From assembly GCA_003194525.1 (NCBI GenBank), contig NBIV01000080.1:1-64000 (forward strand): 64,000 bases of DNA, in the 5' to 3' direction. The stretch's first letter is position 1. Each line of letters begins with the position of its first letter. This DNA comes from Gracilariopsis chorda. Its lineage: Eukaryota > Rhodophyta > Florideophyceae > Gracilariales > Gracilariaceae. Positions 1 to 64,000 of this stretch are shown piece by piece. Position numbers and translations under genes: made by a program. The notes under the pieces are model-generated. The model worked only from the letters and a program-made list of their open reading frames with translations, had not been told where the DNA came from and made no database searches.

Positions 1-540
1 ACCAGTGAGTTACCGTCAACGACGGAGATGACCCATGATACGGGAACAGAAGATCCCGTTCTATACGGTGGTAACAGTCGGGTTCAACCCCAACGACTCC
101 CGTTTTCAAACGGTCAATCCCGTTATCAACGGCCTGGATGGACTGACACCCGCCCTGCGGTTCGCTTCTCGATACTCGGAATAATAATCCGCGTGTCGCG
201 GTGCTGGCTCTCATTTGCCACCTGTGCTATGCCCATGGCCATACCTCTCCTCAGTGTATTTGTTCACTGAAGGATATGGCCAAGGTGGTGGCAAATTATG
301 AGGCCCTCACTCCAGAGGAGAAACGTTCCGTCCCGACGGCTTCCTACCTCCGTGCTAAAACGGACTTTTCTCACGCCCTACCACAGACCCCGCGTGCGCG
401 GCAAGCTTCATACACCCCGATTCGGAGATCACGCAACCATCCGTTGCAACCCCGCTTATGCGGATAGAAACCCCCGTCAACGGGATGAAGCACTCGTTGT
501 CGAGGAAACCAACCCACCGCCGAAGGCGGAAAACTAACTG
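1..540 (+). pseudogene. gag: Gag C-terminal part with CCHC zinc knuckle
   Basis: Positions 216-257 encode CHLCYAHGHTSPQC, a C-X2-C-X4-H-X4-C nucleocapsid zinc knuckle, which binds retroelement RNA during packaging. It is followed by a Gag-tail-like stretch with LTPEEKRSVP near 307-340. The capsid part would lie left of the window or upstream in other frames. Frames change around 200-300 and no single frame spans the region, so it is scored as broken. Six perfect mini-hairpins lie within the first 160 bases alone. Confidence 0.75.
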
Positions 541-669
541 AGGGAGTCTCCCCTTTGGGAGAGGCGTCCTCAAAAACGAGGCTGTTGGCGCCCGAGGCGT
601 CCTCGCCTCGCTCCCCGGTGAAAGTCCTCTCGAGGAAAGACACCGCTGACGCGGACTCTGCGCACCTCG

Positions 670-1643
670 GTGTGTTGCGTCGCCCGTGGATACGGAGTAA
701 AAAATCCCCGGATTCCCGGTAGAGTCTTGGTCTTGGCCAAGCGCAATTATAAGGTCTATGCCGACCTTGGCCTTGACCCCCAGTTTATGGTGAGGTTTCT
801 CACCGTCCTGGATACAGGTGCAGGGCCCCAACTTTGTCGTGGATCATTGTTACCCCCGCTTGTGCGGTCGCGTATCCGCTCTGACGCGGTCCCGACATTT
901 CGGATGCGAACAACAATCCGTTACAAACGGTGGGCACAGTGGACCTCGTCGTGAGAACTTGTACATCTGTGGTGAAGTTGGACTTCATCGTTTGCCGTTC
1001 ACTGGCAGCACCAGTCATACTGGGATGTGATTACTGCGACAGATTTGTCGACGCAATCAGGCCCCGCCTCAGGCGTGTAGAACTTGACGACGGATCGTCG
1101 GTTCCGATTGTTCGCCCGCCCGCTAAAGCGGTCCTCTCGGAAACAAGTTCCGCTCCCTGCTGCGCAGGAACCACCGCCCGCGTCCCGCGAGTCACCAAGC
1201 TCCGCGTCGCTGCCTCGGTTTCTATACCGGCTGAGTCCCAAGTCTGGGTACAGGTAAATTCCCGTCAACACGGTCTTCGGGTTATACAACCCCTCGCCTC
1301 GTTGTACGAGAAATCCCAGCTGGCGCTGGCTAATGGAATTGTCTCCATTTCCCCGGATGTTCCTTTCCGGATATTGGTTGCCAACCTTGGCAAACACCCC
1401 CAGTATCTGGTCAAACACCAAGTAATTGGGAGTGTAACCCCCCATCCTATGGGAATGCTGCCAACGAAGATGACAGCCGCCGATGTACTCGGAGTTACCA
1501 CCTCTTCTGAGGAGTTCACCCCGCCGTCCGAAGACGTCAAGCCTAAGGAGGGGAGGAAACCGCTACTTCAGCGTCGAACATACCGAGTAACTCGAATTGC
1601 GAACCACACCTGTTCCACAGGACAATGCTCCATCGAGCAATGA
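670..1643 (+). pseudogene. Retroviral-type aspartic protease region, frameshifted
   Basis: The catalytic triad D-T-G in VLDTGAGPQLC is encoded at 811-819. The second half of the fold (flap and the hydrophobic-Gly ILG motif in APVILGCDYC) continues in a different frame from about 930, so at least one frameshift falls near 930-954. The protease would cleave the Gag-Pol polyprotein. From about 1100 to 1640 the frame stays open through a linker that leads towards RT without a recognisable domain. The split frame means this copy cannot make an intact protease. Confidence 0.8.
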
Positions 1644-1742
1644 CCGGATTGATCCGGAAAAAGCACTTGAAGCGCTGGACTTCAGCCACGTGCCAGAGTC
1701 GCACCGCGACAAACTCCGTACTATGTTACGGAATTCACCACA

Positions 1743-2372
1743 ATGTGGGATGGCTCGCTTGGCGAGATTGATGCAACGGAACACCGGATCGATTTAATCC
1801 CCGGTGCGCGACCGGTTGCACAACCCCTTACAGGGCAAGGTCCGAAAGCTCGGGAAGAGGAGCAGTCCCAGGTGGACAAGATGCTCCGCGCAGGTGTGAT
1901 TGAGCCCGCTCAATCGCCCTGGGCATCCCCAGTTTTACTGGCTTTAAAGGCTGACGGAACCTGGAGGTTCTGTGTCGACTACCGCCGGCTCAATGCCGTG
2001 ACTGTTAGGGACACGTACCCCATCCCCGTATGGACGAGTGCATTGACTCCCTTGGAGACGCCACCAGTGTTCACGGCCCTTGATGCCAATTGGGGATATT
2101 GGCAAGTACCTGTCAGACAGGAGGATCGCGACAAAACCGCATTCACCTGCCATGCAGGAACGTACCGCTTCAAGCGGATGCCATTTGGGTTAACCAACGC
2201 CCCCGCCACCTTTCAGCGTGCAGTAGATATTCTACTCAACCGCTTTAAGTGGCGGAGTTGTCTGGTCTACCTTGATGATATTATCATCTTCTCCAACTCG
2301 TTGGACGACCATCTCACTCACGTCCGAGACGTGCTGACCGTACTCCGTCATGCGGGAATTACCCTCAAGTGA
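1743..2372 (+). pseudogene. pol: Reverse transcriptase domain of the chromovirus
   Basis: This frame holds the RT palm and fingers: the entry motif with VIEPAQSPWASPVLL, the FCVDYRRLNAVT motif, the FKRMPFGLTNAPATFQ motif, and the YLDDIIIF active-site box with the catalytic Asp pair at about 2271-2282. These are characteristic of Ty3/gypsy RTs. The domain is open along its length, but the frame changes at its 5' side (after 1643) and at 2369-2372, where the thumb and RNase H continue in another frame. A perfect 7-bp hairpin (2274-2288) overlies the catalytic box and another (1899-1914) lies at the entry motif. Confidence 0.9.
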
Positions 2373-3123
2373 GGAAATGCGAGTTTTTCACAGATACTGT
2401 GAAGTATCTGAGTCACATTATCCGTCCTGGACGGTTAGCGATCGAGAAAGCTCGAGTCAAATCCCTCGTTGAGGCGAAAGACCCCGTACTCAAACGGAAC
2501 TGCGCTCCTTTCTGGGGCTGGTCAACGTCTATCGACGGTTTATCCCGAACTTTTCGGATAATGCAGCGCCCCTGAACGCGTTGTTGCGAAAGGGGAACCC
2601 CCCAAAACTGGGAACATTTACGCCCGAGCAATCGGAAAGCTTTTAACTCCTTAAAGGAGGCTGTCACATCAGCACCAATCCTACATCTCCCAAAACTTGG
2701 GTTGCCATACTCCGTAGATACGGACTCGAGCGACTACCAAGTCGGGTGTGCTCTTTTTCAACCACCCCGAGGGGAACGACATCCAATTGGTTATTGGTCA
2801 CGTTCGCTCAATGTTCATGAGCGGAACTACTCCGTATCGGAGAAAGAGTGCCTCGCGTCGTATGGGCGATGACCACTCTGCGCCCTACCTTATGGGAATT
2901 CACTTCACGTGTACACGGATCATTCCTCATTGAGGTGGTTGATGAATATCTCCGACCGTCGGGACGCCTCATGCGCTGGAGACTCCGCCTCGCGGAATAT
3001 GAATTTCAAGTCATTTATAAAAAGGGTGCGCAGAACACTCAGGCCGACGCTTTATCGCGGTTACCCACAAGTGGGGAAGCACTCCAACGGAGGATGATGA
3101 AGTCCCATGCTTCATGGCTATAG
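2369..3123 (+). pseudogene. pol: RT thumb/connection and RNase H, frameshifted
   Basis: The first part (2369-2470) encodes KCEFF, the usual start of the Ty3 RT thumb. RNase H follows from about 2700 with VDTDSSDYQVGCALFQ, including the first catalytic Asp, and continues in another frame to the family's typical end: EYEFQVIYKKGAQNTQADAL near 2998-3050. RNase H removes the RNA template during reverse transcription. At least three frame changes (near 2575, 2750-2850 and 3123) break the reading frame. Confidence 0.82.
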
Positions 3124-3129
3124 ACCCGG

Positions 3130-4440
3130 ATGATCCGGAACATGCCGTCGAGGCTAGGCCAGAAACCTGGGACGAGGATGCTGATTTTGACGAACTACTC
3201 GCATCGCGAGATAAATCTGAGAACCCGTTACGGGAAACTTTGTACCGGTATCACCGGAAGAAATGATCCGAGAACAATTCGGCGACCCATTCTGTACGAG
3301 AATTCGTGCCCGTATCAACGGTGGTGAAGATCTCCCTTTCGGGGTAAACGACAAAGGCTACCTCGTAAGAAAGGTCGAAGCCCGCCCACAGATTGTGGTA
3401 CCACATTCCCTGCAATCGCGGGTGTTACATCTATCACACTACGCCCCATTGGAGGTCACCCAGGTGGGAGGAAACTCTACCTAACCCTGCGAAGGGATTT
3501 CTATTGGCCCGCAATGGCGGTGGATTGCTACGCAACTGTGCGGTTTTGTAGCGAATGCGCGAAGAATCGCGTCAAACTCCGCAAAAATGCGAAGAAGATG
3601 AAACTATTCCCCGCAAGGGCGCCGCTCGAGTTTATTGCGATCGATATTCTCGGACCATTACTCACCACGAAACGTGGAAACAAGTTTCTACTTGTCATTA
3701 CCGACCGCTTTTCTAAGCTGGTACGGACTGTCCCTCTTCGGAGGATAACCGCTCTCACGGTGGCCCAGGCTCTGGTGACGCACTGGATTTTTGTCTACGG
3801 TCCCCCTGTAGAGGTGCTCTCTGACAACGGGAAGCAGTTCGTGAGCAAGTTCTTCCAGGATGTTTGTCGCATCCTGGAATGTCAAGAACTTGTTCACGAC
3901 TACCTACCACCCCCAGTGTAATGGGCAAGTTGAACGGTTTAACCGGACGTTACTCGCGGCGTTACGTTCCTACGTCGCTGACCACCCAGCGGATTGGGAT
4001 CTCTACGCTGATGCGGTAACCTACGCGTACAATACGCAGGTACACCGGACTACCGGAGTTTCGCCATTCGAGTTAGTTCTATCTAGAACACCCCGCCTGT
4101 GGCGCTGGAACCCCAAGCTACCTTGGACAATTTCCCATCTGTGGGTATCTACCGGCAGCAATGGAAGCGATGGCTTTCCAAGCTGGTCCCGCTGCGCGGA
4201 AGTCTATGGCACGGGCCCAAGCCGCTTACAAGCGGGATTTTGACGCTCGCGTGCGAGGAAAACCATCCCGATTCGCGCAAATAACTACGTCTTCATCAGG
4301 AAGGAATACTACAACCCGGAACGGGAGAAGCGTCACAAACTCTCACCTGTGGCGGATGGACCCTTCAAGGTGATCTCTGTTAACACCGACACTGTCGTGG
4401 TAGAGATGGGGACACGCACGAACGGATTTCCCGTGATCGT
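3130..4440 (+). pseudogene. pol: Integrase with HHCC finger, DDE core and GPY/F module, frameshifted
   Basis: An HHCC zinc finger is visible as LHLSHYA (about 3424) and FCSECAKNR (3544-3570). The catalytic core has IAIDILGP (first Asp, about 3640), LSDNGKQF (second Asp, about 3820) and CNGQVERFNRTLL (Glu, about 3920-3955); the last lies in a different frame from the first two. The GPY/F module appears as KLSPVADGPFKVISV at about 4340-4385 in a third frame. Integrase inserts the element cDNA into host DNA. The broken frame rules out activity from this copy. Confidence 0.88.
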
Positions 4441-6095
4441 GTTGTCCTCGCCCCTCCTCCCTCGTCAGAGGTAGTCCTGGATCCAGGCAACCCCGTTTCC
4501 ACGGACTCCGCTACACCGGAACAATCCGGGAGTACTAGACCTACGGTACTACCACACCCCAGCCGGGGACTCTTAGACCTACCGACTCTGTCGGACTCAC
4601 CGGCTCAGCCGGGTAATTCGGGCCCCTCAGCGCCCGCCCCTACCACGTCTGCCCCACTGGCGCGCATCTATACCCGCCAGGCGGGGAATGTTATCCCTTA
4701 TCCCGCCGCTCCGTCTAAGGAGGGGGAGGAGAACACTCGTTTTCGAGGAACGATATCACCGTCGCAACGGGAAACACACCGTAACATACGGAACACTGAC
4801 CGTGGAGCACGGAGTATGTCACGCGACACTAATCCCCCGTTCCCGAGCAGTGCTGTGCAACAGGAACCAGACGCGCAGGCCCCGCAAAAGCGGCAAATAC
4901 ACCGTTTGTCACGGGAAAACGAGAAGCCTCACTCCAATACCGCAGCAGCGGAAAGGCAATCGCCCGATGCCTCGAAGCCGCCGTTGGCGGAAGTCCCCGC
5001 GGAAGCGGTTCAATCAGGTCGATCAGACCCGCGCCCTGCGGAGAAGGGCGCCCAGATACGCCGGCCTCACAGGGAATACCCACACCCCTCTTGGGGAAAA
5101 AGGCGGCCAAGCTGCAATCGAAGCTTTAAGCCCTGGCTCGCAAGCACCGGAAACGCCTCCCGTCGTTGACGGAATCAAAGCCCCCGCTACGGGAATAATT
5201 TGCGCCGACCCCCGCATCGCTGCGGCGAAGAACCGAGGAACTCGGGAATAACGCGCGCCATCGCACGCTCGAAACCGGTCGTACCGGACGCTGCTCCTCC
5301 TCACGGAGATGGTGCACTGCGCTCAGCGGCAATTCCCTGAAAAGGGTGTCATCGGCACCTGCCCGGAACCCCCCAGAGGGGAATTTTGACCAAAATACCG
5401 GTGTACCGGAGTTAGCCCCAGGCAACCCGTCAGTAGCCGGGGACACCACGGCATCGCCGGAACGTATGGTGCAGAGCGCTCGTGCGCCTGGCAGGGAGGC
5501 GGTTTGCCACCCAATCACCGTGTCGCACGGGACCCCCCAGGGGATTGTGGAAATGCCGATCCCGCAGGAGCGGTCATCTTCCCGCAAACTCGCGGTTCGT
5601 GCGCTCAACCGCGAAGGCGGAACCCAAGTCCCCCGCCGACTGGCGGTTCGCCCGGCCTACCGTGAAGACGGAAACAACGACACCCCTCTGGGGAACGACT
5701 TGCCGGTGAAAACCGTGGCACCACACACCCTCTTGAGGGATATTTTCCCGCATGAGCAGCGGCCACTAGGACAGCGCACGGCAACGTCGGAGTTATCGCC
5801 GAACACCCTGCTAAGGGACATTATACCGCACCGCGGGCAACCCTCGCCAGGGATTACAACCACCACCCGGCACGGCCGGCAGGTCTACGAACGAGAGTTC
5901 GTAGTAGACCGACTTGTCGGACACACCTGGGACCAGGATGGTATTCTACAATACCGCGTCCGCTGGTACGGGTACGACCCCAGTGGGGATACGTGGGAGC
6001 CAATGGAACACCTCCCACGGTCGCAGGTCGTGCGATACCACCGTCAAACGGGAACTGCAGCTCCAGCCACGCTGGTAAATGCCCAAGTTGGGTAA
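4441..6095 (+). pseudogene. Long proline-rich linker and terminal chromodomain
   Basis: The last 50-60 codons before 6055 form a chromodomain: FVVDRLVGHTW, then LQYRVRWYGYDP, then TWEPMEHL, with the aromatic positions expected for methyl-lysine reading. Chromoviruses use this module to target integration to marked chromatin. About 1.4 kb separates it from the integrase GPY/F module, far longer than the short tail I would expect. The linker is Pro/Arg/Thr-rich, changes frame and is saturated with short hairpins, so its protein sequence may be secondary to its RNA or DNA structure. The final open frame is 5346-6095. Confidence 0.83.
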
Positions 6096-6230
6096 CGTTG
6101 CCGCGCGAGCGGAGAGCGAAAGGAAAGGATAACAAGACAAGGTCCGTCGAAGACGGGGAACTCAACCGAGAAGCACCGTTCTAAACGGAAAGTTTATTCA
6201 AGGGAGCAGCTAGCTCCCCACAATACTACA

Positions 6231-8072
6231 CTACACTAACTGGCATAGCCAGAGAAAGAAGAACCAGGAAACTGGACTAGAGGTTTCACTCACCCCCATC
6301 GTCCGGGGCGTAACCCCCAGCAAGGCGGTAGGCCAACGCGTCCGCCATGGTGGTGACATCCCCGATACCTCGGCAGCGCTAAGACCGGCACCCCGGAGGA
6401 AACGTGCGATGATTTCGTTTTCATTCGCCGTCACCCCGCTGGGGATAGAAGGTCCGGCACTTGCCGTTGAAGGGTCAGCAGCCGGCTCGGCCGGAGATAC
6501 CCCCTCTGGGAAAGCTTCCGCGCTAGCGCCGGTTTCCTCTACGTCCATCTCCCCGGGTTCTTCCGGTTCGTTATCGACCATTGGGTCATCCCCGCCGTAT
6601 GCGCGGTAGTAGTCGTCAGAATCGACGTACCCCACCGGGTGGTCTTCCGGCACATGCCGGGGCGTATCGCGAAGCTCTCGCGCCTCCTCGGAGGAAATTT
6701 CCCGGAACTCCCAGGGGTCGAAGTAGATAAAGTCCCCCGCAAGGGCGGTGTTTCTACCGAGTCCCGGACCACCGGTGTTACCGCTGCCGCCATCCAGACG
6801 ACCGCTTTGCTCCAGCGGGACCTCACTCCAGCTAACGCTGTCGATGTACCCAAGTAATTGGAGGACCTCTTCATTGTTGGCCTGGCCCCCAAGGGGGATG
6901 CGAAGATCCAGGTTTCGGATCGCTGCCCGCACACGCGGTTGAAGGAACCAGAGACGATACTGGTCGTACGCCTCGTTGAGGATATAAGCCGCACTGCGGG
7001 CCGCCCACTCCGTAACCACTACGGACCACAACCCCGACCGGGGATCCTGCATGAGCAGCGAACCGAGGTACGTAAGTACCGGCGGGAGTTCTATGTAGCA
7101 CCCCCGGCAGGCGTCATGGAAGCGCCACCACTCGGGGAGTGCTACATACCGACCTAGTCGGTGAGGCGGCGCAATCCGCTCTATCTCCACGTTCTGATAC
7201 GGGATAAAGTACCCGAATCGGGATCGCCAACGCCGCTCGTAGCGGATGAAGTTTTGGAGAAAGTTGGACCGGTATTGCCGGGGAAGGTACCTGAACTCCG
7301 CCCGAATAATCGGTCGCTCCCAGCAAAGGGCCTCTTGCCGCGCTGCGGGGAAATTCCTCCAAGCGAGGGTCTCGAGGCGGAACAGGTTCTCGCCGTACCC
7401 AATCTCCCCGCGAGTGCGGAAGTAGCTAACGTCGAAGCCAAACTCCGGTGGGACCGGTACATCGAATGGAGCCCGGCTCTGCCGTTGGTACGCCATCCGC
7501 GTCAACGCGGTCTGCGCCGCAGCGACGGTCTCGCCCGAGTTTCTTCGGAGGTGGTGACGCGGAATCGCAATCCGGTGACGCCAATCCCACGATGTGGTGA
7601 CTGCTCTGGGCAGATCCCCCGGAAGGGTGTCTGAACCATCCGCATAAGCGGTGACCAACCCCTCATTGAGGACAGCGACCGGGTGAAACCACGGGGCAAG
7701 GCGCAGGCGCGACGCGTGATTCCGATTCATCGGGTTGAGCCCCACCAGGGTGTTGTAGGTTGGCCAGTTGGACACCGGAGTGGTTCCGGAGGACACCACC
7801 GAAGGTGGTAGTGCGAAGGGATGGTCGGCTGCAGCAGCCATATTCCCCGGTTGTACCGGATTTCGATCGCCCTGAGGCAGGGGAACTGACCGGAAACCGG
7901 TGGTGTACCGCCCGAGAAGTCTCGGCGGTTGGCTGTGGCTGTTGATATGGTTGTCGTCGTTCATTTGTCCCTTTTGGAGGGTGGCTGTTGTTGTCGTTTG
8001 TGTGCTTGATGACTCTGGCGCAGAGGGATTTACCGGAGAACCGGAGACAAAGCACGCGCTTTTATCACCCAT
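6231..8072 (-). CDS. Intact 613-aa antisense ORF of the chromovirus, function unknown
   Basis: A continuous frame runs antisense to the element from ATG at 8072 to TAG at 6231, inside the internal region between chromodomain and polypurine tract. I do not recognise the family. The N-terminal 90 residues are Thr/Ser/Pro/Gln-rich. A central Trp/Arg/Tyr-rich block (about 110-420) looks folded. The C-terminal third is acidic (DVEETG, DSDDYY) and ends with hydrophobic VSWFFFLWLCQLV. It is open while every sense domain is broken, which suggests that it is younger, retained or under selection. Extra antisense ORFs are known between pol and the 3' LTR in some plant Ty3 elements, but I see no sequence link. 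The same hairpin carpet covers it, so it belongs to the element. Confidence 0.6.
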   Translation of the reverse strand: MGDKSACFVSGSPVNPSAPESSSTQTTTTATLQKGQMNDDNHINSHSQPPRLLGRYTTGFRSVPLPQGDRNPVQPGNMAAAADHPFALPPSVVSSGTTPVSNWPTYNTLVGLNPMNRNHASRLRLAPWFHPVAVLNEGLVTAYADGSDTLPGDLPRAVTTSWDWRHRIAIPRHHLRRNSGETVAAAQTALTRMAYQRQSRAPFDVPVPPEFGFDVSYFRTRGEIGYGENLFRLETLAWRNFPAARQEALCWERPIIRAEFRYLPRQYRSNFLQNFIRYERRWRSRFGYFIPYQNVEIERIAPPHRLGRYVALPEWWRFHDACRGCYIELPPVLTYLGSLLMQDPRSGLWSVVVTEWAARSAAYILNEAYDQYRLWFLQPRVRAAIRNLDLRIPLGGQANNEEVLQLLGYIDSVSWSEVPLEQSGRLDGGSGNTGGPGLGRNTALAGDFIYFDPWEFREISSEEARELRDTPRHVPEDHPVGYVDSDDYYRAYGGDDPMVDNEPEEPGEMDVEETGASAEAFPEGVSPAEPAADPSTASAGPSIPSGVTANENEIIARFLRGAGLSAAEVSGMSPPWRTRWPTALLGVTPRTMGVSETSSPVSWFFFLWLCQLV

Positions 8073-8116
8073 TTTCGTCTGGGAATCCTCCGCGCCCGCG
8101 GTCGTTTTCCCGTCTT

Positions 8117-8128
8117 AAGGGGGGGATA
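8117..8128 (+). promoter_or_regulatory. Polypurine tract (plus-strand primer)
   Basis: AAGGGGGGGA followed by TA abuts the TG that opens the LTR at 8129. A purine run directly before the 3' LTR is the standard primer for plus-strand DNA synthesis in LTR retrotransposons. It also fixes the element as plus-oriented and identifies 8129-8934 as the 3' LTR rather than a solo LTR. Confidence 0.85.
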
Positions 8129-8934
8129 TGAAGTGCAACGCCCTCAGGGAGGGATTCTGGGTACTTGAACGCTTTCCCGATATTATCGGTTGTGTAGTGT
8201 GTATATGAACTACGCCCCACAATGGTGGGTATGGACACGTGGGACACGGTTTTGGGTCAATTGGCGGTTGGCCACAGTAGTGGATGTTGCCACGGAATGT
8301 GGAGTATTTTAGTTAATTTTATTTATTATTTTCACACCCATTTCTGGGAAGCTAGTACTTAGTGCGACGGCGCACTGCCGTCGCACCAGTAAACCTTCCC
8401 CAACAAGGGACCCCAACCTGGGGAATTGGCTCTGAGCTTTACCGCCTCCGCGTGTTCTCAACTCCTCCTTGGAGGGAAGCACCGTAGTGTACGGAAGTTC
8501 ACCCCCTTGCACATCTAAAGGAGACCCATCATTGGGAGTACTAATTGTTCCAATCATATTGGTGTTTCGCCCTGTATAGGGAGTCCTGTCCACCGGCATT
8601 GCCGTATCTACTCGTCGCTCTCGCGACCCACTCGTCCTTCCTCTTTCCCCTTTTTAGGGTAGCACCTCCCGCTATCCGCGGCCCTCGTGTGCGCATCCGC
8701 TCACACACCCCCACTTACGTGGAAACATACCTCTACTGAGGATCACACCCCGCTCACGCGGATACCGATTCTTCGCCTTCACCTCCCTGCGCGAGTCGCG
8801 ACAGGTGTCCCTGGTCTTACAAACCGGCTTCGCCGTGACACCTCTGGGAGGGCTCTACCCAACTGGGTTCACCTCGTGAGAGGAAGATCCCGGACGTCTT
8901 TCGGTGTTTTTCCCCTTTGGGGCATTGCACCACA
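8129..8934 (+). repeat. 3' LTR of the chromovirus (806 bp)
   Basis: It begins TGAAGTGCAACGCCC and ends GGCATTGCACCACA, giving TG...CA termini with an imperfect inverted end (GTGCAAC / TTGCAC). Near-identical copies lie at 9536-10368 and 62594-63397. A 10-bp perfect stem, GTGCGACGGC with its complement around GCACT, occupies 8362-8386 and is kept in all three. The 3' half is rich in smaller hairpins, for example 8482-8494, 8525-8536 and 8594-8604. An AT-rich stretch at 8310-8330 might serve as a promoter or polyadenylation region, but that is a guess. Confidence 0.93.
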
Positions 8935-8939
8935 GTTTG

Positions 8940-9535
8940 CCCAGTCGTGAAAGATTCTTGTATCAACCCCCGGTGTTTTTCTTTGGTATAGGTGGCAAGG
9001 TGGCAGTTCGTCGTGAAGTGTTTCGTAGCTGCCTCTCTCCGATTTGCGGTAGTGAGCCTGTTTTCCCCAGAACAAAATGAACGGTTTGAGAGCTGACCCA
9101 TCAGCATAAATAACTGGCATTACCGTGACGCGATCTCCTGCTCCTTTGACTTTGCTCACTTTCTGAATCAAACGGCCCCTATGCTCCTTACTCCCAACTG
9201 ATTTCTTCCCGCTCCTCCCAAAAATCTTTCCGAACGACGCCCCTGATTCATCAATGTTGAACACCTGACTTCGATCTGTTATGCTGTACTTCTTCATCAA
9301 GGCATTAAGAATTGCTATAAAACGCCCAATATTCTCTGGGGTAACGGCAGCGACACGGTTGTACTCTATACCTTGGATTGGTTGATACTTCAATTTATGC
9401 CGTTCACAGAACAGCCGGACCCATTTCTCGGATGGACGGCCGTTCACGAAGCTGATTTCTTGTTGGCGGTGAAGTGGAATGGTCGAAATGAAATATGCGG
9501 CAAGGTCAAGGAGGCAGGTCTTTGCCAGAGGTGTG
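8940..9535 (-). pseudogene. pogo/Tigger-like DDE transposase, middle fragment
   Basis: The minus strand encodes the C-terminal part of a CENP-B-type DNA-binding region (NGRPSEKWVRLFCERH) and the start of a DDE_1 catalytic domain: FNIDESG with the first catalytic Asp, then a GAGDRVTVMPVIYADG block and FILFWGK. These are hallmarks of pogo/Tigger/Jerky transposases. The fragment begins at the solo LTR (9536) and is cut at 8939 by the chromovirus, so the second and third catalytic acids are absent from the window. Longer open frames through this region borrow LTR sequence at both ends and are not the original protein. Confidence 0.85.
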
Positions 9536-10368
9536 TGAAGTGCAACGCCCTCAGGGAGGGATTCCTGGTACTTGATCGTTTTCCCGATATTATCGGTTGT
9601 GTAGTGTGTATATGAAGTACGCCCCACAATGGTGGGTATGGACACGTGGGACACGGTTTTGGGTCAATTGGCCGTTGGCCACAGTAGTGGATGTTGCCAC
9701 GAAATGTGGAGTATTTTAGTTAATAATATTTATTATTTTCACACCCATTTCTGGGAAGCTAGTACTTAGTGCGACGGCGCACTGCCGTCGCACCAGTAAA
9801 CCTTCCCCAACAAGGGACCCCAACCTGGGGAGTTGGCTATAGTTGTTACCGCTTGCGCGCGTACTCTACTCCTCCTTGGAGGGAAACGCCGTAAACCACG
9901 GGACATCTAACCCCCTTGCACATCTAAAGAAGCCCATCCTTGGGAGTATAATTGTTCCAATCATATTGGTGTTTCGCCCTGTATAGGGAGTCCTGTCCAC
10001 CGGCATTGCCGTATCTGTTCGTCGCTCTCGCGACTCACATCGTCCTCTCTTCCTCCTCTTCGCCCTTACTTTTTCCCCTTTTTAGGGTAGCACCTCCCGC
10101 TATCCGCGGCCCTCGTGTGCGCATCCGCTAACACACCCCCACTTACGTTTACGTGGAAACATACCTCTACTGAGGATCAAACCCCGCTCACGCGGATACC
10201 GATTCTTCGCCTTCACCTCCCTGCGCGAGTGGCGACAGGTGTCCCTGGTCTTACAAACCGGCTTCGCCGTGACACCTCTGGGAGGGCTCTACCCAACTGG
10301 GTTCAACTCGTGAGAGGAAGATCCCGAACGTCTTTCGGTGTTTTTCACCTTCAGGGCATTGCACCACA
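9536..10368 (+). repeat. Solo LTR of the chromovirus family inserted in the transposase
   Basis: This 833-bp copy is flanked by perfect 5-bp duplications GTGTG at 9531-9535 and 10369-10373. Removing the LTR and one duplication joins the transposase halves in frame, giving MYANNNTPLAKTCLLDL on the minus strand. It has no adjoining internal region, so it is a solo LTR, normally left by LTR-LTR recombination. It is about 27 bp longer than the copy at 8129, with a T/C-rich insertion near 10050-10075 and a small one near 10148. Confidence 0.95.
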
Positions 10369-10660
10369 GTGTGTTGTTATTGGCGTACATTTGCACCATT
10401 TATACGATGTCACGTTCTTCATTGTCGGATAACACTTTTGGCCTGCCTGGTTTGTTCATTTTCAGACATATCTGTTCTGCGGATGTTGGTATGACATCGT
10501 TGGTTACGTTGAGCCATTTGATATAAGTATTTTGTATGCGATACCAAAGAATTCCATATTCCTCAGCAAATTGATGGTAAGAACTGCCATGTGTGAATCT
10601 TTCAAACAACGCCTTCTGAAACCATTGCTAGAGAGTGGGTGGACTGGAAGAAGAAGCCAT
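10369..10660 (-). pseudogene. pogo-like transposase, N-terminal fragment
   Basis: Reading leftwards from ATG at 10660, the frame encodes a helix-turn-helix of the Psq/CENP-B N type (FERFTHGSSYHQFAEEYGI, later NKPGRPKVLSDNEERDIV). It continues into the fragment at 8940-9535 once the solo LTR is removed. Two in-frame stops show that it is dead: TAG about ten codons after the start and TAA just after DIV. The element's own terminal repeats were not recognised on this side. Confidence 0.82.
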
Positions 10661-11689
10661 TGTGGTGTGCCGTTAGTTGGGACGAACGGAACGATTTCAC
10701 AGATTGCTGGCCATTTTTACTCGCGAATTGGTTTCCGTTGTGGTTTTTTTCGCGGTATATGTCTCTTCAGAAGATTTTGTTGAGATCGAGATTGAATGAG
10801 GGAGTTAAGTTGAGGTTTATAGTCGGTTGACTTTATCGTAAAGCATATGAGCATTGCTTATGAATTTGGAAGGACCTGTCTTTCTCACACCATATCTTGT
10901 AAACTACTCATATGAATTTGCTTGCTTTACGCCCATCGGGAGGCTTCGAGTCTTATAGTGTCCACACTAGAATGTGAAAGGGATCTTCACATTTGTTTTA
11001 CCATGGCTCGGACTTTTGTGACGGAGAATACGGCTCAGAGAGGCTTGCAACACAGAAACCTGGCCTATCATCTTCATCTTTGATTTTAGTGATTTGGACA
11101 GCTGGTGGCATTTGGTACCGAAGGGTTACTAAGGGTAATTGGAGTTTACCGCGTACGACCGCGTCCACATTGTGGTGGACTCCACAGGCACTGGGGGTGC
11201 TGGCGATCAGCGGCTAATGCATAGCAATTCAAATTGAAGAAATGAAGTTAAATACTGAACAAATGTAGCATATCTGTAATACAGATTCTGTATAGATCAC
11301 TGTCACGTTTTCTGGCGTATCTGGTCACTTTGCACTCGCACCAGCTTTCCTCCTTGGACAACCAGAGCATTTTCAAGCCCTACCTGTTGGGAACGTTAAC
11401 AGATGACGTTTGTAATTCGAACACTAAGGACCACAACAGGACAACGCCAGCACCATGCCGCATTCTCAAACAAAGCACACTCGTCTGGATACTTGAGAAG
11501 TCGCTTAGATATCTGAATCCCCATAGCGTCTTCTTATCAACTGCTGTTTATCGCTCAGTCTGACTACTTCCAGATTGCCATGGGCTTATTCGAACTTTGT
11601 AGTACTCTCTAAATCTGGATCTATCACTTAACTCGAAATATAGCAGGCAACCCTGCTTGCAGTGCTTATATTTTCAACTGCTCGGTCAG
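10661..11689. other. Non-coding stretch with no recognised gene
   Basis: This is probably the 5' flank of the dead transposon and older intergenic DNA. The only structure noted is an imperfect inverted pair, AATGTGAA / TTCACATT, near 10973-10998. No open frame longer than about 75 codons shows a recognisable motif. Confidence 0.5.
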
Positions 11690-12420
11690 ATGACGGCGCC
11701 AGATGCATTCATAATGAAGATACATGTCCTTGTGCAGAAATAGAATAGTCTGGACGATGTTTGAAGAATCAAGCTAATGGAACATGTCTGCTTGGTGATT
11801 GTGTTTTTCCTATCGTTCTGATTGTCTCGGATACGAAATACGTCGGAGATCAACGTGCAGATTGCACACTGTGGATTCTAGCGTACTTTCGAGCGAAATT
11901 GTATTGTTCCCATGCACACGCACGGGGGACGCAGGCACGTGCTCCTTTTTCGGTCACGTACTCAATACAGCCGAAGCTGCAGGGAATGCATTTGGTTGAA
12001 GTAAGCAACGCATATTTTGACGTTACTGCTCACGGTAAGGAGGCTGATGAACTGCTTGCCGCTTTCGAAGCGGACTTGGCGGTTGTTGCGCAGTCTCTAG
12101 CTTCATCCAAAGGGCACGAGCAGATTGAAACGGTGCCTGACATGAAGAGCATTGAATTGGGCGTGATGGAAGTCACAAAGCACGTATCCAAATCCAGGAG
12201 TGAAGCTCTCGCAGTAAACGCGGAGATCGCGTAAGTCGGTCAAGCAAGGGAAAATGTGGCGAGGCTGAAAGCAGAAGCCGAAAGCGCGGATGACAAAGCA
12301 CGAACAGCGGAGAAGTATCTTCCAGATGAGGTAAATCAGTCCGCAAGAGAGCAGAGAGAATGCACCATTGAAAGCGAAATTCGACATATACACCGAGGAA
12401 CGCAAGAATAAGAGCGTACA
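11690..12420 (+). pseudogene. Decayed copy of the secreted Cys-rich coiled-coil gene at 54596-55588
   Basis: Pieces in two frames match the intact gene in order: a DTCPCAE-like stretch, GTCLLGDC, SDCLGYEIRRRSTC, GTCSFFGHVLNTAEAAGNAF, then a charged helical tail (VTKHVSKSRSEALAVNAEIA, RENVARLKAEAES). The counterparts in the intact protein are DSCPCSQ, GMCLLGEC, CDCLGYTMCKRTKC and QCTAFDHMLDTLDAAENAL. In-frame stops near 11745, 11999 and 12232 and frame switches show that it is non-functional. No signal peptide remains. The orientation is opposite to the intact copy. Confidence 0.72.
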
Positions 12421-13511
12421 CGCAGAAAAAACATCATAGTTGAGTCGAATGAACCGGAAGAACGCACGTCAAGGCATTCAAAGCATTCGAAAGTATTGTT
12501 CCAAGGTTGCAGAAATTCGAACGAGAGTTGAACAAAATATCCTGATCGTGATGAAACAAATCGGCGGGTACTCCTCAGAAGCTACAAACTAACCCACAGA
12601 AACTTAGACACTGCAATGATGCAACCTTGATATAGAATCATGGAAAACATGAATAAATTGCAGCGACAACACATGTTCGTTCACCTGCTGAATATAAAGC
12701 TTTGGTGGTAGATGCGATGCCGGTGACAAGGGTTACATATACCGTTCACATGTGTGCGTGTAAACGTGCTAGAGCCCATTAAAATTATTAGATGCTCAAG
12801 CTGATGAGATGGAATGGGTGCCGTAAGACTAATCGATCAAAACGGGGTTGTTTATCCTTGCAGTTGAGCGAGATCAGTCTTGGCCTTCCCTTACATGTTG
12901 ATTTCCTTTCATGTTTCGGACTGTACTTGAATTAGGGAACGTCGTGCTACGAACGTGTTGAGGCCTCTGTAATACCCAAAGTGCAGAGATCTTTGGTTTT
13001 ATCTCGAAAGGGTATTGGTCAGTAAAGTATGTTCTCTTCTGCCAGCTTACCCTCCGATGTTGTTAAGAAGCGTACATGCCGAAGTCAAAAAAAAAGCTTA
13101 GATGGGTAATAGCCCCCTTGTACTTTCGTAGCTCATCCTGTAAATGACAGGTTTGGATGCGCTGGACTGACCCATCCATCTTCTATATGTAGTAATGGTC
13201 ATCAACTACTTTGGCACCACAGCCTCCCAAAAGAAGACTTCGATTACAGCTTCCAAAATAATGTTTCGTACATCTGATGGCTGAAGAAGAATATAGACAT
13301 TCAAGGCAGATTTCTACGGGATGAGGGTTAACCCTTTATCCCTAAGGTATTTCAGGTTCTTTCTTCTTTTCCGGCAAAACCATACATGACAACAAGGACG
13401 CGCTGTAGAAACAGTTATTGTCGCGAAAGATAACACTTGGCTTCGGCAAGCAACGCGCAATTCATCAAAGTCCTTTTCGTTTTACGTCCCACCTGCACTA
13501 GATATCAGGAG
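12421..13511. other. Intergenic, no gene recognised
   Basis: About 1.1 kb of AT-moderate sequence with no convincing open frame, RNA gene or repeat. Its right end is the 3' flank of the ABCF gene. Confidence 0.5.
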
Positions 13512-16307
13512 TCATCTGTTCCACCTTTTTGCATTCATTTCTTTGGTCTTCCCGCTCCGGACCCCGCTCCCTCCATAGCTCTTCTTCCTTTTTTGCTTCC
13601 TATCCATTATCTCTACTGGTTCTTCTATGACGACTTTGGGCGCACTTCTGATTTCCGACACCCCTGGAATAAAACGAGCTTGCAATTTCTCCCTCAGTTC
13701 GTGGTGCTTTTCCATGTACGACTTGTAGTCGCCATCATACAACACGAGCGACTTATCCTCTACGGCCAAAATCTGTGTGGCAACCTGCGAAATTAGGTAC
13801 CGATCATGACTGACAAGCAACAGGGTTCCATCAAAGTGCTGCAGGGCCTCCTCAAGCATTTCCTTTGCGGATATTGAAAGGTGGTTGCCAGGTTCATCAA
13901 GCACAAGAACATTGGCTGGTTCTAACATAATCTTTGCTAGAGCTAGTCTGGCTTTCTCTCCACCACTCAAAGCACCAACTTTCTTCTCAACAGAATCACC
14001 TTTGAACAGAAACTTGCCAAGCAGAGCACGGATTTCTTCGTACGTCATATCCGTCGGCGCAGCCTTCATCAAAGTCTCTAGGACTGTGATTTCCAGATCA
14101 AGAGCATCGGCTTGATTTTGTTCGTAGTAAGCAACTGTAACGTTCGTTAATTCCCTGCATTCAACGGATCCGTTCTGGGGCTTTTCAAGTCCAACTATTA
14201 GTCGAAGCAGTGTGCTCTTGCCACATCCATTGGGGCCTATGAGAGCGATCCTGTCACCGCGCTCTATTGTTATGGATGCATCGTCGAACAAAGTCTTTTC
14301 GGCGTAACCATGGTGCAGGTCTTCGACGACGATACAGTCACGGCCTGAACGAGGCGCATGCGGAAATCTAAACACCAAGGGTTTTCCTTGCCTGGGTGGT
14401 CGGCGAACTATTTGCCCGGTTCGCTCCATTCTTTCGAGCATCTTCTCTCGACTCTTCACCTGACTTGATCGAGCTGCCATATTTCTGTTTCGCTTAATGT
14501 AGCTCTGCTGCTCTTTGATGAATTTCTGCTGACGTTCGTACGCAGACTCCCATGCTTGGCGCTGCTCTCTCTTCAATATGACGTATGTTGTGTAGTTTCC
14601 CGGGTATTCAAATGCCTCACCACTTTCAATATCCACAATCTTGGTGCATACGTTATCGAGGAACTCACGGTCGTGAGATACTACGACCATAGGCAGTTTG
14701 CATTCCTGCAAATAGTCTTCGAGCCATTCCACAGATTCATTATCCAGATGGTTAGAAGGCTCATCAAGCAAGAGCAGATCCGGATCTTGGAGCAGCACCT
14801 TTCCGAGGCCGATCCGAACCTTCCATCCGCCAGAGAATGCCGCAACCAATTTGTCCCCGTCATCTTCTGTGAAGCCTAATCCCGGCATCACCTTGTCAAT
14901 TCTCGCATCTAAATTCCAAACATCGTTTTCCTCACATTGCTCTCTGAGTTCTTCAAACTGATTGAGAAGCGCTTCAAGCTTATCCATATCATCTCCAGCT
15001 TTGGAGACGTCGTCTTCACATTTAGCGTAGTCGGCAGCTAATTTCATTTCTTTCTGAAACGCTGAGTAAAACTCCTCTCTTAACGTGCGTGTTGGATCAA
15101 GTTCATCCACAAACTCTTGGCGCAAAAAGGAAGCCTTGGTCTTTTTGGATGATCTGACAACCTCTCCTGATGTCGGCTTCAGCAAACCTGCAATAATACG
15201 TAGCTGAGTTGTCTTTCCGCAGCCGTTCTCACCGATCAATCCAACCCGTTCCCCAGTTCGAACTCCCCAGGTTACGCCTTGAAGTATGGTTGTATTTCGG
15301 AACACCATGGTTACGTCTTCTAGTCGAACGGAGGTAAACTTCTCTCCACCGGTCCCGTACTTGGCATACTTGACATCTGCGAGACGCCCTTCGTTAGCGT
15401 TACGTTCATTACGACTTTCTCTCATCTTCCTTCGACGTCCTGTTGTGGTGAATGAGCTAAACTGTTTAGAAAAATCTTCAAATTCATGGACTACGTCATC
15501 CTCGGGTTCAAAGCCGTCTTCTACGGTACTTTCAACTTCAGAAGACTCAGAGAGATTGTGCTCATTACTATAATGCACTTCCTCTTCGCTCGCTCCGATT
15601 TGCACTGACTTTGAGTCTGAGTGTTCAGACACACCATTAGAGGATGCAGGTGTCGAGAGGTCTGCTTCAGACAAACTAGCTTCTGGGAACACATCAACAG
15701 CATTCTCCTCTTCATCATGAATGTGTTTCTTTCCTTTGTGCTTCTTCTTCTTCTTAGAATGTTCCGGCGTTTTTGTTGCCAGATCCTCACCTAGAGCTGT
15801 TGAAAGAAGCTCTTCTTGTGAAAGAGAGGATGCAGCAAAGACATCGACAGCGTTGGCATCATCTTCTACCACAGAGCCCTTCTTCACCTTCTTCTTTTTC
15901 TTCTCCTTTTTATCAACGGTTTCAGTAGGCTGTTCACCCATAGCCTGAGCAAGAAGCTCTTCTTGGGACAGAGAGGCGCCTCCGAAGACGTCGACCGCAT
16001 TCACGTCATCATCCACGACGGCGCCTTTCTTCTGTTTCTTCTTCTTCTTTGGAGAGGGCGCCGGCGCAAGCTCGGTGCTTTCCCCCAAGGCAGCTGCTAA
16101 TAATTCTTCTTGTGACATGTTTGTCCCGCCAAATACATCCACGGCATTCTGCTCTTCTCCAGTGGTGGCATTTCGACGCACCTTCTTCATAATTATTGTT
16201 CTCCGCATTGGTCTTTGACACACAGCCGCCACTCCGCGGCGCGCAGCGGCAGTTTTCAGGCATGCTGCCGAGGCAGGGGTGACAAACGAGACCGTAGAGT
16301 CGTTCAT
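13512..16307 (-). CDS. ABCF-family ATPase with N-terminal repeats, probably plastid-targeted
   Basis: The 931-residue protein carries two ABC ATPase cassettes and no membrane domain, as in the ABCF/EF-3/EttA translation-factor family. Cassette 1 has Walker A GENGCGKTT at about 359-367 and ends LLLLDEPSNHLD; cassette 2 has GPNGCGKST, LSGGEKARLALAK and LVLDEPGNHLS, the last differing from the usual DEPTNHLD. A charged linker follows cassette 1. The first 50 residues (SFVTPASAACLKTAAARR) resemble a plastid transit peptide with an early Phe, and ABCF proteins are known in plastids. Residues 54-213 contain four repeats of NAVDVF plus SQEELL separated by Lys-rich spacers, which is not usual for the family. 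The start is ATG at 16307; six upstream codons begin with TTG. It diverges from the TrpRS gene. Confidence 0.9.
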   Translation of the reverse strand: MNDSTVSFVTPASAACLKTAAARRGVAAVCQRPMRRTIIMKKVRRNATTGEEQNAVDVFGGTNMSQEELLAAALGESTELAPAPSPKKKKKQKKGAVVDDDVNAVDVFGGASLSQEELLAQAMGEQPTETVDKKEKKKKKVKKGSVVEDDANAVDVFAASSLSQEELLSTALGEDLATKTPEHSKKKKKHKGKKHIHDEEENAVDVFPEASLSEADLSTPASSNGVSEHSDSKSVQIGASEEEVHYSNEHNLSESSEVESTVEDGFEPEDDVVHEFEDFSKQFSSFTTTGRRRKMRESRNERNANEGRLADVKYAKYGTGGEKFTSVRLEDVTMVFRNTTILQGVTWGVRTGERVGLIGENGCGKTTQLRIIAGLLKPTSGEVVRSSKKTKASFLRQEFVDELDPTRTLREEFYSAFQKEMKLAADYAKCEDDVSKAGDDMDKLEALLNQFEELREQCEENDVWNLDARIDKVMPGLGFTEDDGDKLVAAFSGGWKVRIGLGKVLLQDPDLLLLDEPSNHLDNESVEWLEDYLQECKLPMVVVSHDREFLDNVCTKIVDIESGEAFEYPGNYTTYVILKREQRQAWESAYERQQKFIKEQQSYIKRNRNMAARSSQVKSREKMLERMERTGQIVRRPPRQGKPLVFRFPHAPRSGRDCIVVEDLHHGYAEKTLFDDASITIERGDRIALIGPNGCGKSTLLRLIVGLEKPQNGSVECRELTNVTVAYYEQNQADALDLEITVLETLMKAAPTDMTYEEIRALLGKFLFKGDSVEKKVGALSGGEKARLALAKIMLEPANVLVLDEPGNHLSISAKEMLEEALQHFDGTLLLVSHDRYLISQVATQILAVEDKSLVLYDGDYKSYMEKHHELREKLQARFIPGVSEIRSAPKVVIEEPVEIMDRKQKRKKSYGGSGVRSGKTKEMNAKRWNR

Positions 16308-16989
16308 CTTGCTGACGAGGAGCAACTCTCAATTTCAGTGCGAATGAGTCGACAGTCGGCGCTCCCTGTGACACCGTCAGCGAGGAAATTGACGGAACGA
16401 GGAAAGAAATCTGATAAGCTAGCGGGTGTCCTGCAGAACCGTGCCCGTTCGGAAGAAGCAGAGCTTCAAATAGCGGGCGCGCGTCGGATGGCGGAGAACG
16501 ATGGGCGGGAGCAGGCGGTGGAGGCGGAACAGGTGGAGGGGCATTGCACCGAGCGCGGCGAGATGCGCGCAGCTTGGCGATAGGGAGCGCCGTGGCACGG
16601 GTGCGGGCGAGTGGATGATGTTTTTTGCAAGTTTTGTGGAAGCTTGCGGCGCCGATTGGAAAACGAGTGGGCGCTGTGCCGTCTTTTCTCGACCAAGCAC
16701 ATCGCGACAGGTGGAGCACTTTCTGAGACAATCTCGCCCACCCCGCGCAGGACCGCTCGAGAGCTGTGTGGCCCCGTTGGCCTCGGCCGATTTGCATTGC
16801 CACATTCTGTCCGTCTGCTCGGCTCACAGTAACCCTTTATCGTTATCGTGGGAGCTTTGTTGCTGAGGAGCACCTCGCCCGGGATCAAAAGCGGGGAGGG
16901 GGAAGAGCGACCTTGATGTCCGTCGCGTTCCAGAGGTATTTCGACGTCTGTTGCCATTTTCGTTGGTGTTGCCCAGATTGCCACCCACG
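16308..16989. promoter_or_regulatory. Divergent promoter region, ABCF / TrpRS
   Basis: About 680 bp of GC-rich DNA between two oppositely transcribed starts. Open frames here are short and without motifs. It must hold both promoters; no specific element was recognised. Confidence 0.5.
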
Positions 16990-18156
16990 ATGCTCTCCTT
17001 TGTCTCCATCCCGCTTTCATTTCGCCCCTTATGGCGATGTGGGCAGCCTTTTCGTACAAATTGCTCCTCCCTGCGTCCGCTCATGACCCTAACATCACCG
17101 CAGCAGCAGCAGCAAACAATACCCGCCACTGAGCGGAAGAAGCGCGTATTATCCGGCGTTCAGCCGACCGGTGCGTTGCACCTCGGTAATTACTTGGGCG
17201 CTATACGGCAGTGGACGCGCAACCAAGATCAATATGATAACTTCTTTGTCGTTGTTGATCTCCACGCCATTACGGTTCCCCACGATCGCAAAGTGCTCGC
17301 AGATTGTACTCTGCAGACTGTTGCGTTGTACATAGCATGCGGAATCGATCCGGCGAAGAGCCAGATATTCATTCAAAGTCATGTCAAGGCTCACGCTGAG
17401 CTTACCTGGCTTTTGAACTGCTCCACCCCCGTCGGCTGGCTTCATCGCATGATTCAGTACAAAGAGAAGGCCATCAAGCAAGGTGAGAACGTATCAGTGG
17501 GACTGTTTGACTACCCAGTTCTCATGGCTGCTGATGTGCTGCTCTATCAGCCTGACCTTGTGCCAGTTGGAGAGGATCAGAGGCAGCATATTGAGCTAGC
17601 CAGGGATATTGCCCGTCGATACAACGATATGTACAGCAAGAAGAAGCGCCCGCGAACTTTTAGAGAACCAAAGACGCTTATGCAGACCACCGGCGCAAGG
17701 GTCATGAGCCTGGAGGACGGAACGAACAAAATGTCTAAGAGCGCTGAGAACGACCACTCGCGTATCAATCTTACTGACGATGAGGCCACTATCAAGAGAA
17801 AGATCAAGAAATGCAAGACTGATTCATTTGAAGGGCTCGGGTTTGACAATCCAGAAAGACCCGAGTGCAACAACCTTCTCTCTATCTATCAACTCGTCAC
17901 AAATAAGACAAAGGAAGAAGTCATTGAAGAATGCCAAGAAATGAGATGGGGAACGTTTAAGCCATTGCTCACTGATGCTTTGGTTGATCACATGTCCCCT
18001 ATACGCGCCAGATACAATGAGCTTCTCGAAGATAAGGCTTACCTACGATCAGTGCTGAAAGCTGGTTACGAACGTGCGAGTGAGGAAGCGGAGCAAACTT
18101 TACAAAATGTGAAGAAGGACATGGGGTTCATCCTTCCCTCAGACCTTGGTTACTGA
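16990..18156 (+). CDS. Tryptophanyl-tRNA synthetase, bacterial/organellar type
   Basis: This class I synthetase charges tRNA-Trp. The HIGH-type motif is GALHLGNYLG (about 61-70) and the KMSKS motif is NKMSKS (246-251). The Rossmann core, GLFDYPVLMAADVLLYQ and PVGEDQRQHIELARDIARR are typical of the bacterial TrpRS branch rather than the eukaryotic cytosolic one. The 388-residue protein has about 45 extra N-terminal residues (Arg/Ser/Leu-rich, few acids, then a Gln run), consistent with organelle import. ATG at 16990 is chosen because the longer frame begins with TTG. A second ATG (MTLTSP, residue 32) could give a shorter isoform. Confidence 0.95.
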   Translation: MLSFVSIPLSFRPLWRCGQPFRTNCSSLRPLMTLTSPQQQQQTIPATERKKRVLSGVQPTGALHLGNYLGAIRQWTRNQDQYDNFFVVVDLHAITVPHDRKVLADCTLQTVALYIACGIDPAKSQIFIQSHVKAHAELTWLLNCSTPVGWLHRMIQYKEKAIKQGENVSVGLFDYPVLMAADVLLYQPDLVPVGEDQRQHIELARDIARRYNDMYSKKKRPRTFREPKTLMQTTGARVMSLEDGTNKMSKSAENDHSRINLTDDEATIKRKIKKCKTDSFEGLGFDNPERPECNNLLSIYQLVTNKTKEEVIEECQEMRWGTFKPLLTDALVDHMSPIRARYNELLEDKAYLRSVLKAGYERASEEAEQTLQNVKKDMGFILPSDLGY

Positions 18157-18466
18157 ATAGTTTTGAAGTATCCCATTAACACATTCCTACTAATCGAATC
18201 ACTGCAAAAAGCGCGTCTCCCTGTTGGGGTATGAGTGTTGGGGTAGGATTTTTACGCTCTTCATCTCCTATGATTTTCCATGAAACCCCCTTCTTGTTCA
18301 AGATGAAGGACTCGAGCACGATACAAATATGCTCGAATTATAGTGGACTGAGTGTTAACCAGTGCGGCGGACAGTTTAATATTTACATTACTGCCACTTC
18401 TGCGAAACCATCACATAAGAGTGCAATACTACGAAGAGGAATAGAGGCTACCAATGTTGCGACATC
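18157..18466. other. Convergent 3' intergenic region
   Basis: The stretch between the ends of the TrpRS and carrier genes holds their 3' flanks. No gene or repeat was recognised. Confidence 0.5.
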
Positions 18467-19417
18467 TTATGTTGGTGAATCAGCGGACTGTTCTTCCAGA
18501 CGCCATGTAGCTCGTAGCAACTTAGACGACCTCTCGTAAACAGCAAGGGTTATACCACTGCCCGGTCCTACCCACAATACCCTTGCAGCCACACCGCGCA
18601 TCAGAACAGAGGGCCCTTCCTCTCTCACAAGCCTTCGGAAACATTGCAAAATTGAGTGGTACTTTCGTTCTGAACCTGTGCTTTGCGTCATGAATCGAGT
18701 CTTGATGACATCAAATGGATTCGTTAGAATGGCTGCGATAGCTCCTACAACAAATCCAAGCACTGTGGCTTCCACATCGTTCAGTTCATGTTTTCCAATA
18801 TGGCTTCGATAATGATCCTTGCCAAAACTGAAAAAGCTAAACTGCAGGGCAGTATACGGCACATCGCGAAGCATCGTGGGCCAAAACCCTGACAACAAAC
18901 CTCGAAACCCTTCTGATTTCATGATCGATCGTGCTGCGTGGGCCGTGGACTTGTAGTTCCGTGCTGGACCTAGTCTTGCCACTTGCATGCGTTTGGCGAT
19001 CACTTCAGCCGGGACATAGAAAGGCAGAGCACATATTTCACCGAAAGACGCGCTGGTAAAGTCAATCGCTGCCAACTTTTGTTCATCCATGATACCGTCT
19101 TCACCCCGTCGCTTGATTGCCTTGTATCCGGCGAACATGACAGCATGGGTAGGAATGGTTCCTGCTATCACTGCTCCGAATCCAGCATAGAGTCCCTTCC
19201 TTACCCCTTCTTGTTGTGTGATAAGACGAAACCCATGCAGCATAGATCTGTACTTAAAAGGAGGACCCCGCTGTACATGGAGACGTGATTTCACGGTGTC
19301 GACAGGATGAAGAATCATGTCACAGCAAACTCCAGCCAGTCCACCGGCCAGAAGATCGGCGATTATGGTCCATTTTTCCGATCCTGGACCTGACGATACA
19401 GGTGGCTCCCTCCCCAT
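18467..19417 (-). CDS. Mitochondrial carrier family protein (SLC25), SAM-carrier-like
   Basis: The 316-residue protein has three repeats with the carrier signature P-X-[DE]-X-X-[KR]: HPVDTVKSRL, VPAEVIAKRM and NPFDVIKTRF. It therefore has six membrane helices of the mitochondrial inner-membrane family. The wording of the repeats (AGGLAGVCCDMILHPVDT, VPAEVI, DVPYTALQFSFFSF) recalls S-adenosylmethionine carriers and their fungal relatives, but substrate cannot be assigned from sequence by eye. ATG at 19417. The 3' end faces the TrpRS gene. Confidence 0.9.
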   Translation of the reverse strand: MGREPPVSSGPGSEKWTIIADLLAGGLAGVCCDMILHPVDTVKSRLHVQRGPPFKYRSMLHGFRLITQQEGVRKGLYAGFGAVIAGTIPTHAVMFAGYKAIKRRGEDGIMDEQKLAAIDFTSASFGEICALPFYVPAEVIAKRMQVARLGPARNYKSTAHAARSIMKSEGFRGLLSGFWPTMLRDVPYTALQFSFFSFGKDHYRSHIGKHELNDVEATVLGFVVGAIAAILTNPFDVIKTRFMTQSTGSERKYHSILQCFRRLVREEGPSVLMRGVAARVLWVGPGSGITLAVYERSSKLLRATWRLEEQSADSPT

Positions 19418-20493
19418 CTATCAGAACGGAATTCAGGAATAAGATTTGTGTTTCGTTCAAGTCGTTGCATTGAATGCTGGATAGACTGTTCGGTTTGCGG
19501 TTAGTAAGCCAGCCGCTTCAGAACAACGTGCTTCAACGTTTGAATTGTCTTGTTAGCGATAGATGGACAGACGGATGTGCTTCCCAGAGAGATGGAAGAC
19601 GCCATGTGCTCGTCATTTACTTTAGGGAACTTCGTACCCTTCGTACCATCGCTATAGATAGAGAAATGGGCAACGAAAGTTAATGAACTAAATGTAGTAT
19701 GGAGCTCGTAAATCTTTGGAGTGGGATGTGTCAGAATGAAATCCTGTCTCTGACAAGGACGACGGTTTCGAATGGAATACGGGCACAGTGTACACGTATT
19801 TATCTTTCCTTCCTGACAAATACTGTACGCTCCACCTTTCATCACCATGCAGTAGTGGATCTATCGTCCCAAAAATCCTTTCAGTTCTCTCTGACACTTT
19901 GGCTGGCGCCAGCCAAAGCATCAAAAGAATGCCCCTCCCTGCGCGCTGGCTTGAATCAAGCAGAGCGACACAGAGCACGCCTCCGTGCCTGCTGACTTCG
20001 CCCATGCGCGCGTCGCATGGCATCATCTTAGATCAGCATTCGTCATACGTGCCGAACTGGACACTCCATTAAGATCAGTGGCTTGCTCATATGCGAAGGG
20101 TAAGACACTACTTATTGGAACTCATTCAACCACCGTGGCCTTTGTGTTCCATTGTCACCCGGAAGAACCGCAATACGAGGAAGAGCATTCTGGTGCTTGT
20201 AGCGTTGCGCTCGTTACAGGTTAATCGTGGCCGTGTTCGAGAGCACAAAGAAAATAGTGTAAACCAATAGGCCAGTGACCTACAGGTATAGGGATAGCAC
20301 CCACGAATAGGTTTTGCCATTTCTTCAGCCAAGACGTCATATGTGAGGTATTTTTATTTCCGTTTGGATACAGAATCAAGAAGGCGTTGAGCAAAGCCGT
20401 TTCCTGAAGAGAGGACGCAAACACGAACACTGGTTTGACAGACTATTTTTTGCGGATCAGCCGACCACATCTCTCCTGGATCAAACCAACAAA
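19418..20493. other. Intergenic, contains a 22-bp perfect palindrome
   Basis: No gene was recognised. Bases 19897-19918 form a perfect palindrome whose half is CTTTGGCTGGC. The region must contain the promoters of the carrier and TFIIH p34 genes, which diverge from it. Confidence 0.55.
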
Positions 20494-21564
20494 ATGCGCG
20501 ACAACGCAGACCACTTCAGAATCAAAGCGGCGGATGATCCGCAGGATATCCTAGTTCTTATTCTTGACTCTTCGATTCGTTCTTGGGTCAAAACGCTTGG
20601 TAGAGAGCCCGCCAGTTCTTTAAACGATGCTGTATCCGCGCTTCAGTTGGTGACAGAGCAACTGCTTGTGTTCTTAAATACGTTTCTTTTGCTCCATGAA
20701 TCTAATCGAGTTTGCGTGATTGTCTCTGGTTCAGACGCCTCACGACTCGTCTATCCTGTTTTTCCTGACCCCGAAACCCTTCCGCCTGGTTACGATCAGG
20801 TTGTTGAGGACGCTTCCCTGGACGCTGCGGTAGGATATTCCTCACAACATCATCTCATTTCTGACCATTACCAAATGGTTCAAGACCTAAAAGCTGCCGT
20901 TGAACGAGGCATTAAAGTTTCCTTGCGCAATCAAGAACATCCACAGACATGCAACAGGCATTCATGCATCAGTTCTGCCTTAGCAACCGCGTTGTGCCTC
21001 TTAAACAGAGCACGTCGTATTCAAATCGAGCGCGCAGCAATGGGACTTGGTCGGGACAAGGATGTTATTGACACATTTGAACAAGAAATGCATTTCAATG
21101 GTCGTATACTGACCGTACTCGCGGGACCAGATGCCCCGGATCAGTATGTGTCAATGATGAACTGCATTTTCTCCGCGCAGAGGCTTGGAGTACCCATCGA
21201 TTCCTGTATGCTTGCAAAGGAAAAAGACTCTACGTACTTTCAGCAGGCCGCACGCCTCACGAACGGCGTTTATGTTCGCCCGGAGGGTTTCTCGACCTCT
21301 AATCCAGACACCTTAATGCAGTATCTACAAACAGTGTTCATAGTAGACAAACAGAGTCGGGATTTTCTGGCTATGCCTACGCCTGACAAAGTTGATTTCA
21401 GAGCGTCTTGTATGCAAACCAGGGAAATAATTGACAACGGGTACACTTGCTCTATATGCCTATCCACCTTTGACATTTCCGTCGGAAAAGGAGCTGCGAT
21501 GTGCCCGGTCTGTAGTGCGAGGTTTGCCATCACAAATCCCCGCAAGCGTTCATCGAAGCCTTGA
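20494..21564 (+). CDS. TFB4: TFIIH core subunit p34 (Tfb4/GTF2H3)
   Basis: The 356-residue protein opens with a vWA-like fold (ILVLILDSSIRSW, then NRVCVIVSGSD) and ends with a C4 zinc finger, TCSICLSTFD ... MCPVCSARF (about 318-345). That is the architecture of the p34 subunit of TFIIH, which pairs with p44 in the core used for transcription initiation and nucleotide excision repair. The middle carries extra sequence before NGRILTVLAGPDAPDQYVSMMNCIFSAQ, which otherwise follows the family well. Start is ATG at 20494 with purine-rich AACAAA before it. Confidence 0.93.
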   Translation: MRDNADHFRIKAADDPQDILVLILDSSIRSWVKTLGREPASSLNDAVSALQLVTEQLLVFLNTFLLLHESNRVCVIVSGSDASRLVYPVFPDPETLPPGYDQVVEDASLDAAVGYSSQHHLISDHYQMVQDLKAAVERGIKVSLRNQEHPQTCNRHSCISSALATALCLLNRARRIQIERAAMGLGRDKDVIDTFEQEMHFNGRILTVLAGPDAPDQYVSMMNCIFSAQRLGVPIDSCMLAKEKDSTYFQQAARLTNGVYVRPEGFSTSNPDTLMQYLQTVFIVDKQSRDFLAMPTPDKVDFRASCMQTREIIDNGYTCSICLSTFDISVGKGAAMCPVCSARFAITNPRKRSSKP

Positions 21565-21640
21565 GTCGAGAAGGGGTGCACACGAAGAGGGATGTAAATC
21601 GTAACTCTTCCAACTTCTACTTTGATTTATTTGATCTTTA

Positions 21641-23218
21641 TCATTGAAGCTCCATTTGATCTTGAGCATTGACTCTTGACTTCTTTTTCAAAATACCTCT
21701 TGTAGGATTAGATTGGGTAGCGACATGGAATGACGGTTCCATATCTTTGTTTTCGGCTGTTGGATTTTTGTTTTCTGGTACATTATCAGTCATTGCATCT
21801 TCTGCATCGATCGGGGAAGTCGCAGAGGCACTTGCAAACTGTGCTTTGGATATACCTGTTTGTGTTAGAGAGCCAAGAGCGGCGCTTTCTGTGTCCCTGA
21901 TTGCATCGACGTTGAACTCTTCGCTCCATTGGTGAACAACAGTTGCACTTAGATGAGCCTTGCTAGGACCCTTTGGTGGAAGTGTATAGAATGGTATCTT
22001 TCCGCTGTTCCAGTCTTGAAGGACCACTTTAGCAGCGGACTCAACGTCATACGAACCACCTCTTCTATACTTCCCTCGAGACGAACAAAGGAATGCAAGA
22101 AATTCGGTGACTGTTGCGAATTCTGGAACGCTATACGCTATCATCAACGGCTCGGGTCCAACTCTCTTAATGATGGTCTCAACAGGAGATACTGGGTCGT
22201 AGAGCTGTTCAATTTTGATACAATTCCGTAGCACAAGAGCGTCCGCTTGATTGGCAGAGAAAACTATTCCAGGACAATCAACAAGTCGAATGTTTTTGTC
22301 GAGATGGACTTCTTGAGCGCTACGAGTTAGACCAGGAGTCGCGCCAGCCGAAACAGCTCTGCTTCTTTTCAGTGAGTTGATCAATGAACTCTTCCCGACG
22401 TTTGGATATCCGATAACACCAACCGTAACAGAGGTTTTCAAGTTCCGACTTCTTGCGTAATTCTTCAACAGTGAGAGTAGATTTGTAGCGCCGAGACATT
22501 CCGAAGTGTTGACAGAAGAGGCCGCGAGAGCAGTCATGTTGGCTTGGCCCTTTGACCGGCTTTCCTCGACCGAGGCACGGAAGGCTACCGTTGGAAATTC
22601 GTTTCTGAGATAGGATAACCACCTGTCTGCAATATCTTTTGGCACCATATCTACCTTGTTCAGCACAAGAACGATTCGCTTAGAACCCCCAGAAGAAGCC
22701 AAGATGGCTCTTTCAGCATCATAGCAGCGACAACCAATTGGATCTCTGGCATCCAACACCTCCAGAATCACGTCAGAACTCTCAACCACCTTCTTGAACT
22801 CTTTCATGAACGCCCGCCTAGAACCGTCACGCGCGAAGTCAGTGGTAGGATCTCCCTTTTCTAGGTCATCTTCCTCGCGGTTTTCAAACGCTGCTGTGCG
22901 ATGATTGGCATCGGCGGCGATTTGAGCAAGCGCCGGGTCAGCGTCCGCACCTTGTGCAGCCTTAGTTAGTTCTCGACGTGACTCTATCAAAGCCTTCTTC
23001 GCTTCGGCTTCTTGGGCCTTCTTTCGCTCGAGGGTTTCCATCAACTGCTGCTTGAAAGGCCATAGATTGGGAATGCCAGGGTCCTTCTTGCGGATTTTTC
23101 TCACTTCTGGCTTATGCTTATTGGCACGTCGCACGTCTCGGCGATGTTGGCGAACCTTCTTTTCAACTTTGTATTTGTGCTTGAGAGTTTGGCGTTTGCT
23201 CTTGACGTGAGGAGCCAT
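21641..23218 (-). CDS. Nucleostemin-type circularly permuted GTPase (GNL3/Nug1)
   Basis: The 525-residue protein starts with a very basic nucleolar N terminus (SKRQTLKHKYKVEKKVRQHRR). It then shows GTPase motifs in permuted order: VLDARDP, G4 LNKVDMVPKD, G1 GYPNVGKSSLINSL, the GATPGLTRSAQ switch and G3 DCPGIVF. This order defines the YlqF/GNL family. The basic N-terminal domain and coiled linker fit GNL3/Nug1, which acts in 60S subunit assembly and export. It converges on the TFIIH p34 gene, 76 bp away. The C-terminal 100 residues are low-complexity and end in basic KKKSRVNAQ. Confidence 0.93.
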   Translation of the reverse strand: MAPHVKSKRQTLKHKYKVEKKVRQHRRDVRRANKHKPEVRKIRKKDPGIPNLWPFKQQLMETLERKKAQEAEAKKALIESRRELTKAAQGADADPALAQIAADANHRTAAFENREEDDLEKGDPTTDFARDGSRRAFMKEFKKVVESSDVILEVLDARDPIGCRCYDAERAILASSGGSKRIVLVLNKVDMVPKDIADRWLSYLRNEFPTVAFRASVEESRSKGQANMTALAASSVNTSECLGATNLLSLLKNYARSRNLKTSVTVGVIGYPNVGKSSLINSLKRSRAVSAGATPGLTRSAQEVHLDKNIRLVDCPGIVFSANQADALVLRNCIKIEQLYDPVSPVETIIKRVGPEPLMIAYSVPEFATVTEFLAFLCSSRGKYRRGGSYDVESAAKVVLQDWNSGKIPFYTLPPKGPSKAHLSATVVHQWSEEFNVDAIRDTESAALGSLTQTGISKAQFASASATSPIDAEDAMTDNVPENKNPTAENKDMEPSFHVATQSNPTRGILKKKSRVNAQDQMELQ

Positions 23219-25296
23219 TGCGGTGTCTTCGGTCTATGTCAAAGCTACTTCAATATGGATTAGCGTCAGGCCAAGAGCGATGAGGTTTTATCCTTTCGGG
23301 GGAAACGACTTCCGTGAACCTGTGCTCAGGGCTCAAGGTGTAGCAGAGCTTCCAGGTTGGTAATGTCGCTCCGGTCCTGTGTTGTAGAATATGTTGTCCG
23401 TATGCTTCCGCCGTCGGCAGTGACTACTACACCACCTCACTGCATTCCGAGGATATATGCTTACCCCAAGGCGTAAGTTACAGGTTGACAATTTTGCACG
23501 TACACGTACTCACTTACATGGATAACTGGTGCTTCTGAAACCAAACTTAAATGTTAAACGTTCTTATTTTTGCGGGCAAAAGGAAATTTAGCGTACGAAA
23601 GCAGCTAATAGTCAGAGGGATGGCAATCATTGATTGCTAACCTCTTCATACCATTCATACCCACACGTAGATAGAAGATATCTACACCTTCCGAGGGTAT
23701 AGACGAGGAAGGATACGGTAACAGAAGAACCATGACATGACGTTTGTCCCAAGCGAAAAGACGCGGAAATTGTACAGCTATCTAGAGTCAATCATTCAAA
23801 CACTATACTCTGCTGCTGTCCATCTCATTCATCGGTACTTTCTTTTGATCTAAATGTTCCCACATAGATGGTCGACATGTCGTGGCCTAACGGCATAGAT
23901 TTCCAGACAATTTACTTAAAAGTTTTCAGTAGCACTGTCTTCGTGAAACGTAAATGTTTATGAGCTTGTGCACAAGACCTAGGCCGGCGGCCTCAGAGCT
24001 CCAGGATCAAAATCAATAAGACAAGTTATATGAAGGCTTTTGTTGCTGAATTCGTTCTGATCATACTGATTAATTTTCGATGAAGCTCACCCCTACAATG
24101 CATTTGAAATGATTATGCTGTGCCGTTTTTTTGTACAGTTTTTCCGCTAGTCGGTTAGTCGTTGGTCTCTTGCGGAGCTAGGATCGCGAGTCCATTCGCT
24201 TCCCTCAGTGGACGCCAGAGAAATGTCTAAATAAGACAATATGGTAAAGAATCGTAATCAAGAAATCGTTTTATTCTCAATCACTAGCAATTATTCTGTT
24301 TTCTTTACCCAGTTGACAGGCATTCACTCGGATTAAGGTTTCTTTGCGTTAGGTGATGACCGGTGGGAATACGAATACAAGTTTTGCACCTCGTTAACTT
24401 CATTTCACAATAAAGCGGCCCTCTTTGGCAGATATCACTTGTACTTTCTTCTTTCTATGAAGTTTCGCCAGATGAGGAAGCCAAATGGATATGCGATTGG
24501 GTGTACTAGGGGAATTTAGCCGCCGAATAGATGATTAGCCTTCTACTTCTTCTAGAGTGTTAATACCGCTGCCTCGGAATCATCAGAGGCACGTGCTCGT
24601 AAACACACAGACACACATATCACTTGGAAAACTGAGGAACTTGTATTCGTCATTTGCACAGGTGTCTGTGCGAATTCCGGAATGTTTGAGATACACAAGG
24701 GTACGGCTTTGCTAAAACTGTTGAGAGTTCACCCAAAACGCTGCTCTGGAAGAGAGGAATGACACGCCGTCGATTGAACACGTGTCGTAATGTTGTGCGC
24801 TGCGGTTGGAGTGCACGGCGACGACACCCTGGTACTACTAATAATAGGCTTTGAGTCCACAAGCTCAGAAGTCTTTCTTCTATATGGGTAGATCTAGCTA
24901 CTGTACCGTTCTGGAAGACAAGGATACCAGAATGTACAGGTACAGTAACCCTTACCTTCGGTAGATGATAAAAGATACTGGGTTTTGGGCTGGCCAGCAG
25001 TGGCAGTTGAACACTTTGACAGTTCGAATCAATCGTTGTGCCATCTTTGATGATTTGTTGTGCCATCTACCCTTGGTAAAAACATGTTGACGTGCAAATT
25101 TTGCACTGCAAAACAGCAAGTTTAAGAGATTCACAGTTTTCGCGGGAACACATGTCGAATCGAAAGCTCTAATCGTGCCTTAAGACGCGTATGCTGAGAC
25201 ATCCTCGTTGTTCAGTCTGCTTCTTTACAAGTTCAGCAACATTCTGAACCGTCTTGCATTAATTCAAAAGTTGCAACAACCGGAGGCGCAGGTGTG
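23219..25296. other. Intergenic, no supported gene
   Basis: Two kilobases between divergent NUG1-like and SMC1 genes. A 138-codon ATG frame on the minus strand (25066-24650) has no recognised motif and is not called. A short direct duplication around ATGGCACAACAAATC occurs near 25035-25066. No tRNA was convincing. Confidence 0.5.
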
Positions 25297-28200
25297 ATGG
25301 GTCGTCTTGACCGCCTTGAGCTGCACAACTTCAAGAGCTATGGGGGCACTGTTGTTGTAGGTCCTTTTAAAGGGTTCACTGCCATTATAGGCACCAATGG
25401 AAGCGGAAAAAGCAATCTAATGGATGCAATCTCCTTTGTTCTCGGCGTTCGAACTTCTCAACTGCGTGGGAATCAACTTCGCGATTTGGTCTACCGAAAT
25501 TTGGAGGACCCTCAGGATGACCATGCTAGTCGCAAAGCCTACGTCAAACTCATCTACCGTAAGAACGACGACAGCGATCAGCCCGATGAAATAGAGTTTA
25601 TGCGCACTGTCACTGTTGGTGGCTCGAGTGAGTATCGTGTCAAAGGCCGAGTCGTTAATCTTGAGAGGTACAACAGCGAACTTGCCAAGATTGGCGTGCT
25701 TGTTAAGGCCCGAAACTTTCTTGTGTTCCAGAACGAGGTTGAAGGTATTGCCTCAAAATCACCCAAAGAGTTGACCACCATGTTTGAGGAAGTGTCCGGT
25801 TCAGCAGAGTTTCGAAACGAGTATCAAGGCGCCCGAACAGAGAGGGACACTGCAGAGGAAGAGGTTACTCATTTTTGGAGAAAGCGGAAAGGTATGGCCG
25901 CAGAGAAACGCTACTGTAGAGAACAAAAGGAAGAGGCAGAACGTTTCAAACGACTTCAGCAGCAAATTGCCGATATGAAAACCGAGAAGGCATTGTTCGA
26001 ACTGTACCACGTGGATACGGACTTGCGAACGTTCAAGTCTGAGGTCAAGGTTGTCACAGATGAGCTTGAAGAACAACAGCGTCGCGCGGAAAAGAAAGAA
26101 TCTGCTTTCAAGGCTGAGAAAAGCAAGATTGTTGAACTGGAGAGAGACAGAACCAAACTTGAACGCAAAAAGAAACGCTTGTCGGATGAGATTGAGAAGC
26201 TTCGTCCTGCAGAGGTTAAATACGAGACAGAGAAGTCTGTACTGACACGGCGCATCAAAGGGGATGAGCGCATGTTGAAGAAGCTTCAGGAGGACTTCAA
26301 CAATGGTGTTGCATTCGCAAGTTCCCTCGACGCTGAGTTAAAGGAATGCAGAGAAGAAATCGCAAACTTAGAGAAGGAAATTAAAGATGCAGAGGAGTCT
26401 GATGTATCTCCGGAAAGCTTGGCAGAATACAAGTCCTTAAAGGAGGCTGTTGCAGCGAGAACATCTGTTCTTGAACAAGAACTAGAAGCTAGCAAGAGGA
26501 ATACTGAAGCTGCTGCGAAAGAAAAGGACGTTCTTGAGAATCGTGAAAAGATGCTACGTGAGCGCGTGACCTCTGCCGCAAAGGATGTAGATGTTTATCA
26601 AGCAAAAGCTGCGGAACTGGCTCAGTTGATAACAGCTACAGAACGGGAGAAGCGTGCCCTGCAAAGTGAACACGCTCGTATTGGAGAAGCGAATGCGGAG
26701 CGCTCAACGGTACGGCGGCAACTCGAACAGGCCTATATGGATGCCACACAAGCATTACGAGATGCAAAGGCAGACATACACGAAAGCGGGCGGGAGAAAG
26801 TAGTTAACGATGCTGTTGAAAGAATGAAGGGCCTGTATCCTGGGGTTCATGGGCGCCTATCCGACCTTTGTCAACCGATTCAATCCCGATATCGTGAGGC
26901 CGTGGCAATTAGCTTCGGGAAGCATATGGATGCTGTTGTGATCGATAATAAGCAAACTGGTGCAGAGTGTGTTCGATTTCTCAAAGATAACAGGGTTGGT
27001 GTTATCTCTTTCATTCCCCTGGATGATATTAGGCCTCAACCGCTTGATGAATCTTTGCGTCGACTTGGCGGTACTGTGCGTCTCACCTTCGATGTCGTCA
27101 AGTATCGTGACATTTATGAAAAAGCAGTGCTATATGCAGCAGGTAATTCTATCATTTGCGATACTTTGGATGAGGCTCGACGGTTGGCATATGAAGGTAG
27201 ACGTAGAGTGAAGGTATGTACTCTCGATGGAACCCTCATTTCCACAGCTGGCTTCATGACTGGGGGTATAGGTAGAAGAGATGCAAGTGCGACGAGAAAG
27301 TGGGACCGGGGAGAAATAGAGAAGCTAAAGCAAAAGCGCAATCGTGCCCAACAAGAGCTTGATGCTCTTGGCTCTGCTGAATCTGATCGTCAGAGGGCGG
27401 CGACTCTGGCAGAAAAAATTGATGAGCTAAGCAGAAAGCTGAACATGCTAGGACAAGACAGGCGCGATTCTCTCACACGTGCAAAATCATCTCAAAGAAG
27501 TGTAGAACAGACAACGAACGAATTGGATACCCTGCTCCCCCAAATTCAGAGGGCTATTGCAGAACACAGGAGTGCAGTCGAGAATGCGCATGCTGTTGAG
27601 GCGCGCTTGCATGGTCTCGAGAATGAGCTATTCGGAGATTTTGCCCAGCGTCACGATGTTGAATCTGTTCATCAGTTCGAGGAGCAATTCGTTCAGAAAT
27701 CTCGAAAGCTCAGGTCTCGAAAAGTTGAACTGGAAACAAAAGAATCTGGATTACAAAGCTCTCTCAAGTATAAAACCGGCCAGCAGAACAAGACATCTTT
27801 GGCGAGAACGCAGAAAAAGATCGAAAATCAGAGGGAAAGGCTCGCAGAAGTTGAGGACCAGCTTTCGAGCTTGGGAAGCAAGCGTGTTGAGTTGGAGACT
27901 CGTCTAGAAAAAATGACTAAAGATGTTGAAGACATTGTGCAACAGAAAACTCGCACATCTGAGCTCATATCTGAAAAGCGACAAGAGTTTCGAAAAGAGA
28001 CCGAAGGTGTTGCTGAAATTGAGAAGGATTTGATGCTTAAGCGATCTAGAATGGAACAACTCCGGAGTCAGAGACTAAAACTCCTCACTACTGCTAAAGT
28101 TGGTCAAGTTTATATTCCTACGAAGGACCAAGATAGTGATGATGAATCCGAGCCAGAAGAAGAGGATCAACGGGATGCTGACGGTGATACAGTAATGGAG

Positions 28201-29025
28201 ACTCCGGTTGAAACAGATAATGATGGCACCCAGGTTACAGTTGACGCCAATATCAAGATTGATTACTCAAGACTCTCCCGCCGCCATCGAGCGGCAGCCA
28301 CTGTGGACAAGCAAAAAGAGATGCTGGAAACATATGAAGAGAAAATTCGTGCAATGCAGCATCAGCTAGACGGTCTAGCGCCAAATATGAAGGCAAACGA
28401 GCACATGTCGGATGTGAATGAAAAGCTTGCTGAAATCGATCGAGACGCGGAACAAGCTCGGGAGCGAGCGCGAAAAGCAGTACAGAGGTTCGAAGATGTC
28501 CGGCAGAAGCGGCAAGATCGTTTCGGAGCATGTTACAATCATGTAGCTAACAAAATTGATGAAGTTTACAAACAACTCACGAGAAGCGCAGCGTATCCTA
28601 TGGGGGGGACTGCAAGCTTGTACTTGGAGCAACAAGACGAACCTTATCTCGGCGGGATTAAGTTCAATGCCATGCCGCCTACCAAGCGGTTTCGAGACAT
28701 GGACCAGCTCAGTGGTGGAGAGAGAACGGTTGCTGCTCTTGCTCTTCTTTTCGCGATTCATGATTTTCGCCCCAGCCCATTCTTTGTCCTGGATGAGATA
28801 GATGCTGCCCTTGACAACTTGAACGTGGGTCGAGTGTCTGCTTATGTTCGTTCTCGCGCACCGGATTTACAGACCATTGTAATCAGTTTGAAAGATTCCT
28901 TTTACGAACGAGCGGACGCGTTAGTGGGTATCTATCGGGATCTTGCGTTACAAGCATCGCGTCTCTTAACGCTTGACCTCACGGAATTTGATGAGCCCAC
29001 ACCATCAGCAATAGCAGCGCAGTAG
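25297..29025 (+). CDS. SMC1: Cohesin core ATPase SMC1
   Basis: The 1242-residue protein has the SMC layout: N-terminal Walker A (IIGTNGSGKSNLMDAISFVLG), long coiled coils, a hinge at about 511-664 (GVHGRLSDLCQPI to GFMTGGIGRRD), and a C-terminal head with signature QLSGGERTVAALALLFAI (about 1137) and Walker B FFVLDEIDAALDN. RLELHNFKSYGG and RTSQLRGNQLRDLVY point to SMC1. With SMC3 it forms the ring that holds sister chromatids together. An acidic insert (DSDDESEPEEEDQRDADGD) interrupts the C-terminal coiled coil at about 948-966. The frame opens with GTG at 25294; the first ATG, at 25297, is preferred. Confidence 0.97.
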   Translation: MGRLDRLELHNFKSYGGTVVVGPFKGFTAIIGTNGSGKSNLMDAISFVLGVRTSQLRGNQLRDLVYRNLEDPQDDHASRKAYVKLIYRKNDDSDQPDEIEFMRTVTVGGSSEYRVKGRVVNLERYNSELAKIGVLVKARNFLVFQNEVEGIASKSPKELTTMFEEVSGSAEFRNEYQGARTERDTAEEEVTHFWRKRKGMAAEKRYCREQKEEAERFKRLQQQIADMKTEKALFELYHVDTDLRTFKSEVKVVTDELEEQQRRAEKKESAFKAEKSKIVELERDRTKLERKKKRLSDEIEKLRPAEVKYETEKSVLTRRIKGDERMLKKLQEDFNNGVAFASSLDAELKECREEIANLEKEIKDAEESDVSPESLAEYKSLKEAVAARTSVLEQELEASKRNTEAAAKEKDVLENREKMLRERVTSAAKDVDVYQAKAAELAQLITATEREKRALQSEHARIGEANAERSTVRRQLEQAYMDATQALRDAKADIHESGREKVVNDAVERMKGLYPGVHGRLSDLCQPIQSRYREAVAISFGKHMDAVVIDNKQTGAECVRFLKDNRVGVISFIPLDDIRPQPLDESLRRLGGTVRLTFDVVKYRDIYEKAVLYAAGNSIICDTLDEARRLAYEGRRRVKVCTLDGTLISTAGFMTGGIGRRDASATRKWDRGEIEKLKQKRNRAQQELDALGSAESDRQRAATLAEKIDELSRKLNMLGQDRRDSLTRAKSSQRSVEQTTNELDTLLPQIQRAIAEHRSAVENAHAVEARLHGLENELFGDFAQRHDVESVHQFEEQFVQKSRKLRSRKVELETKESGLQSSLKYKTGQQNKTSLARTQKKIENQRERLAEVEDQLSSLGSKRVELETRLEKMTKDVEDIVQQKTRTSELISEKRQEFRKETEGVAEIEKDLMLKRSRMEQLRSQRLKLLTTAKVGQVYIPTKDQDSDDESEPEEEDQRDADGDTVMETPVETDNDGTQVTVDANIKIDYSRLSRRHRAAATVDKQKEMLETYEEKIRAMQHQLDGLAPNMKANEHMSDVNEKLAEIDRDAEQARERARKAVQRFEDVRQKRQDRFGACYNHVANKIDEVYKQLTRSAAYPMGGTASLYLEQQDEPYLGGIKFNAMPPTKRFRDMDQLSGGERTVAALALLFAIHDFRPSPFFVLDEIDAALDNLNVGRVSAYVRSRAPDLQTIVISLKDSFYERADALVGIYRDLALQASRLLTLDLTEFDEPTPSAIAAQ

Positions 29026-29048
29026 GTTGGAACATGTGCTTCGTATGA

Positions 29049-30329
29049 TCATCGATGAGGAAACGTTTCCACGGATAACTCTCTTTGAAAAGATTCGTCG
29101 TTCGGCATGTTCAGAGACATTCCGCCAAATGCAAGCCGATGGACTGACAAACGGAGGAGCTTCTTTGTGAGATACCTTCGGATTGATGAATCAGACGACG
29201 AGAGTAAGTTGCAAAGTTTTGCGAACTGATCTATTACGGCTTTGCGTTCGCTTCGATTGAGGGCGTACCGCTCAAGGTTTGGACCAACAGTCAGCATGCC
29301 TTTCTCATTTTGATCTGCAAGATGGTTCGCGAGGATATAGCTGTCCTCTATAGCCAGCGTTGTGCTCATGTGAAAATTACCTGTGTTGCGCGGTCTCCCG
29401 GCGTCACCAACCAAAGCTATTCGAGAAGAATTGTTATCCACCCACGGAAACTCCTCGGGCCACACCCTCTTCATTTCTGCGCGACTAATGTCTCGGTCAG
29501 AATCAACTGAAGATATCAGATCAGTGACAATGCTCGGGAACCCTTTGAAGAAATGCAACAAACGTGGGGCGAACGGCCGGAGTAGAACGTTACTGGAATT
29601 TGAAACGATTGCCCACCACACGACTTCTGTTGGAGTCATGCGAGCGAACCCAAATCTGAGGTTCTTATCCCAGATTTCTTTCCCGATATGCAACGGTATA
29701 TCATCTAAGCTACGATTGCGTACAACCGCTTGCCAAGAGATAATACCTGAGGGCACGGTCATAACAGGACGAGACATGCACATACGTACCGCTGAATTCA
29801 TTCCGTCCGCACCAACAACGAACCTTGTATCAATAAACGCCTGCTGGCCTTCTTTCGACGTTTTGCTCTCCTTGTTAATGTCGAGAACCTTCACTTTAAC
29901 TCCAGCCGTCTGGATCTGGAGCGAACGGAACTTTGTTCTAAAAGACACAGAACCTGAAGGGATGGATTCTAGGAAAAGCTGTTGCAGATACTCTCTGGGC
30001 AACGTCCACACCTCTGTGCCGATTTCATCTAAATGAAAGTCTGCAATTCTATTACCTTTGATATTCTCGACTCTGATAGTATACATAGGAGTTCCTAATG
30101 CTCGGTACTGCGATCCTAACCCTAGTCGATCAAGAATTCTCACTGCAGACCCGCCCAGAAATACACCTGCTCGTGCTTTCTCAGTAAATCTTTGCGTCGG
30201 TACGATCATCTTATTCTGTATCCCTGCTCGGTGAAGGGAAAGAGCGGCCGTGAAACTTCCAAGACCACCACCAACAATCAAAATGGGAACTTTCGCGGCC
30301 GTGTACGCCCCTGCAATTGCTTTGTTCAT
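29049..30329 (-). CDS. FAD-dependent monooxygenase
   Basis: The 426-residue protein has the dinucleotide fold VPILIVGGGLGSFTAALSL, the second FAD motif FVVGADGMNSAVR and a third ALVGDAGRP, which is the pattern of class A flavin monooxygenases (UbiH/PHBH/zeaxanthin-epoxidase relatives). The third motif lacks the usual GDAAH followed by P-X-X-GQG and instead runs GDAGRPRNTGNFHMSTTLA before AIEDS, so substrate and even catalysis are uncertain. There is no clear targeting peptide beyond a short MNKAIAGAYTAAK start. It converges on SMC1 with only 23 bp between stop codons. Confidence 0.85.
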   Translation of the reverse strand: MNKAIAGAYTAAKVPILIVGGGLGSFTAALSLHRAGIQNKMIVPTQRFTEKARAGVFLGGSAVRILDRLGLGSQYRALGTPMYTIRVENIKGNRIADFHLDEIGTEVWTLPREYLQQLFLESIPSGSVSFRTKFRSLQIQTAGVKVKVLDINKESKTSKEGQQAFIDTRFVVGADGMNSAVRMCMSRPVMTVPSGIISWQAVVRNRSLDDIPLHIGKEIWDKNLRFGFARMTPTEVVWWAIVSNSSNVLLRPFAPRLLHFFKGFPSIVTDLISSVDSDRDISRAEMKRVWPEEFPWVDNNSSRIALVGDAGRPRNTGNFHMSTTLAIEDSYILANHLADQNEKGMLTVGPNLERYALNRSERKAVIDQFAKLCNLLSSSDSSIRRYLTKKLLRLSVHRLAFGGMSLNMPNDESFQRELSVETFPHR

Positions 30330-30869
30330 GTTTCATGGTAATCAAACGTAGAACATCAAGCTTAAGTTCGAATTCATTCAGACGTTTTCTATTTGCGATC
30401 TGCGGTGTAATCGTATCTCTGCGAATGTGGGTCGTAAGTGCCTGATGATTAACAATAGATGGGCACTTTGTATCAGGAATCGAATGGACCGAAAGAGAGA
30501 GCAGTGTCGGGGTGATGCGTTTGATGCGGCGGTAAAGGGTTAAAGGGTTACGGTTTACGTGTAGAGGGAACGGCCGAGAGCCCTGGCAGCAGCTGAGGCC
30601 CACGCATTCTGTTCGAGCAGAACTAGCAACGGGGGCTTATCGCTATCAATAAAATTGCGAAAATTAAGCACTACATTGTAGCAGCGACCACCTACCAACG
30701 ACTTCCTGTCTCTTTACATGCTCCATCTCTATCGTTTTTCTTCTGCATGTGTTCTGGTTTAGTCATAGAAATAAGGTTGATAGAATGTATGTTATTGACA
30801 CTCTGTTGTCTTGAAACATGAACAAGCCCTTTTACCCTGCTGGTATAGTTTGATGTTCTTGTACAAGGG
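30330..30869. other. Intergenic, no gene recognised
   Basis: The 5' flank of the monooxygenase gene and the 3' flank of the NDUFA13 gene; nothing else could be supported. Confidence 0.45.
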
Positions 30870-31535
30870 TTAATCGTAAGAAAACGGAGCTTCTCCTCCA
30901 ACTGGAGGCATGAAACTCCTGGTCTTGTACAGCTTTTCCCCTACCTTCCAGCCAGGTACATCCTTCATTACTTCTGCTTCCCATTTGTTGTATTGTTCTC
31001 TCTACACATAGAAAGTCACATCACGGAAAGTACGAAAGGGATACGAATTGCGAGCTCGTTAGGCGTCCTTGCGCTGATGTCATGAGATGGTAACAAATCC
31101 AGTATAGGCAGACCATAAATCAGGGAATGAAACTTACTTTTGCTACAAAACGGACGTCTTCCTCAGCCTGCAAAAACGGAATGATCGCTAAACGAATGTC
31201 CTTCTTCTCTTGTCGCAATTCCCTACGAAAGAAAATTGAACATGAATAAAGAGTGAGGTTGGTCAAGTCAGGGTCACATTGGTTGGGACATGTGTTGGTT
31301 AGTGGATGGATGAAATAACACACCTTCGCTTAACGTTAAAAGTACCAAGGCGATAGAAGCCGTATGACATGATCAGAGCGGTTCCGAGCAAGAGCGGGCC
31401 GGCACCAGGTCCGATTGAGCGGGGAACATTTCTGGCAACGTTGATAGGAGCATATCCGCCCTTGGGAGCAACCTCTTGTCGTACGGTGCGAGGCGGCGGC
31501 TGTGGAGGTCCCGTGAGACCGGTGGTCTGCGCCAT
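30870..31535 (-). CDS. NDUFA13: Complex I subunit NDUFA13/GRIM-19 (three exons)
   Basis: Exons are 31324-31535, 31138-31222 and 30870-31001, joined by GT-AG introns of 101 and 136 bp (donors GTGTGT and GTAAGT; acceptors CGTAG and TGTAG). The spliced product is 142 residues, close to the usual 144. Exon 1 has [13 protein letters not shown] and a transmembrane helix [19 protein letters not shown]; exon 2 gives [20 protein letters not shown]; exon 3 gives [18 protein letters not shown]. All are hallmarks of this accessory subunit of the mitochondrial NADH dehydrogenase membrane arm. Phases match across both junctions. It diverges from SURF6. Confidence 0.95.
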
Positions 31536-31943
31536 GCGTCGATTGCCGTTAGCGTGGAATTGTGCGCGCAGAGGATGGAATACGACCGAAACAGGCGTTG
31601 AATATAATCACGGGCGGGATTTAATGAAGATAGCGCTTCGGTAAGAGGCTTAGATGGAAAGCGATCGCGGAGGCATGCGCATTCCTCTACCTGCCTGCAG
31701 GTCCAGAACGTGCACACTTAGCATCAATGGTGAATGCCTCTCGCCATCTCACCTCCTCTAGATGCATGCACACATTACACGTTCCCACAGTGTCGCAGCT
31801 GGCTATTTAACCAAAAAGAAAAATGGATATTGGCATTCTTCAAAGCTTCTGATCAATGCCCTGCTCGCCGGCCTTGCCCAAGATCCGTCCAACCTGAAGC
31901 GGATGGTTCGTAAGCGCCAGTGCGGGTTTGCTCAGTTTTCGAG
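31536..31943. promoter_or_regulatory. Divergent promoter region, NDUFA13 / SURF6
   Basis: 408 bp between opposite starts; contains presumably both promoters. No specific motif recognised. Confidence 0.45.
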
Positions 31944-32966
31944 ATGGCTGTGGGGATTGAAAAGACTTCCAAGCAGCACGACTACTATCGAGAGGATGAC
32001 GAGCTTTGGATGAAATCTCTTCTGAGCTTAATACCGAAGCCTGTGCGAGGCGGCCACAAGTCTTTGAACGAACAGGTGAAGAAGACGACTTCGAAAGAAA
32101 AACCATCGGATCCAAAAAGTAACGCCAAGCCAAAGAAACAGAACAGGAGGCGCAAGAAACAAGCCCGTCTACGCAATGAAGAAGACGAACCGGACGAGCG
32201 ACGACAAGAGCTCAAACAGAAGCTGCGGGAGAAGATTATGGAGAAGAGGGTGGAGCGAAAGGCTGATGACGAGGAACGAATCAATACAAGAAAGAGTAGG
32301 AAGCGGAAACGAGAGGAGGCGCAAGCTGAGAAAGCCAAGAAGCGCAAGAAGGAACAGAAAAACAAAACCAAGCAGAGCAAGACTTCGGAGCACTCCGAAG
32401 AGCATGATCGCGAAGAACAGCCCACTGGCACTGTGGGAGAAAAAAGATCACGTGAGAATACCCCCAATGAAACAGAACTTGCGATGGAGACGACAAGACT
32501 ATCTGGTTTTAATGACGACGAAAGTAAGCCACGGAAAGCGAAACGACGAAAACTGAGCAAGGGCAAGCTCCTAGATCTTCAAAAGCAGCTTGAGAAGGCC
32601 ACTAAGGAAAAGGAAGAGAAGGAACAAGCTGCGAAGCGTGATGCAAAACAGCCATCGCCAACGGCGGCTGTAGGGGATGATGATGCTGCTGAGAAGCTGC
32701 AAGAGCGTGAAGTCGAAAAGGCTATTCAGCGCATGCAGGGTGTATCCGTGAAAGATGACGTAAAGAAGATTAAGAAATCAATTCGTAAAGAAAAGAGAAA
32801 GCATGAAAAGAGTAAAGAGGATTGGGCCAAACGAGTCAAAGCTGTCGAAGAGGAGAAGCGTTCAAGACAAGAGCAAAGAGAAAAGAATCTGAAGGAACGT
32901 AGGGAAAGTAAAGGGGAAATGAAGAAGCGAAAGAAATCAAAACATGTCAAGAAAAGGGCGAAGTAA
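31944..32966 (+). CDS. SURF6: SURF6/Rrp14-like nucleolar ribosome-biogenesis protein
   Basis: The 340-residue protein is extremely rich in Lys, Glu and Arg. Its start carries the short motif DELWMKSLLSLIPKPV, typical of SURF6 N termini. The C-terminal 90 residues (GVSVKDDVKKIKKSIRKEKR ... KSKEDWAKRVKAVEEEK) form the SURF6 helical domain. Family members bind nucleolar RNA and act in assembly of both subunits. Long basic runs (RKSRKRKREE, KKRKK) serve as nuclear/nucleolar signals. ATG at 31944 is chosen; the frame opens eight codons earlier with GTG. Confidence 0.88.
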   Translation: MAVGIEKTSKQHDYYREDDELWMKSLLSLIPKPVRGGHKSLNEQVKKTTSKEKPSDPKSNAKPKKQNRRRKKQARLRNEEDEPDERRQELKQKLREKIMEKRVERKADDEERINTRKSRKRKREEAQAEKAKKRKKEQKNKTKQSKTSEHSEEHDREEQPTGTVGEKRSRENTPNETELAMETTRLSGFNDDESKPRKAKRRKLSKGKLLDLQKQLEKATKEKEEKEQAAKRDAKQPSPTAAVGDDDAAEKLQEREVEKAIQRMQGVSVKDDVKKIKKSIRKEKRKHEKSKEDWAKRVKAVEEEKRSRQEQREKNLKERRESKGEMKKRKKSKHVKKRAK

Positions 32967-34261
32967 GTACTTCACATGGATTATCGTTTATCAACTCCCT
33001 GCAAATCGCGTCAACTGGCACGGGGATTGCTCAACCAAGCAACACTATCCTGTGTTCTGAAAGTACTAAATAAACTCTTTGATGTGCATCTAAACATAAC
33101 TTTTGCATCCATCGTGCGCTCTTCACGCGAAGTCTCCGGCGCTTGTCTCATCACCTGGTCACATGTCTTAGGCATCCACTTCAAGACATGTACAACAATA
33201 GCAATGTTTCCATTACGCACTTCTGTTGATAAGGGACTGGAGTGAAGCGCGTGCCTTTCACTCGTTCGCTCATACCACCTGTGACATGCGTTAACCTAAA
33301 TGATAACAGTGATCCAAGACCCCAAATAAAACAGAAACACAAAACTGTGACGACGATAGGAGCAGTCCGCCATCATCAAAATCATGCGTGCATAGCCCTC
33401 TAGCTTCCGCACTGAGTGACACCTTCATCTCTGCTGCCCCATTCGAGGAGAAATCTATCCCTTGGTGGATAACGGTGGAAACCTTTTAACTAATCGCAAG
33501 AATATCGTGAAAAATGTGCGGTACCAGTGATATCCATGTTTCCATGAGGGAAACTAGAGCACTTCAGTTATTGTTTCGATTCGAACCTTTCGAGGCGACT
33601 AGAGCATCATGCCACGGTCACCTCCGACGAATCGGGCCCTAGGATACGCGTATCCTAGTTGGGAGACGTCGCCGACGGCTAATGCGAGAGAGCTAACAAT
33701 CAATCTACGGTGTAGATTCTACACCCCTTTCTCGTAGGGTTTTCTGTCTTTTTTTTCGTTTAATTATTGGAACTGTTGTTGCAGTGCAACAGCACTGGAG
33801 AGAAATTGGGGCTACGGCCGCAGGGTTAGATCCCCTGTTGATGTGAACAGTCTTGCAGATCTTTGTAAGTTCCATAAGTTCGAACCTGCAATTCTTGCAG
33901 CACGTCCTCGTGACTTTTGTGAGCCCTTTCTTGCGAACCTGGAGGTTATTTTATGTCCCCAGTATCCTGAAGGGATCCTTTTCCGTACGGCGTAAGGAAT
34001 CCCTCACATTGCAAGCATTTGTAGAAGAGGAGTGCACGTGCACAAGCTCAACAAACTGCACTTTACGCCATAGCTCGAGCTCCAAAAACCTCGCGCTCAC
34101 AGTCACCGCCGAATCCTACTACTCAATTCATTCTACCCGTAGAGCGTAAAGCGGGTGCCAGCCGATAAGGAAGCAAAGATAAAAATTCTTGGAAGAGAAC
34201 TACTTCGCGTGGTCCAATCCGCATCCATTGATAACCTAAGAACACATCTTTCGCCGCAATT
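32967..34261. other. Intergenic, with a hairpin-rich patch at 33639-34000
   Basis: No gene was recognised. From 33639 there is a cluster of perfect short palindromes like those in the chromovirus: 33639-33658 (20 bp, half CTAGGATACG), 33667-33677, 33709-33725, 33777-33791, 33886-33900 and 33936-33947. The rest is ordinary flank of SURF6 and MTR4. Confidence 0.6.
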
Positions 34262-37200
34262 ATGTCAAATAAGAGAGATAGCAATGGTTTGAACGGGGTC
34301 AATCCCCGTAGTGTTTCGAAAAAACCAAGGCTTGCAGATAAGGACTTGAGCAATGATGTTCACATGTCTGAAAAACAGGAGCCAGCATTGGTGTCTTCAA
34401 AACCTCCTTCTACTATTCTAATGCCAAGTTCTATAGGAATTCGTGTGGAATCGACGGGAACAACAGGATCGTCCGTTTTGCCCGAGAAACTTGGGGAATC
34501 TCCACCTATGCTAAAAACATCATGCAAGCATGACGTTTCCCTTCCTGGAGACTACAAAAAAGAATACAACATTTCTGCGCTTAAGATGCCAGAGAAACCG
34601 GCGAAGGAGTACCCGTTTTCACTGGATTCATTTCAGCGGGAAAGTATAAAATGCCTAGAGCGGAACGAGAGCGTTCTGGTTGCAGCGCACACAAGCGCAG
34701 GGAAGACAGTGATAGCGGAGTACGCCATCTCGATCGCACTACGAGATAACCAAAGGGTAATATATACGTCGCCGATCAAAGCCCTCAGTAATCAGAAATA
34801 TCGAGAACTTGAAGAAGAATTTAGTGATGTTGGACTGATGACCGGGGATGTAACGATAAACAAGAATGCCTCTTGTCTTGTAATGACTACCGAAATTCTC
34901 AGAAGCATGCTCTACAGAGGAAGTGAGGTTGTGCGTGAGGTCTCTTGGGTTATTTTTGATGAAGTTCACTACATGCGGGACAAAGAGAGAGGGGTTGTCT
35001 GGGAGGAATCAATCATCCTTGTTCCGCAAAATGTCAGATTTGTATTCCTGAGCGCTACGATTCCAAACGCACGTGAGTTCTCGGAATGGATTGCCCATTT
35101 GAAGAATCAGCCATGCCATACGATTTATACTGATACGAGGCCCGTACCGCTCGAGCACTACCTTCATCCATCAGGAGGTAAAGGGTTGCATTTAGTGGTC
35201 AATTCTAAAGGACAGTTCCAAATGGATGCTTATGAGGCAGCTATGAGAGAGCTGGACTCTACCAAAGACAGAGAAAAGGAAGCGGCAGGCGGCATTAAGA
35301 AAGACAAGCGGAGAAGAAGGAAGCAAGACGGGCCGGGAAAAACAGACTGCTTTAAGGTTGTGAAGGAAATTATGGACAGACAGTTCGAACCTGTTATTGT
35401 GTTTTCTTTCTCAAGGAAAGACTGTGAAGCAATGGCACTGCAGATGTCAAAGCTCGATTTTAGCAGTGATGAAGATCGAATGAACATAGCGCAAGTATTT
35501 GAAAATGCGGTAGCATCTCTGAACGAAGAAGATCAGGATCTGCCCCAGATAACAGCCATTTTTCAGCTGCTGGAACGCGGAATTGGCATCCATCATTCAG
35601 GGCTCCTTCCCGTTATAAAGGAAGTTGTTGAACTGCTATTTCAGGAAGGGCTATTGAAATGTCTTTTCGCGACAGAGACTTTTTCGATGGGACTAAACAT
35701 GCCAGCCAAAACAGTGGTGTTTACCAGTATCAGGAAGTTTGACGGGTCACAGTTCAGAAAGCTAGCCGGAGGCGAATACGTGCAAATGAGTGGCCGGGCC
35801 GGTCGTCGAGGTATTGACAAAAGGGGAATCACTATCCTAATGTGTGACGAGAAGCTCGAACCCACGACAGCGAGACGAATAATGAGCGGCTCTGCTGAGC
35901 CACTGAAGTCCACTTTTAAACTCGGCTATAACATGCTTCTTAACCTTTTGAGAGCCGAAGAGGCTGATCCAGAGTACGTCATTGCGAGGTCACTTGCCCA
36001 ATTTCAAGCGGACCGGGCATTGCCTGCAAATGAGCAACAACTTAAAGAATTGGAGGCGGAAAGGGATTCTATTCCTTTGGGTGGAGGAGATTCCGGAGTT
36101 GAAGAACATGAAGTGAGATCTTATTTCAAAATCCGAGATGTATCTGAGAAGTTGAGGAAAGAAGTACGAGATGCCATCCACAAACCGTCGTACATTCTGC
36201 CATTCCTGCAGGAGGGACGTGTTATCAGAATCCGAGAAGCCAAAGAGAACAACGATTTCGGTTGGGGAGCCGTTGTGGACTGCATTCGCCATGCGACAGG
36301 TGTCACTAAGAAGCCGGACGACGAAAGATACAAGATCCAAGTGCTCGTTCGCTGTGTTGCAGGTAGCAACAGAAGTGGCAGACCGAGACCTTATCGATTC
36401 GCAGCCAATTCAAGTTCTTTCAAGTCGAGAGAAAGCCCCAAGAATGATATTTCAAAGGAGGAATGGATAGTTTGCAGTTTTTCTATCAGGGATATCGATG
36501 GACTTTCTGCAATACGCGTTGTGAAACATAGTGACCTTCGACCCGTTGAAAACCGAGCCACCGTCGGTCGGTCCGTAAGCGAGGCATTACGGAGATATCC
36601 CGACAGCATTCCTATGTTAGATCCCTTCAGCGATCTCGGTATCACAGACGAAAACTTGGCCATTCTCCTAAAAAAAGTGGAGGCACTTGAAGAAGCCATG
36701 ATCGCTTCACCAGTTGCAAAGTGCTCCAAAATGAAGATGCTCCACAAACAGTGGACAAAGCGACAACTGAAGAATGAAGAAATTAAGAAAGTTAAGCACG
36801 AACTCAAGGTTGCAAAAGGAATCATTCTCAAAGATGAATTGAAGCGAATGAAACGGGTCTTGAGAAGGCTTGGGTTCATTAATAACGAGGATATTGTCGA
36901 GGTGAAAGGCCGTGTTGCTTGTGAGATCAACACAGCAAACGAACTGGTTTTGACTGAGCTCCTCCTAGGGGGTACTCTAAATAGTATGGACCCTGCTGTT
37001 GTGGTTGCTGTTTGCTCATGCTTTGTGCTTGACGAAGGCAAGATAGATGAAAATCTCAAATTGGAGAAGGAACTTCAGTCTGCTTTTGATTCTTTGAAAG
37101 TGGTTGCGACAAGGGTCGGTACTGTCACCAAGGAGAGCAACATCCCGATCGACGTCGATACGTTCGTAGAGTCTTTCAATCCGAATGCAATGCGGGTTGC

Positions 37201-37420
37201 GTATTGGTGGTGCAAGGGTCACAGCTTCTCTGCTATTTGCGAAATGGCCGATCTGTTCGAAGGCAGTGTTATCAGGTGCCTCCGTCGCCTCGAAGAATTG
37301 CTGAGGCAATTAGTAGCAGCAGTGAAATCAATTGGGAACACAGAACTAGAGCAAAAGATAGAAGCAGGCTCCAGCGCGTTGAAACGAGGTATCCCATTTC
37401 ACGCATCCCTTTACGTCTAG
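34262..37420 (+). CDS. MTR4: Exosome-cofactor RNA helicase MTR4
   Basis: This 1052-residue Ski2-type DExH helicase has Walker A AAHTSAGKT (141-149), DEVHYMRD (233-240), FLSATIP (262-268) and QMSGRAGRRG (508-517). The long region after the helicase core includes an arch-like insert and ends with the helical DSHCT module (MRVAYWWCKGHSFSAIC, VIRCLRRLEELLRQL). Length and the absence of a Ski2-type N terminus fit MTR4, which feeds nuclear RNA to the exosome. The first 100 residues are low-complexity. RRP46, an exosome subunit, is encoded 14 kb away. Confidence 0.96.
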   Translation: MSNKRDSNGLNGVNPRSVSKKPRLADKDLSNDVHMSEKQEPALVSSKPPSTILMPSSIGIRVESTGTTGSSVLPEKLGESPPMLKTSCKHDVSLPGDYKKEYNISALKMPEKPAKEYPFSLDSFQRESIKCLERNESVLVAAHTSAGKTVIAEYAISIALRDNQRVIYTSPIKALSNQKYRELEEEFSDVGLMTGDVTINKNASCLVMTTEILRSMLYRGSEVVREVSWVIFDEVHYMRDKERGVVWEESIILVPQNVRFVFLSATIPNAREFSEWIAHLKNQPCHTIYTDTRPVPLEHYLHPSGGKGLHLVVNSKGQFQMDAYEAAMRELDSTKDREKEAAGGIKKDKRRRRKQDGPGKTDCFKVVKEIMDRQFEPVIVFSFSRKDCEAMALQMSKLDFSSDEDRMNIAQVFENAVASLNEEDQDLPQITAIFQLLERGIGIHHSGLLPVIKEVVELLFQEGLLKCLFATETFSMGLNMPAKTVVFTSIRKFDGSQFRKLAGGEYVQMSGRAGRRGIDKRGITILMCDEKLEPTTARRIMSGSAEPLKSTFKLGYNMLLNLLRAEEADPEYVIARSLAQFQADRALPANEQQLKELEAERDSIPLGGGDSGVEEHEVRSYFKIRDVSEKLRKEVRDAIHKPSYILPFLQEGRVIRIREAKENNDFGWGAVVDCIRHATGVTKKPDDERYKIQVLVRCVAGSNRSGRPRPYRFAANSSSFKSRESPKNDISKEEWIVCSFSIRDIDGLSAIRVVKHSDLRPVENRATVGRSVSEALRRYPDSIPMLDPFSDLGITDENLAILLKKVEALEEAMIASPVAKCSKMKMLHKQWTKRQLKNEEIKKVKHELKVAKGIILKDELKRMKRVLRRLGFINNEDIVEVKGRVACEINTANELVLTELLLGGTLNSMDPAVVVAVCSCFVLDEGKIDENLKLEKELQSAFDSLKVVATRVGTVTKESNIPIDVDTFVESFNPNAMRVAYWWCKGHSFSAICEMADLFEGSVIRCLRRLEELLRQLVAAVKSIGNTELEQKIEAGSSALKRGIPFHASLYV

Positions 37421-37902
37421 CGCGTGACACCCAGTAGGCCATATGGACTGAGAAAGAAAGTTTGGGTCTCTCTGGGCATCGCTTATGAGAGACAACTGCC
37501 TTTGCGCATAGCTCGGAAGAATGCGAAGAATATATCTTTCTAAACATTTGCTGTGACATTCGTATACAAGGGTATTTCAAAGAGAGCTCAAGCTAGCACT
37601 TCCGAAATCGTAGCGGACTGCCTTTTTGGAAGAACAACTCTCTCATGATGGGTCAGCAGATTCCCTAGTCATTTACATAGTGATAATCGCCCAATTGTCC
37701 ATCACATGCGGTCTGCGTCACAACTATTTCGCACAAAAGCATCGGACGCTCAAAGGTTGCATTATGACAATGAACAACCCAGTTTGGTACACGACTGTAT
37801 AAATCAGTTGTTTGCTTGAGCGGATATATTGCAAGTATCTAAGACAAGGCTCATAAGGACATACTGCAGACTACATTGTGTCTATTTGAGGCTAGTCTTA
37901 CC
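37421..37902. other. Convergent 3' intergenic region MTR4 / GluRS
   Basis: 482 bp holding the two 3' flanks; no gene or repeat recognised. Confidence 0.45.
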
Positions 37903-39486
37903 TCAAGGTCTTGCAACTTTACCATCTGGAACCTCAATCAAGGTGAGGGGGGGAACGGTGCTGTCACATATGTAATAACCCCTGCGCTCCAATTGGATAG
38001 TGTCGCCTCCTTGCAGCATTCGCAGATTAATATCTCCTTTCATCATAATAATTTCCTCACTGTTCTTATTGATGTGATCTTCGAAATCATCATTATCCTC
38101 AAGACGATCCTTGGTCAGAATATCTGAGTAACGGCAAATCTTTACGTCAACGAGGTCTGGGACGTCGGCAAGCCAAGTTAGCTTCTTTGTGCCTTTGAAG
38201 TTCTGATCATCCGGTAGGAATTTAGCTTGAAGATCCCCATTATCATCACGAGCTGTGATCTCCATGTTACCCCAGTCCATAAACGTGGCCTTCTCGCCGA
38301 CCTCCAAGTTCGCCGCATCTTCGCCTTCGATGAATATTTTGCTGCTGTAAATAATGTTCTTGGTCCCAAGCTCGTGATTCTTTTTGTGCTTTGGAATAGT
38401 CTTCACATGTTCTTCGACATTTGAGATCAATACGGATTTTGCCCTTGAGATATTCAAAGCGACATGACGAGGTGCAATTGGATCTATTACCCGCTTGTTA
38501 ACGGTCCATATCTTATCCCATTCCTGAGTGGTGTTGTTTCTTGATGCGCCTTGTGAGAGGATAAAAGCTCGTAATCCCTGAATCGTCATTCCACGTCTAC
38601 GAATACCTTGTATTGTTGGGAATCGCGGATCGTCCCATGAACGCGCAGCTCCAATATCTACCAGCCTCTGTAATTTACGCTTGGACAAGACTGTTCGAAC
38701 AAAATCAAGTCGTGAGAACTCCCAGATTTCCGCACATCGGACTCCTGCTGCCTTACAGAACCATTGATACTGTTTCTCTCGATCCTTGTATTCCAGAGAA
38801 CGTAAAGCATGAGTAACGCCTTCCCATGAATCCACCAGCGGACACGAAAAATCGTACGTAGGATATACCTTGTACTTTGTTCCTGTACGATGATGCGGAA
38901 ATTTCTTCGTCCTGTACATAGTTGGGTCTCGAAGCGTTCCGTTCTTGTGCCGTATATCAAATTTAGCTCGCAGAACACATTTCCCACCTTCTTCCGTACC
39001 GCTCAACATTTCCTTCCAAAGGCGGAGGTTCTCCTCAACGGATTGAGTACGATATTGATTTGCTTGCTTTTTCAAACGCTGCGCTTTCATTTCTTCTGGG
39101 GGTGTGGGGTCAACATAAGCTTTTTCCTCTTTTATCATCTGCTCGGCAACTTCGAGAAGCCGAGGAAAATAGTCAGATGTGTACTCCACCAAATTCGGCT
39201 TGATTCCAAGTCGTTCTAAGTCTTTCACAATAGCGTCTTCAAACCCTTGAGTTGCTTTCTCAGTGTTAGTGTCGTCAAATCGAACGATCAATTTCCCTTC
39301 ATAATGTCGAGCAAAGTAATCATTCAGCAGCGCTGCTTTGGCATGACCAATATGCAAAAACCCACTCGGCTCCGGAGGAAAGCGGGTGACGACTTTCCCC
39401 TTTTCAGCTCCTTTTAAACCAACCTCCATGCTTCCTTTACTCTTCACAAGGCGCATGACATCGCCCCATGAATCCTGCTGCGTCAT
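37903..39486 (-). CDS. Glutamyl-tRNA synthetase, eukaryotic cytosolic type, lacking the GST-like N domain
   Basis: The 527-residue class I synthetase has RFPPEPSGFLHIGHAKAAL (HIGH at 45-48), RFDDTNTEKATQGFEDAI and the KMSKS equivalent LSKRKLQ (267-272). The archaeal/eukaryotic GluRS-GlnRS beta-barrel anticodon domain fills the C terminus. Cytosolic eukaryotic GluRS usually carries a GST-like N-terminal domain, which is absent here: only about 30 residues precede the catalytic core. GlnRS is an alternative, but YDFSCPLVDSWEGVTHALRS and the surrounding core read as GluRS to me. ATG at 39486 is used; the longer frame opens with TTG at 39618. An upstream exon cannot be excluded. Confidence 0.88.
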   Translation of the reverse strand: MTQQDSWGDVMRLVKSKGSMEVGLKGAEKGKVVTRFPPEPSGFLHIGHAKAALLNDYFARHYEGKLIVRFDDTNTEKATQGFEDAIVKDLERLGIKPNLVEYTSDYFPRLLEVAEQMIKEEKAYVDPTPPEEMKAQRLKKQANQYRTQSVEENLRLWKEMLSGTEEGGKCVLRAKFDIRHKNGTLRDPTMYRTKKFPHHRTGTKYKVYPTYDFSCPLVDSWEGVTHALRSLEYKDREKQYQWFCKAAGVRCAEIWEFSRLDFVRTVLSKRKLQRLVDIGAARSWDDPRFPTIQGIRRRGMTIQGLRAFILSQGASRNNTTQEWDKIWTVNKRVIDPIAPRHVALNISRAKSVLISNVEEHVKTIPKHKKNHELGTKNIIYSSKIFIEGEDAANLEVGEKATFMDWGNMEITARDDNGDLQAKFLPDDQNFKGTKKLTWLADVPDLVDVKICRYSDILTKDRLEDNDDFEDHINKNSEEIIMMKGDINLRMLQGGDTIQLERRGYYICDSTVPPLTLIEVPDGKVARP

Positions 39487-40138
39487 GACTGATAGATTCT
39501 GTCTAACAACAGTAGATTGCTTCTTTGAAAAGACCAGATCTTTCAATCCACAGACAGAGAAGGTAGGGAAAGGATTCGTTTGACTTTGAAACGGAAGCGA
39601 TCCAAAACGCCTTCCCAAGAAAAGACTCGTAGGTGAGTAAGCTTCGCTGGATCATATAACAGCAGTTCACCTTTCTGTATTAAGAGCACCGCTGCAGGCT
39701 TTTGTTCTGCACACGTTTCAATTTTTTTGGCTCCCCGCATCAACGGCTCCGTAATTGGATTTTTCTGCCTCTCGCGTTTTCAGCATGTTGACTTGACCTT
39801 CATGGAAAGGGAACGCAAGCGCCTCACTACTTGTCCCTGTCATTTGACAGTGCGCCCGAGCTTGCTTCTTTAGTTGTGTCTAGAGCTTCCACAGTGGTCG
39901 TAATCGTCAACGCCATTAGTACTTGGCATGTTCGAAAGCAAGGAAAGGAATTCAAGGTGAGGCTCTATCGAGAACGATCTGGAGTTTTCTTCGAACTGTA
40001 TCTACGAAAGCTATCTGAGAGCAGAACAGCGCTCATTGTTCATTGCCACGCTTAGACTCTCTCTTACCATCTTGCTCTGTACCGGGCTAATACAACTGTG
40101 CATAGCATCCAATAGAAGGTTAATTATATCACAAGGAA
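39487..40138. promoter_or_regulatory. Divergent promoter region, GluRS / PAF1
   Basis: About 650 bp. A short ATG frame on the minus strand (39743-39543) has no recognised motif but could be an upstream exon of the GluRS gene. No promoter element recognised. Confidence 0.4.
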
Positions 40139-41497
40139 ATGTCGACTCCGTATGAAAGACTCATCAGACCTGTGTCTCAACCCTCGCGGGAACATGAAAA
40201 ACCGCCACAGCAACCCACGGCGACGACAGCGACAGCCGCAAAGAAGATGATGCGAAGGCCGGTGCGCATAGAAAAACCCCAACTACCGTTCAGCGTGCGC
40301 CCACGTTTTCGCTTTGAGGTGCCACCACCGCCAATGGATCCAAAGATGTTGCTTGGTACACTGTCAACCGCCGCGTATGCTGAGCCCCATTTTTCTGACC
40401 TAGAACGTGACTTTCGGCCAAGTGCTATTCCTTCGAATCCAACTCATGGACTTCGTGCAAATCTGGTTGACACACAGCTTTACAAGGCCCCGGTCAAGCT
40501 AGAATCGGACGATATTGCCTTACTGGACATGATTATGAAAGGACGCTCTGGCGGTGAACCACTAAACGCCCGAAACACAACGCGTGACAAAATGAGGGAC
40601 CCAAGAATGCCGCCCCCACCTCGTAAACCGGAGCCTACTAACGTTCCATGGATGAGAAGAATGGCATACGATGAATACGATACCACAACAGCGCACAAGA
40701 ACATGCATGCAGTAGAACTTGCTGCCAAGATGCGTGAAATAAATCGACAGAAGGAAGCTCAGTCAGATAAACATCGAAGAGACAGGCTGCTGAAATCGTT
40801 CAAACCGCCTTCTCGAAACATGAAACACCCTGGTCGGAAGATAGGAAACGTAAGACCTGTAAATGCTGCCCCGATATATCCAGATGTCCTCAATCTTATG
40901 CGTGAGCTTATAGCGATTGAGGTGGACAAGGACGAGGTCTTAACAGTACCGAAAAGGGTGAAGAAGGATCCTGAGGCTGCCGATGAGTCTATTCTAACCA
41001 CGGCAACCGTATCTGTGGCCGAGCGAAGAGCAAATCAACGTGAAAAGAAATTTGTTGCATGTTATACCCCGACACTGAAAACACTTCGTAAAAGAAAGAG
41101 AGTCAAGGAGGAAGAAGAAGGCGATGGCGATCAGATGAGCAAGAAAATGCATTTTGGTGACAAAGAAGATTATCAGTGGGTTGGAGAGTATGCGATTCGT
41201 GAGGGTGTATTCGAAGACCAAAGAGTGACTGGTATTCCTGGGCGGTCATGCTTTGGCGTAACGGAACATTTCATTGCGGGAGGAAAGGCTCGTGTTGTTA
41301 CTGCTTCGCGAATTGGCACTACCTGGAAGCTCTCCCGCCGAGCCCAATCCGGCAGGGCGCGTTTGGGGAAAAATGGATTGAGGATCACAAAGGACGAGCA
41401 AGATGATATAAATGAAGAGGTATTAGAATCACTACTCTCCGGAGAAAACTTGAAGAGAAGGCGGGTCAAATCTGAGGTTAAGAGAGAACCCCGGTGA
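40139..41497 (+). CDS. PAF1: PAF1 subunit of the Paf1 transcription elongation complex
   Basis: The 452-residue protein matches PAF1 in order: an early block ending PPPPMDPKMLLGTLS, a central THGLRANLVDTQLYK block followed by ESDDIALLDMI, and VPWMRRMAYDEYDT, the WLRR-type motif. The basic, acidic-patch C terminus (KRKRVKEEEEGDGD) also fits. PAF1 travels with RNA polymerase II and promotes histone modification. The start ATG at 40139 follows ACAAGGAA. No introns are needed. Confidence 0.85.
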   Translation: MSTPYERLIRPVSQPSREHEKPPQQPTATTATAAKKMMRRPVRIEKPQLPFSVRPRFRFEVPPPPMDPKMLLGTLSTAAYAEPHFSDLERDFRPSAIPSNPTHGLRANLVDTQLYKAPVKLESDDIALLDMIMKGRSGGEPLNARNTTRDKMRDPRMPPPPRKPEPTNVPWMRRMAYDEYDTTTAHKNMHAVELAAKMREINRQKEAQSDKHRRDRLLKSFKPPSRNMKHPGRKIGNVRPVNAAPIYPDVLNLMRELIAIEVDKDEVLTVPKRVKKDPEAADESILTTATVSVAERRANQREKKFVACYTPTLKTLRKRKRVKEEEEGDGDQMSKKMHFGDKEDYQWVGEYAIREGVFEDQRVTGIPGRSCFGVTEHFIAGGKARVVTASRIGTTWKLSRRAQSGRARLGKNGLRITKDEQDDINEEVLESLLSGENLKRRRVKSEVKREPR

Positions 41498-42409
41498 ACT
41501 AGAACTAAGAAACAATGTTAAATGCTCCGTATGTATTGACAGCAGTTTCTTTTTAGTGGGCACTTTCAGTCGGTATGTCTGCCGTTGGTACCTCTAGCTC
41601 ATTTTAGTACCGTTGGCACATCAAGTACACTCGGACTGTCAAGTATCAAGGGTAGTTGCCACCTATATTCTTTAACATCAAGGGCACGGTTGGTAACTGC
41701 TCACTGTTCAGTTCAACGTCTTTCGTATGCGTTGATCAGAATCAGAAAGATCAGTTGCGAGTCAAAGCCCGGGCGTGAGCTAAATTGAACATGTACTGAA
41801 TGCCCTTTAGTCAAGAATTGTCATTTCACCAAGAGTTTCTGCTCCTATGCTTGGACCTGTTAGAAAAGTCTTAAACCCAGTGCCTATCACGCGACATTCC
41901 GTTTAAGGTTTACTAGCACAGTCTGTCCAACGTGAAGGTCTCTACTTTTTCGGTAGTAAGACATGTTGGCATAGACTAACAAGATGACCGAAGAATTTGC
42001 AGAAACAGTCTTTTTGTTTATTCAACTTAACAGTTTGTATCCGTGTGCCCTTGGTGTATGCTGACCGCACTACATATTCTAATATCAATCTCGCTTCCCT
42101 CTATGGTAATGTGACTGTTTAGTTCGCACTCTTGCAGTCTTTGGGAAGTCGACACACCACGGCGGGCGTAGTGACACATTGTGTTTTAGTCATTTCAATA
42201 CTGTGGTGTTGTAATTACTACGCAAAGCCCCGTGTTTGTCCCTCTCACTGGTAACCCTTTAGCCTTTTTGAAGCTTTCCTTCCTTCTTAAAGCCTCTTCG
42301 CGTTCAGAAAGAGCAAAGAATGTGACGTTGGTGTTGCGACAACCGAACAATCATGGTACATTCTTTGTTTGGATCCTGAAGACAAAGACGAAGAATTGTG
42401 AGTACAGCA
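41498..42409. other. Intergenic, no gene recognised
   Basis: About 900 bp between PAF1 and the fucosyltransferase-like gene; only short frames without motifs. Confidence 0.45.
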
Positions 42410-43615
42410 ATGAGGTACATCTGCCTGAACGGACATCGTAGTGATCTAAAACGAATATGGGTTTCAATTGTTCTGGTTCTCTCTTTCTCCAGGCATACTA
42501 GCTGCCTTGGATGTAGAACGCCTTTAGACACACTAAGCCAGTTCTTTGGGAAGAAGCTGAAGCTGGAGCCGAGACGCTTTCTTTTCACTGTGCCGAAATG
42601 TGGTGGGTTCAACAACCAGCTGAGCTCAGTATACAAGGCAGTTCTCTGTGCCAAGCAACAAAATCGCACATTGGTTTTGCCTTTCATGTACGAGAACGTG
42701 CGATACGATGCGAGCATAATGGGAGAAGGTCCATACCCCTTTGAAGATTACTATAACATCACGCATTTGAGAAGCTTTGTTAAATGCGTCACTCCATTTG
42801 AGCTTGATAATATTGGTTTGTCGTGTAGAAGCTTGTACTTGTTGAAATCTGCAATTCCATTCTGCCGATGGGCACATTGGCTGAGAGGACAAGATGATTT
42901 CATACTGCGATTGAAAGCATTCTACAAAATGCCACGACTCGTTTCGGAGCACTACGCTAGAAGATATCAATTGCGAACAAGATATATCCGACAATTCGAC
43001 TTATGGCGCAGAAACGTTAGTTGTATAACTGACAGCTTATGCACTAACTCCACTATACTGGGGACATTTTCAGAATATAGAGAATCTGGCCAAGGATATG
43101 ACATACGCAGATCGTTACACTTCCGCAGCATACGTTCCGCATTCAGACCAAGTGCGTTGGTTGACGAACTGTCGAGATCAGCTCGTCTCCAACTGCCGGT
43201 ACGTTACAATTCCTTGCACATTAGACGGGGAGATTACGCCTTCAAGTGTACTGCAATGCGAAGAGAATGCAAGGATTTTGGACCGGAGGCATTCTACCAA
43301 TCGCCTTACACCATTATCAAAGCTATCCGAAGTCTGAATCGCCCCAATCTTCCTTTATTTGTAAGCTCAACCCATGATCAAGAAGTGTCTGAAGCTCTTC
43401 GATATTACAATCTCACAATATTCTTTATGAAAGACATACAATTCACAGGGAAACTGCAGTGGGTCAAATCAAGGGTAGACCTTGTTTCTATGGTAAGCCA
43501 GATCGTCGCGAGTGAAGCAGAAGAGTTTATCGGCAATAGATTTTCTTCTTACACAGCGGAGATCAACAACATGCGGTATATAAAGAACAGTAGTGCTGTG
43601 CTTCAGTTCTTTTAG
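42410..43615 (+). CDS. Fucosyltransferase-like protein (GDP-fucose O-fucosyltransferase fold)
   Basis: The 401-residue protein starts with a basic stretch and one hydrophobic segment (RIWVSIVLVLSF, about 15-26), giving a signal anchor into the secretory pathway. It then shows GGFNNQLSSVYKAVLCAK (65-82), matching the nucleotide-sugar-binding G-G-X-N-N-Q motif of O-fucosyltransferase-type enzymes, SLHIRRGDY (268-276) with the conserved Arg-rich motif, and EFIGNRFSSYTAEI near the end. Donor and acceptor are not readable from sequence. Several N-X-S/T sites fit a Golgi lumenal protein. ATG at 42410 is used; the frame opens four codons earlier with GTG. Confidence 0.75.
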   Translation: MRYICLNGHRSDLKRIWVSIVLVLSFSRHTSCLGCRTPLDTLSQFFGKKLKLEPRRFLFTVPKCGGFNNQLSSVYKAVLCAKQQNRTLVLPFMYENVRYDASIMGEGPYPFEDYYNITHLRSFVKCVTPFELDNIGLSCRSLYLLKSAIPFCRWAHWLRGQDDFILRLKAFYKMPRLVSEHYARRYQLRTRYIRQFDLWRRNVSCITDSLCTNSTILGTFSEYRESGQGYDIRRSLHFRSIRSAFRPSALVDELSRSARLQLPVRYNSLHIRRGDYAFKCTAMRRECKDFGPEAFYQSPYTIIKAIRSLNRPNLPLFVSSTHDQEVSEALRYYNLTIFFMKDIQFTGKLQWVKSRVDLVSMVSQIVASEAEEFIGNRFSSYTAEINNMRYIKNSSAVLQFF

Positions 43616-43839
43616 ATTATGTCGGAGCCTCGGGGGGCACAAAACACGTACCCAGTTGCACACTCAAGGCTGAATAACTTCTTTTCGGGTATGTGCCAGC
43701 TGCATCCCTTTCACGTAAAGACACTCACGTATATCTGATTTTCAGGTGTCAGAACGGCAGGTTGTACATAAAGGTATGCCTTACGATGTCATACCTTTAG
43801 GTATGACGTCGCCATTACAGTCGTTCATCACAAGTAGAA

Positions 43840-44360
43840 TCATGCGCTGGGGCTGCCACAAAGAAGAGCGAGGACGATACCAGCGGTAGTCAGTGAGACT
43901 GCGTGACAACCATTGTGAAGGAGAAACAAAGAAAATGATCGATTTTCAAAGAAGCAATGCGAAGCGTTCATGCCAGAATCGAAGAAAAGCCCCAAGGCCA
44001 GGCCCCACAACGCCCCATCCAATGGTGTCTGACATTTCGCAACGTGAAGAACGGTCGAGAAGAACGAAAAGGACACGATAGAACCAATCACAGAGACTGC
44101 AAGATGTTGTAATGAAGGTTTTGGGCGCCTACGCTTCCCGAAGGCCAAACGTTTGGCCCATGTGCCAAAAACCGGTTTCGAATACCACACCTGGGTGAAA
44201 GAGTTTGATATTACAAACGCTGTGATTAGGACCTTTTCGAAGACTAAAATGCGGAAAACACGAACTGTGGCTTACCATTACCTACCGTTGTGACAATGAA
44301 CTTTACAAGGCTGGACACAATGAAGGCTGGAACACTGACGTATCCAAACATAGACGCCAT
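43840..44360 (-). CDS. DUF1761-like small membrane protein, copy B (two exons)
   Basis: Exon 1 is 44286-44360 (25 codons) and exon 2 is 43840-44190, joined by a 95-bp GT-AG intron (donor GTAGGT, acceptor CACCCAG), giving 141 residues. The product has about four membrane helices, the WYSKPVFG motif after helix 1, and GALWGLALGLFFDSG ... FENRSFSLFLLHNG, the pattern of DUF1761 proteins, whose function is unknown. Exon 1 is assigned because its 25 codons and splice phase match copy A exactly. Confidence 0.72.
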
Positions 44361-44872
44361 TGCTGATGAGTTCGGAGATGAGTTCACATCGGATGATTGG
44401 CGATGGCGGAGGGTTGCCTCGGGCAGTAGCGCTTTAACAATGTGCGCAAGTCAGCGAGGAGTGCCAAAGTCTTGTGACTCGAGCTGGGAAGTGTGGCACG
44501 TGAATGTTGGCCATGGTGTTGACACTCCGCACTTCGTTTTCTGTGCCGATGTACAGCAACGTCCCTGAGATTGGGTTCCCGCCACGCACGTGGTGGCCAC
44601 TATTTTTATTTTGAATTCAAAGTTGATCTGCCCCGAACGACCCATTGGCGGGAGCTGTGTGTGTGAGGCGAGAAAGATAATGTTAACCATTGATGAAAAG
44701 TTGGTATATCCCACGCTGGTCATCAACTCCCTTAATGTAGATGGGTTATAAATGCAGGCTGCACAAAGGTAGACGATCTAGTCGAGTTTGACTATGATAC
44801 ATGCATACAAGACGTTCACACCAATAAATCATACTGATGAAAGGGCAAGAAGGAACCATCAGTTAGGAAGCG
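44361..44872. other. Spacer between the two DUF1761-like genes
   Basis: 512 bp; a plus-strand frame at 44290-44568 overlaps exon 1 of copy B antisense and is not called. Nothing else supported. Confidence 0.4.
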
Positions 44873-45384
44873 CTACTCAACAGCGCATAGGCGACCGAGC
44901 GCAGCACCAATAACAGCCAAGCTGACGGAGTGATAACCGCGATGAAGCACAAAGAGTGCAAATGGACGGTTTTCAAAGAAGCAATGCGAAGCGTTCAACC
45001 CAGAATCGAAGAACACTCCAAACGCCAATCCCCATAGTGCACCCTCGCCAGCGCTGCGACAATTGGCGACTCGCAGCAAGAACGAGAAGAACGGGATGGC
45101 GGTGGCGGTGCCGACACAAGCTGCAAACATGGCGCGCGGGTCGGGTTTGGTGGGCATCTTTCCCTTGAGCGCCAGTCGTACAAATGCTGAGCCGAATACG
45201 GGCATGGAGTACCATATCTGAAGGGATGGGATTTGTTAGTTTTGTTTGCATACTGTAGGTAGGGCGGAGGAGATGAGTGGATGCGAAGGCACCAAGTTTT
45301 GTTCCTTACCATTCCCATGGTCATATGCAAGAGCCAGCCGATTATAAAGGCCTGGAAACTCACGAAATCGTAAACAGCAGCCAT
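44873..45384 (-). CDS. DUF1761-like small membrane protein, copy A (two exons)
   Basis: Exon 1 is 45310-45384, encoding VYDFVSFQAFIIGWLLHMTM as helix 1. Exon 2 is 44873-45217, and the 92-bp intron has donor GTAAGG and acceptor CCTTCAG. The 139-residue product has IWYSMPVFG across the junction, then GALWGLAFGVFFDSGLNASH and FENRPFALFVLHRG. It is a tandem paralogue of the neighbouring gene, with the same 25-codon first exon and phase-0 intron. The function is unknown. The frame is open for another 17 codons upstream of the chosen ATG. Confidence 0.75.
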
Positions 45385-45813
45385 GACGAAGGCGATGATG
45401 GGCGTGGATAGGGGAGTTGTGCTCGAACAGCGCAATACGATATCCCAGCGGTGCCAAGATACAGAGTACGAGGGTGGGGCTGCCGCACGGGGTGGTGCAC
45501 TCTATATAAACCTGTAGGTGCACGAGACTTGAGAAGGTCAGACAGAATTACGAGGGGTACGTAAATTTACAGTGTGCGGGAAACAGTGTACAGAGTACTT
45601 GGAAAAGAGGAAAAAGAGGAAAACAGCGGCTACGGCGACGGAAAAACAGACATGAAAGATATACAGAGTATGAGCATTGCTCGGAGCTCGAACTTTAACA
45701 GTGCCGCACAGCCTTCGTTGTCGAGCTGATGTGATACAACAAGACACCAAGTGAGTTCAAAAAAAGAATAAACTAGTTACACGTTCCCACCAGAAGCGTC
45801 CTCCTCTCTCACG
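45385..45813. other. Intergenic, no gene recognised
   Basis: Between the DUF1761-like copy A and the end of bromodomain gene A. Short frames only. Confidence 0.4.
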
Positions 45814-47654
45814 CTACGTCTTACCCTTACTCGACTTTGCCTGCCTCTCCACCCGCTCCTGCCGCTCGTTGATTGACTGCGCCATGCACAGCGCGCTCTC
45901 TGCTGCGTCAGCCGGATGTACTACAAAACGCGGCGGTACACTTCTCACAGCGAGCGAAAGGCCATTCGCTAACATCTCAACGCTGTCCCGTTCCTTGTCC
46001 TCGATGCTTTCTTGCATCGTCTCCGCCGCGCCTTCTCTCAATGCCCGTAGTCGCAACACATTCATCATGATGGCATAGTTACTGTTGAGCAGCTGCTCCA
46101 TCTTGCGCTGCTGCGATGCAGCGACACCGTCCTGCGCAACGTTGTTTTGTGCGTCAGCACAGTAGCTCTCCGCGTCGTCGGTCATGATAGCGCTCACAAA
46201 CTTGGGGTCAATGCCCTTGCTCCGCAGCAGCGAACGAACGCGGTAGATGGACTGTTTCGGAGGAACATGAAGGCTCGCCTGCGAGAGTTCATCAACCCGC
46301 TTCGGAGACACATGTTTGAATCGCTTGGGCTCGATTAGGTCTTTGAGTTGTTCTCCAAATGCACTACTTGTTGCGTTCATGTGAACTCCGTTCGCTGTCG
46401 CTAACTCTGTGCTGCTACGCGGCCGTTTCTTTGATTTGGGCAGCTTATCATAGCTGGCCTTGGCCGGTTTGTCCACATCCATCGCGTCAGTAACGCCGTT
46501 CTTCTTGCCGTCACTGTGAACACCGTTCGGTGTCAAGTTGCCGCTCTTCTTCAGTGTATGCTCGACGCGGCTAGACGAACCGGTAGTCTGCTTTGACAGC
46601 TTTTCCATTTGTGCGAGGTCATGTTGCCGAACAACCTGGGGATCGAGAATGGAAGCCAGCAGGCGTCGCGCCATTGGTGCGGAATCGCGCACAAACTGCT
46701 CATACTTCAAGCCATAGCGTACATCACGCGCACGCTCTGTGGTTAGAAACGCGGATTGGGTAGCTCCTCGTGAATGCCAGCGGCCAATTCTACGCCAGGC
46801 CAATGGAATTTGCGAACAACTTTCCCTCAAGCGTTGGCTTCGAAAAAGCTGTGTGTGGATCGCAGACGATGCCGCGGCATGGGCGGGGGCATTGTCCTGA
46901 AACTCATTGTTCGGACCTTTGAATATCTGGCCTTCTGCGGGGGGTGGGGCGTCCGGCAAACCAGCAGCTTGGGCAGCTTGTCGCGCTTCGTGAATGGCTG
47001 CGGCTGCTGCGGTGACAGCGGCATCGTAATTGGCGCGCGCTCGTCGCAGATGCACGTCGCGAAACGACGCGGCGTGAGCGACGGAGGCGCTGGCTGAAGC
47101 GGAATGGGTGTCAACGTCGGCATCGACGGAGTTGAGGTCGGAATGCTGGACGGAAGGCGAGGCCAGACGTGCGGTGTGGTCGGGTACGCGGGGGCGAGGT
47201 GGTCTTCGAGGGGGAGTCGGGCCGAGGAAGAGGCGCCGGAGGCACGGTAGAGACCGAGGGCGGGGGCGACGCCGTCCTTGACGAGCGCCTTCACAAAGTC
47301 GTCGTAATAGCGGGCACATACGGCGCGTAGACGGACGGCCTCCTTGAAGTAGATGGAGTCATCTGCATTGAAGGTGCAGCAGTTGGACCAGATGAGGTCA
47401 AGGTCTGTGCGGAGCTCCATGGGGGTGCGGTAGACGCCCATAGCGAGGTTATTCTGGCACGTGGAGAGGTCCATGGGGCGGGCGATGAGCTGGGCGTAGC
47501 CATCGATGGCGTCGACGTCGACGGGCTGAAGAAAGATGCCGTAGCGGTCCTTGTCGGAGATCTTGCGGATAAGGTCAGCGCCGCGCTTCTTAAGCAGCTC
47601 CTTGGGGTCGCGCGGCGCGCGCGGGGGGGCGCGAGGGGGGCGCGAGGGGGCCAT
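45814..47654 (-). CDS. Bromodomain protein A, reading frame changes near 47200
   Basis: From ATG at 47654 the frame gives a basic Pro/Arg start, then a bromodomain: ADLIRKISDKDRYGIFLQPV, ARPMDLSTCQNNL and LDLIWSNCCTFN with the acetyl-lysine Asn region. After about 47200 sensible coding continues in the next frame (ANYDAAVTAAAAAIHEARQA onward) to the stop at 45814. The later part has YEQFVRDSAPMARRLLASIL and a Lys-rich nuclear signal. Either a small intron or a one-base indel joins the frames; no intron of fitting phase was obvious. It is a paralogue of the divergently transcribed gene at 48028. Function in chromatin regulation is inferred. Confidence 0.75.
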
Positions 47655-48027
47655 GGCGAGCGAATGTGCAGCGGAGGCGCGCGGGCTGTGGCAGTTGGTC
47701 GTGACGTGCACGCGGTGGACGCAACCGCCTCGTGCGCGCCAATTGCTCATCCAGTTGTTTGCGCGCCTGCGCCCGCGTCGCCAGCTCCCGCCGCCCTGCC
47801 AATTACTCCCCACCCCCACAAATTGCAATTGCGTATGCGTTGCACCCACGCCCCGCGCGCTTTTCCTTTCAGTCGCGCTGTTCCCACATCCATGCCTCTG
47901 CGAATGCATCCGTGCCGCAACTCCCCCTTTTCCGCCGCTCACTCCGCACCACCCAACGCCTGCACCTATCCACCGCCCCCCCCCCCCTTCCCCTCCCCCC
48001 AGAGTCCTAGACCACCCTCCCTTGCCG
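47655..48027. promoter_or_regulatory. Shared promoter region of the head-to-head bromodomain genes
   Basis: 373 bp of GC-rich DNA with a C-rich run at about 47970-48000. Both strands stay open through this stretch, so long frames extend into it, but the conserved domains begin only after the ATGs at 47654 and 48028. Confidence 0.5.
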
Positions 48028-51000
48028 ATGGGAGTCGCCAAGCGTCGTCGCCCTGGCACCGAATCGTCCCTGAACTCTACCACCCCCGCCCGAAAGAAGC
48101 CTTCCTCTTCCCGTGGTCGCGGCCGCCCCCCCAACGCTCCCCGTGACGGCAGGGAGCGTCCTCCCTCCCTCGCTGAATGCTTCAAACACCGCTGCAGCGA
48201 CGTGCTCGACAGGCTCAGCAAGAAGGACCACTATGACATCTTTCTCGAGCCCGTCAAGGGCGTCGCCGGCTACCATGACATCATCAAGCGTCCTATGGAC
48301 CTCTCCACCGTCCGTTCCAAGCTCACCTCCGCAGAGTACAAGAGTCTGGGTGAATTTCGAAAAGACCTCGACCTTATCTGGTCCAACTGTTTGCTCTTCA
48401 ACGGCAAAGAGCCTACCAACGTCTTCAGTAAGAAAGCCATTGAACTGCGTCGTCTCACCGACAAACTCATCGTCACAACCCGTCAGCAGCTCGAAAAGGA
48501 CAAAGAGGCCATGCACAAATGGAAAGAAAAGTACAGAAAGCGTCGCGAAACTATGGCCGCTAATGCCGCCTTGCACAATGCTCGCCTGCACGGTACATCC
48601 GCACCCTATGCCTCCCCGGCGTCTATACGTCAATCACGCGATTACTCCGACCCGATGGCCTCTGCCGACTTCACCAGCGAGCATCACACAGGCAAGAGCC
48701 CAGAGGAGCATGCCTTAGCGGAGGCCTTGCGATTGCAGTACGCCGGAACCACGGGCCTGTATAGAAAAGGTTCCCTCAATGCACCCATGCCACAGTACAC
48801 CAAGCCCGACGGTAGCATTGCACATATTCCGATTGTGTGCTACAACCCAGTTCAGGATTATTGGGCTCCAAACGATCCTGTGGAGGCTCACACCTGTCGT
48901 CGCGACTCAATTCCCGAACTCCTCTGCGATACTCTGCCTCCAAGCAGACTTTCCAATCCGTGCAAACCAGACCCACGAACCGATTTTGTCTTCGTCAGCG
49001 ATTACGCTGAATCGCTCTACCATTTTGTCAGAGGTAGCGGTTCCATTGCAGCCGATATTGTTACTGAGATTCTCAGCCCAGAGCTCGTGCTCAGAGCGCA
49101 ACACGAGTTGCTTCGAAAGAAGGGTATGACTCCGAAGCAAATTGCAACAGCTATCAAGGCCATCGAATCCGTTCGTTCTTCTCTTCCTTTGTATACGCCG
49201 CTCAAGCTTTGGAACAGGCAGGCTATCGTAGAATTAGCCGACGACATTGAACGAGTCAACAAGCGAGCTGTTTCCATTTTACCAAAAACCCATCGAACTA
49301 TTAACGAGTATAACGGGATACAAGGCCTGCGAAAGTTTTTAGATGACGACCTTATCAAAGAAGTTGAGAGCACCCCTTCTCAGATTATAGACTTCTCCAT
49401 GCCCCACGGTGTCAGTCTGGCCACTTTGCATGATATTGTTTCCCTCACACAGGTGGATCCAATGGCAGTTGCCCCGAACCAGGCCAAAGCCATTGAAATG
49501 CTTCGAAAACAGGCACAAACCCATCTTTCGCGGTTAAGACCGGACACCGCCGCCAAAATAGCGAGAAATCCTGCACAGCAGCCAAACGCTCTTTTCGAGT
49601 TCCAACGGCGTACGATTGCACTTAGAAAGCAGCGAGAGCATGAAGCCGACAAGCATGCCGCTTTGATTGTGGAGCAAATGCGCAAGGTTGCGTTGCCGCC
49701 AAAGGACCCTCCGCGGCCAGACCGTAATGAAGCAAGCGGAGCCATGAAGATTTCATGTCCGAACGCAGTCTCGCAACAACTTCAGACCGACAGTTCTTCT
49801 GTTCATGATGTATCGCTTCAGCAAAATGGGCAATTGGGCTTGCTGAGACAAAATCAGCCAACAACTACCGCTTTCCCGGCAAACGCGCTTGTGCGACCAG
49901 CGGTGTCATTTGCGTTACGAGGGCAGTCAATTGACACAAAGATTACTTGCACAAACTGCGGCACTGTGAATACCCCGAGATGGCAAAGTAGCGATATCAC
50001 GGCGCCCAGAGGCTTATGCGTGACATGCGGTCTTTTCTGGGAAAAAACGAGACAAATGCGACCGAAGGACTTCGCCACGCAAACGTCATTCTTCCAGAGC
50101 ATGCAAAAAGCAGTTCCTACTCAGAATGGCCGAACAATACTGAACAAGTCCCAAAGTCAGTTGCATACCATGATCCCCGGCATGTCACCCAACGGGGTCT
50201 CCAAGCCACCTATTCAGAAGAAAACAACGCCATCCGCATCCCGTCGCTCGCCATCATCGAGCGGTTCTGGTCGAGGGTCGAGGTCTCGGATACCCTCGTG
50301 CGTTCTTTTAGACCAAAGCATGCATCCTGCTGTGCCTAACGCAAATCCTAACTTTCTTCACGGGATGTCGCGAGCTTTTCCGAGTATGCAAAGTCAATCG
50401 CACTTGACACAGACACAACGGCCAAGTGTCGGTGGGTCTGTTCTTGACGTGATCACAGCCAGAGCTGGTAACCAAAGAAGCTTTAATATTGGCCAACAAC
50501 TCCACGGTGCTGGTCCTGCGACTTTTGTCGGTGCTAAGACTGGTACAGCTGTTGGTCACTTGAACGAATCTTCGAATGCGAACAACGCGATGAATGTGCC
50601 TTTGTTTTCGAGGCCGTCGGTGGTGAATACAGTTGGTTCGCAGCCACTTGGGATCATACCAAACGGTTCTGAGTCCTTCATGACCGCAGCGAAACAGACA
50701 TTGCCGCAGCAACAGCAGAACCCTCTGCACCAAGCGCTACGACCACCACAACAAGGGTTTTCTAACGTGGGCGCTTCTGCTTTTAATCCGATCACGTTTC
50801 AAGGAAACAACGCACACACAATGTTTAACTCGGGAAATATCAACTATCAGAATGCAAACGTTTCCAACCAAGGCTTTATACCGGAGGGCGGTATGGGCGT
50901 ACAATTCCCAAAAGTACCTGATCCGAATAGCCAAGTGTTGTTGGGCCAACGAACGACAGATCTCTGTACATCGAACAGCGGGATGCCAGGGGCTGAAAGC

Positions 51001-51237
51001 ATGTCCGTGAATGGAGGGACGACAGGGGATGGCTTGGGAAACGCTTCATTTGCGGGGTTCGCGAATCAACAAGGAAACGCGGGAATAAGCCATGTATCTT
51101 CAGTCGGGGACATGCGAGGGTCCCAGCTGGCGAATATATCGGGGAATGAAACACCTGCTCAGATGATGGAAAACCTTCTATTTGGAATGGGAGGAATTGC
51201 TTCATCCCCGTCAGGTGCACCCGAGTTTGAATTTTAG
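48028..51237 (+). CDS. Bromodomain protein B with GATA-type zinc finger
   Basis: The 1069-residue protein begins GVAKRRRPGTES and an AT-hook-like RGRGRPP. The bromodomain follows at about 52-155 (DVLDRLSKKDHYDIFLEP, KRPMDLSTVRSKL, DLIWSNCLLFN). At 641-667 lies C-X2-C-X19-C-X2-C with TPRW between the Cys pairs and LCVTCGL at the end, the wording of a GATA finger with a slightly long loop. The rest is Gln/Asn/Ser/Gly-rich, as in transcriptional co-activators. It binds acetylated histones by family; DNA binding by the finger is inferred. The start is the ATG at 48028; the frame upstream runs antisense over gene A. Confidence 0.85.
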   Translation: MGVAKRRRPGTESSLNSTTPARKKPSSSRGRGRPPNAPRDGRERPPSLAECFKHRCSDVLDRLSKKDHYDIFLEPVKGVAGYHDIIKRPMDLSTVRSKLTSAEYKSLGEFRKDLDLIWSNCLLFNGKEPTNVFSKKAIELRRLTDKLIVTTRQQLEKDKEAMHKWKEKYRKRRETMAANAALHNARLHGTSAPYASPASIRQSRDYSDPMASADFTSEHHTGKSPEEHALAEALRLQYAGTTGLYRKGSLNAPMPQYTKPDGSIAHIPIVCYNPVQDYWAPNDPVEAHTCRRDSIPELLCDTLPPSRLSNPCKPDPRTDFVFVSDYAESLYHFVRGSGSIAADIVTEILSPELVLRAQHELLRKKGMTPKQIATAIKAIESVRSSLPLYTPLKLWNRQAIVELADDIERVNKRAVSILPKTHRTINEYNGIQGLRKFLDDDLIKEVESTPSQIIDFSMPHGVSLATLHDIVSLTQVDPMAVAPNQAKAIEMLRKQAQTHLSRLRPDTAAKIARNPAQQPNALFEFQRRTIALRKQREHEADKHAALIVEQMRKVALPPKDPPRPDRNEASGAMKISCPNAVSQQLQTDSSSVHDVSLQQNGQLGLLRQNQPTTTAFPANALVRPAVSFALRGQSIDTKITCTNCGTVNTPRWQSSDITAPRGLCVTCGLFWEKTRQMRPKDFATQTSFFQSMQKAVPTQNGRTILNKSQSQLHTMIPGMSPNGVSKPPIQKKTTPSASRRSPSSSGSGRGSRSRIPSCVLLDQSMHPAVPNANPNFLHGMSRAFPSMQSQSHLTQTQRPSVGGSVLDVITARAGNQRSFNIGQQLHGAGPATFVGAKTGTAVGHLNESSNANNAMNVPLFSRPSVVNTVGSQPLGIIPNGSESFMTAAKQTLPQQQQNPLHQALRPPQQGFSNVGASAFNPITFQGNNAHTMFNSGNINYQNANVSNQGFIPEGGMGVQFPKVPDPNSQVLLGQRTTDLCTSNSGMPGAESMSVNGGTTGDGLGNASFAGFANQQGNAGISHVSSVGDMRGSQLANISGNETPAQMMENLLFGMGGIASSPSGAPEFEF

Positions 51238-51274
51238 ATCACGGGGGCGCTGTTTAGTGTTGTAGATGTCTGTA

Positions 51275-52063
51275 TCATGGAGCGTTCCAAATGTGATGGA
51301 CAGCAGCCTTTCGTTCCAGGCTTAGTCTGAAGAATGCTCTTGTCTTGACTACCAGCTGGCGGCATACTTCGACTGTGGCTGCAAATAGTTCTTCCCCTCC
51401 GCAGTCTCCCATTGTATACACTGACATAAAGCCGTCATCATTTTCTAACGCTGTATCGAATACGATACACACAACTGCATCAGCTTCTCTCTCTTCCACC
51501 ACGACGGGGTCGACAATGATCGCGTTATTGTGAATAGATACCGATGCTGCGAGCGGTAGTGCTCGCAGAGGAAGCCCTGCATCTATAAGAGCAATAGTTG
51601 TTGCGTTGATTGCAGCACATATGACGCCGCCGCTGTCCGCAAGGACTTGAACCGCAACAACGACCGCCTTCCGTGGATGAAGCGTTGCCAGTACAACATC
51701 CGAAACGAGCGCTTCCAAATCTCTTGTTATCATCGATTCTGTTCCAGCTCCCGTCTCAGCTCCTGCCACATTGCTCATTGCCTCACGACGTCCGAAAGCT
51801 ACATGCACATGTACAGCCTCCGCATCCTGTTTGTTGTGTGGACATTCAATAGGCCCGTAGATAGCCACCAGTACATCTGTAGTGCCCAGTCGCACTCTTG
51901 CTGAACCGTCTGCTCGTGTTAACTCACCGTATGAAACTGACATTGCACGCATCTCGCCATGGGATCGCCCATCCCTTCGGCCCGCAGTGCTTTCAGTCCT
52001 CATTCCAAGCATTGCATCTACTCCACTCCCCTCTCCACGGAAAGAGAGAGAATCGGCATCCAT
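51275..52063 (-). CDS. RRP46: Exosome subunit RRP46 (RNase PH fold)
   Basis: The 262-residue protein is one RNase PH domain: GELTRADGSARVRLGTTDVLVAIYGPIE near the start, then ADSGGVICAAINATTIALIDAGLPL, then an INNAIIVDP-like strand. ADGSAR and GTTDVLVAIYGP fit the RRP46/RRP41 side of the exosome ring, and RRP46 fits best because of the short N terminus. In eukaryotes this subunit is structural for the RNA-degrading ring. A 35-residue low-complexity start precedes the domain. It converges on bromodomain gene B with 37 bp between them. Confidence 0.8.
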   Translation of the reverse strand: MDADSLSFRGEGSGVDAMLGMRTESTAGRRDGRSHGEMRAMSVSYGELTRADGSARVRLGTTDVLVAIYGPIECPHNKQDAEAVHVHVAFGRREAMSNVAGAETGAGTESMITRDLEALVSDVVLATLHPRKAVVVAVQVLADSGGVICAAINATTIALIDAGLPLRALPLAASVSIHNNAIIVDPVVVEEREADAVVCIVFDTALENDDGFMSVYTMGDCGGEELFAATVEVCRQLVVKTRAFFRLSLERKAAVHHIWNAP

Positions 52064-53776
52064 TGTTTTATCCTCAGTCTTTCGTGCACGCAGGACAGAG
52101 AATTAACTTCAGGAATGAGGAAGATTGACGCGACGAAGAAGAGATTACAAAAGTCTACGATGTCGTCGTTTCTTTTTGATCGTCCGTCGCCTGGCCTGGT
52201 GAAACAGTGAAAAATTGTGACTTGTCGCAACACGTAGGTCCTGATGGCGGTGGAACGGCTTAAGCTGCGATTGCCGAGAATGAATCTTGACATTCAAAAG
52301 CGAGAAAGATCTTTGAGTTATTGTATGATGGGATGATGGTGCAAGAACCTTGAGCACTGACACTTAAAGCGGGTCCTGTTCGGCATCGAATAAGAAAAAA
52401 CCTACAACGGAACGATTTCGATTTTTTGTTGCTACAGTACAGTAGCGGTAATGCTAACCGTTTACCCTGGGTATCGGTAGCAATGTAACCCTTTACCTGG
52501 CCATCGTCGAAGGTCATCCTGTGGTTTGGCGAAGACCACCGTGGAACGTGATATTCCGCGCAGTTACGAAAACGTATCCCGTCTTCTTCTACAACGGAAA
52601 AGGGCAACCCCTGTGTCACCAGTATAGAGTGAAGTTTGAACACCGGACCCCGCCATTGCATTAAGACGAACCACAACATGAATGGTGTCCCGACAAAGGA
52701 GCACAGTCGCGACGTCATGATTCCTTGCGCTTGATAAACGGATGTTGAACGGATCAAGCCACTCCTTTTGCAAAGCTATGAATATTGCCATCGAAATAGA
52801 ATGAAACCAAGTAGTGTTGAGTGTTGTTCAAGCCCATGGGTTCTTGTCTTGCAGTTGTGGAAACAGTGAAGAGGACAGGAATGGTATTGTTGACCATCAC
52901 TTGACAGCGAAGACTTCTTCGCCTAAGAAAGCCTACTGATTTTTTAGAACTAAGGACGAGATCGAATGTTTGTCCATCCACACATTCCTATTCTTCGGAG
53001 GCCCTTCGCTGATGCCTCGGTGAGCAGGAAATTGAACGAATCAGTACCGCTGTTTGCTATTGCCAGCAAGAGTGTACGTGATCTACAATGTGTGGTTGCC
53101 TTGGGTGCCCATGATTTTCATCGGTCCGAGTTTGATATGACTCAAAAAGACAGACTAAGATATCTTGTGCACGTTTCTACCACAGGAGAACGAGGTACGA
53201 ATGTGATACTTTACGAAATGAGTTTACAAAGTTGAAGATCCGCTCAGAAAGAGCATGAATGTGCAATAGCTCTGACGTAGACGTATTGCACGGAACCTGT
53301 CATGTACATTCGTGAGAATGTACGCTTATCAAACTACGATTACACACCACGGAAACTTCGATAATCCTGCTGCTTCTTCGTAAAGTATCGTAATCGGGAT
53401 ACTTCTTGCTACAGCGGCAGAAAATGTTGTCTGTGAGAAGCTCATCTTCGCCGATCTCTGATTACGATGGACTGCGTTCTCCTATATCTCTTTCCGAGGT
53501 GTGCCTTTTCCTCAGTTAATGATAGGGAAAACCGATTGGAGCCTTGCGTTGACCCCCTACAAAGACAAGAAACATTGTGATCGTGTTACCTGGTATATCT
53601 GACACTTTCTTCATGGACGAGGCATTGTAATATCCCGCGGCTGAGATTCTAAGACTGTGTGTTCTTGGTGGGTTGGTGCAGATCGCTACCACTGTCTCAT
53701 AATGGTTAAGAATATTGGCTGTCCTGACCATTCTACTACCAAGCCACTTACTGAAAACGAAGTGCACAACATAGCA
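52064..53776. other. Intergenic, no gene recognised
   Basis: 1.7 kb. Frames of up to 165 codons on the minus strand (52757-52260) carry no recognised motif. Not called. Confidence 0.4.
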
Positions 53777-53869
53777 GTCCGCTCTCCTATGTTTGCCAGA
53801 CTTGTCAAACTTGTTAGTCATGTAGTTATTCTTCGGATTTGCTTCTGCACTCTTTGAGTATATGCCCAC
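53777..53869 (-). pseudogene. C-terminal remnant of the Cys-rich coiled-coil family
   Basis: The minus strand reads YSKSAEANPKNNY ... FDKSGKHRRAD, matching the end of the intact gene at 54596-55588 (CSKSAEAKARIES ... MDKSGKHGRED). Only about 27 codons are recognisable and the frame then runs on without similarity. It lies just downstream of the intact copy in the same orientation, suggesting a partial tandem duplication. Confidence 0.55.
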
Positions 53870-54595
53870 AACGTGTTCATTACTGCCACGTTAGTCATGC
53901 CCATTGCGAATGATACGTTAAGCAACATGGTGTTCAGAAGACTAAAGCCTTCCAGTGGGATTTTGGTGTCGAGAAATGTCGCTAGCGACTACTTTCGTTC
54001 TTTGAAACCGTAATAGAAGTTATGGTCGGACCCCATTATATGCTATCGGAGCTATTGACAAACAGGCAACCAACACTTTATCTTCACCAACTGGCCGCAA
54101 GGCCTTCGTACATATCAGTTCACCCGGTAAAACCGGTATAGGTGCTGAGCTACCAAACAAGTCCCTCATTCACCACAACAAAGTCCCAAGAACTGTAGTT
54201 GAGCCTCGTGAACTGCGTCGTTTTTCTACCCGACGGTAAGCTAAAGGCTGCAACAGCTATTTCCCCCTCTTCCTTGAGCCTCATTGCTCCATCAAGAAGA
54301 GAAGCCGGTGGCAAAGCTGAATGGGACTCAACTCCAGTACGTTCAAATGGTATTGATTCTTGGTTCAAAGAATACAAGACAGTTCATCAACAAACACGGC
54401 AACGATAAGCTCACGGCTCAGTAATACGATATGAAGTTCTCATCTAGCTCGATTCAGCGATCACTAGGATATTGGGATTGCATTCTTTACATGATTGCTA
54501 GGTGTGCACTATTCCGAAGGCATACCAGCGGTAGGTGAACATGGCCGCACTTCTCATCAAATAGTTACAACCAACTCCACATGCGTGTTCACACA

Positions 54596-55588
54596 TTAAT
54601 CTTCTCTACCGTGTTTGCCAGATTTGTCCATGTTCTCAACCCTGCTCTCAATCCTCGCTTTGGCTTCGGCGCTCTTGGAGCAGTTGCCCATCACGCGTTT
54701 ACGACCCTCATTGCTGTTCGATCGCCCTTCACGAGCACGCTTCGCCGCCTCTCCGGCCTTGCTGCACGATTCCTTACGAAGTTTGGTTTGTTTCTCCTCC
54801 TCTTCCTTCAGTTTGTCGCAATCCTCACATTCCTTGTGCTCCTTGTCGGCCTTTTCTTCGGCCTCCTTCAGCTTGTCCTTTGCGCGCTTGGCTTCTTTAT
54901 CACGCTTGCTCGCGGTTTTCTTGAGATCGGCAACCAATCGACGTTCCTTGTTCACCTCAGCAGCTTTTAGACTCACCTGTAGAGCTTCGCGTGCAGCCTC
55001 GGTGGCGGATTGTCTTACCACTTCAGCGTCCTTCTCGAGTTCATCGGTTTCCTCGTCAGATAGTTCATCTCTGAACGGTTCAATCGACCTGAGAGCCTCA
55101 TTCACGGCGGACACGTCGGACTGGGCCTTTGCCACTAACTGATAAGACTCAGCGGTGTATGCAGAAGCGGCGTCATTGGAGTGCGAAGCCTCAACCAATG
55201 CGTTCTCGGCGGCGTCGAGCGTATCCAACATGTGATCAAAGGCGGTGCATTGTCCAGCATCCGGAGTGAGATGACACCCGAACGGTACACTCTCACTGGG
55301 AATGACGTTCTCCACAGCGGTGTACATAGCGCACTTGGTGCGTTTGCACATGGTGTATCCAAGACAATCACACCGATATCCTGTGTTGCATTCGCCAAGA
55401 AGGCACATTCCTTCATTATCGGGCTTCATGCAAACGCCAGAGGGTTCCATCTGTGAACAGGGGCACGAATCGTCACTGAAAACGCATCCAACGCCCTGGG
55501 TAGCCTGGGCTTGTACAAAGTGCACGAGGTTCAGTGTGCATACCGCGAAAACAGCAATGTGCAGTGAAGAGCGGGAGTGGAAGTTCAT
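54596..55588 (-). CDS. Secreted Cys-rich protein with long charged coiled coil, unknown function
   Basis: The 330-residue protein has a signal peptide (hydrophobic 8-24, likely cleavage after VQA at 27). A Cys-rich head follows (about 35-120, CVFSDDSCPCSQM, MCLLGECNTGYRCDCLGY, CKRTKC). A long helical tail (130-330) is dominated by Lys, Glu and Ala (KKTASKRDKEAKRAKDKLKE) and contains a second C-X2-C (CEDCDK). I do not recognise the family. It could be a cell-wall or extracellular matrix protein. A decayed inverted copy lies at 11690-12420 and a C-terminal remnant at 53777-53869, so the family has multiplied and decayed locally. Confidence 0.8.
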   Translation of the reverse strand: MNFHSRSSLHIAVFAVCTLNLVHFVQAQATQGVGCVFSDDSCPCSQMEPSGVCMKPDNEGMCLLGECNTGYRCDCLGYTMCKRTKCAMYTAVENVIPSESVPFGCHLTPDAGQCTAFDHMLDTLDAAENALVEASHSNDAASAYTAESYQLVAKAQSDVSAVNEALRSIEPFRDELSDEETDELEKDAEVVRQSATEAAREALQVSLKAAEVNKERRLVADLKKTASKRDKEAKRAKDKLKEAEEKADKEHKECEDCDKLKEEEEKQTKLRKESCSKAGEAAKRAREGRSNSNEGRKRVMGNCSKSAEAKARIESRVENMDKSGKHGRED

Positions 55589-57874
55589 GGTGTGTTTTGG
55601 AATGGTACACGAGAGCCGGGTGTGGGCGCGGGTGTGAAAGAGTTCCGAATGACTGGAATGAAGAAGCTGATATAGTTGGAGATCAAAGAGGATATGAGAA
55701 GATGGGTAAGCTACTGTCGATGTAGAGGGGATAAGAAATGGTTGTGCTCATGCTTCGGACACCGCTTTTATACTGGTAGGAGAGGAAGGGGGGAAGAAGC
55801 TCTCGGCGCCACAAGAGCAGGTTCTTCCAATTAGAATGACAATGGGGAAAGGAAGATTGGACCCATGACCGTCACAGTGAGTTAAGGTTGTGACATAAAG
55901 AACAAGTGCCCGTGGGAAATTCTTCTTGCGGGGTGAAGAGCACCTTTGATAGTTTAAGCCTGAGCCATACACTACTGATCAAGGTTTGACTGAGAATGGA
56001 ATTGAAGGAGACCAGAAGGTAGGAGGAGAGATATTGGGCTGGTGGACATGGCTCAACCTCGCCAGCATCCACGGAGATGTTGGATGTCGTGGTATTGTGT
56101 CACGGCGAATTGTAATTGGAAAGATGCGAAGGTTGCACCAGAGCAGGCAGTTGTAACTTGGTCACGATAGAAGGTTCACGTAGATACTGTATTGGCCGTA
56201 GAAAACAGCGGTTAGAGGGGCACAGGTGAAGGCTACCATCGGAAGCCAGCTACTCTGTGGCCGTGATACAATTCGGAGGTGGACGTGGGCATCTTCTTCT
56301 GCCTTCACTTGGTACGCTGCTGTACCGTGCGCATGTCATCCTATCTGATCTGACGAGCGGGAGCAAACAGGTTTGTGCTACGGCCTCCTGTGGAGGCCAG
56401 AAACGCCTCTGAGCGTGTCACAACCAATCTACTTCATGCGGACACAAGGATATTGTGGGATTAAGAGACCGTAAGTAGTTGACATGTTCACAAAGAATAA
56501 GCACAGATAACCCTTGAGCAATACGACTAATTCTGGTTTTGACTTCAGCTTGCAGAGAAGCGTTGGCAATGCGGAAAACCCCGCCCGGAGTGTTTGGTGG
56601 TTGAGCAGTCTGCGGGCGTGTCTGTGATCGGACTTGTCTCTTCACGACGGGCTGCTTGAGAATACCAGCGATGCCTGGAAAAGATATTGGGATACTTGCT
56701 CTGCGTGAATGTCGTCGAAATGTCCGGGGCTGCATCACCATGTGCTGTGGTGCCCCAGAACAAACACGTCGCGATACGAAGAGCAGCCAACCCAGCAGCA
56801 AGGGAATCGTATCGTGCAAGTAAGACGACAACGGCCGACAAAGCTTCCGGCATTTTTTGAACAGAGAGGTCTTTGTAGGGAGCTGTGCTATGGCGTCGTA
56901 GTGTGGCATGAGCCCAAGTCATGGATAAGTTGGAGAAAGCAACGATGAAGGAGAATCATTCTTTCATGCTACACAGCCTCTAACCCAAGCAGCGCCCAGT
57001 GATCGCTGGCCCTTTCCAGATTTGTCCCGTGGAAAATCAGAAGCGCTAAATTTAAGGCTGGACATCTGGCCACGTCAAGTACCTTCATTACTGGAAAAGT
57101 GATCACAATGACAACGATGATGAGCAGTGACTCGGCTCGTCGGGCCGAGCCAACCCACCCATTAAGGTTACCGATATGCTCAGTCACTCAGACGGAGGGG
57201 CGTCACTTCTCTCGGACGGTTATAGCCGTGAATTAAATTCTTTCGAAAGTGGAACTGCAGACGTAGGATTGTGTTTTGCCTTTAAGAAGGTTATTAGGGC
57301 AAAAGCAGATAACGGTCGAGCTATTTCCGGCTCCGTGCTGGTTCCCTATCTATCCTGTGTCACATATTATTTGACAGAGCTTGCAAACGTGCATGCTGTA
57401 ATACTGTTGGAAAGCTAGCAATTGCAAACCCTGTAGCCTCCTAGCCTTCTCCCTCGGTATTCGATGGGGTACGTATGCGGCGAAATATATTTTGACATGA
57501 GGTCAGTTTCGATATCAAACAATGCTTGTAAAAAATCATTGCAATAGTTAATACTGCGGCATGCAGTTTGTATTTCTATTTATGTAGGTCAGATATCTAT
57601 GCTCTTTTTAGACCGACGAACGGACCAGGCTCAACTCCAGCCAAAGGATTATCCCGAAAGCTATTCCATCAACTGATCCAATCGCTGATTCCCGGCTTTT
57701 CCGTATCAGTCAAAGTGGCATTCAAGAAGACCTGTAGAAGCTAATTTTTGTTCAGTGTTGAATGATTGTCCCAGTATTGGACAGCTTGAGTTTCCGATGT
57801 GATACCTAACCAATGTTCAATCCCATCCGCTATCTTAACCATCATAGTGTAGGTAAGCTTACGACAGAAACAAA
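55589..57874. other. Gene-poor stretch, no supported gene
   Basis: 2.3 kb upstream of the Cys-rich gene. The best frame is on the minus strand, 56922-56545 (125 codons, with a hydrophobic segment SLAAGLAALRIATCLFW). It could be the first exon of a small membrane protein, but has no recognised motif and is left uncalled. Confidence 0.4.
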
Positions 57875-58425
57875 ATCAGCCAGAAGATTTCGAAGAAATG
57901 TAGGTATACAGAACCGGGAACAGAGACATTCCGTTTCCAAAATAGGCGCATCTAAATCGTTGTATGCCTCACACACTCGCTTCAGAATACGATTTTCATA
58001 AACCACTCTGGAAGACAGTAACCTAACGCACCCATATGCCGTTCTGGGGAACGCGTTGTGCAAACGGCAACAACGTTGAGAAACGGAAGTTTCTGAATTG
58101 CGCTACATGGAACATGTTCAAACTAACAACCGGCTATAAATGCGTCGAACACTGGAGCCCGCTGCATCGTTTTAGTAGTCCAACTCCGTCTAGGCGGCCG
58201 GAGCTGCCGACGAGTTTTCATTGGTGGAGTTGGAACGGCGTGTTCCTGTATGTACTTGAAAGATTGACGGGGGTAGCGTTAACGGTGGGATAGGTTCGGT
58301 AGGCAACTCTGGCTGACGCGTTATAAGCGGAGTTGGGGGCGGATTTTGGGAAGAACGTCGGTTCTGTTGTCGGCTACGTCTGCGGTTGTTTGGAGCAGAA
58401 GAAGACTCGTTCTGATTTCGACGTA
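57875..58425 (+). repeat. Arm 1 of a ~550-bp imperfect inverted repeat
   Basis: This stretch matches the reverse complement of 59340-59905 over its length, by eye at roughly three in four bases or better. Shared blocks include GGAAGTTTCTGAATTG, TGGAACATGTTCAAAC, AACTAACAACCGGC, TTTCATAAACCACTC and GGAGTTGGGGGCGGA. The identity spans stop codons in all frames, so it is a DNA repeat rather than a gene pair. Confidence 0.8.
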
Positions 58426-59180
58426 CAAAGTCCAGGGGCTGCATTCTTTACGAGAAGATCAGATGCGCTCGAAACACTGCCGGAGATGCTGTTTTTGCTG
58501 GTGATGTCGTCGGGATAATGCGTTGCTATGGCAGAGAATTAATAACGAAGAGAGTGTCGACTGGAGCGGTGACAGTGTTTTATACGCTTCGTGGTATTCT
58601 GAAGTTCTGGAGGCTTTGTTGCGTGTAAGAAGCAAAGGAATGGAGAGTATGTTAGAGGTGGTGTTGTTTGGCCTACGATTAAGGACTGGGAGTGGTGAGC
58701 GCGTACACTACAACCCGGGTTGGTACTGAGTATCTGTGGATACTTTCGAAAGTTTGGGATGGTGTTGTAGCACAGTGTGGTACAACATCACCCCCAAACT
58801 TCGAATAATCTAAACGCGTGGGATGGTGTTGTATTTGTTTATTTTGGGAGGAGCAAGTTCTCGTCGGCTTTGACAATCAAGGAGATAGGTGACATTTGTC
58901 TCGAACTTCAGGCTCTGTGGAAAGCAGCGGTTGCGGATGCTCTTTGCTGTCATCCGGCTTTTCTGACTGGAAATACTATTCGACCGTCCAGTGGGGAGCA
59001 TAGTACATGGTACCTTTCGATGGTTGCATATGAGGCACACGCGTCGAGGAAACATAGGCTGACCGATTGACATGCTTAGAGACAAACCTCTTGGAGCGTG
59101 CGGCTCTGGATGAAATGGGTACACTTTGAGATTCACAGTGAGGTATATTTGTTGTTTCTGTGCAGAAAAAGATACAAACA

Positions 59181-59300
59181 GGGAAGCAAGAGTGATCTCG
59201 ATGATATGGGCAGCTTGTATCCAACAAGGCATTTAAGGAGGACGAAATGTCTGCGAATGGCCGCAACAGTTGTGAGAATGGCATGCGTGTGTTTCGAGCA
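59181..59300 (+). repeat. Direct repeat unit, copy 1
   Basis: About 120 bp matching 59903-60025 in the same orientation, with shared blocks GACGAAATGTCTG, TCTCGATGATAT and AATGGCCGCAACAGTTG-like sequence. Together with the inverted arms it makes a composite repeat. Confidence 0.75.
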
Positions 59301-59339
59301 CATCTGGTTATCTCGAAAAGAATGCCGCCTTTAGACGTT

Positions 59340-59905
59340 GTATGTCAAAATCGGAATGAATCTTCTTCTGCTCTCAACAACCGAAGACTTAGAAGGCAAC
59401 ACAGCTGAGGTTCTTCCCAAACTCCGCCCCCAACTCCGCTTCCAACGGGTCAGTCTGAGTTGCCTATTGAACATATCCCCCTTGAACGCTACTCCCATCA
59501 ATATCTCAAGTACAGATAGGTACACGTCGTTCGAAGTACATCAATAAAAATTCGTCGGCAGGTCCGGCCGCCTAGACCAAGTTGGACTACTGAAGCGATA
59601 CAGCGGGCTCCAATGTTCGATATGTTTTTGGCCGGTTGTTAGTTTGAACATGTTCCATGTCGGGCAATTCAGAAACTTCCGTATCTCAACGATGCTGAAG
59701 TTTCTGAATTGCCCGGACACATATGCCGTTCCTTAGAACGGCATATGTGTGCGTTTGGTTACTCTCTTCCTGAGTGGTTTATGAAAAACATTTCCTGAAG
59801 CGGGTCTGCGACGCACACAGCGATTTTGATGCGTCTATTATGGAGACGGAATGGCTCTCTTTACTGTCCTGTAACTCTATACCCACATTGCTTCGACGGG
59901 GGAGC
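59340..59905 (-). repeat. Arm 2 of the ~550-bp imperfect inverted repeat, with two strong hairpins
   Basis: Reverse-complement match to 57875-58425. It contains two adjacent perfect stems absent or decayed in arm 1: 19 bp (CGGGCAATTCAGAAACTTC at 59661-59679 with 59697-59715) and 15 bp (59717-59731 with 59736-59750, loop CTTA). Confidence 0.8.
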
Positions 59906-60025
59906 AAGAGTATTCTCGATGATATAGACAGCTTGTGTCCAACGAGGCACTGAAGGGGGACGAAATGTCTGTGCATGGCCGCAGCAGTTGCAAGAATGGG
60001 GTGCGTATGTTCGATAAAACACACA
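59903..60025 (+). repeat. Direct repeat unit, copy 2
   Basis: Same-strand match to 59181-59300, abutting arm 2. The two units therefore bracket arm 2, as the ends of an inserted element would. Confidence 0.75.
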
Positions 60026-61204
60026 AGTGGGCTGTGATTGGAAACCGCGAATATTCTTGTTCACCTAGTGGACGGATCGCATACAAGTATCACGCTGCCA
60101 CGTTGTAGTGGACGAGCTATACGGGGGCGCGGCCGGACTGACCACGGTGGCCAGTCTAAAGAGGTGTTGGCTCAATATTTCTAAGCTGTCGAGGCACGTC
60201 AACGTTGTGCGTCTTGAAAGCGAGCGGCACTGGCCAGTCGGCTGCGTATGGGCCTCTTGTTGTGCACTCACCGTGATGCGTTTTGTCACGGTTTGGTTTG
60301 CGTCTCTTTTCCATGATTATCTTCATGCTGAAGGGTTAGATACCTCTTCCGTAACTGCACTTAAATCTGCGGATCCGTAGTTCGTCTCGTTTAGCTGCGG
60401 TCTAGTACGTACAGGAGCTATAGGCGGCAGTTACATAAAAGGGTAGATTTATGAAACAACAACACATTTGCGTTGCATCCTTCCACCATACCCATGTAGC
60501 GTTCTGCACAGCCCTGCAACCGCGGTTAATTATGGACCCAGTCGGAGCATGCACGCGAGCGCCCTATTGTGAGCAATGCACATGTTTGTTATCCTTCGTA
60601 GCTACCGCTCCGAACGAGGGGGGGATTACAGTTGGTACTCCGTCGGCGTTGATATCATTCGCGACAGCGTTGATTACGTTACAGTTTCTTTTTGTGCATT
60701 TCTCAAGGCAGGTCTTGCAGTTCATTGGCTACACGTCGGGCAACAGTGCGATTGACAAGATGGTCCCCCCCCTCTTTTCCGGTTCCCCCCCTCTTTTCCG
60801 GTCCCCCTCCCCCCACAGTGGCGGGCACCGCCGGCAGAGAGCTAGTATTTAATTATCGTTACGGTACAGTGAGCTCCGTGGGGAGCTCACTGTCAAGCGA
60901 GCTCCTGCGCTCCACGCAACCGAAATAAAATCTAATTCTCACCGTCCCTTGCTATGTTACCGTAGCAGCGACGACTTAGCGCAATAGTGAATGGCGGACT
61001 CGACCCATTGTCTAGAGTTACATAACGTAGCTACCATTAAAAACCTTAGATTTGGCGAAAACCATGTAGGATAAAAAGCCCAAACGTGAGGAAAAGGTAT
61101 AGCTACAATTACTATTAAAAAAAAAACGCCTTGACGCATCAAGGCAAACATAAACATAGAGAAAGAAAAACAAATGAATAAAGTCAGAGATAAGCCATTA
61201 GTGT
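60026..61204. other. Non-coding stretch with C-rich tandem repeats and a 12-bp hairpin
   Basis: A C-run unit followed by TCTTTTCCGGT recurs at about 60763-60805, followed by more C runs. A perfect stem ACAGTGAGCTCC with its complement occupies 60866-60893 (loop GTGG). The stretch 60950-61204 may include the 3' end or LTR of the copia element, but no LTR pair is visible in the window. Confidence 0.5.
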
Positions 61205-62588
61205 AGAACGCAAACGAACCTGAGTCGCAAGAGAGTTGCATAGTCTACAATTTTTGTCAAGACATCTGCTGGTTGAATTTTCGTAGATATATACTTAACA
61301 TTCACAGCACCCGTCTTCACCAGCTCTTTCATGTGATGGAGCTTAATATCAATATGTTTGTTGCTTTTCGAAGACTTAGGCTTTTCAACGATAGACATAG
61401 CGGTTGAGCTATCAGTGTAAATAGGTACAGGGTACATGTTCAGCTCGTCGGCCAATACTTCCTCACGAAGGAGTTCCCAAAATAATCTATGCAACCATCG
61501 CAGAGTCTTACCGCAGTATGAGAGTGCGATGTATTCTGGTTCGCCGGATGAAAGTGCAATCATGGATTGCTTCTTCGTCGTCCAAAGCACCGGGGCTTTG
61601 TTTACTTTTACTACGATACCATTCGTCAATTTCCTAGTGTCACGACATCCAGCCCAATCCGCATCGCAAAACGCTTCCATTGGGCTACGGGTGTCCGAGG
61701 GATAGAACAAACCAAGGCCCTTGGTCCCGTGCAGGTATCGTAGCACCCGTTTACCAAGTCCAACGTGCCTCATGCACGGGTCATGGACTCGGCCAACATA
61801 GATGACGCGAACATGATGTCCGGCCTGCATGATACGGCAATGTACATCAAATGACCAACGAGCTGTCGGTACTTCCGGTGAAGCGCAGGAGCCACGGGAA
61901 GATCGCTTTCGCCTCGAGCGGAGAGGTCGTCATGCGCTGGGAGAGGAGTATCTGCGGCGTTGCAGTAAGATAGGCCATACTCTTTGAGTATCTTCTCTAT
62001 GTACTTCCCCTGCCGGACCGTTATTCCGTGCTCGCTCCGGTTGATTTCTAGTCCTATGAAGGACTTTGCTTCACCCAAAAGCTTCACTTGGAAAAGCTTT
62101 TTCATTTCCTCATTGAAGTCTTCCAGGAGGCTCTTGGAGTCCGACGACATCATGACGTCGTCAACGACTACCAGGATAACATAACCACTGCTAGACTTGT
62201 ATATGTACCAGCGGCTGTCTGTTGTGGACTGCCGGAATCGGAGACGGGTCAGTTCCTTGTGAAACAGCGCTCCCCATATATTTCCTGCCTACTTTGCCCC
62301 ATAGATTGACTTTTGAAGCAAGCAAACCTTTCCAGGAACATATCCCGATCCCATAGAGTTCTGTGGCTGTTCCATGATTAGAGGTTCGTCCAGGTCCCCG
62401 TACAGGTACGCATTGCTAATATCCAGCGTTTCCAGTAGGAGTCCTTGTGCCGCAGCCTTCGCAAGTAGGAGGCGAATGGTTTCCTGCCTTGCAACTGGAG
62501 CGTATAGTCCGTCCGGGTCAAAGTCGATGTATGGGCGTTGGAGGTCGCCCCGTGCACCACATCGTGCTTTGGGTAAGATATGGTGAGG
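61205..62588 (-). pseudogene. pol: Ty1/copia RT C-terminal half and RNase H, broken
   Basis: Read leftwards: RT with YAPVARQETIRLLLAKAAAQ and DISNAYLYGDLDEPL, a VVVDD active site at 62157-62165, FIGLEINRSEHGITVRQGKY, then RNase H with EAFCDADWAGC, TTKKQSMIALSSGEPEYIAL and ADVLTK. This is the Ty1/copia order. An in-frame TAG at 62289-62291 and a frame change near 61790 show decay. The N-terminal part of the same gene lies at 63398-64000, beyond the inserted LTR. Short hairpins are not enriched here. Confidence 0.92.
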
Positions 62589-62593
62589 TTCTG

Positions 62594-63397
62594 TGAAGTG
62601 CAACGCCCTCAGGCAGGGATTCTGGGTACTTGAACGCTTTCCCGATATTATCGGTTTTGTAGTGTGTATATGAACTACGCCCCACTATGGTGGATATGGA
62701 CACGTGGGACACGGTTTTGGGTCAATTGGCGGTTGGCCACAGTAGTGGATGTTGCCACGAAATGTGGAGTATTTTAGTTAATATTATTTATTATTTTCAC
62801 ACCCATTTCTGGGAAGCTAGTACTTAGTGCGACGGCGCACTGCCGTCGCACCAGTAAAACTTCCCCAACAAGGGACCCCAACCTGGGGAATTGGCTCTAG
62901 TTGTTGCCGCTTGCGCGCGTACTCTACTCCTCCTTGGAGGGAAACGCCGTAAACCACGGGACATCTAACCCCCTTGCACATCTAAAGGGACCCATCACTG
63001 GGAGTATAATTGTTCCAATTGCATTGGTGTTTCGCCCTGTATAGGGATATTGTTACCGGCATCGCCGTTCGTCCCCGTCGCTCTCGCGACTCACTTCGCC
63101 CTTCTTTTTCTCCTTTGTAGGGTAGCACCTCCCGCTATCCGCGGCCCTCGTGTGCGCATCCGCTCACACACCCCCACTTACGTGGAAACATACCTCTACT
63201 GAGGATCACACCCCGCTCACGCGGATACCGATTCTTCGCCTTCACCTCCCTGCGCGAGTCGCGACAGGTGTCCCTGGTCTTACAAACCGGCTTCGCCGTG
63301 ACACCTCTGGGAGGGCTCTACCCAACTGGGTTCACCTCGTGAGAGGAAGATCCCGAACGTCTTTCGGTGTTTTTCCCCTTTGGGGCATTACACCACA
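62594..63397 (+). repeat. Solo LTR of the chromovirus family inserted in copia RT
   Basis: 804 bp, matching 8129-8934 throughout, with TG...CA ends. The flanks are TTCTG (62589-62593) and GTCTG (63398-63402), a 5-bp target duplication with one mismatch. Removing it restores copia RT reading across the site on the minus strand (FIAKILGPEPHHILPKAR). The 10-bp stem of the family is kept at about 62827-62851. Confidence 0.93.
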
Positions 63398-64000
63398 GTC
63401 TGGGCCAAGAATCTTGGCGATGAATGTCTAGAGAAAGGGGAGTGGTCACATTCCTGGTTCTTTATTCACCAGTACCCAAGTCTTCCTATCGACAAGTACG
63501 TTATATTCCCGGTCGACTGCATCCTTCCACAATGGTATTCTCCGCGCTTCATCAAAGTTTCTAGGGATGCTGCCATCATCCCTGAGGTACTCGGAGCGCG
63601 TGTGAGAAACCATGCATAGAGCCAGTGCTGCATCGAAGTGTTCCTCGACAGTTTCTTGTCCGGCCATTTCTGCTTCGGAGCTTCTCCACGACGAGACGTC
63701 GATGAGGTCATGGATCGAAGGAAGCTGTTCCCTGGTGACCTTGAAGTCCCGTGCGCGTATAATGATGACCTTGCGCTCGGTGGGGACATAGATCCTATAA
63801 AGGGTGCGGTGACTCTGCATGCCGACGAAGTGTCCCGGTACTGCACGCGGGAGCAACTTCTTGTTTTTCGCAGTCTCCGGGCGATATATGAAAGCATGCC
63901 CGTGTTGTCCGAACTTGAGTAAGTTCGAGAAGTCCAGCTTCCTACCGAGCCATATGGTGTAAGGCACTTCCATCCCAACTCTGGAGCTGGGTAGGCGATT
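63398..64000 (-). pseudogene. pol: Ty1/copia integrase C terminus and RT N-terminal part, broken, runs off the window
   Basis: The minus strand gives VPYTIWLGRKLDFSNLLKFG and LLPRAVPGHFVGMQS, the end of copia integrase. The connector follows, then the RT lead-in FDEARRIPLWKDAVDREYNV and KTWVLVNKEPGM. In-frame stops TGA (63446-63448) and TAG (63425-63427) follow before the inserted LTR. The element continues to the right of the window. Confidence 0.9.

Follow-up and report, generated by a model that had tools for sequence, protein, structure and literature searches.

The window analysed here, a stretch of 64,000 nucleotides from the red alga Gracilariopsis chorda (contig NBIV01000080.1, positions 1 to 64,000), opens within a Ty3/Gypsy LTR retrotransposon of the family that we call family 0. 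The contig start cuts this copy inside gag, its 5' LTR is missing and its frames are broken; its internal region aligns in three pieces to copy L073 with 92-97% identity. From L073 and the window, LTRs of the TG..CA type, a primer-binding site and a polypurine tract were found. In L073 the pol domains lie in one frame in the order RVT_1 (488-646), RT_RNaseH (743-841) and rve (1049-1146), and reverse transcriptase, RNase H and integrase are ordered likewise in L075 and L076. Only family 0 has a chromodomain, with E = 1.6e-10 for the window copy and 1.8e-9 for L073; L075 and L076 show none at E values up to 0.1. The features are listed below, each with its basis in brackets.

1..8128, + strand: internal region of the family-0 Ty3/Gypsy element (hairpin counts; alignment to L073)
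1671..2372, + strand: frame with a reverse transcriptase domain (PF00078, E = 3.6e-27)
3328..3921, + strand: frame with integrase domains (PF00665, E = 5.5e-11; PF17921, E = 3.2e-09)
5199..6095, + strand: frame with a chromodomain at its end (PF00385, E = 1.6e-10, residues 234-275)
6231..8114, - strand: antisense gene of 627 aa (conserved matches; codon control)
8117..8128, + strand: polypurine tract ahead of the 3' LTR (sequence reading)
8129..8934, + strand: 3' LTR, TG...CA, non-coding and hairpin-rich (repeat matches; ends)
9536..10370, + strand: second family-0 LTR, hairpin-rich (91% identical to 8129-8936)
62594..63399, + strand: third family-0 LTR, hairpin-rich (94% identical to 8129-8936)
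120..132, + strand: example hairpin CCGTT-atc-AACGG in the gag region (hairpin listing)
2165..2177, + strand: example hairpin CCGCTT-c-AAGCGG in the reverse transcriptase domain, equivalent to a 5-bp stem with a loop of 3 (hairpin listing)
4779..4791, + strand: example hairpin CCGTA-aca-TACGG (hairpin listing)
8482..8494, + strand: example hairpin CCGTA-gtg-TACGG in the LTR (hairpin listing)

Short perfect hairpins recur throughout this element. All 16 that a preliminary description of the sequence had named by position are present, the one at 1899-1914 sitting in an 8-bp stem at 1898-1915. Across positions 1-8930, the number of perfect stems whose loops measure 3-5 nt is three to four times that in dinucleotide shuffles. 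Stems of at least 5 bp with loops of 1-7 number 47, 37, 32 and 37 in the four successive 2-kb bins of 1-8000, compared to 11.0, 10.1, 9.0 and 13.8 after shuffling, while the remaining 28 bins of the window lie at 0.1-2.3 times the shuffled value and both bins above 1.6 contain LTRs of the family. For 4-bp arms (1-8930) the excess is maximal at loops of 3, 4 and 5 nt (3.67-, 3.75- and 3.01-fold), amounts to 0.79-fold at loop 0 and is close to 1 from loop 9 upwards. The 3' edge of the element is sharp, with 8 hairpins in 8737-8936, one in 8937-9136 and none in 9137-9336; in 9537-9736, at the start of the next LTR, the number is back to 7. GC content is higher in the element than in the flanking sequence. 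Overall, some 330 hairpins of at least 4 bp occur per 9.4 kb; in the hairpin-bearing elements as a group, the density is about one per 28-36 nt. The dense cover that had been described is hence a real excess, of which, however, a part is background: about 107 of the 296 hairpins with stems of at least 4 bp and loops of 3-6 are expected by chance. The accompanying estimate of one chance hairpin per 200 bases was about right.

The suspicion that codon choice is bent towards hairpins holds as well. An intact family-0 copy exceeds its synonymous-codon shuffles 4.5-fold (pol, 95 versus 21.1; gag, 41 versus 8.9), the antisense gene contains 22 five-bp stems versus 7.5 in codon shuffles, and families A and B reach 2.6-3.0-fold. 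In the non-coding 3' LTR (8129..8934), 38 hairpins with 4-bp arms and loops of 3-5 compare to 9.4 in shuffles. Four host genes yield merely 0.95-1.44-fold over codon shuffles and the copia elements tested (L077 and the window copia; copia of GC 0.51) no excess, in line with the preliminary description, to which the neighbouring copia and host genes looked ordinary. The Gypsy element L078 of the same genome is without the format described below. A further Gypsy element, L071 (pol about 40% identical), shows 43 five-bp stems versus 20.6, an excess that is not specific for loop length, with the CC format near chance (11 versus 8.4), and is no clean negative control. That the hairpins are common to the host's DNA or to LTR elements at large is rejected for the host genes, copia and Gypsy L078 tested. 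Repeated insertion of one sequence is rejected as a source too, the stem sequence changing from hairpin to hairpin. An explanation by chance, by GC content, by biased codon usage or by faulty assembly has practically no prospect in view of the shuffles, the copia of GC 0.51, the identical copies (a 141-bp hairpin-rich stretch is identical in 40 of 40 scored copies) and the conservation tests given below. That the hairpins persist in broken frames had been taken as telling; the frames are indeed broken, but this says little, since the window copy is degenerate and the family has long open frames elsewhere.

Most hairpins follow one format, a Watson-Crick stem of 4-5 bp that opens with CC and closes with GG around a loop of 3-4 nt. 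Stems of this CC..GG type number 171 versus 12-14 expected (173 versus 14.2 with both inner pairs Watson-Crick), whereas the reverse orientation GG..CC is near chance in family 0 (29 versus 19.1). Two C-G pairs typically lie at or adjoining the stem base, and CCG stands there in 92 of 296 cases versus 5.4 expected. Some 200 such formatted mini-hairpins occur per element, mostly 5-14 nt apart. A further pair beyond a CC-class stem is avoided both in family 0 (23 of 222, 49 expected) and in family A (8 of 152, 43 expected). This boundedness is limited to the CC class: outward pairing over all 4-bp stems is raised (137 of 325, 98.7 expected), and stems of at least 6 bp are in excess in family 0 (32 versus 10.8). 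In families A and B such long stems number 14 versus 9.8 and 12 versus 11.6. No shared loop motif was found; loops are diverse in families 0, A and B, with GNRA in 8 of 79, 0 of 51 and 0 of 32 tetraloops, respectively. The constant part is the C-C/G-G stem base and not the loop. A search for Rfam matches in L072, L073 and L076 returned none.

The distances between hairpin centres in family 0 show histogram peaks near 20, 42 and 63 nt. A spacing score whose bins were picked after seeing this histogram lies above 500 of 500 simulations, yet in a free-period test with a crude statistic 376 of 400 simulations score as high as family 0 or higher, and clear peaks are missing from families A and B. 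A regular 21-nt pitch was dropped, as the free-period test gave no support.

To see whether pairing is maintained, changes in stems were compared to changes elsewhere. Among fourfold sites of family 0, 13 of 113 differ in stems and 124 of 371 at other positions; in the non-coding LTR the corresponding numbers are 4 of 258 for stems and 39 of 437 for spacers. Across 38 distinct family-0 copies, private changes affect stems and spacers alike (46 of 532 and 195 of 2238), whereas shared changes are found at 5 of 532 stem and 99 of 2238 spacer positions. The contrast is significant at p = 0.0003 after removal of a duplicate (L008 = L034) and at p = 0.003 with it; the latter value, like the single-arm mismatch and spacer-direction counts below, includes this one copy twice. 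In family A the contrast is not significant (8 sequences with only 6 shared changes), and in family B stems have no deficit of shared changes (8 of 384 versus 39 of 2917; p = 0.66 for the contrast, 0.82 without L060, a duplicate of the reference copy). As the preliminary description had predicted, pairs are kept, and double, i.e. paired, changes in stems exceed expectation. The LTR hairpin at 8482..8494 is retained with a different loop in an LTR of 71% identity. Between families of about 61% identity, hairpin positions coincide in 29 cases versus 5.5 expected, and positions agree between clades too; only 2 of 6 between-family fourfold comparisons reach p < 0.05, and column by column, 16 of 114 family-0 hairpins are still paired in family A, with 23 gapped and 75 unpaired. 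Selection keeps hairpin pairing in family 0.

The carpet had been thought to be confined to one family. This does not hold: families A and B carry it too, as does a non-coding LTR element, L072, and we refer to these three Ty3/Gypsy families together with L072 as the clade. Family A possesses LTRs of 541 bp that are 100% identical to each other. A Gag zinc-knuckle motif, C-x2-C-x4-H-x4-C, is found in families 0, A and B, and PF03732 in 12 of 38 Gag relatives. All 77 scored genome matches of the family-0 antisense gene are at least 95% identical, and family B has an antisense relative of it (43% identical). L072 possesses the primer-binding site of the coding clade, an LTR-like end and a polypurine tract; its longest frame does not exceed 178 aa, and 8 of its 23 listed frames are without Pfam match. 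At least 6 units of about 5046 bp follow one another in tandem, and its interior contains 27 CCNN and 24 NCCN hairpins versus 4.0 expected each. Since a non-coding element with the same primer-binding site also has the hairpins, the feature acts in cis. Relatives outside the genome were not found in scans of viral_contigs. Related Gag or antisense proteins do occur in other Gracilariaceae, Gracilaria domingensis and Agarophyton chilense among them.

In conclusion, the mini-hairpin carpet in G. chorda retrotransposons is real and beyond chance: hundreds of very small hairpins that share a format occur in coding and non-coding DNA, are limited to the clade among the elements tested, and evolution tends to keep their pairing, which selection maintains in family 0. 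Our searches of an open-access library turned up no earlier report of such a carpet. The maintained pairing suggests a structural code that is read by something in the life cycle of the element. The hairpins are almost certainly a product of selection and very probably act on the replicating single strand, i.e. they would function while the element exists as single-stranded nucleic acid. Among the possible causes named in the preliminary description were selection on the structure of the genomic RNA and a code for recognition; both are possible, and the constant C-C/G-G base of the stems speaks rather for the latter. Our leading, though tentative, reading is that the hairpins are dispersed recognition sites for the element's own Gag on genomic RNA. 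Hereby, each hairpin would be a weak site for Gag (capsid plus zinc knuckle), with many sites per RNA, by which Gag would select, coat and condense its own RNA; the RNA of non-coding partners would likewise be taken. RNA is presumably the single strand that is read, and Gag is a tentative candidate for the reader. More doubtful is a wider version, in which the element-wide array, in a family-specific dialect, forms a self/non-self code read by the element's own Gag, so that RNA or cDNA formatted in this way, including that of protein-less partners, would enter packaging and copying.

Folding energies bear on the strand that is read. In 120-nt windows with pairing allowed across their full span, RNA folding gives mean z values of -1.32, -0.74 and -0.70 for families 0, A and B, compared to 0.32 and 0.04 for host sequences; two 301-nt pieces give -1.47 and -3.97, and with long-range pairing allowed, RNA energies are only modestly below shuffles. 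Local folding of family 0 yields z = -2.7 on both strands with DNA parameters and -2.0 with RNA parameters. This excess, as large with DNA parameters or larger, is consistent with hairpins that work in the single-stranded minus-strand cDNA while reverse transcription proceeds, where they would bind nucleocapsid, integrase or host ssDNA-binding proteins or protect the exposed cDNA, an alternative that we consider rather unlikely. It would also account for the one-mismatch hairpins, among which A.C on the + strand, equal to G.T on the minus strand, is enriched (55 versus 23.8) and + strand G.T is not (25 versus 23.2). However, spacer changes common to 2-12 copies lean the same way (26 G>A and T>C, 11 C>T and A>G), and mutation alone may therefore produce the A.C excess, which falls to 42 versus 23.8 under codon control and is absent in antisense genes; moreover, RNA energies with long-range pairing are slightly in favour of the + strand (difference -0.28, s.e. 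0.16). The lack of G.T carries little weight against RNA, as the folded RNA genome of MS2 shows little G.T either: the same test gives 1.24-fold for G.T and 1.67-fold for A.C in MS2, so the strand test is low-powered.

Shelter against nucleases or RNA interference, given to the RNA by stems too short for Dicer-type enzymes and comparable to the ordered RNA structure that persistent viruses show on the genome scale, would fit a carpet that extends evenly over coding and non-coding parts of the unit, and the presence of mini-hairpins instead of long duplexes in families A and B, but it leaves the CC/GG stem base, the orientation and the conserved positions unexplained, and with the modest long-range folding gain it appears improbable. 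A mutational origin has to be considered too, in which the reverse transcriptase would change template inside a short hairpin and write one arm from the other, perfecting near-palindromes in each cycle. Strictly Watson-Crick stems, loops of at least 3 nt, the lack of a clear strand preference and double changes above expectation agree with it, and it would also yield stems that stay intact in lineages that replicate, while private mutations do not spare them. Such snap-back correction, already raised in the preliminary description, is nevertheless less likely than recognition and, in our view, decidedly improbable: single-arm mismatches have spread uncorrected through 4-8 copies (e.g. a CCGC stem with one broken pair in four copies), fourfold conservation means that old stems persist, beyond being perfect, and the process gives no reason for the CC base or the avoided next pair in the CC class. 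A silencing mark or a chromatin or methylation motif, read by the host or as double-stranded DNA, is very improbable. While CCG/CGG-rich bases are frequent and the motif reads alike on both strands, a duplex reader needs neither complementary variable inner pairs nor the loop optimum of a folded strand, and a harmful mark would be lost.

If recognition by Gag is true, a second code lies over protein-coding sequence, antisense gene, LTRs and non-coding partner alike; how an LTR retrotransposon recognizes its own RNA becomes directly testable, as does the mobilisation of non-coding elements, and dispersed recognition sites, hundreds per genome, have a covariation that can be read from genomes alone. 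If the self/non-self reading is true, every part of the sequence is shaped in its evolution by a structural code superimposed on the genetic code of both strands. The hairpin format itself is a simple search signature for relatives.

With Ty3/Gypsy chromoviruses the elements share LTRs, primer-binding site, polypurine tract, reverse transcriptase, RNase H, integrase and, in family 0, the chromodomain; they differ in the hairpin carpet and in the antisense gene (families 0 and B), the CC format being missing from Gypsy L071 and L078 of the same genome. L072 resembles what we take to be its closest known counterpart, the large non-autonomous LTR elements (LARD-type), in its LTR-like end, primer-binding site, polypurine tract and lack of any frame above 178 aa; unlike these, it is as hairpin-rich as its coding relatives and lies in a tandem array. 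As in those RNA viruses that have genome-scale ordered RNA structure, the elements tend to fold better than shuffled sequence, but here by short hairpins of one format and with a modest long-range gain. For ssRNA viruses, MS2 included, PMC6281560 proposes dispersed stem-loops as repeated coat-protein contacts, the MS2 recognition motif being said to consist of an apical loop and a bulge. The likeness lies in many selected stem-loops spread over the genome, coding or not. Counted in the same way, MS2 shows its excess over loops of 2-10 and has 18 long stems versus 3.2, whereas the excess here lies at loops of about 3-5. Here the carrier is an LTR retrotransposon, for which coat-protein contact is proposed, and unlike in the MS2 motif as described there, it is the C-C/G-G base of the stem that stays constant, the loops being free to vary.

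The first 8934 nt of the window hold a degenerate Ty3/Gypsy copy of family 0, which is truncated inside gag by the contig start and in which RT, integrase and chromodomain fragments are identifiable. The annotated features are as follows:

Window 6231-8114, minus strand (8433-9899 in L076, a copy of another family): antisense gene (609-627 aa), located between pol and the 3' LTR
Window 8129-8934: 3' LTR of the family-0 copy
Window 9536-10370: further family-0 LTR
Window 62594-63399: further family-0 LTR
Window 8869-9663, minus strand: 264-aa open frame, which occupies the interval between two family-0 LTRs and runs into their ends

The 264-aa frame, called transposase-like in the preliminary description, gave no Pfam match at E values up to 0.1. 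In the genome (91.3 Mb, 1081 contigs), a 141-bp RT piece has at least 40 matches, with all 40 scored ones identical, and protein searches gave at least 150, with all 150 scored ones at least 85% identical and a longest open frame of 1887 aa; these copy counts are lower bounds. A host carrier protein shares 85% identity with Gracilaria domingensis, 81% with Agarophyton chilense and 70% with Chondrus crispus, which marks the host as a gracilariacean-type red alga. The family-0 copy L073, which is without most of the antisense gene, has two open frames, 723 and 1887 aa long. Between the family-0 clades (window ~2900-5200 versus L074), identity is 75-84% over integrase and the region after it and mostly 93-100% elsewhere; judged from identity, the low stretch looks like recombination between subfamilies.

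The hairpin excess is real and geometric. Relative to dinucleotide shuffles, 4-bp arms in 1-8930 are 3.67, 3.75 and 3.01 times as frequent at loops of 3, 4 and 5 nt; without a loop the ratio is 0.79, and with loops of 9 nt or more it is about 1. This bears out the preliminary claim of a density above chance. The proposal that codon choice is bent toward hairpins also holds: under synonymous-codon shuffling, L073 has 41 five-bp stems in gag (8.9 expected) and 95 in pol (21.1 expected), the excess is 2.6-3.0 times in families A and B, and the antisense genes reach 2.9 and 2.6 times. The four host genes examined as a check give only 1.44 (SMC1) and 1.35 (MTR4), names which we adopt from the preliminary description, as well as 1.18 for an ABC-type protein and 0.95 for a tRNA-synthetase-like gene. 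Copia is ordinary, as anticipated, with no excess in stretches of GC 0.51 and 0.49.

The hairpins follow a narrow format. With loops of 3-6 nt, the window copy contains 296 hairpins versus about 107 expected, 171 of which begin with CC and finish with GG (12-14 expected). Within this CC..GG class both inner pairs are Watson-Crick in 173 cases versus 14.2 expected; forms with one mismatch are near chance, but A.C is about double (29 versus 14.0). Total hairpin length is chiefly 11-14 nt, with a weaker excess at 15-16 nt. Stem boundedness is limited to the CC class and not general to all stems: of the CC-class stems, 23 of 222 in family 0 (49 expected) and 8 of 152 in family A (43 expected) have a complementary pair just outside, and any-sequence 4-bp stems of family 0 extend outward in 137 of 325 (98.7 expected). 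Stems of at least 6 bp number 32 versus 10.8 expected in family 0, 14 versus 9.8 in A and 12 versus 11.6 in B, and GG..CC stems show no notable enrichment (family 0, 29 versus 19.1; B, 21 versus 16.8). In family B the two C-G pairs tend to sit second and third in the stem (NCCN), and the non-coding LTR-type element L072 uses both registers; we refer to this as a "dialect", on the basis of one copy per family. Family-0 linkers are mostly 5-14 nt long. A regular 21-nt pitch, hinted at by histograms, was not upheld in a free-period test.

The excess is not confined to one family, as had been supposed, since families A and B (whose pol shares 61% and 63% identity with family-0 pol) and L072 carry hairpins too. 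L072, which came from one of four 5-kb stretches chosen regardless of content, has no frame above 178 aa, no Pfam match in 8 frames tried of 23 listed, and no match to the gag, pol or antisense proteins that families 0 and B encode. Directly after its LTR-like end lies the same primer-binding site as in families 0, A and B, and among the loci compared only these four have the pattern; a polypurine tract lies near 4150. Its 4.1-kb interior holds 27 CCNN and 24 NCCN hairpins (4.0 each expected), its LTR-like part 4 and 6 (0.8 each expected). The feature must therefore belong to the copied nucleic acid and not to protein. At least six tandem units, each about 5046 bp long, make up the L072 array (G000 C19, about 286900-313600), and diverged pieces, 84-90% identical, occur on other contigs. 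Among the elements tested, copia and the Gypsy element L078 (pol about 30% identical) are non-carriers, and the Gypsy element L071 (about 40%) shows an unspecific stem excess only.

Hairpin positions persist between lineages. In a 78%-identical region of the family-0 clades, 28 of 35 CC hairpins lie within 2 nt of a counterpart, where sliding predicts 2.9; the corresponding figures between families are 29 of 98 for 0 and A (61% identical; 5.5 expected), 18 of 80 for 0 and B (61%; 3.2) and 17 of 60 for A and B (64%; 2.4), and an LTR that shares 71% identity with family 0 retains 14 of 30 positions (3.2 expected). Double Watson-Crick changes between clades affect 11 pairs versus 0.66 (stem rate) or 3.8 (spacer rate) expected, and 6 versus 1.3 (3.4 from the spacer rate) with the other clade as viewpoint. 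Of the pairs in which both bases have changed between families, 33-64% are Watson-Crick versus 24-27% in slid controls, A to 0 being weakest. Turnover is large: for 114 family-0 hairpins, the same columns are paired in A in 16, gapped in 23 and unpaired in 75.

The pairs in family 0 are kept by selection. At fourfold-degenerate sites, differences between the clades affect 13 of 113 positions in stems versus 124 of 371 elsewhere (p 2.4e-6), and in non-coding family-0 LTRs 4 of 258 stem versus 39 of 437 spacer sites (p 3e-5), with similar figures in the two remaining LTR pairs. Over the first 3 kb of 38 distinct family-0 copies, private changes are equally frequent in stems (46/532) and spacers (195/2238), and changes common to at least two copies are fewer in stems (5/532 versus 99/2238, p 0.0003), which rules out ordinary mutational cold spots. 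A correction confined to reverse transcription, by which stems are made perfect, would leave the same private/shared pattern. As to selection beyond family 0, two of six fourfold comparisons between families reach p <0.05 (0.027, 0.002; others 0.09-0.18); family A has only 6 shared changes, too few to tell stems from spacers, and in family B shared changes are not rarer in stems (8/384 versus 39/2917 in spacers).

Both the preferred loop size and the requirement for pairing suggest a folded single strand, and the orientation of the C-C/G-G stem base suggests that there is a reader. Coverage of the whole unit, with both coding strands and a non-coding element included, suggests that the cargo is the genome. 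Gag would be the natural candidate reader, given a C-x2-C-x4-H-x4-C motif in Gag of families 0, A and B, and given domain PF03732 in 12 of 38 Gag relatives; in the Gag proteins of the three families, Pfam did not find this domain. A highly conserved block, KGRRHxGLKELKPTNxxYxKLLSYRYYRLED, in gag of L073, L075 (a copy of another family) and L076, flanked by a serine-rich stretch and the capsid part, has no Pfam match above cut-off. The antisense gene has at least 77 genome matches, all 77 scored ones at least 95% identical and mostly stop-free, and a 43%-identical, likewise antisense relative in family B. Its protein has four relatives outside the genome, two of them named Gracilariopsis chorda and Gracilaria domingensis, and no Pfam family above cut-off.

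Locally, the two strands do not differ in folding; when RNA is folded over the full span, the plus strand is slightly favoured, both in family 0 (-0.28, s.e. 0.16) and across the antisense gene (-0.39, s.e. 0.19). Wobble pairs, as tested, give little power to tell RNA from cDNA. A.C mismatches favour the minus strand, but so does the mutation spectrum, and replication may involve a strand-biased mutation process. In the spacers of a 39-sequence family-0 alignment, changes in 2-12 copies comprise 26 G>A and T>C versus 11 C>T and A>G; private changes lean more weakly (44 versus 33).

With the same counter, MS2 shows an excess across loops 2-10 and in long stems, and phiX174 shows none. The part of the open-access literature covered yielded no report of such a hairpin carpet. 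The nearest idea is that of dispersed packaging signals (PMC6281560), which are alike in spread and proposed logic but unlike in motif placement and density. The mechanism may be a distant relative of packaging signals.
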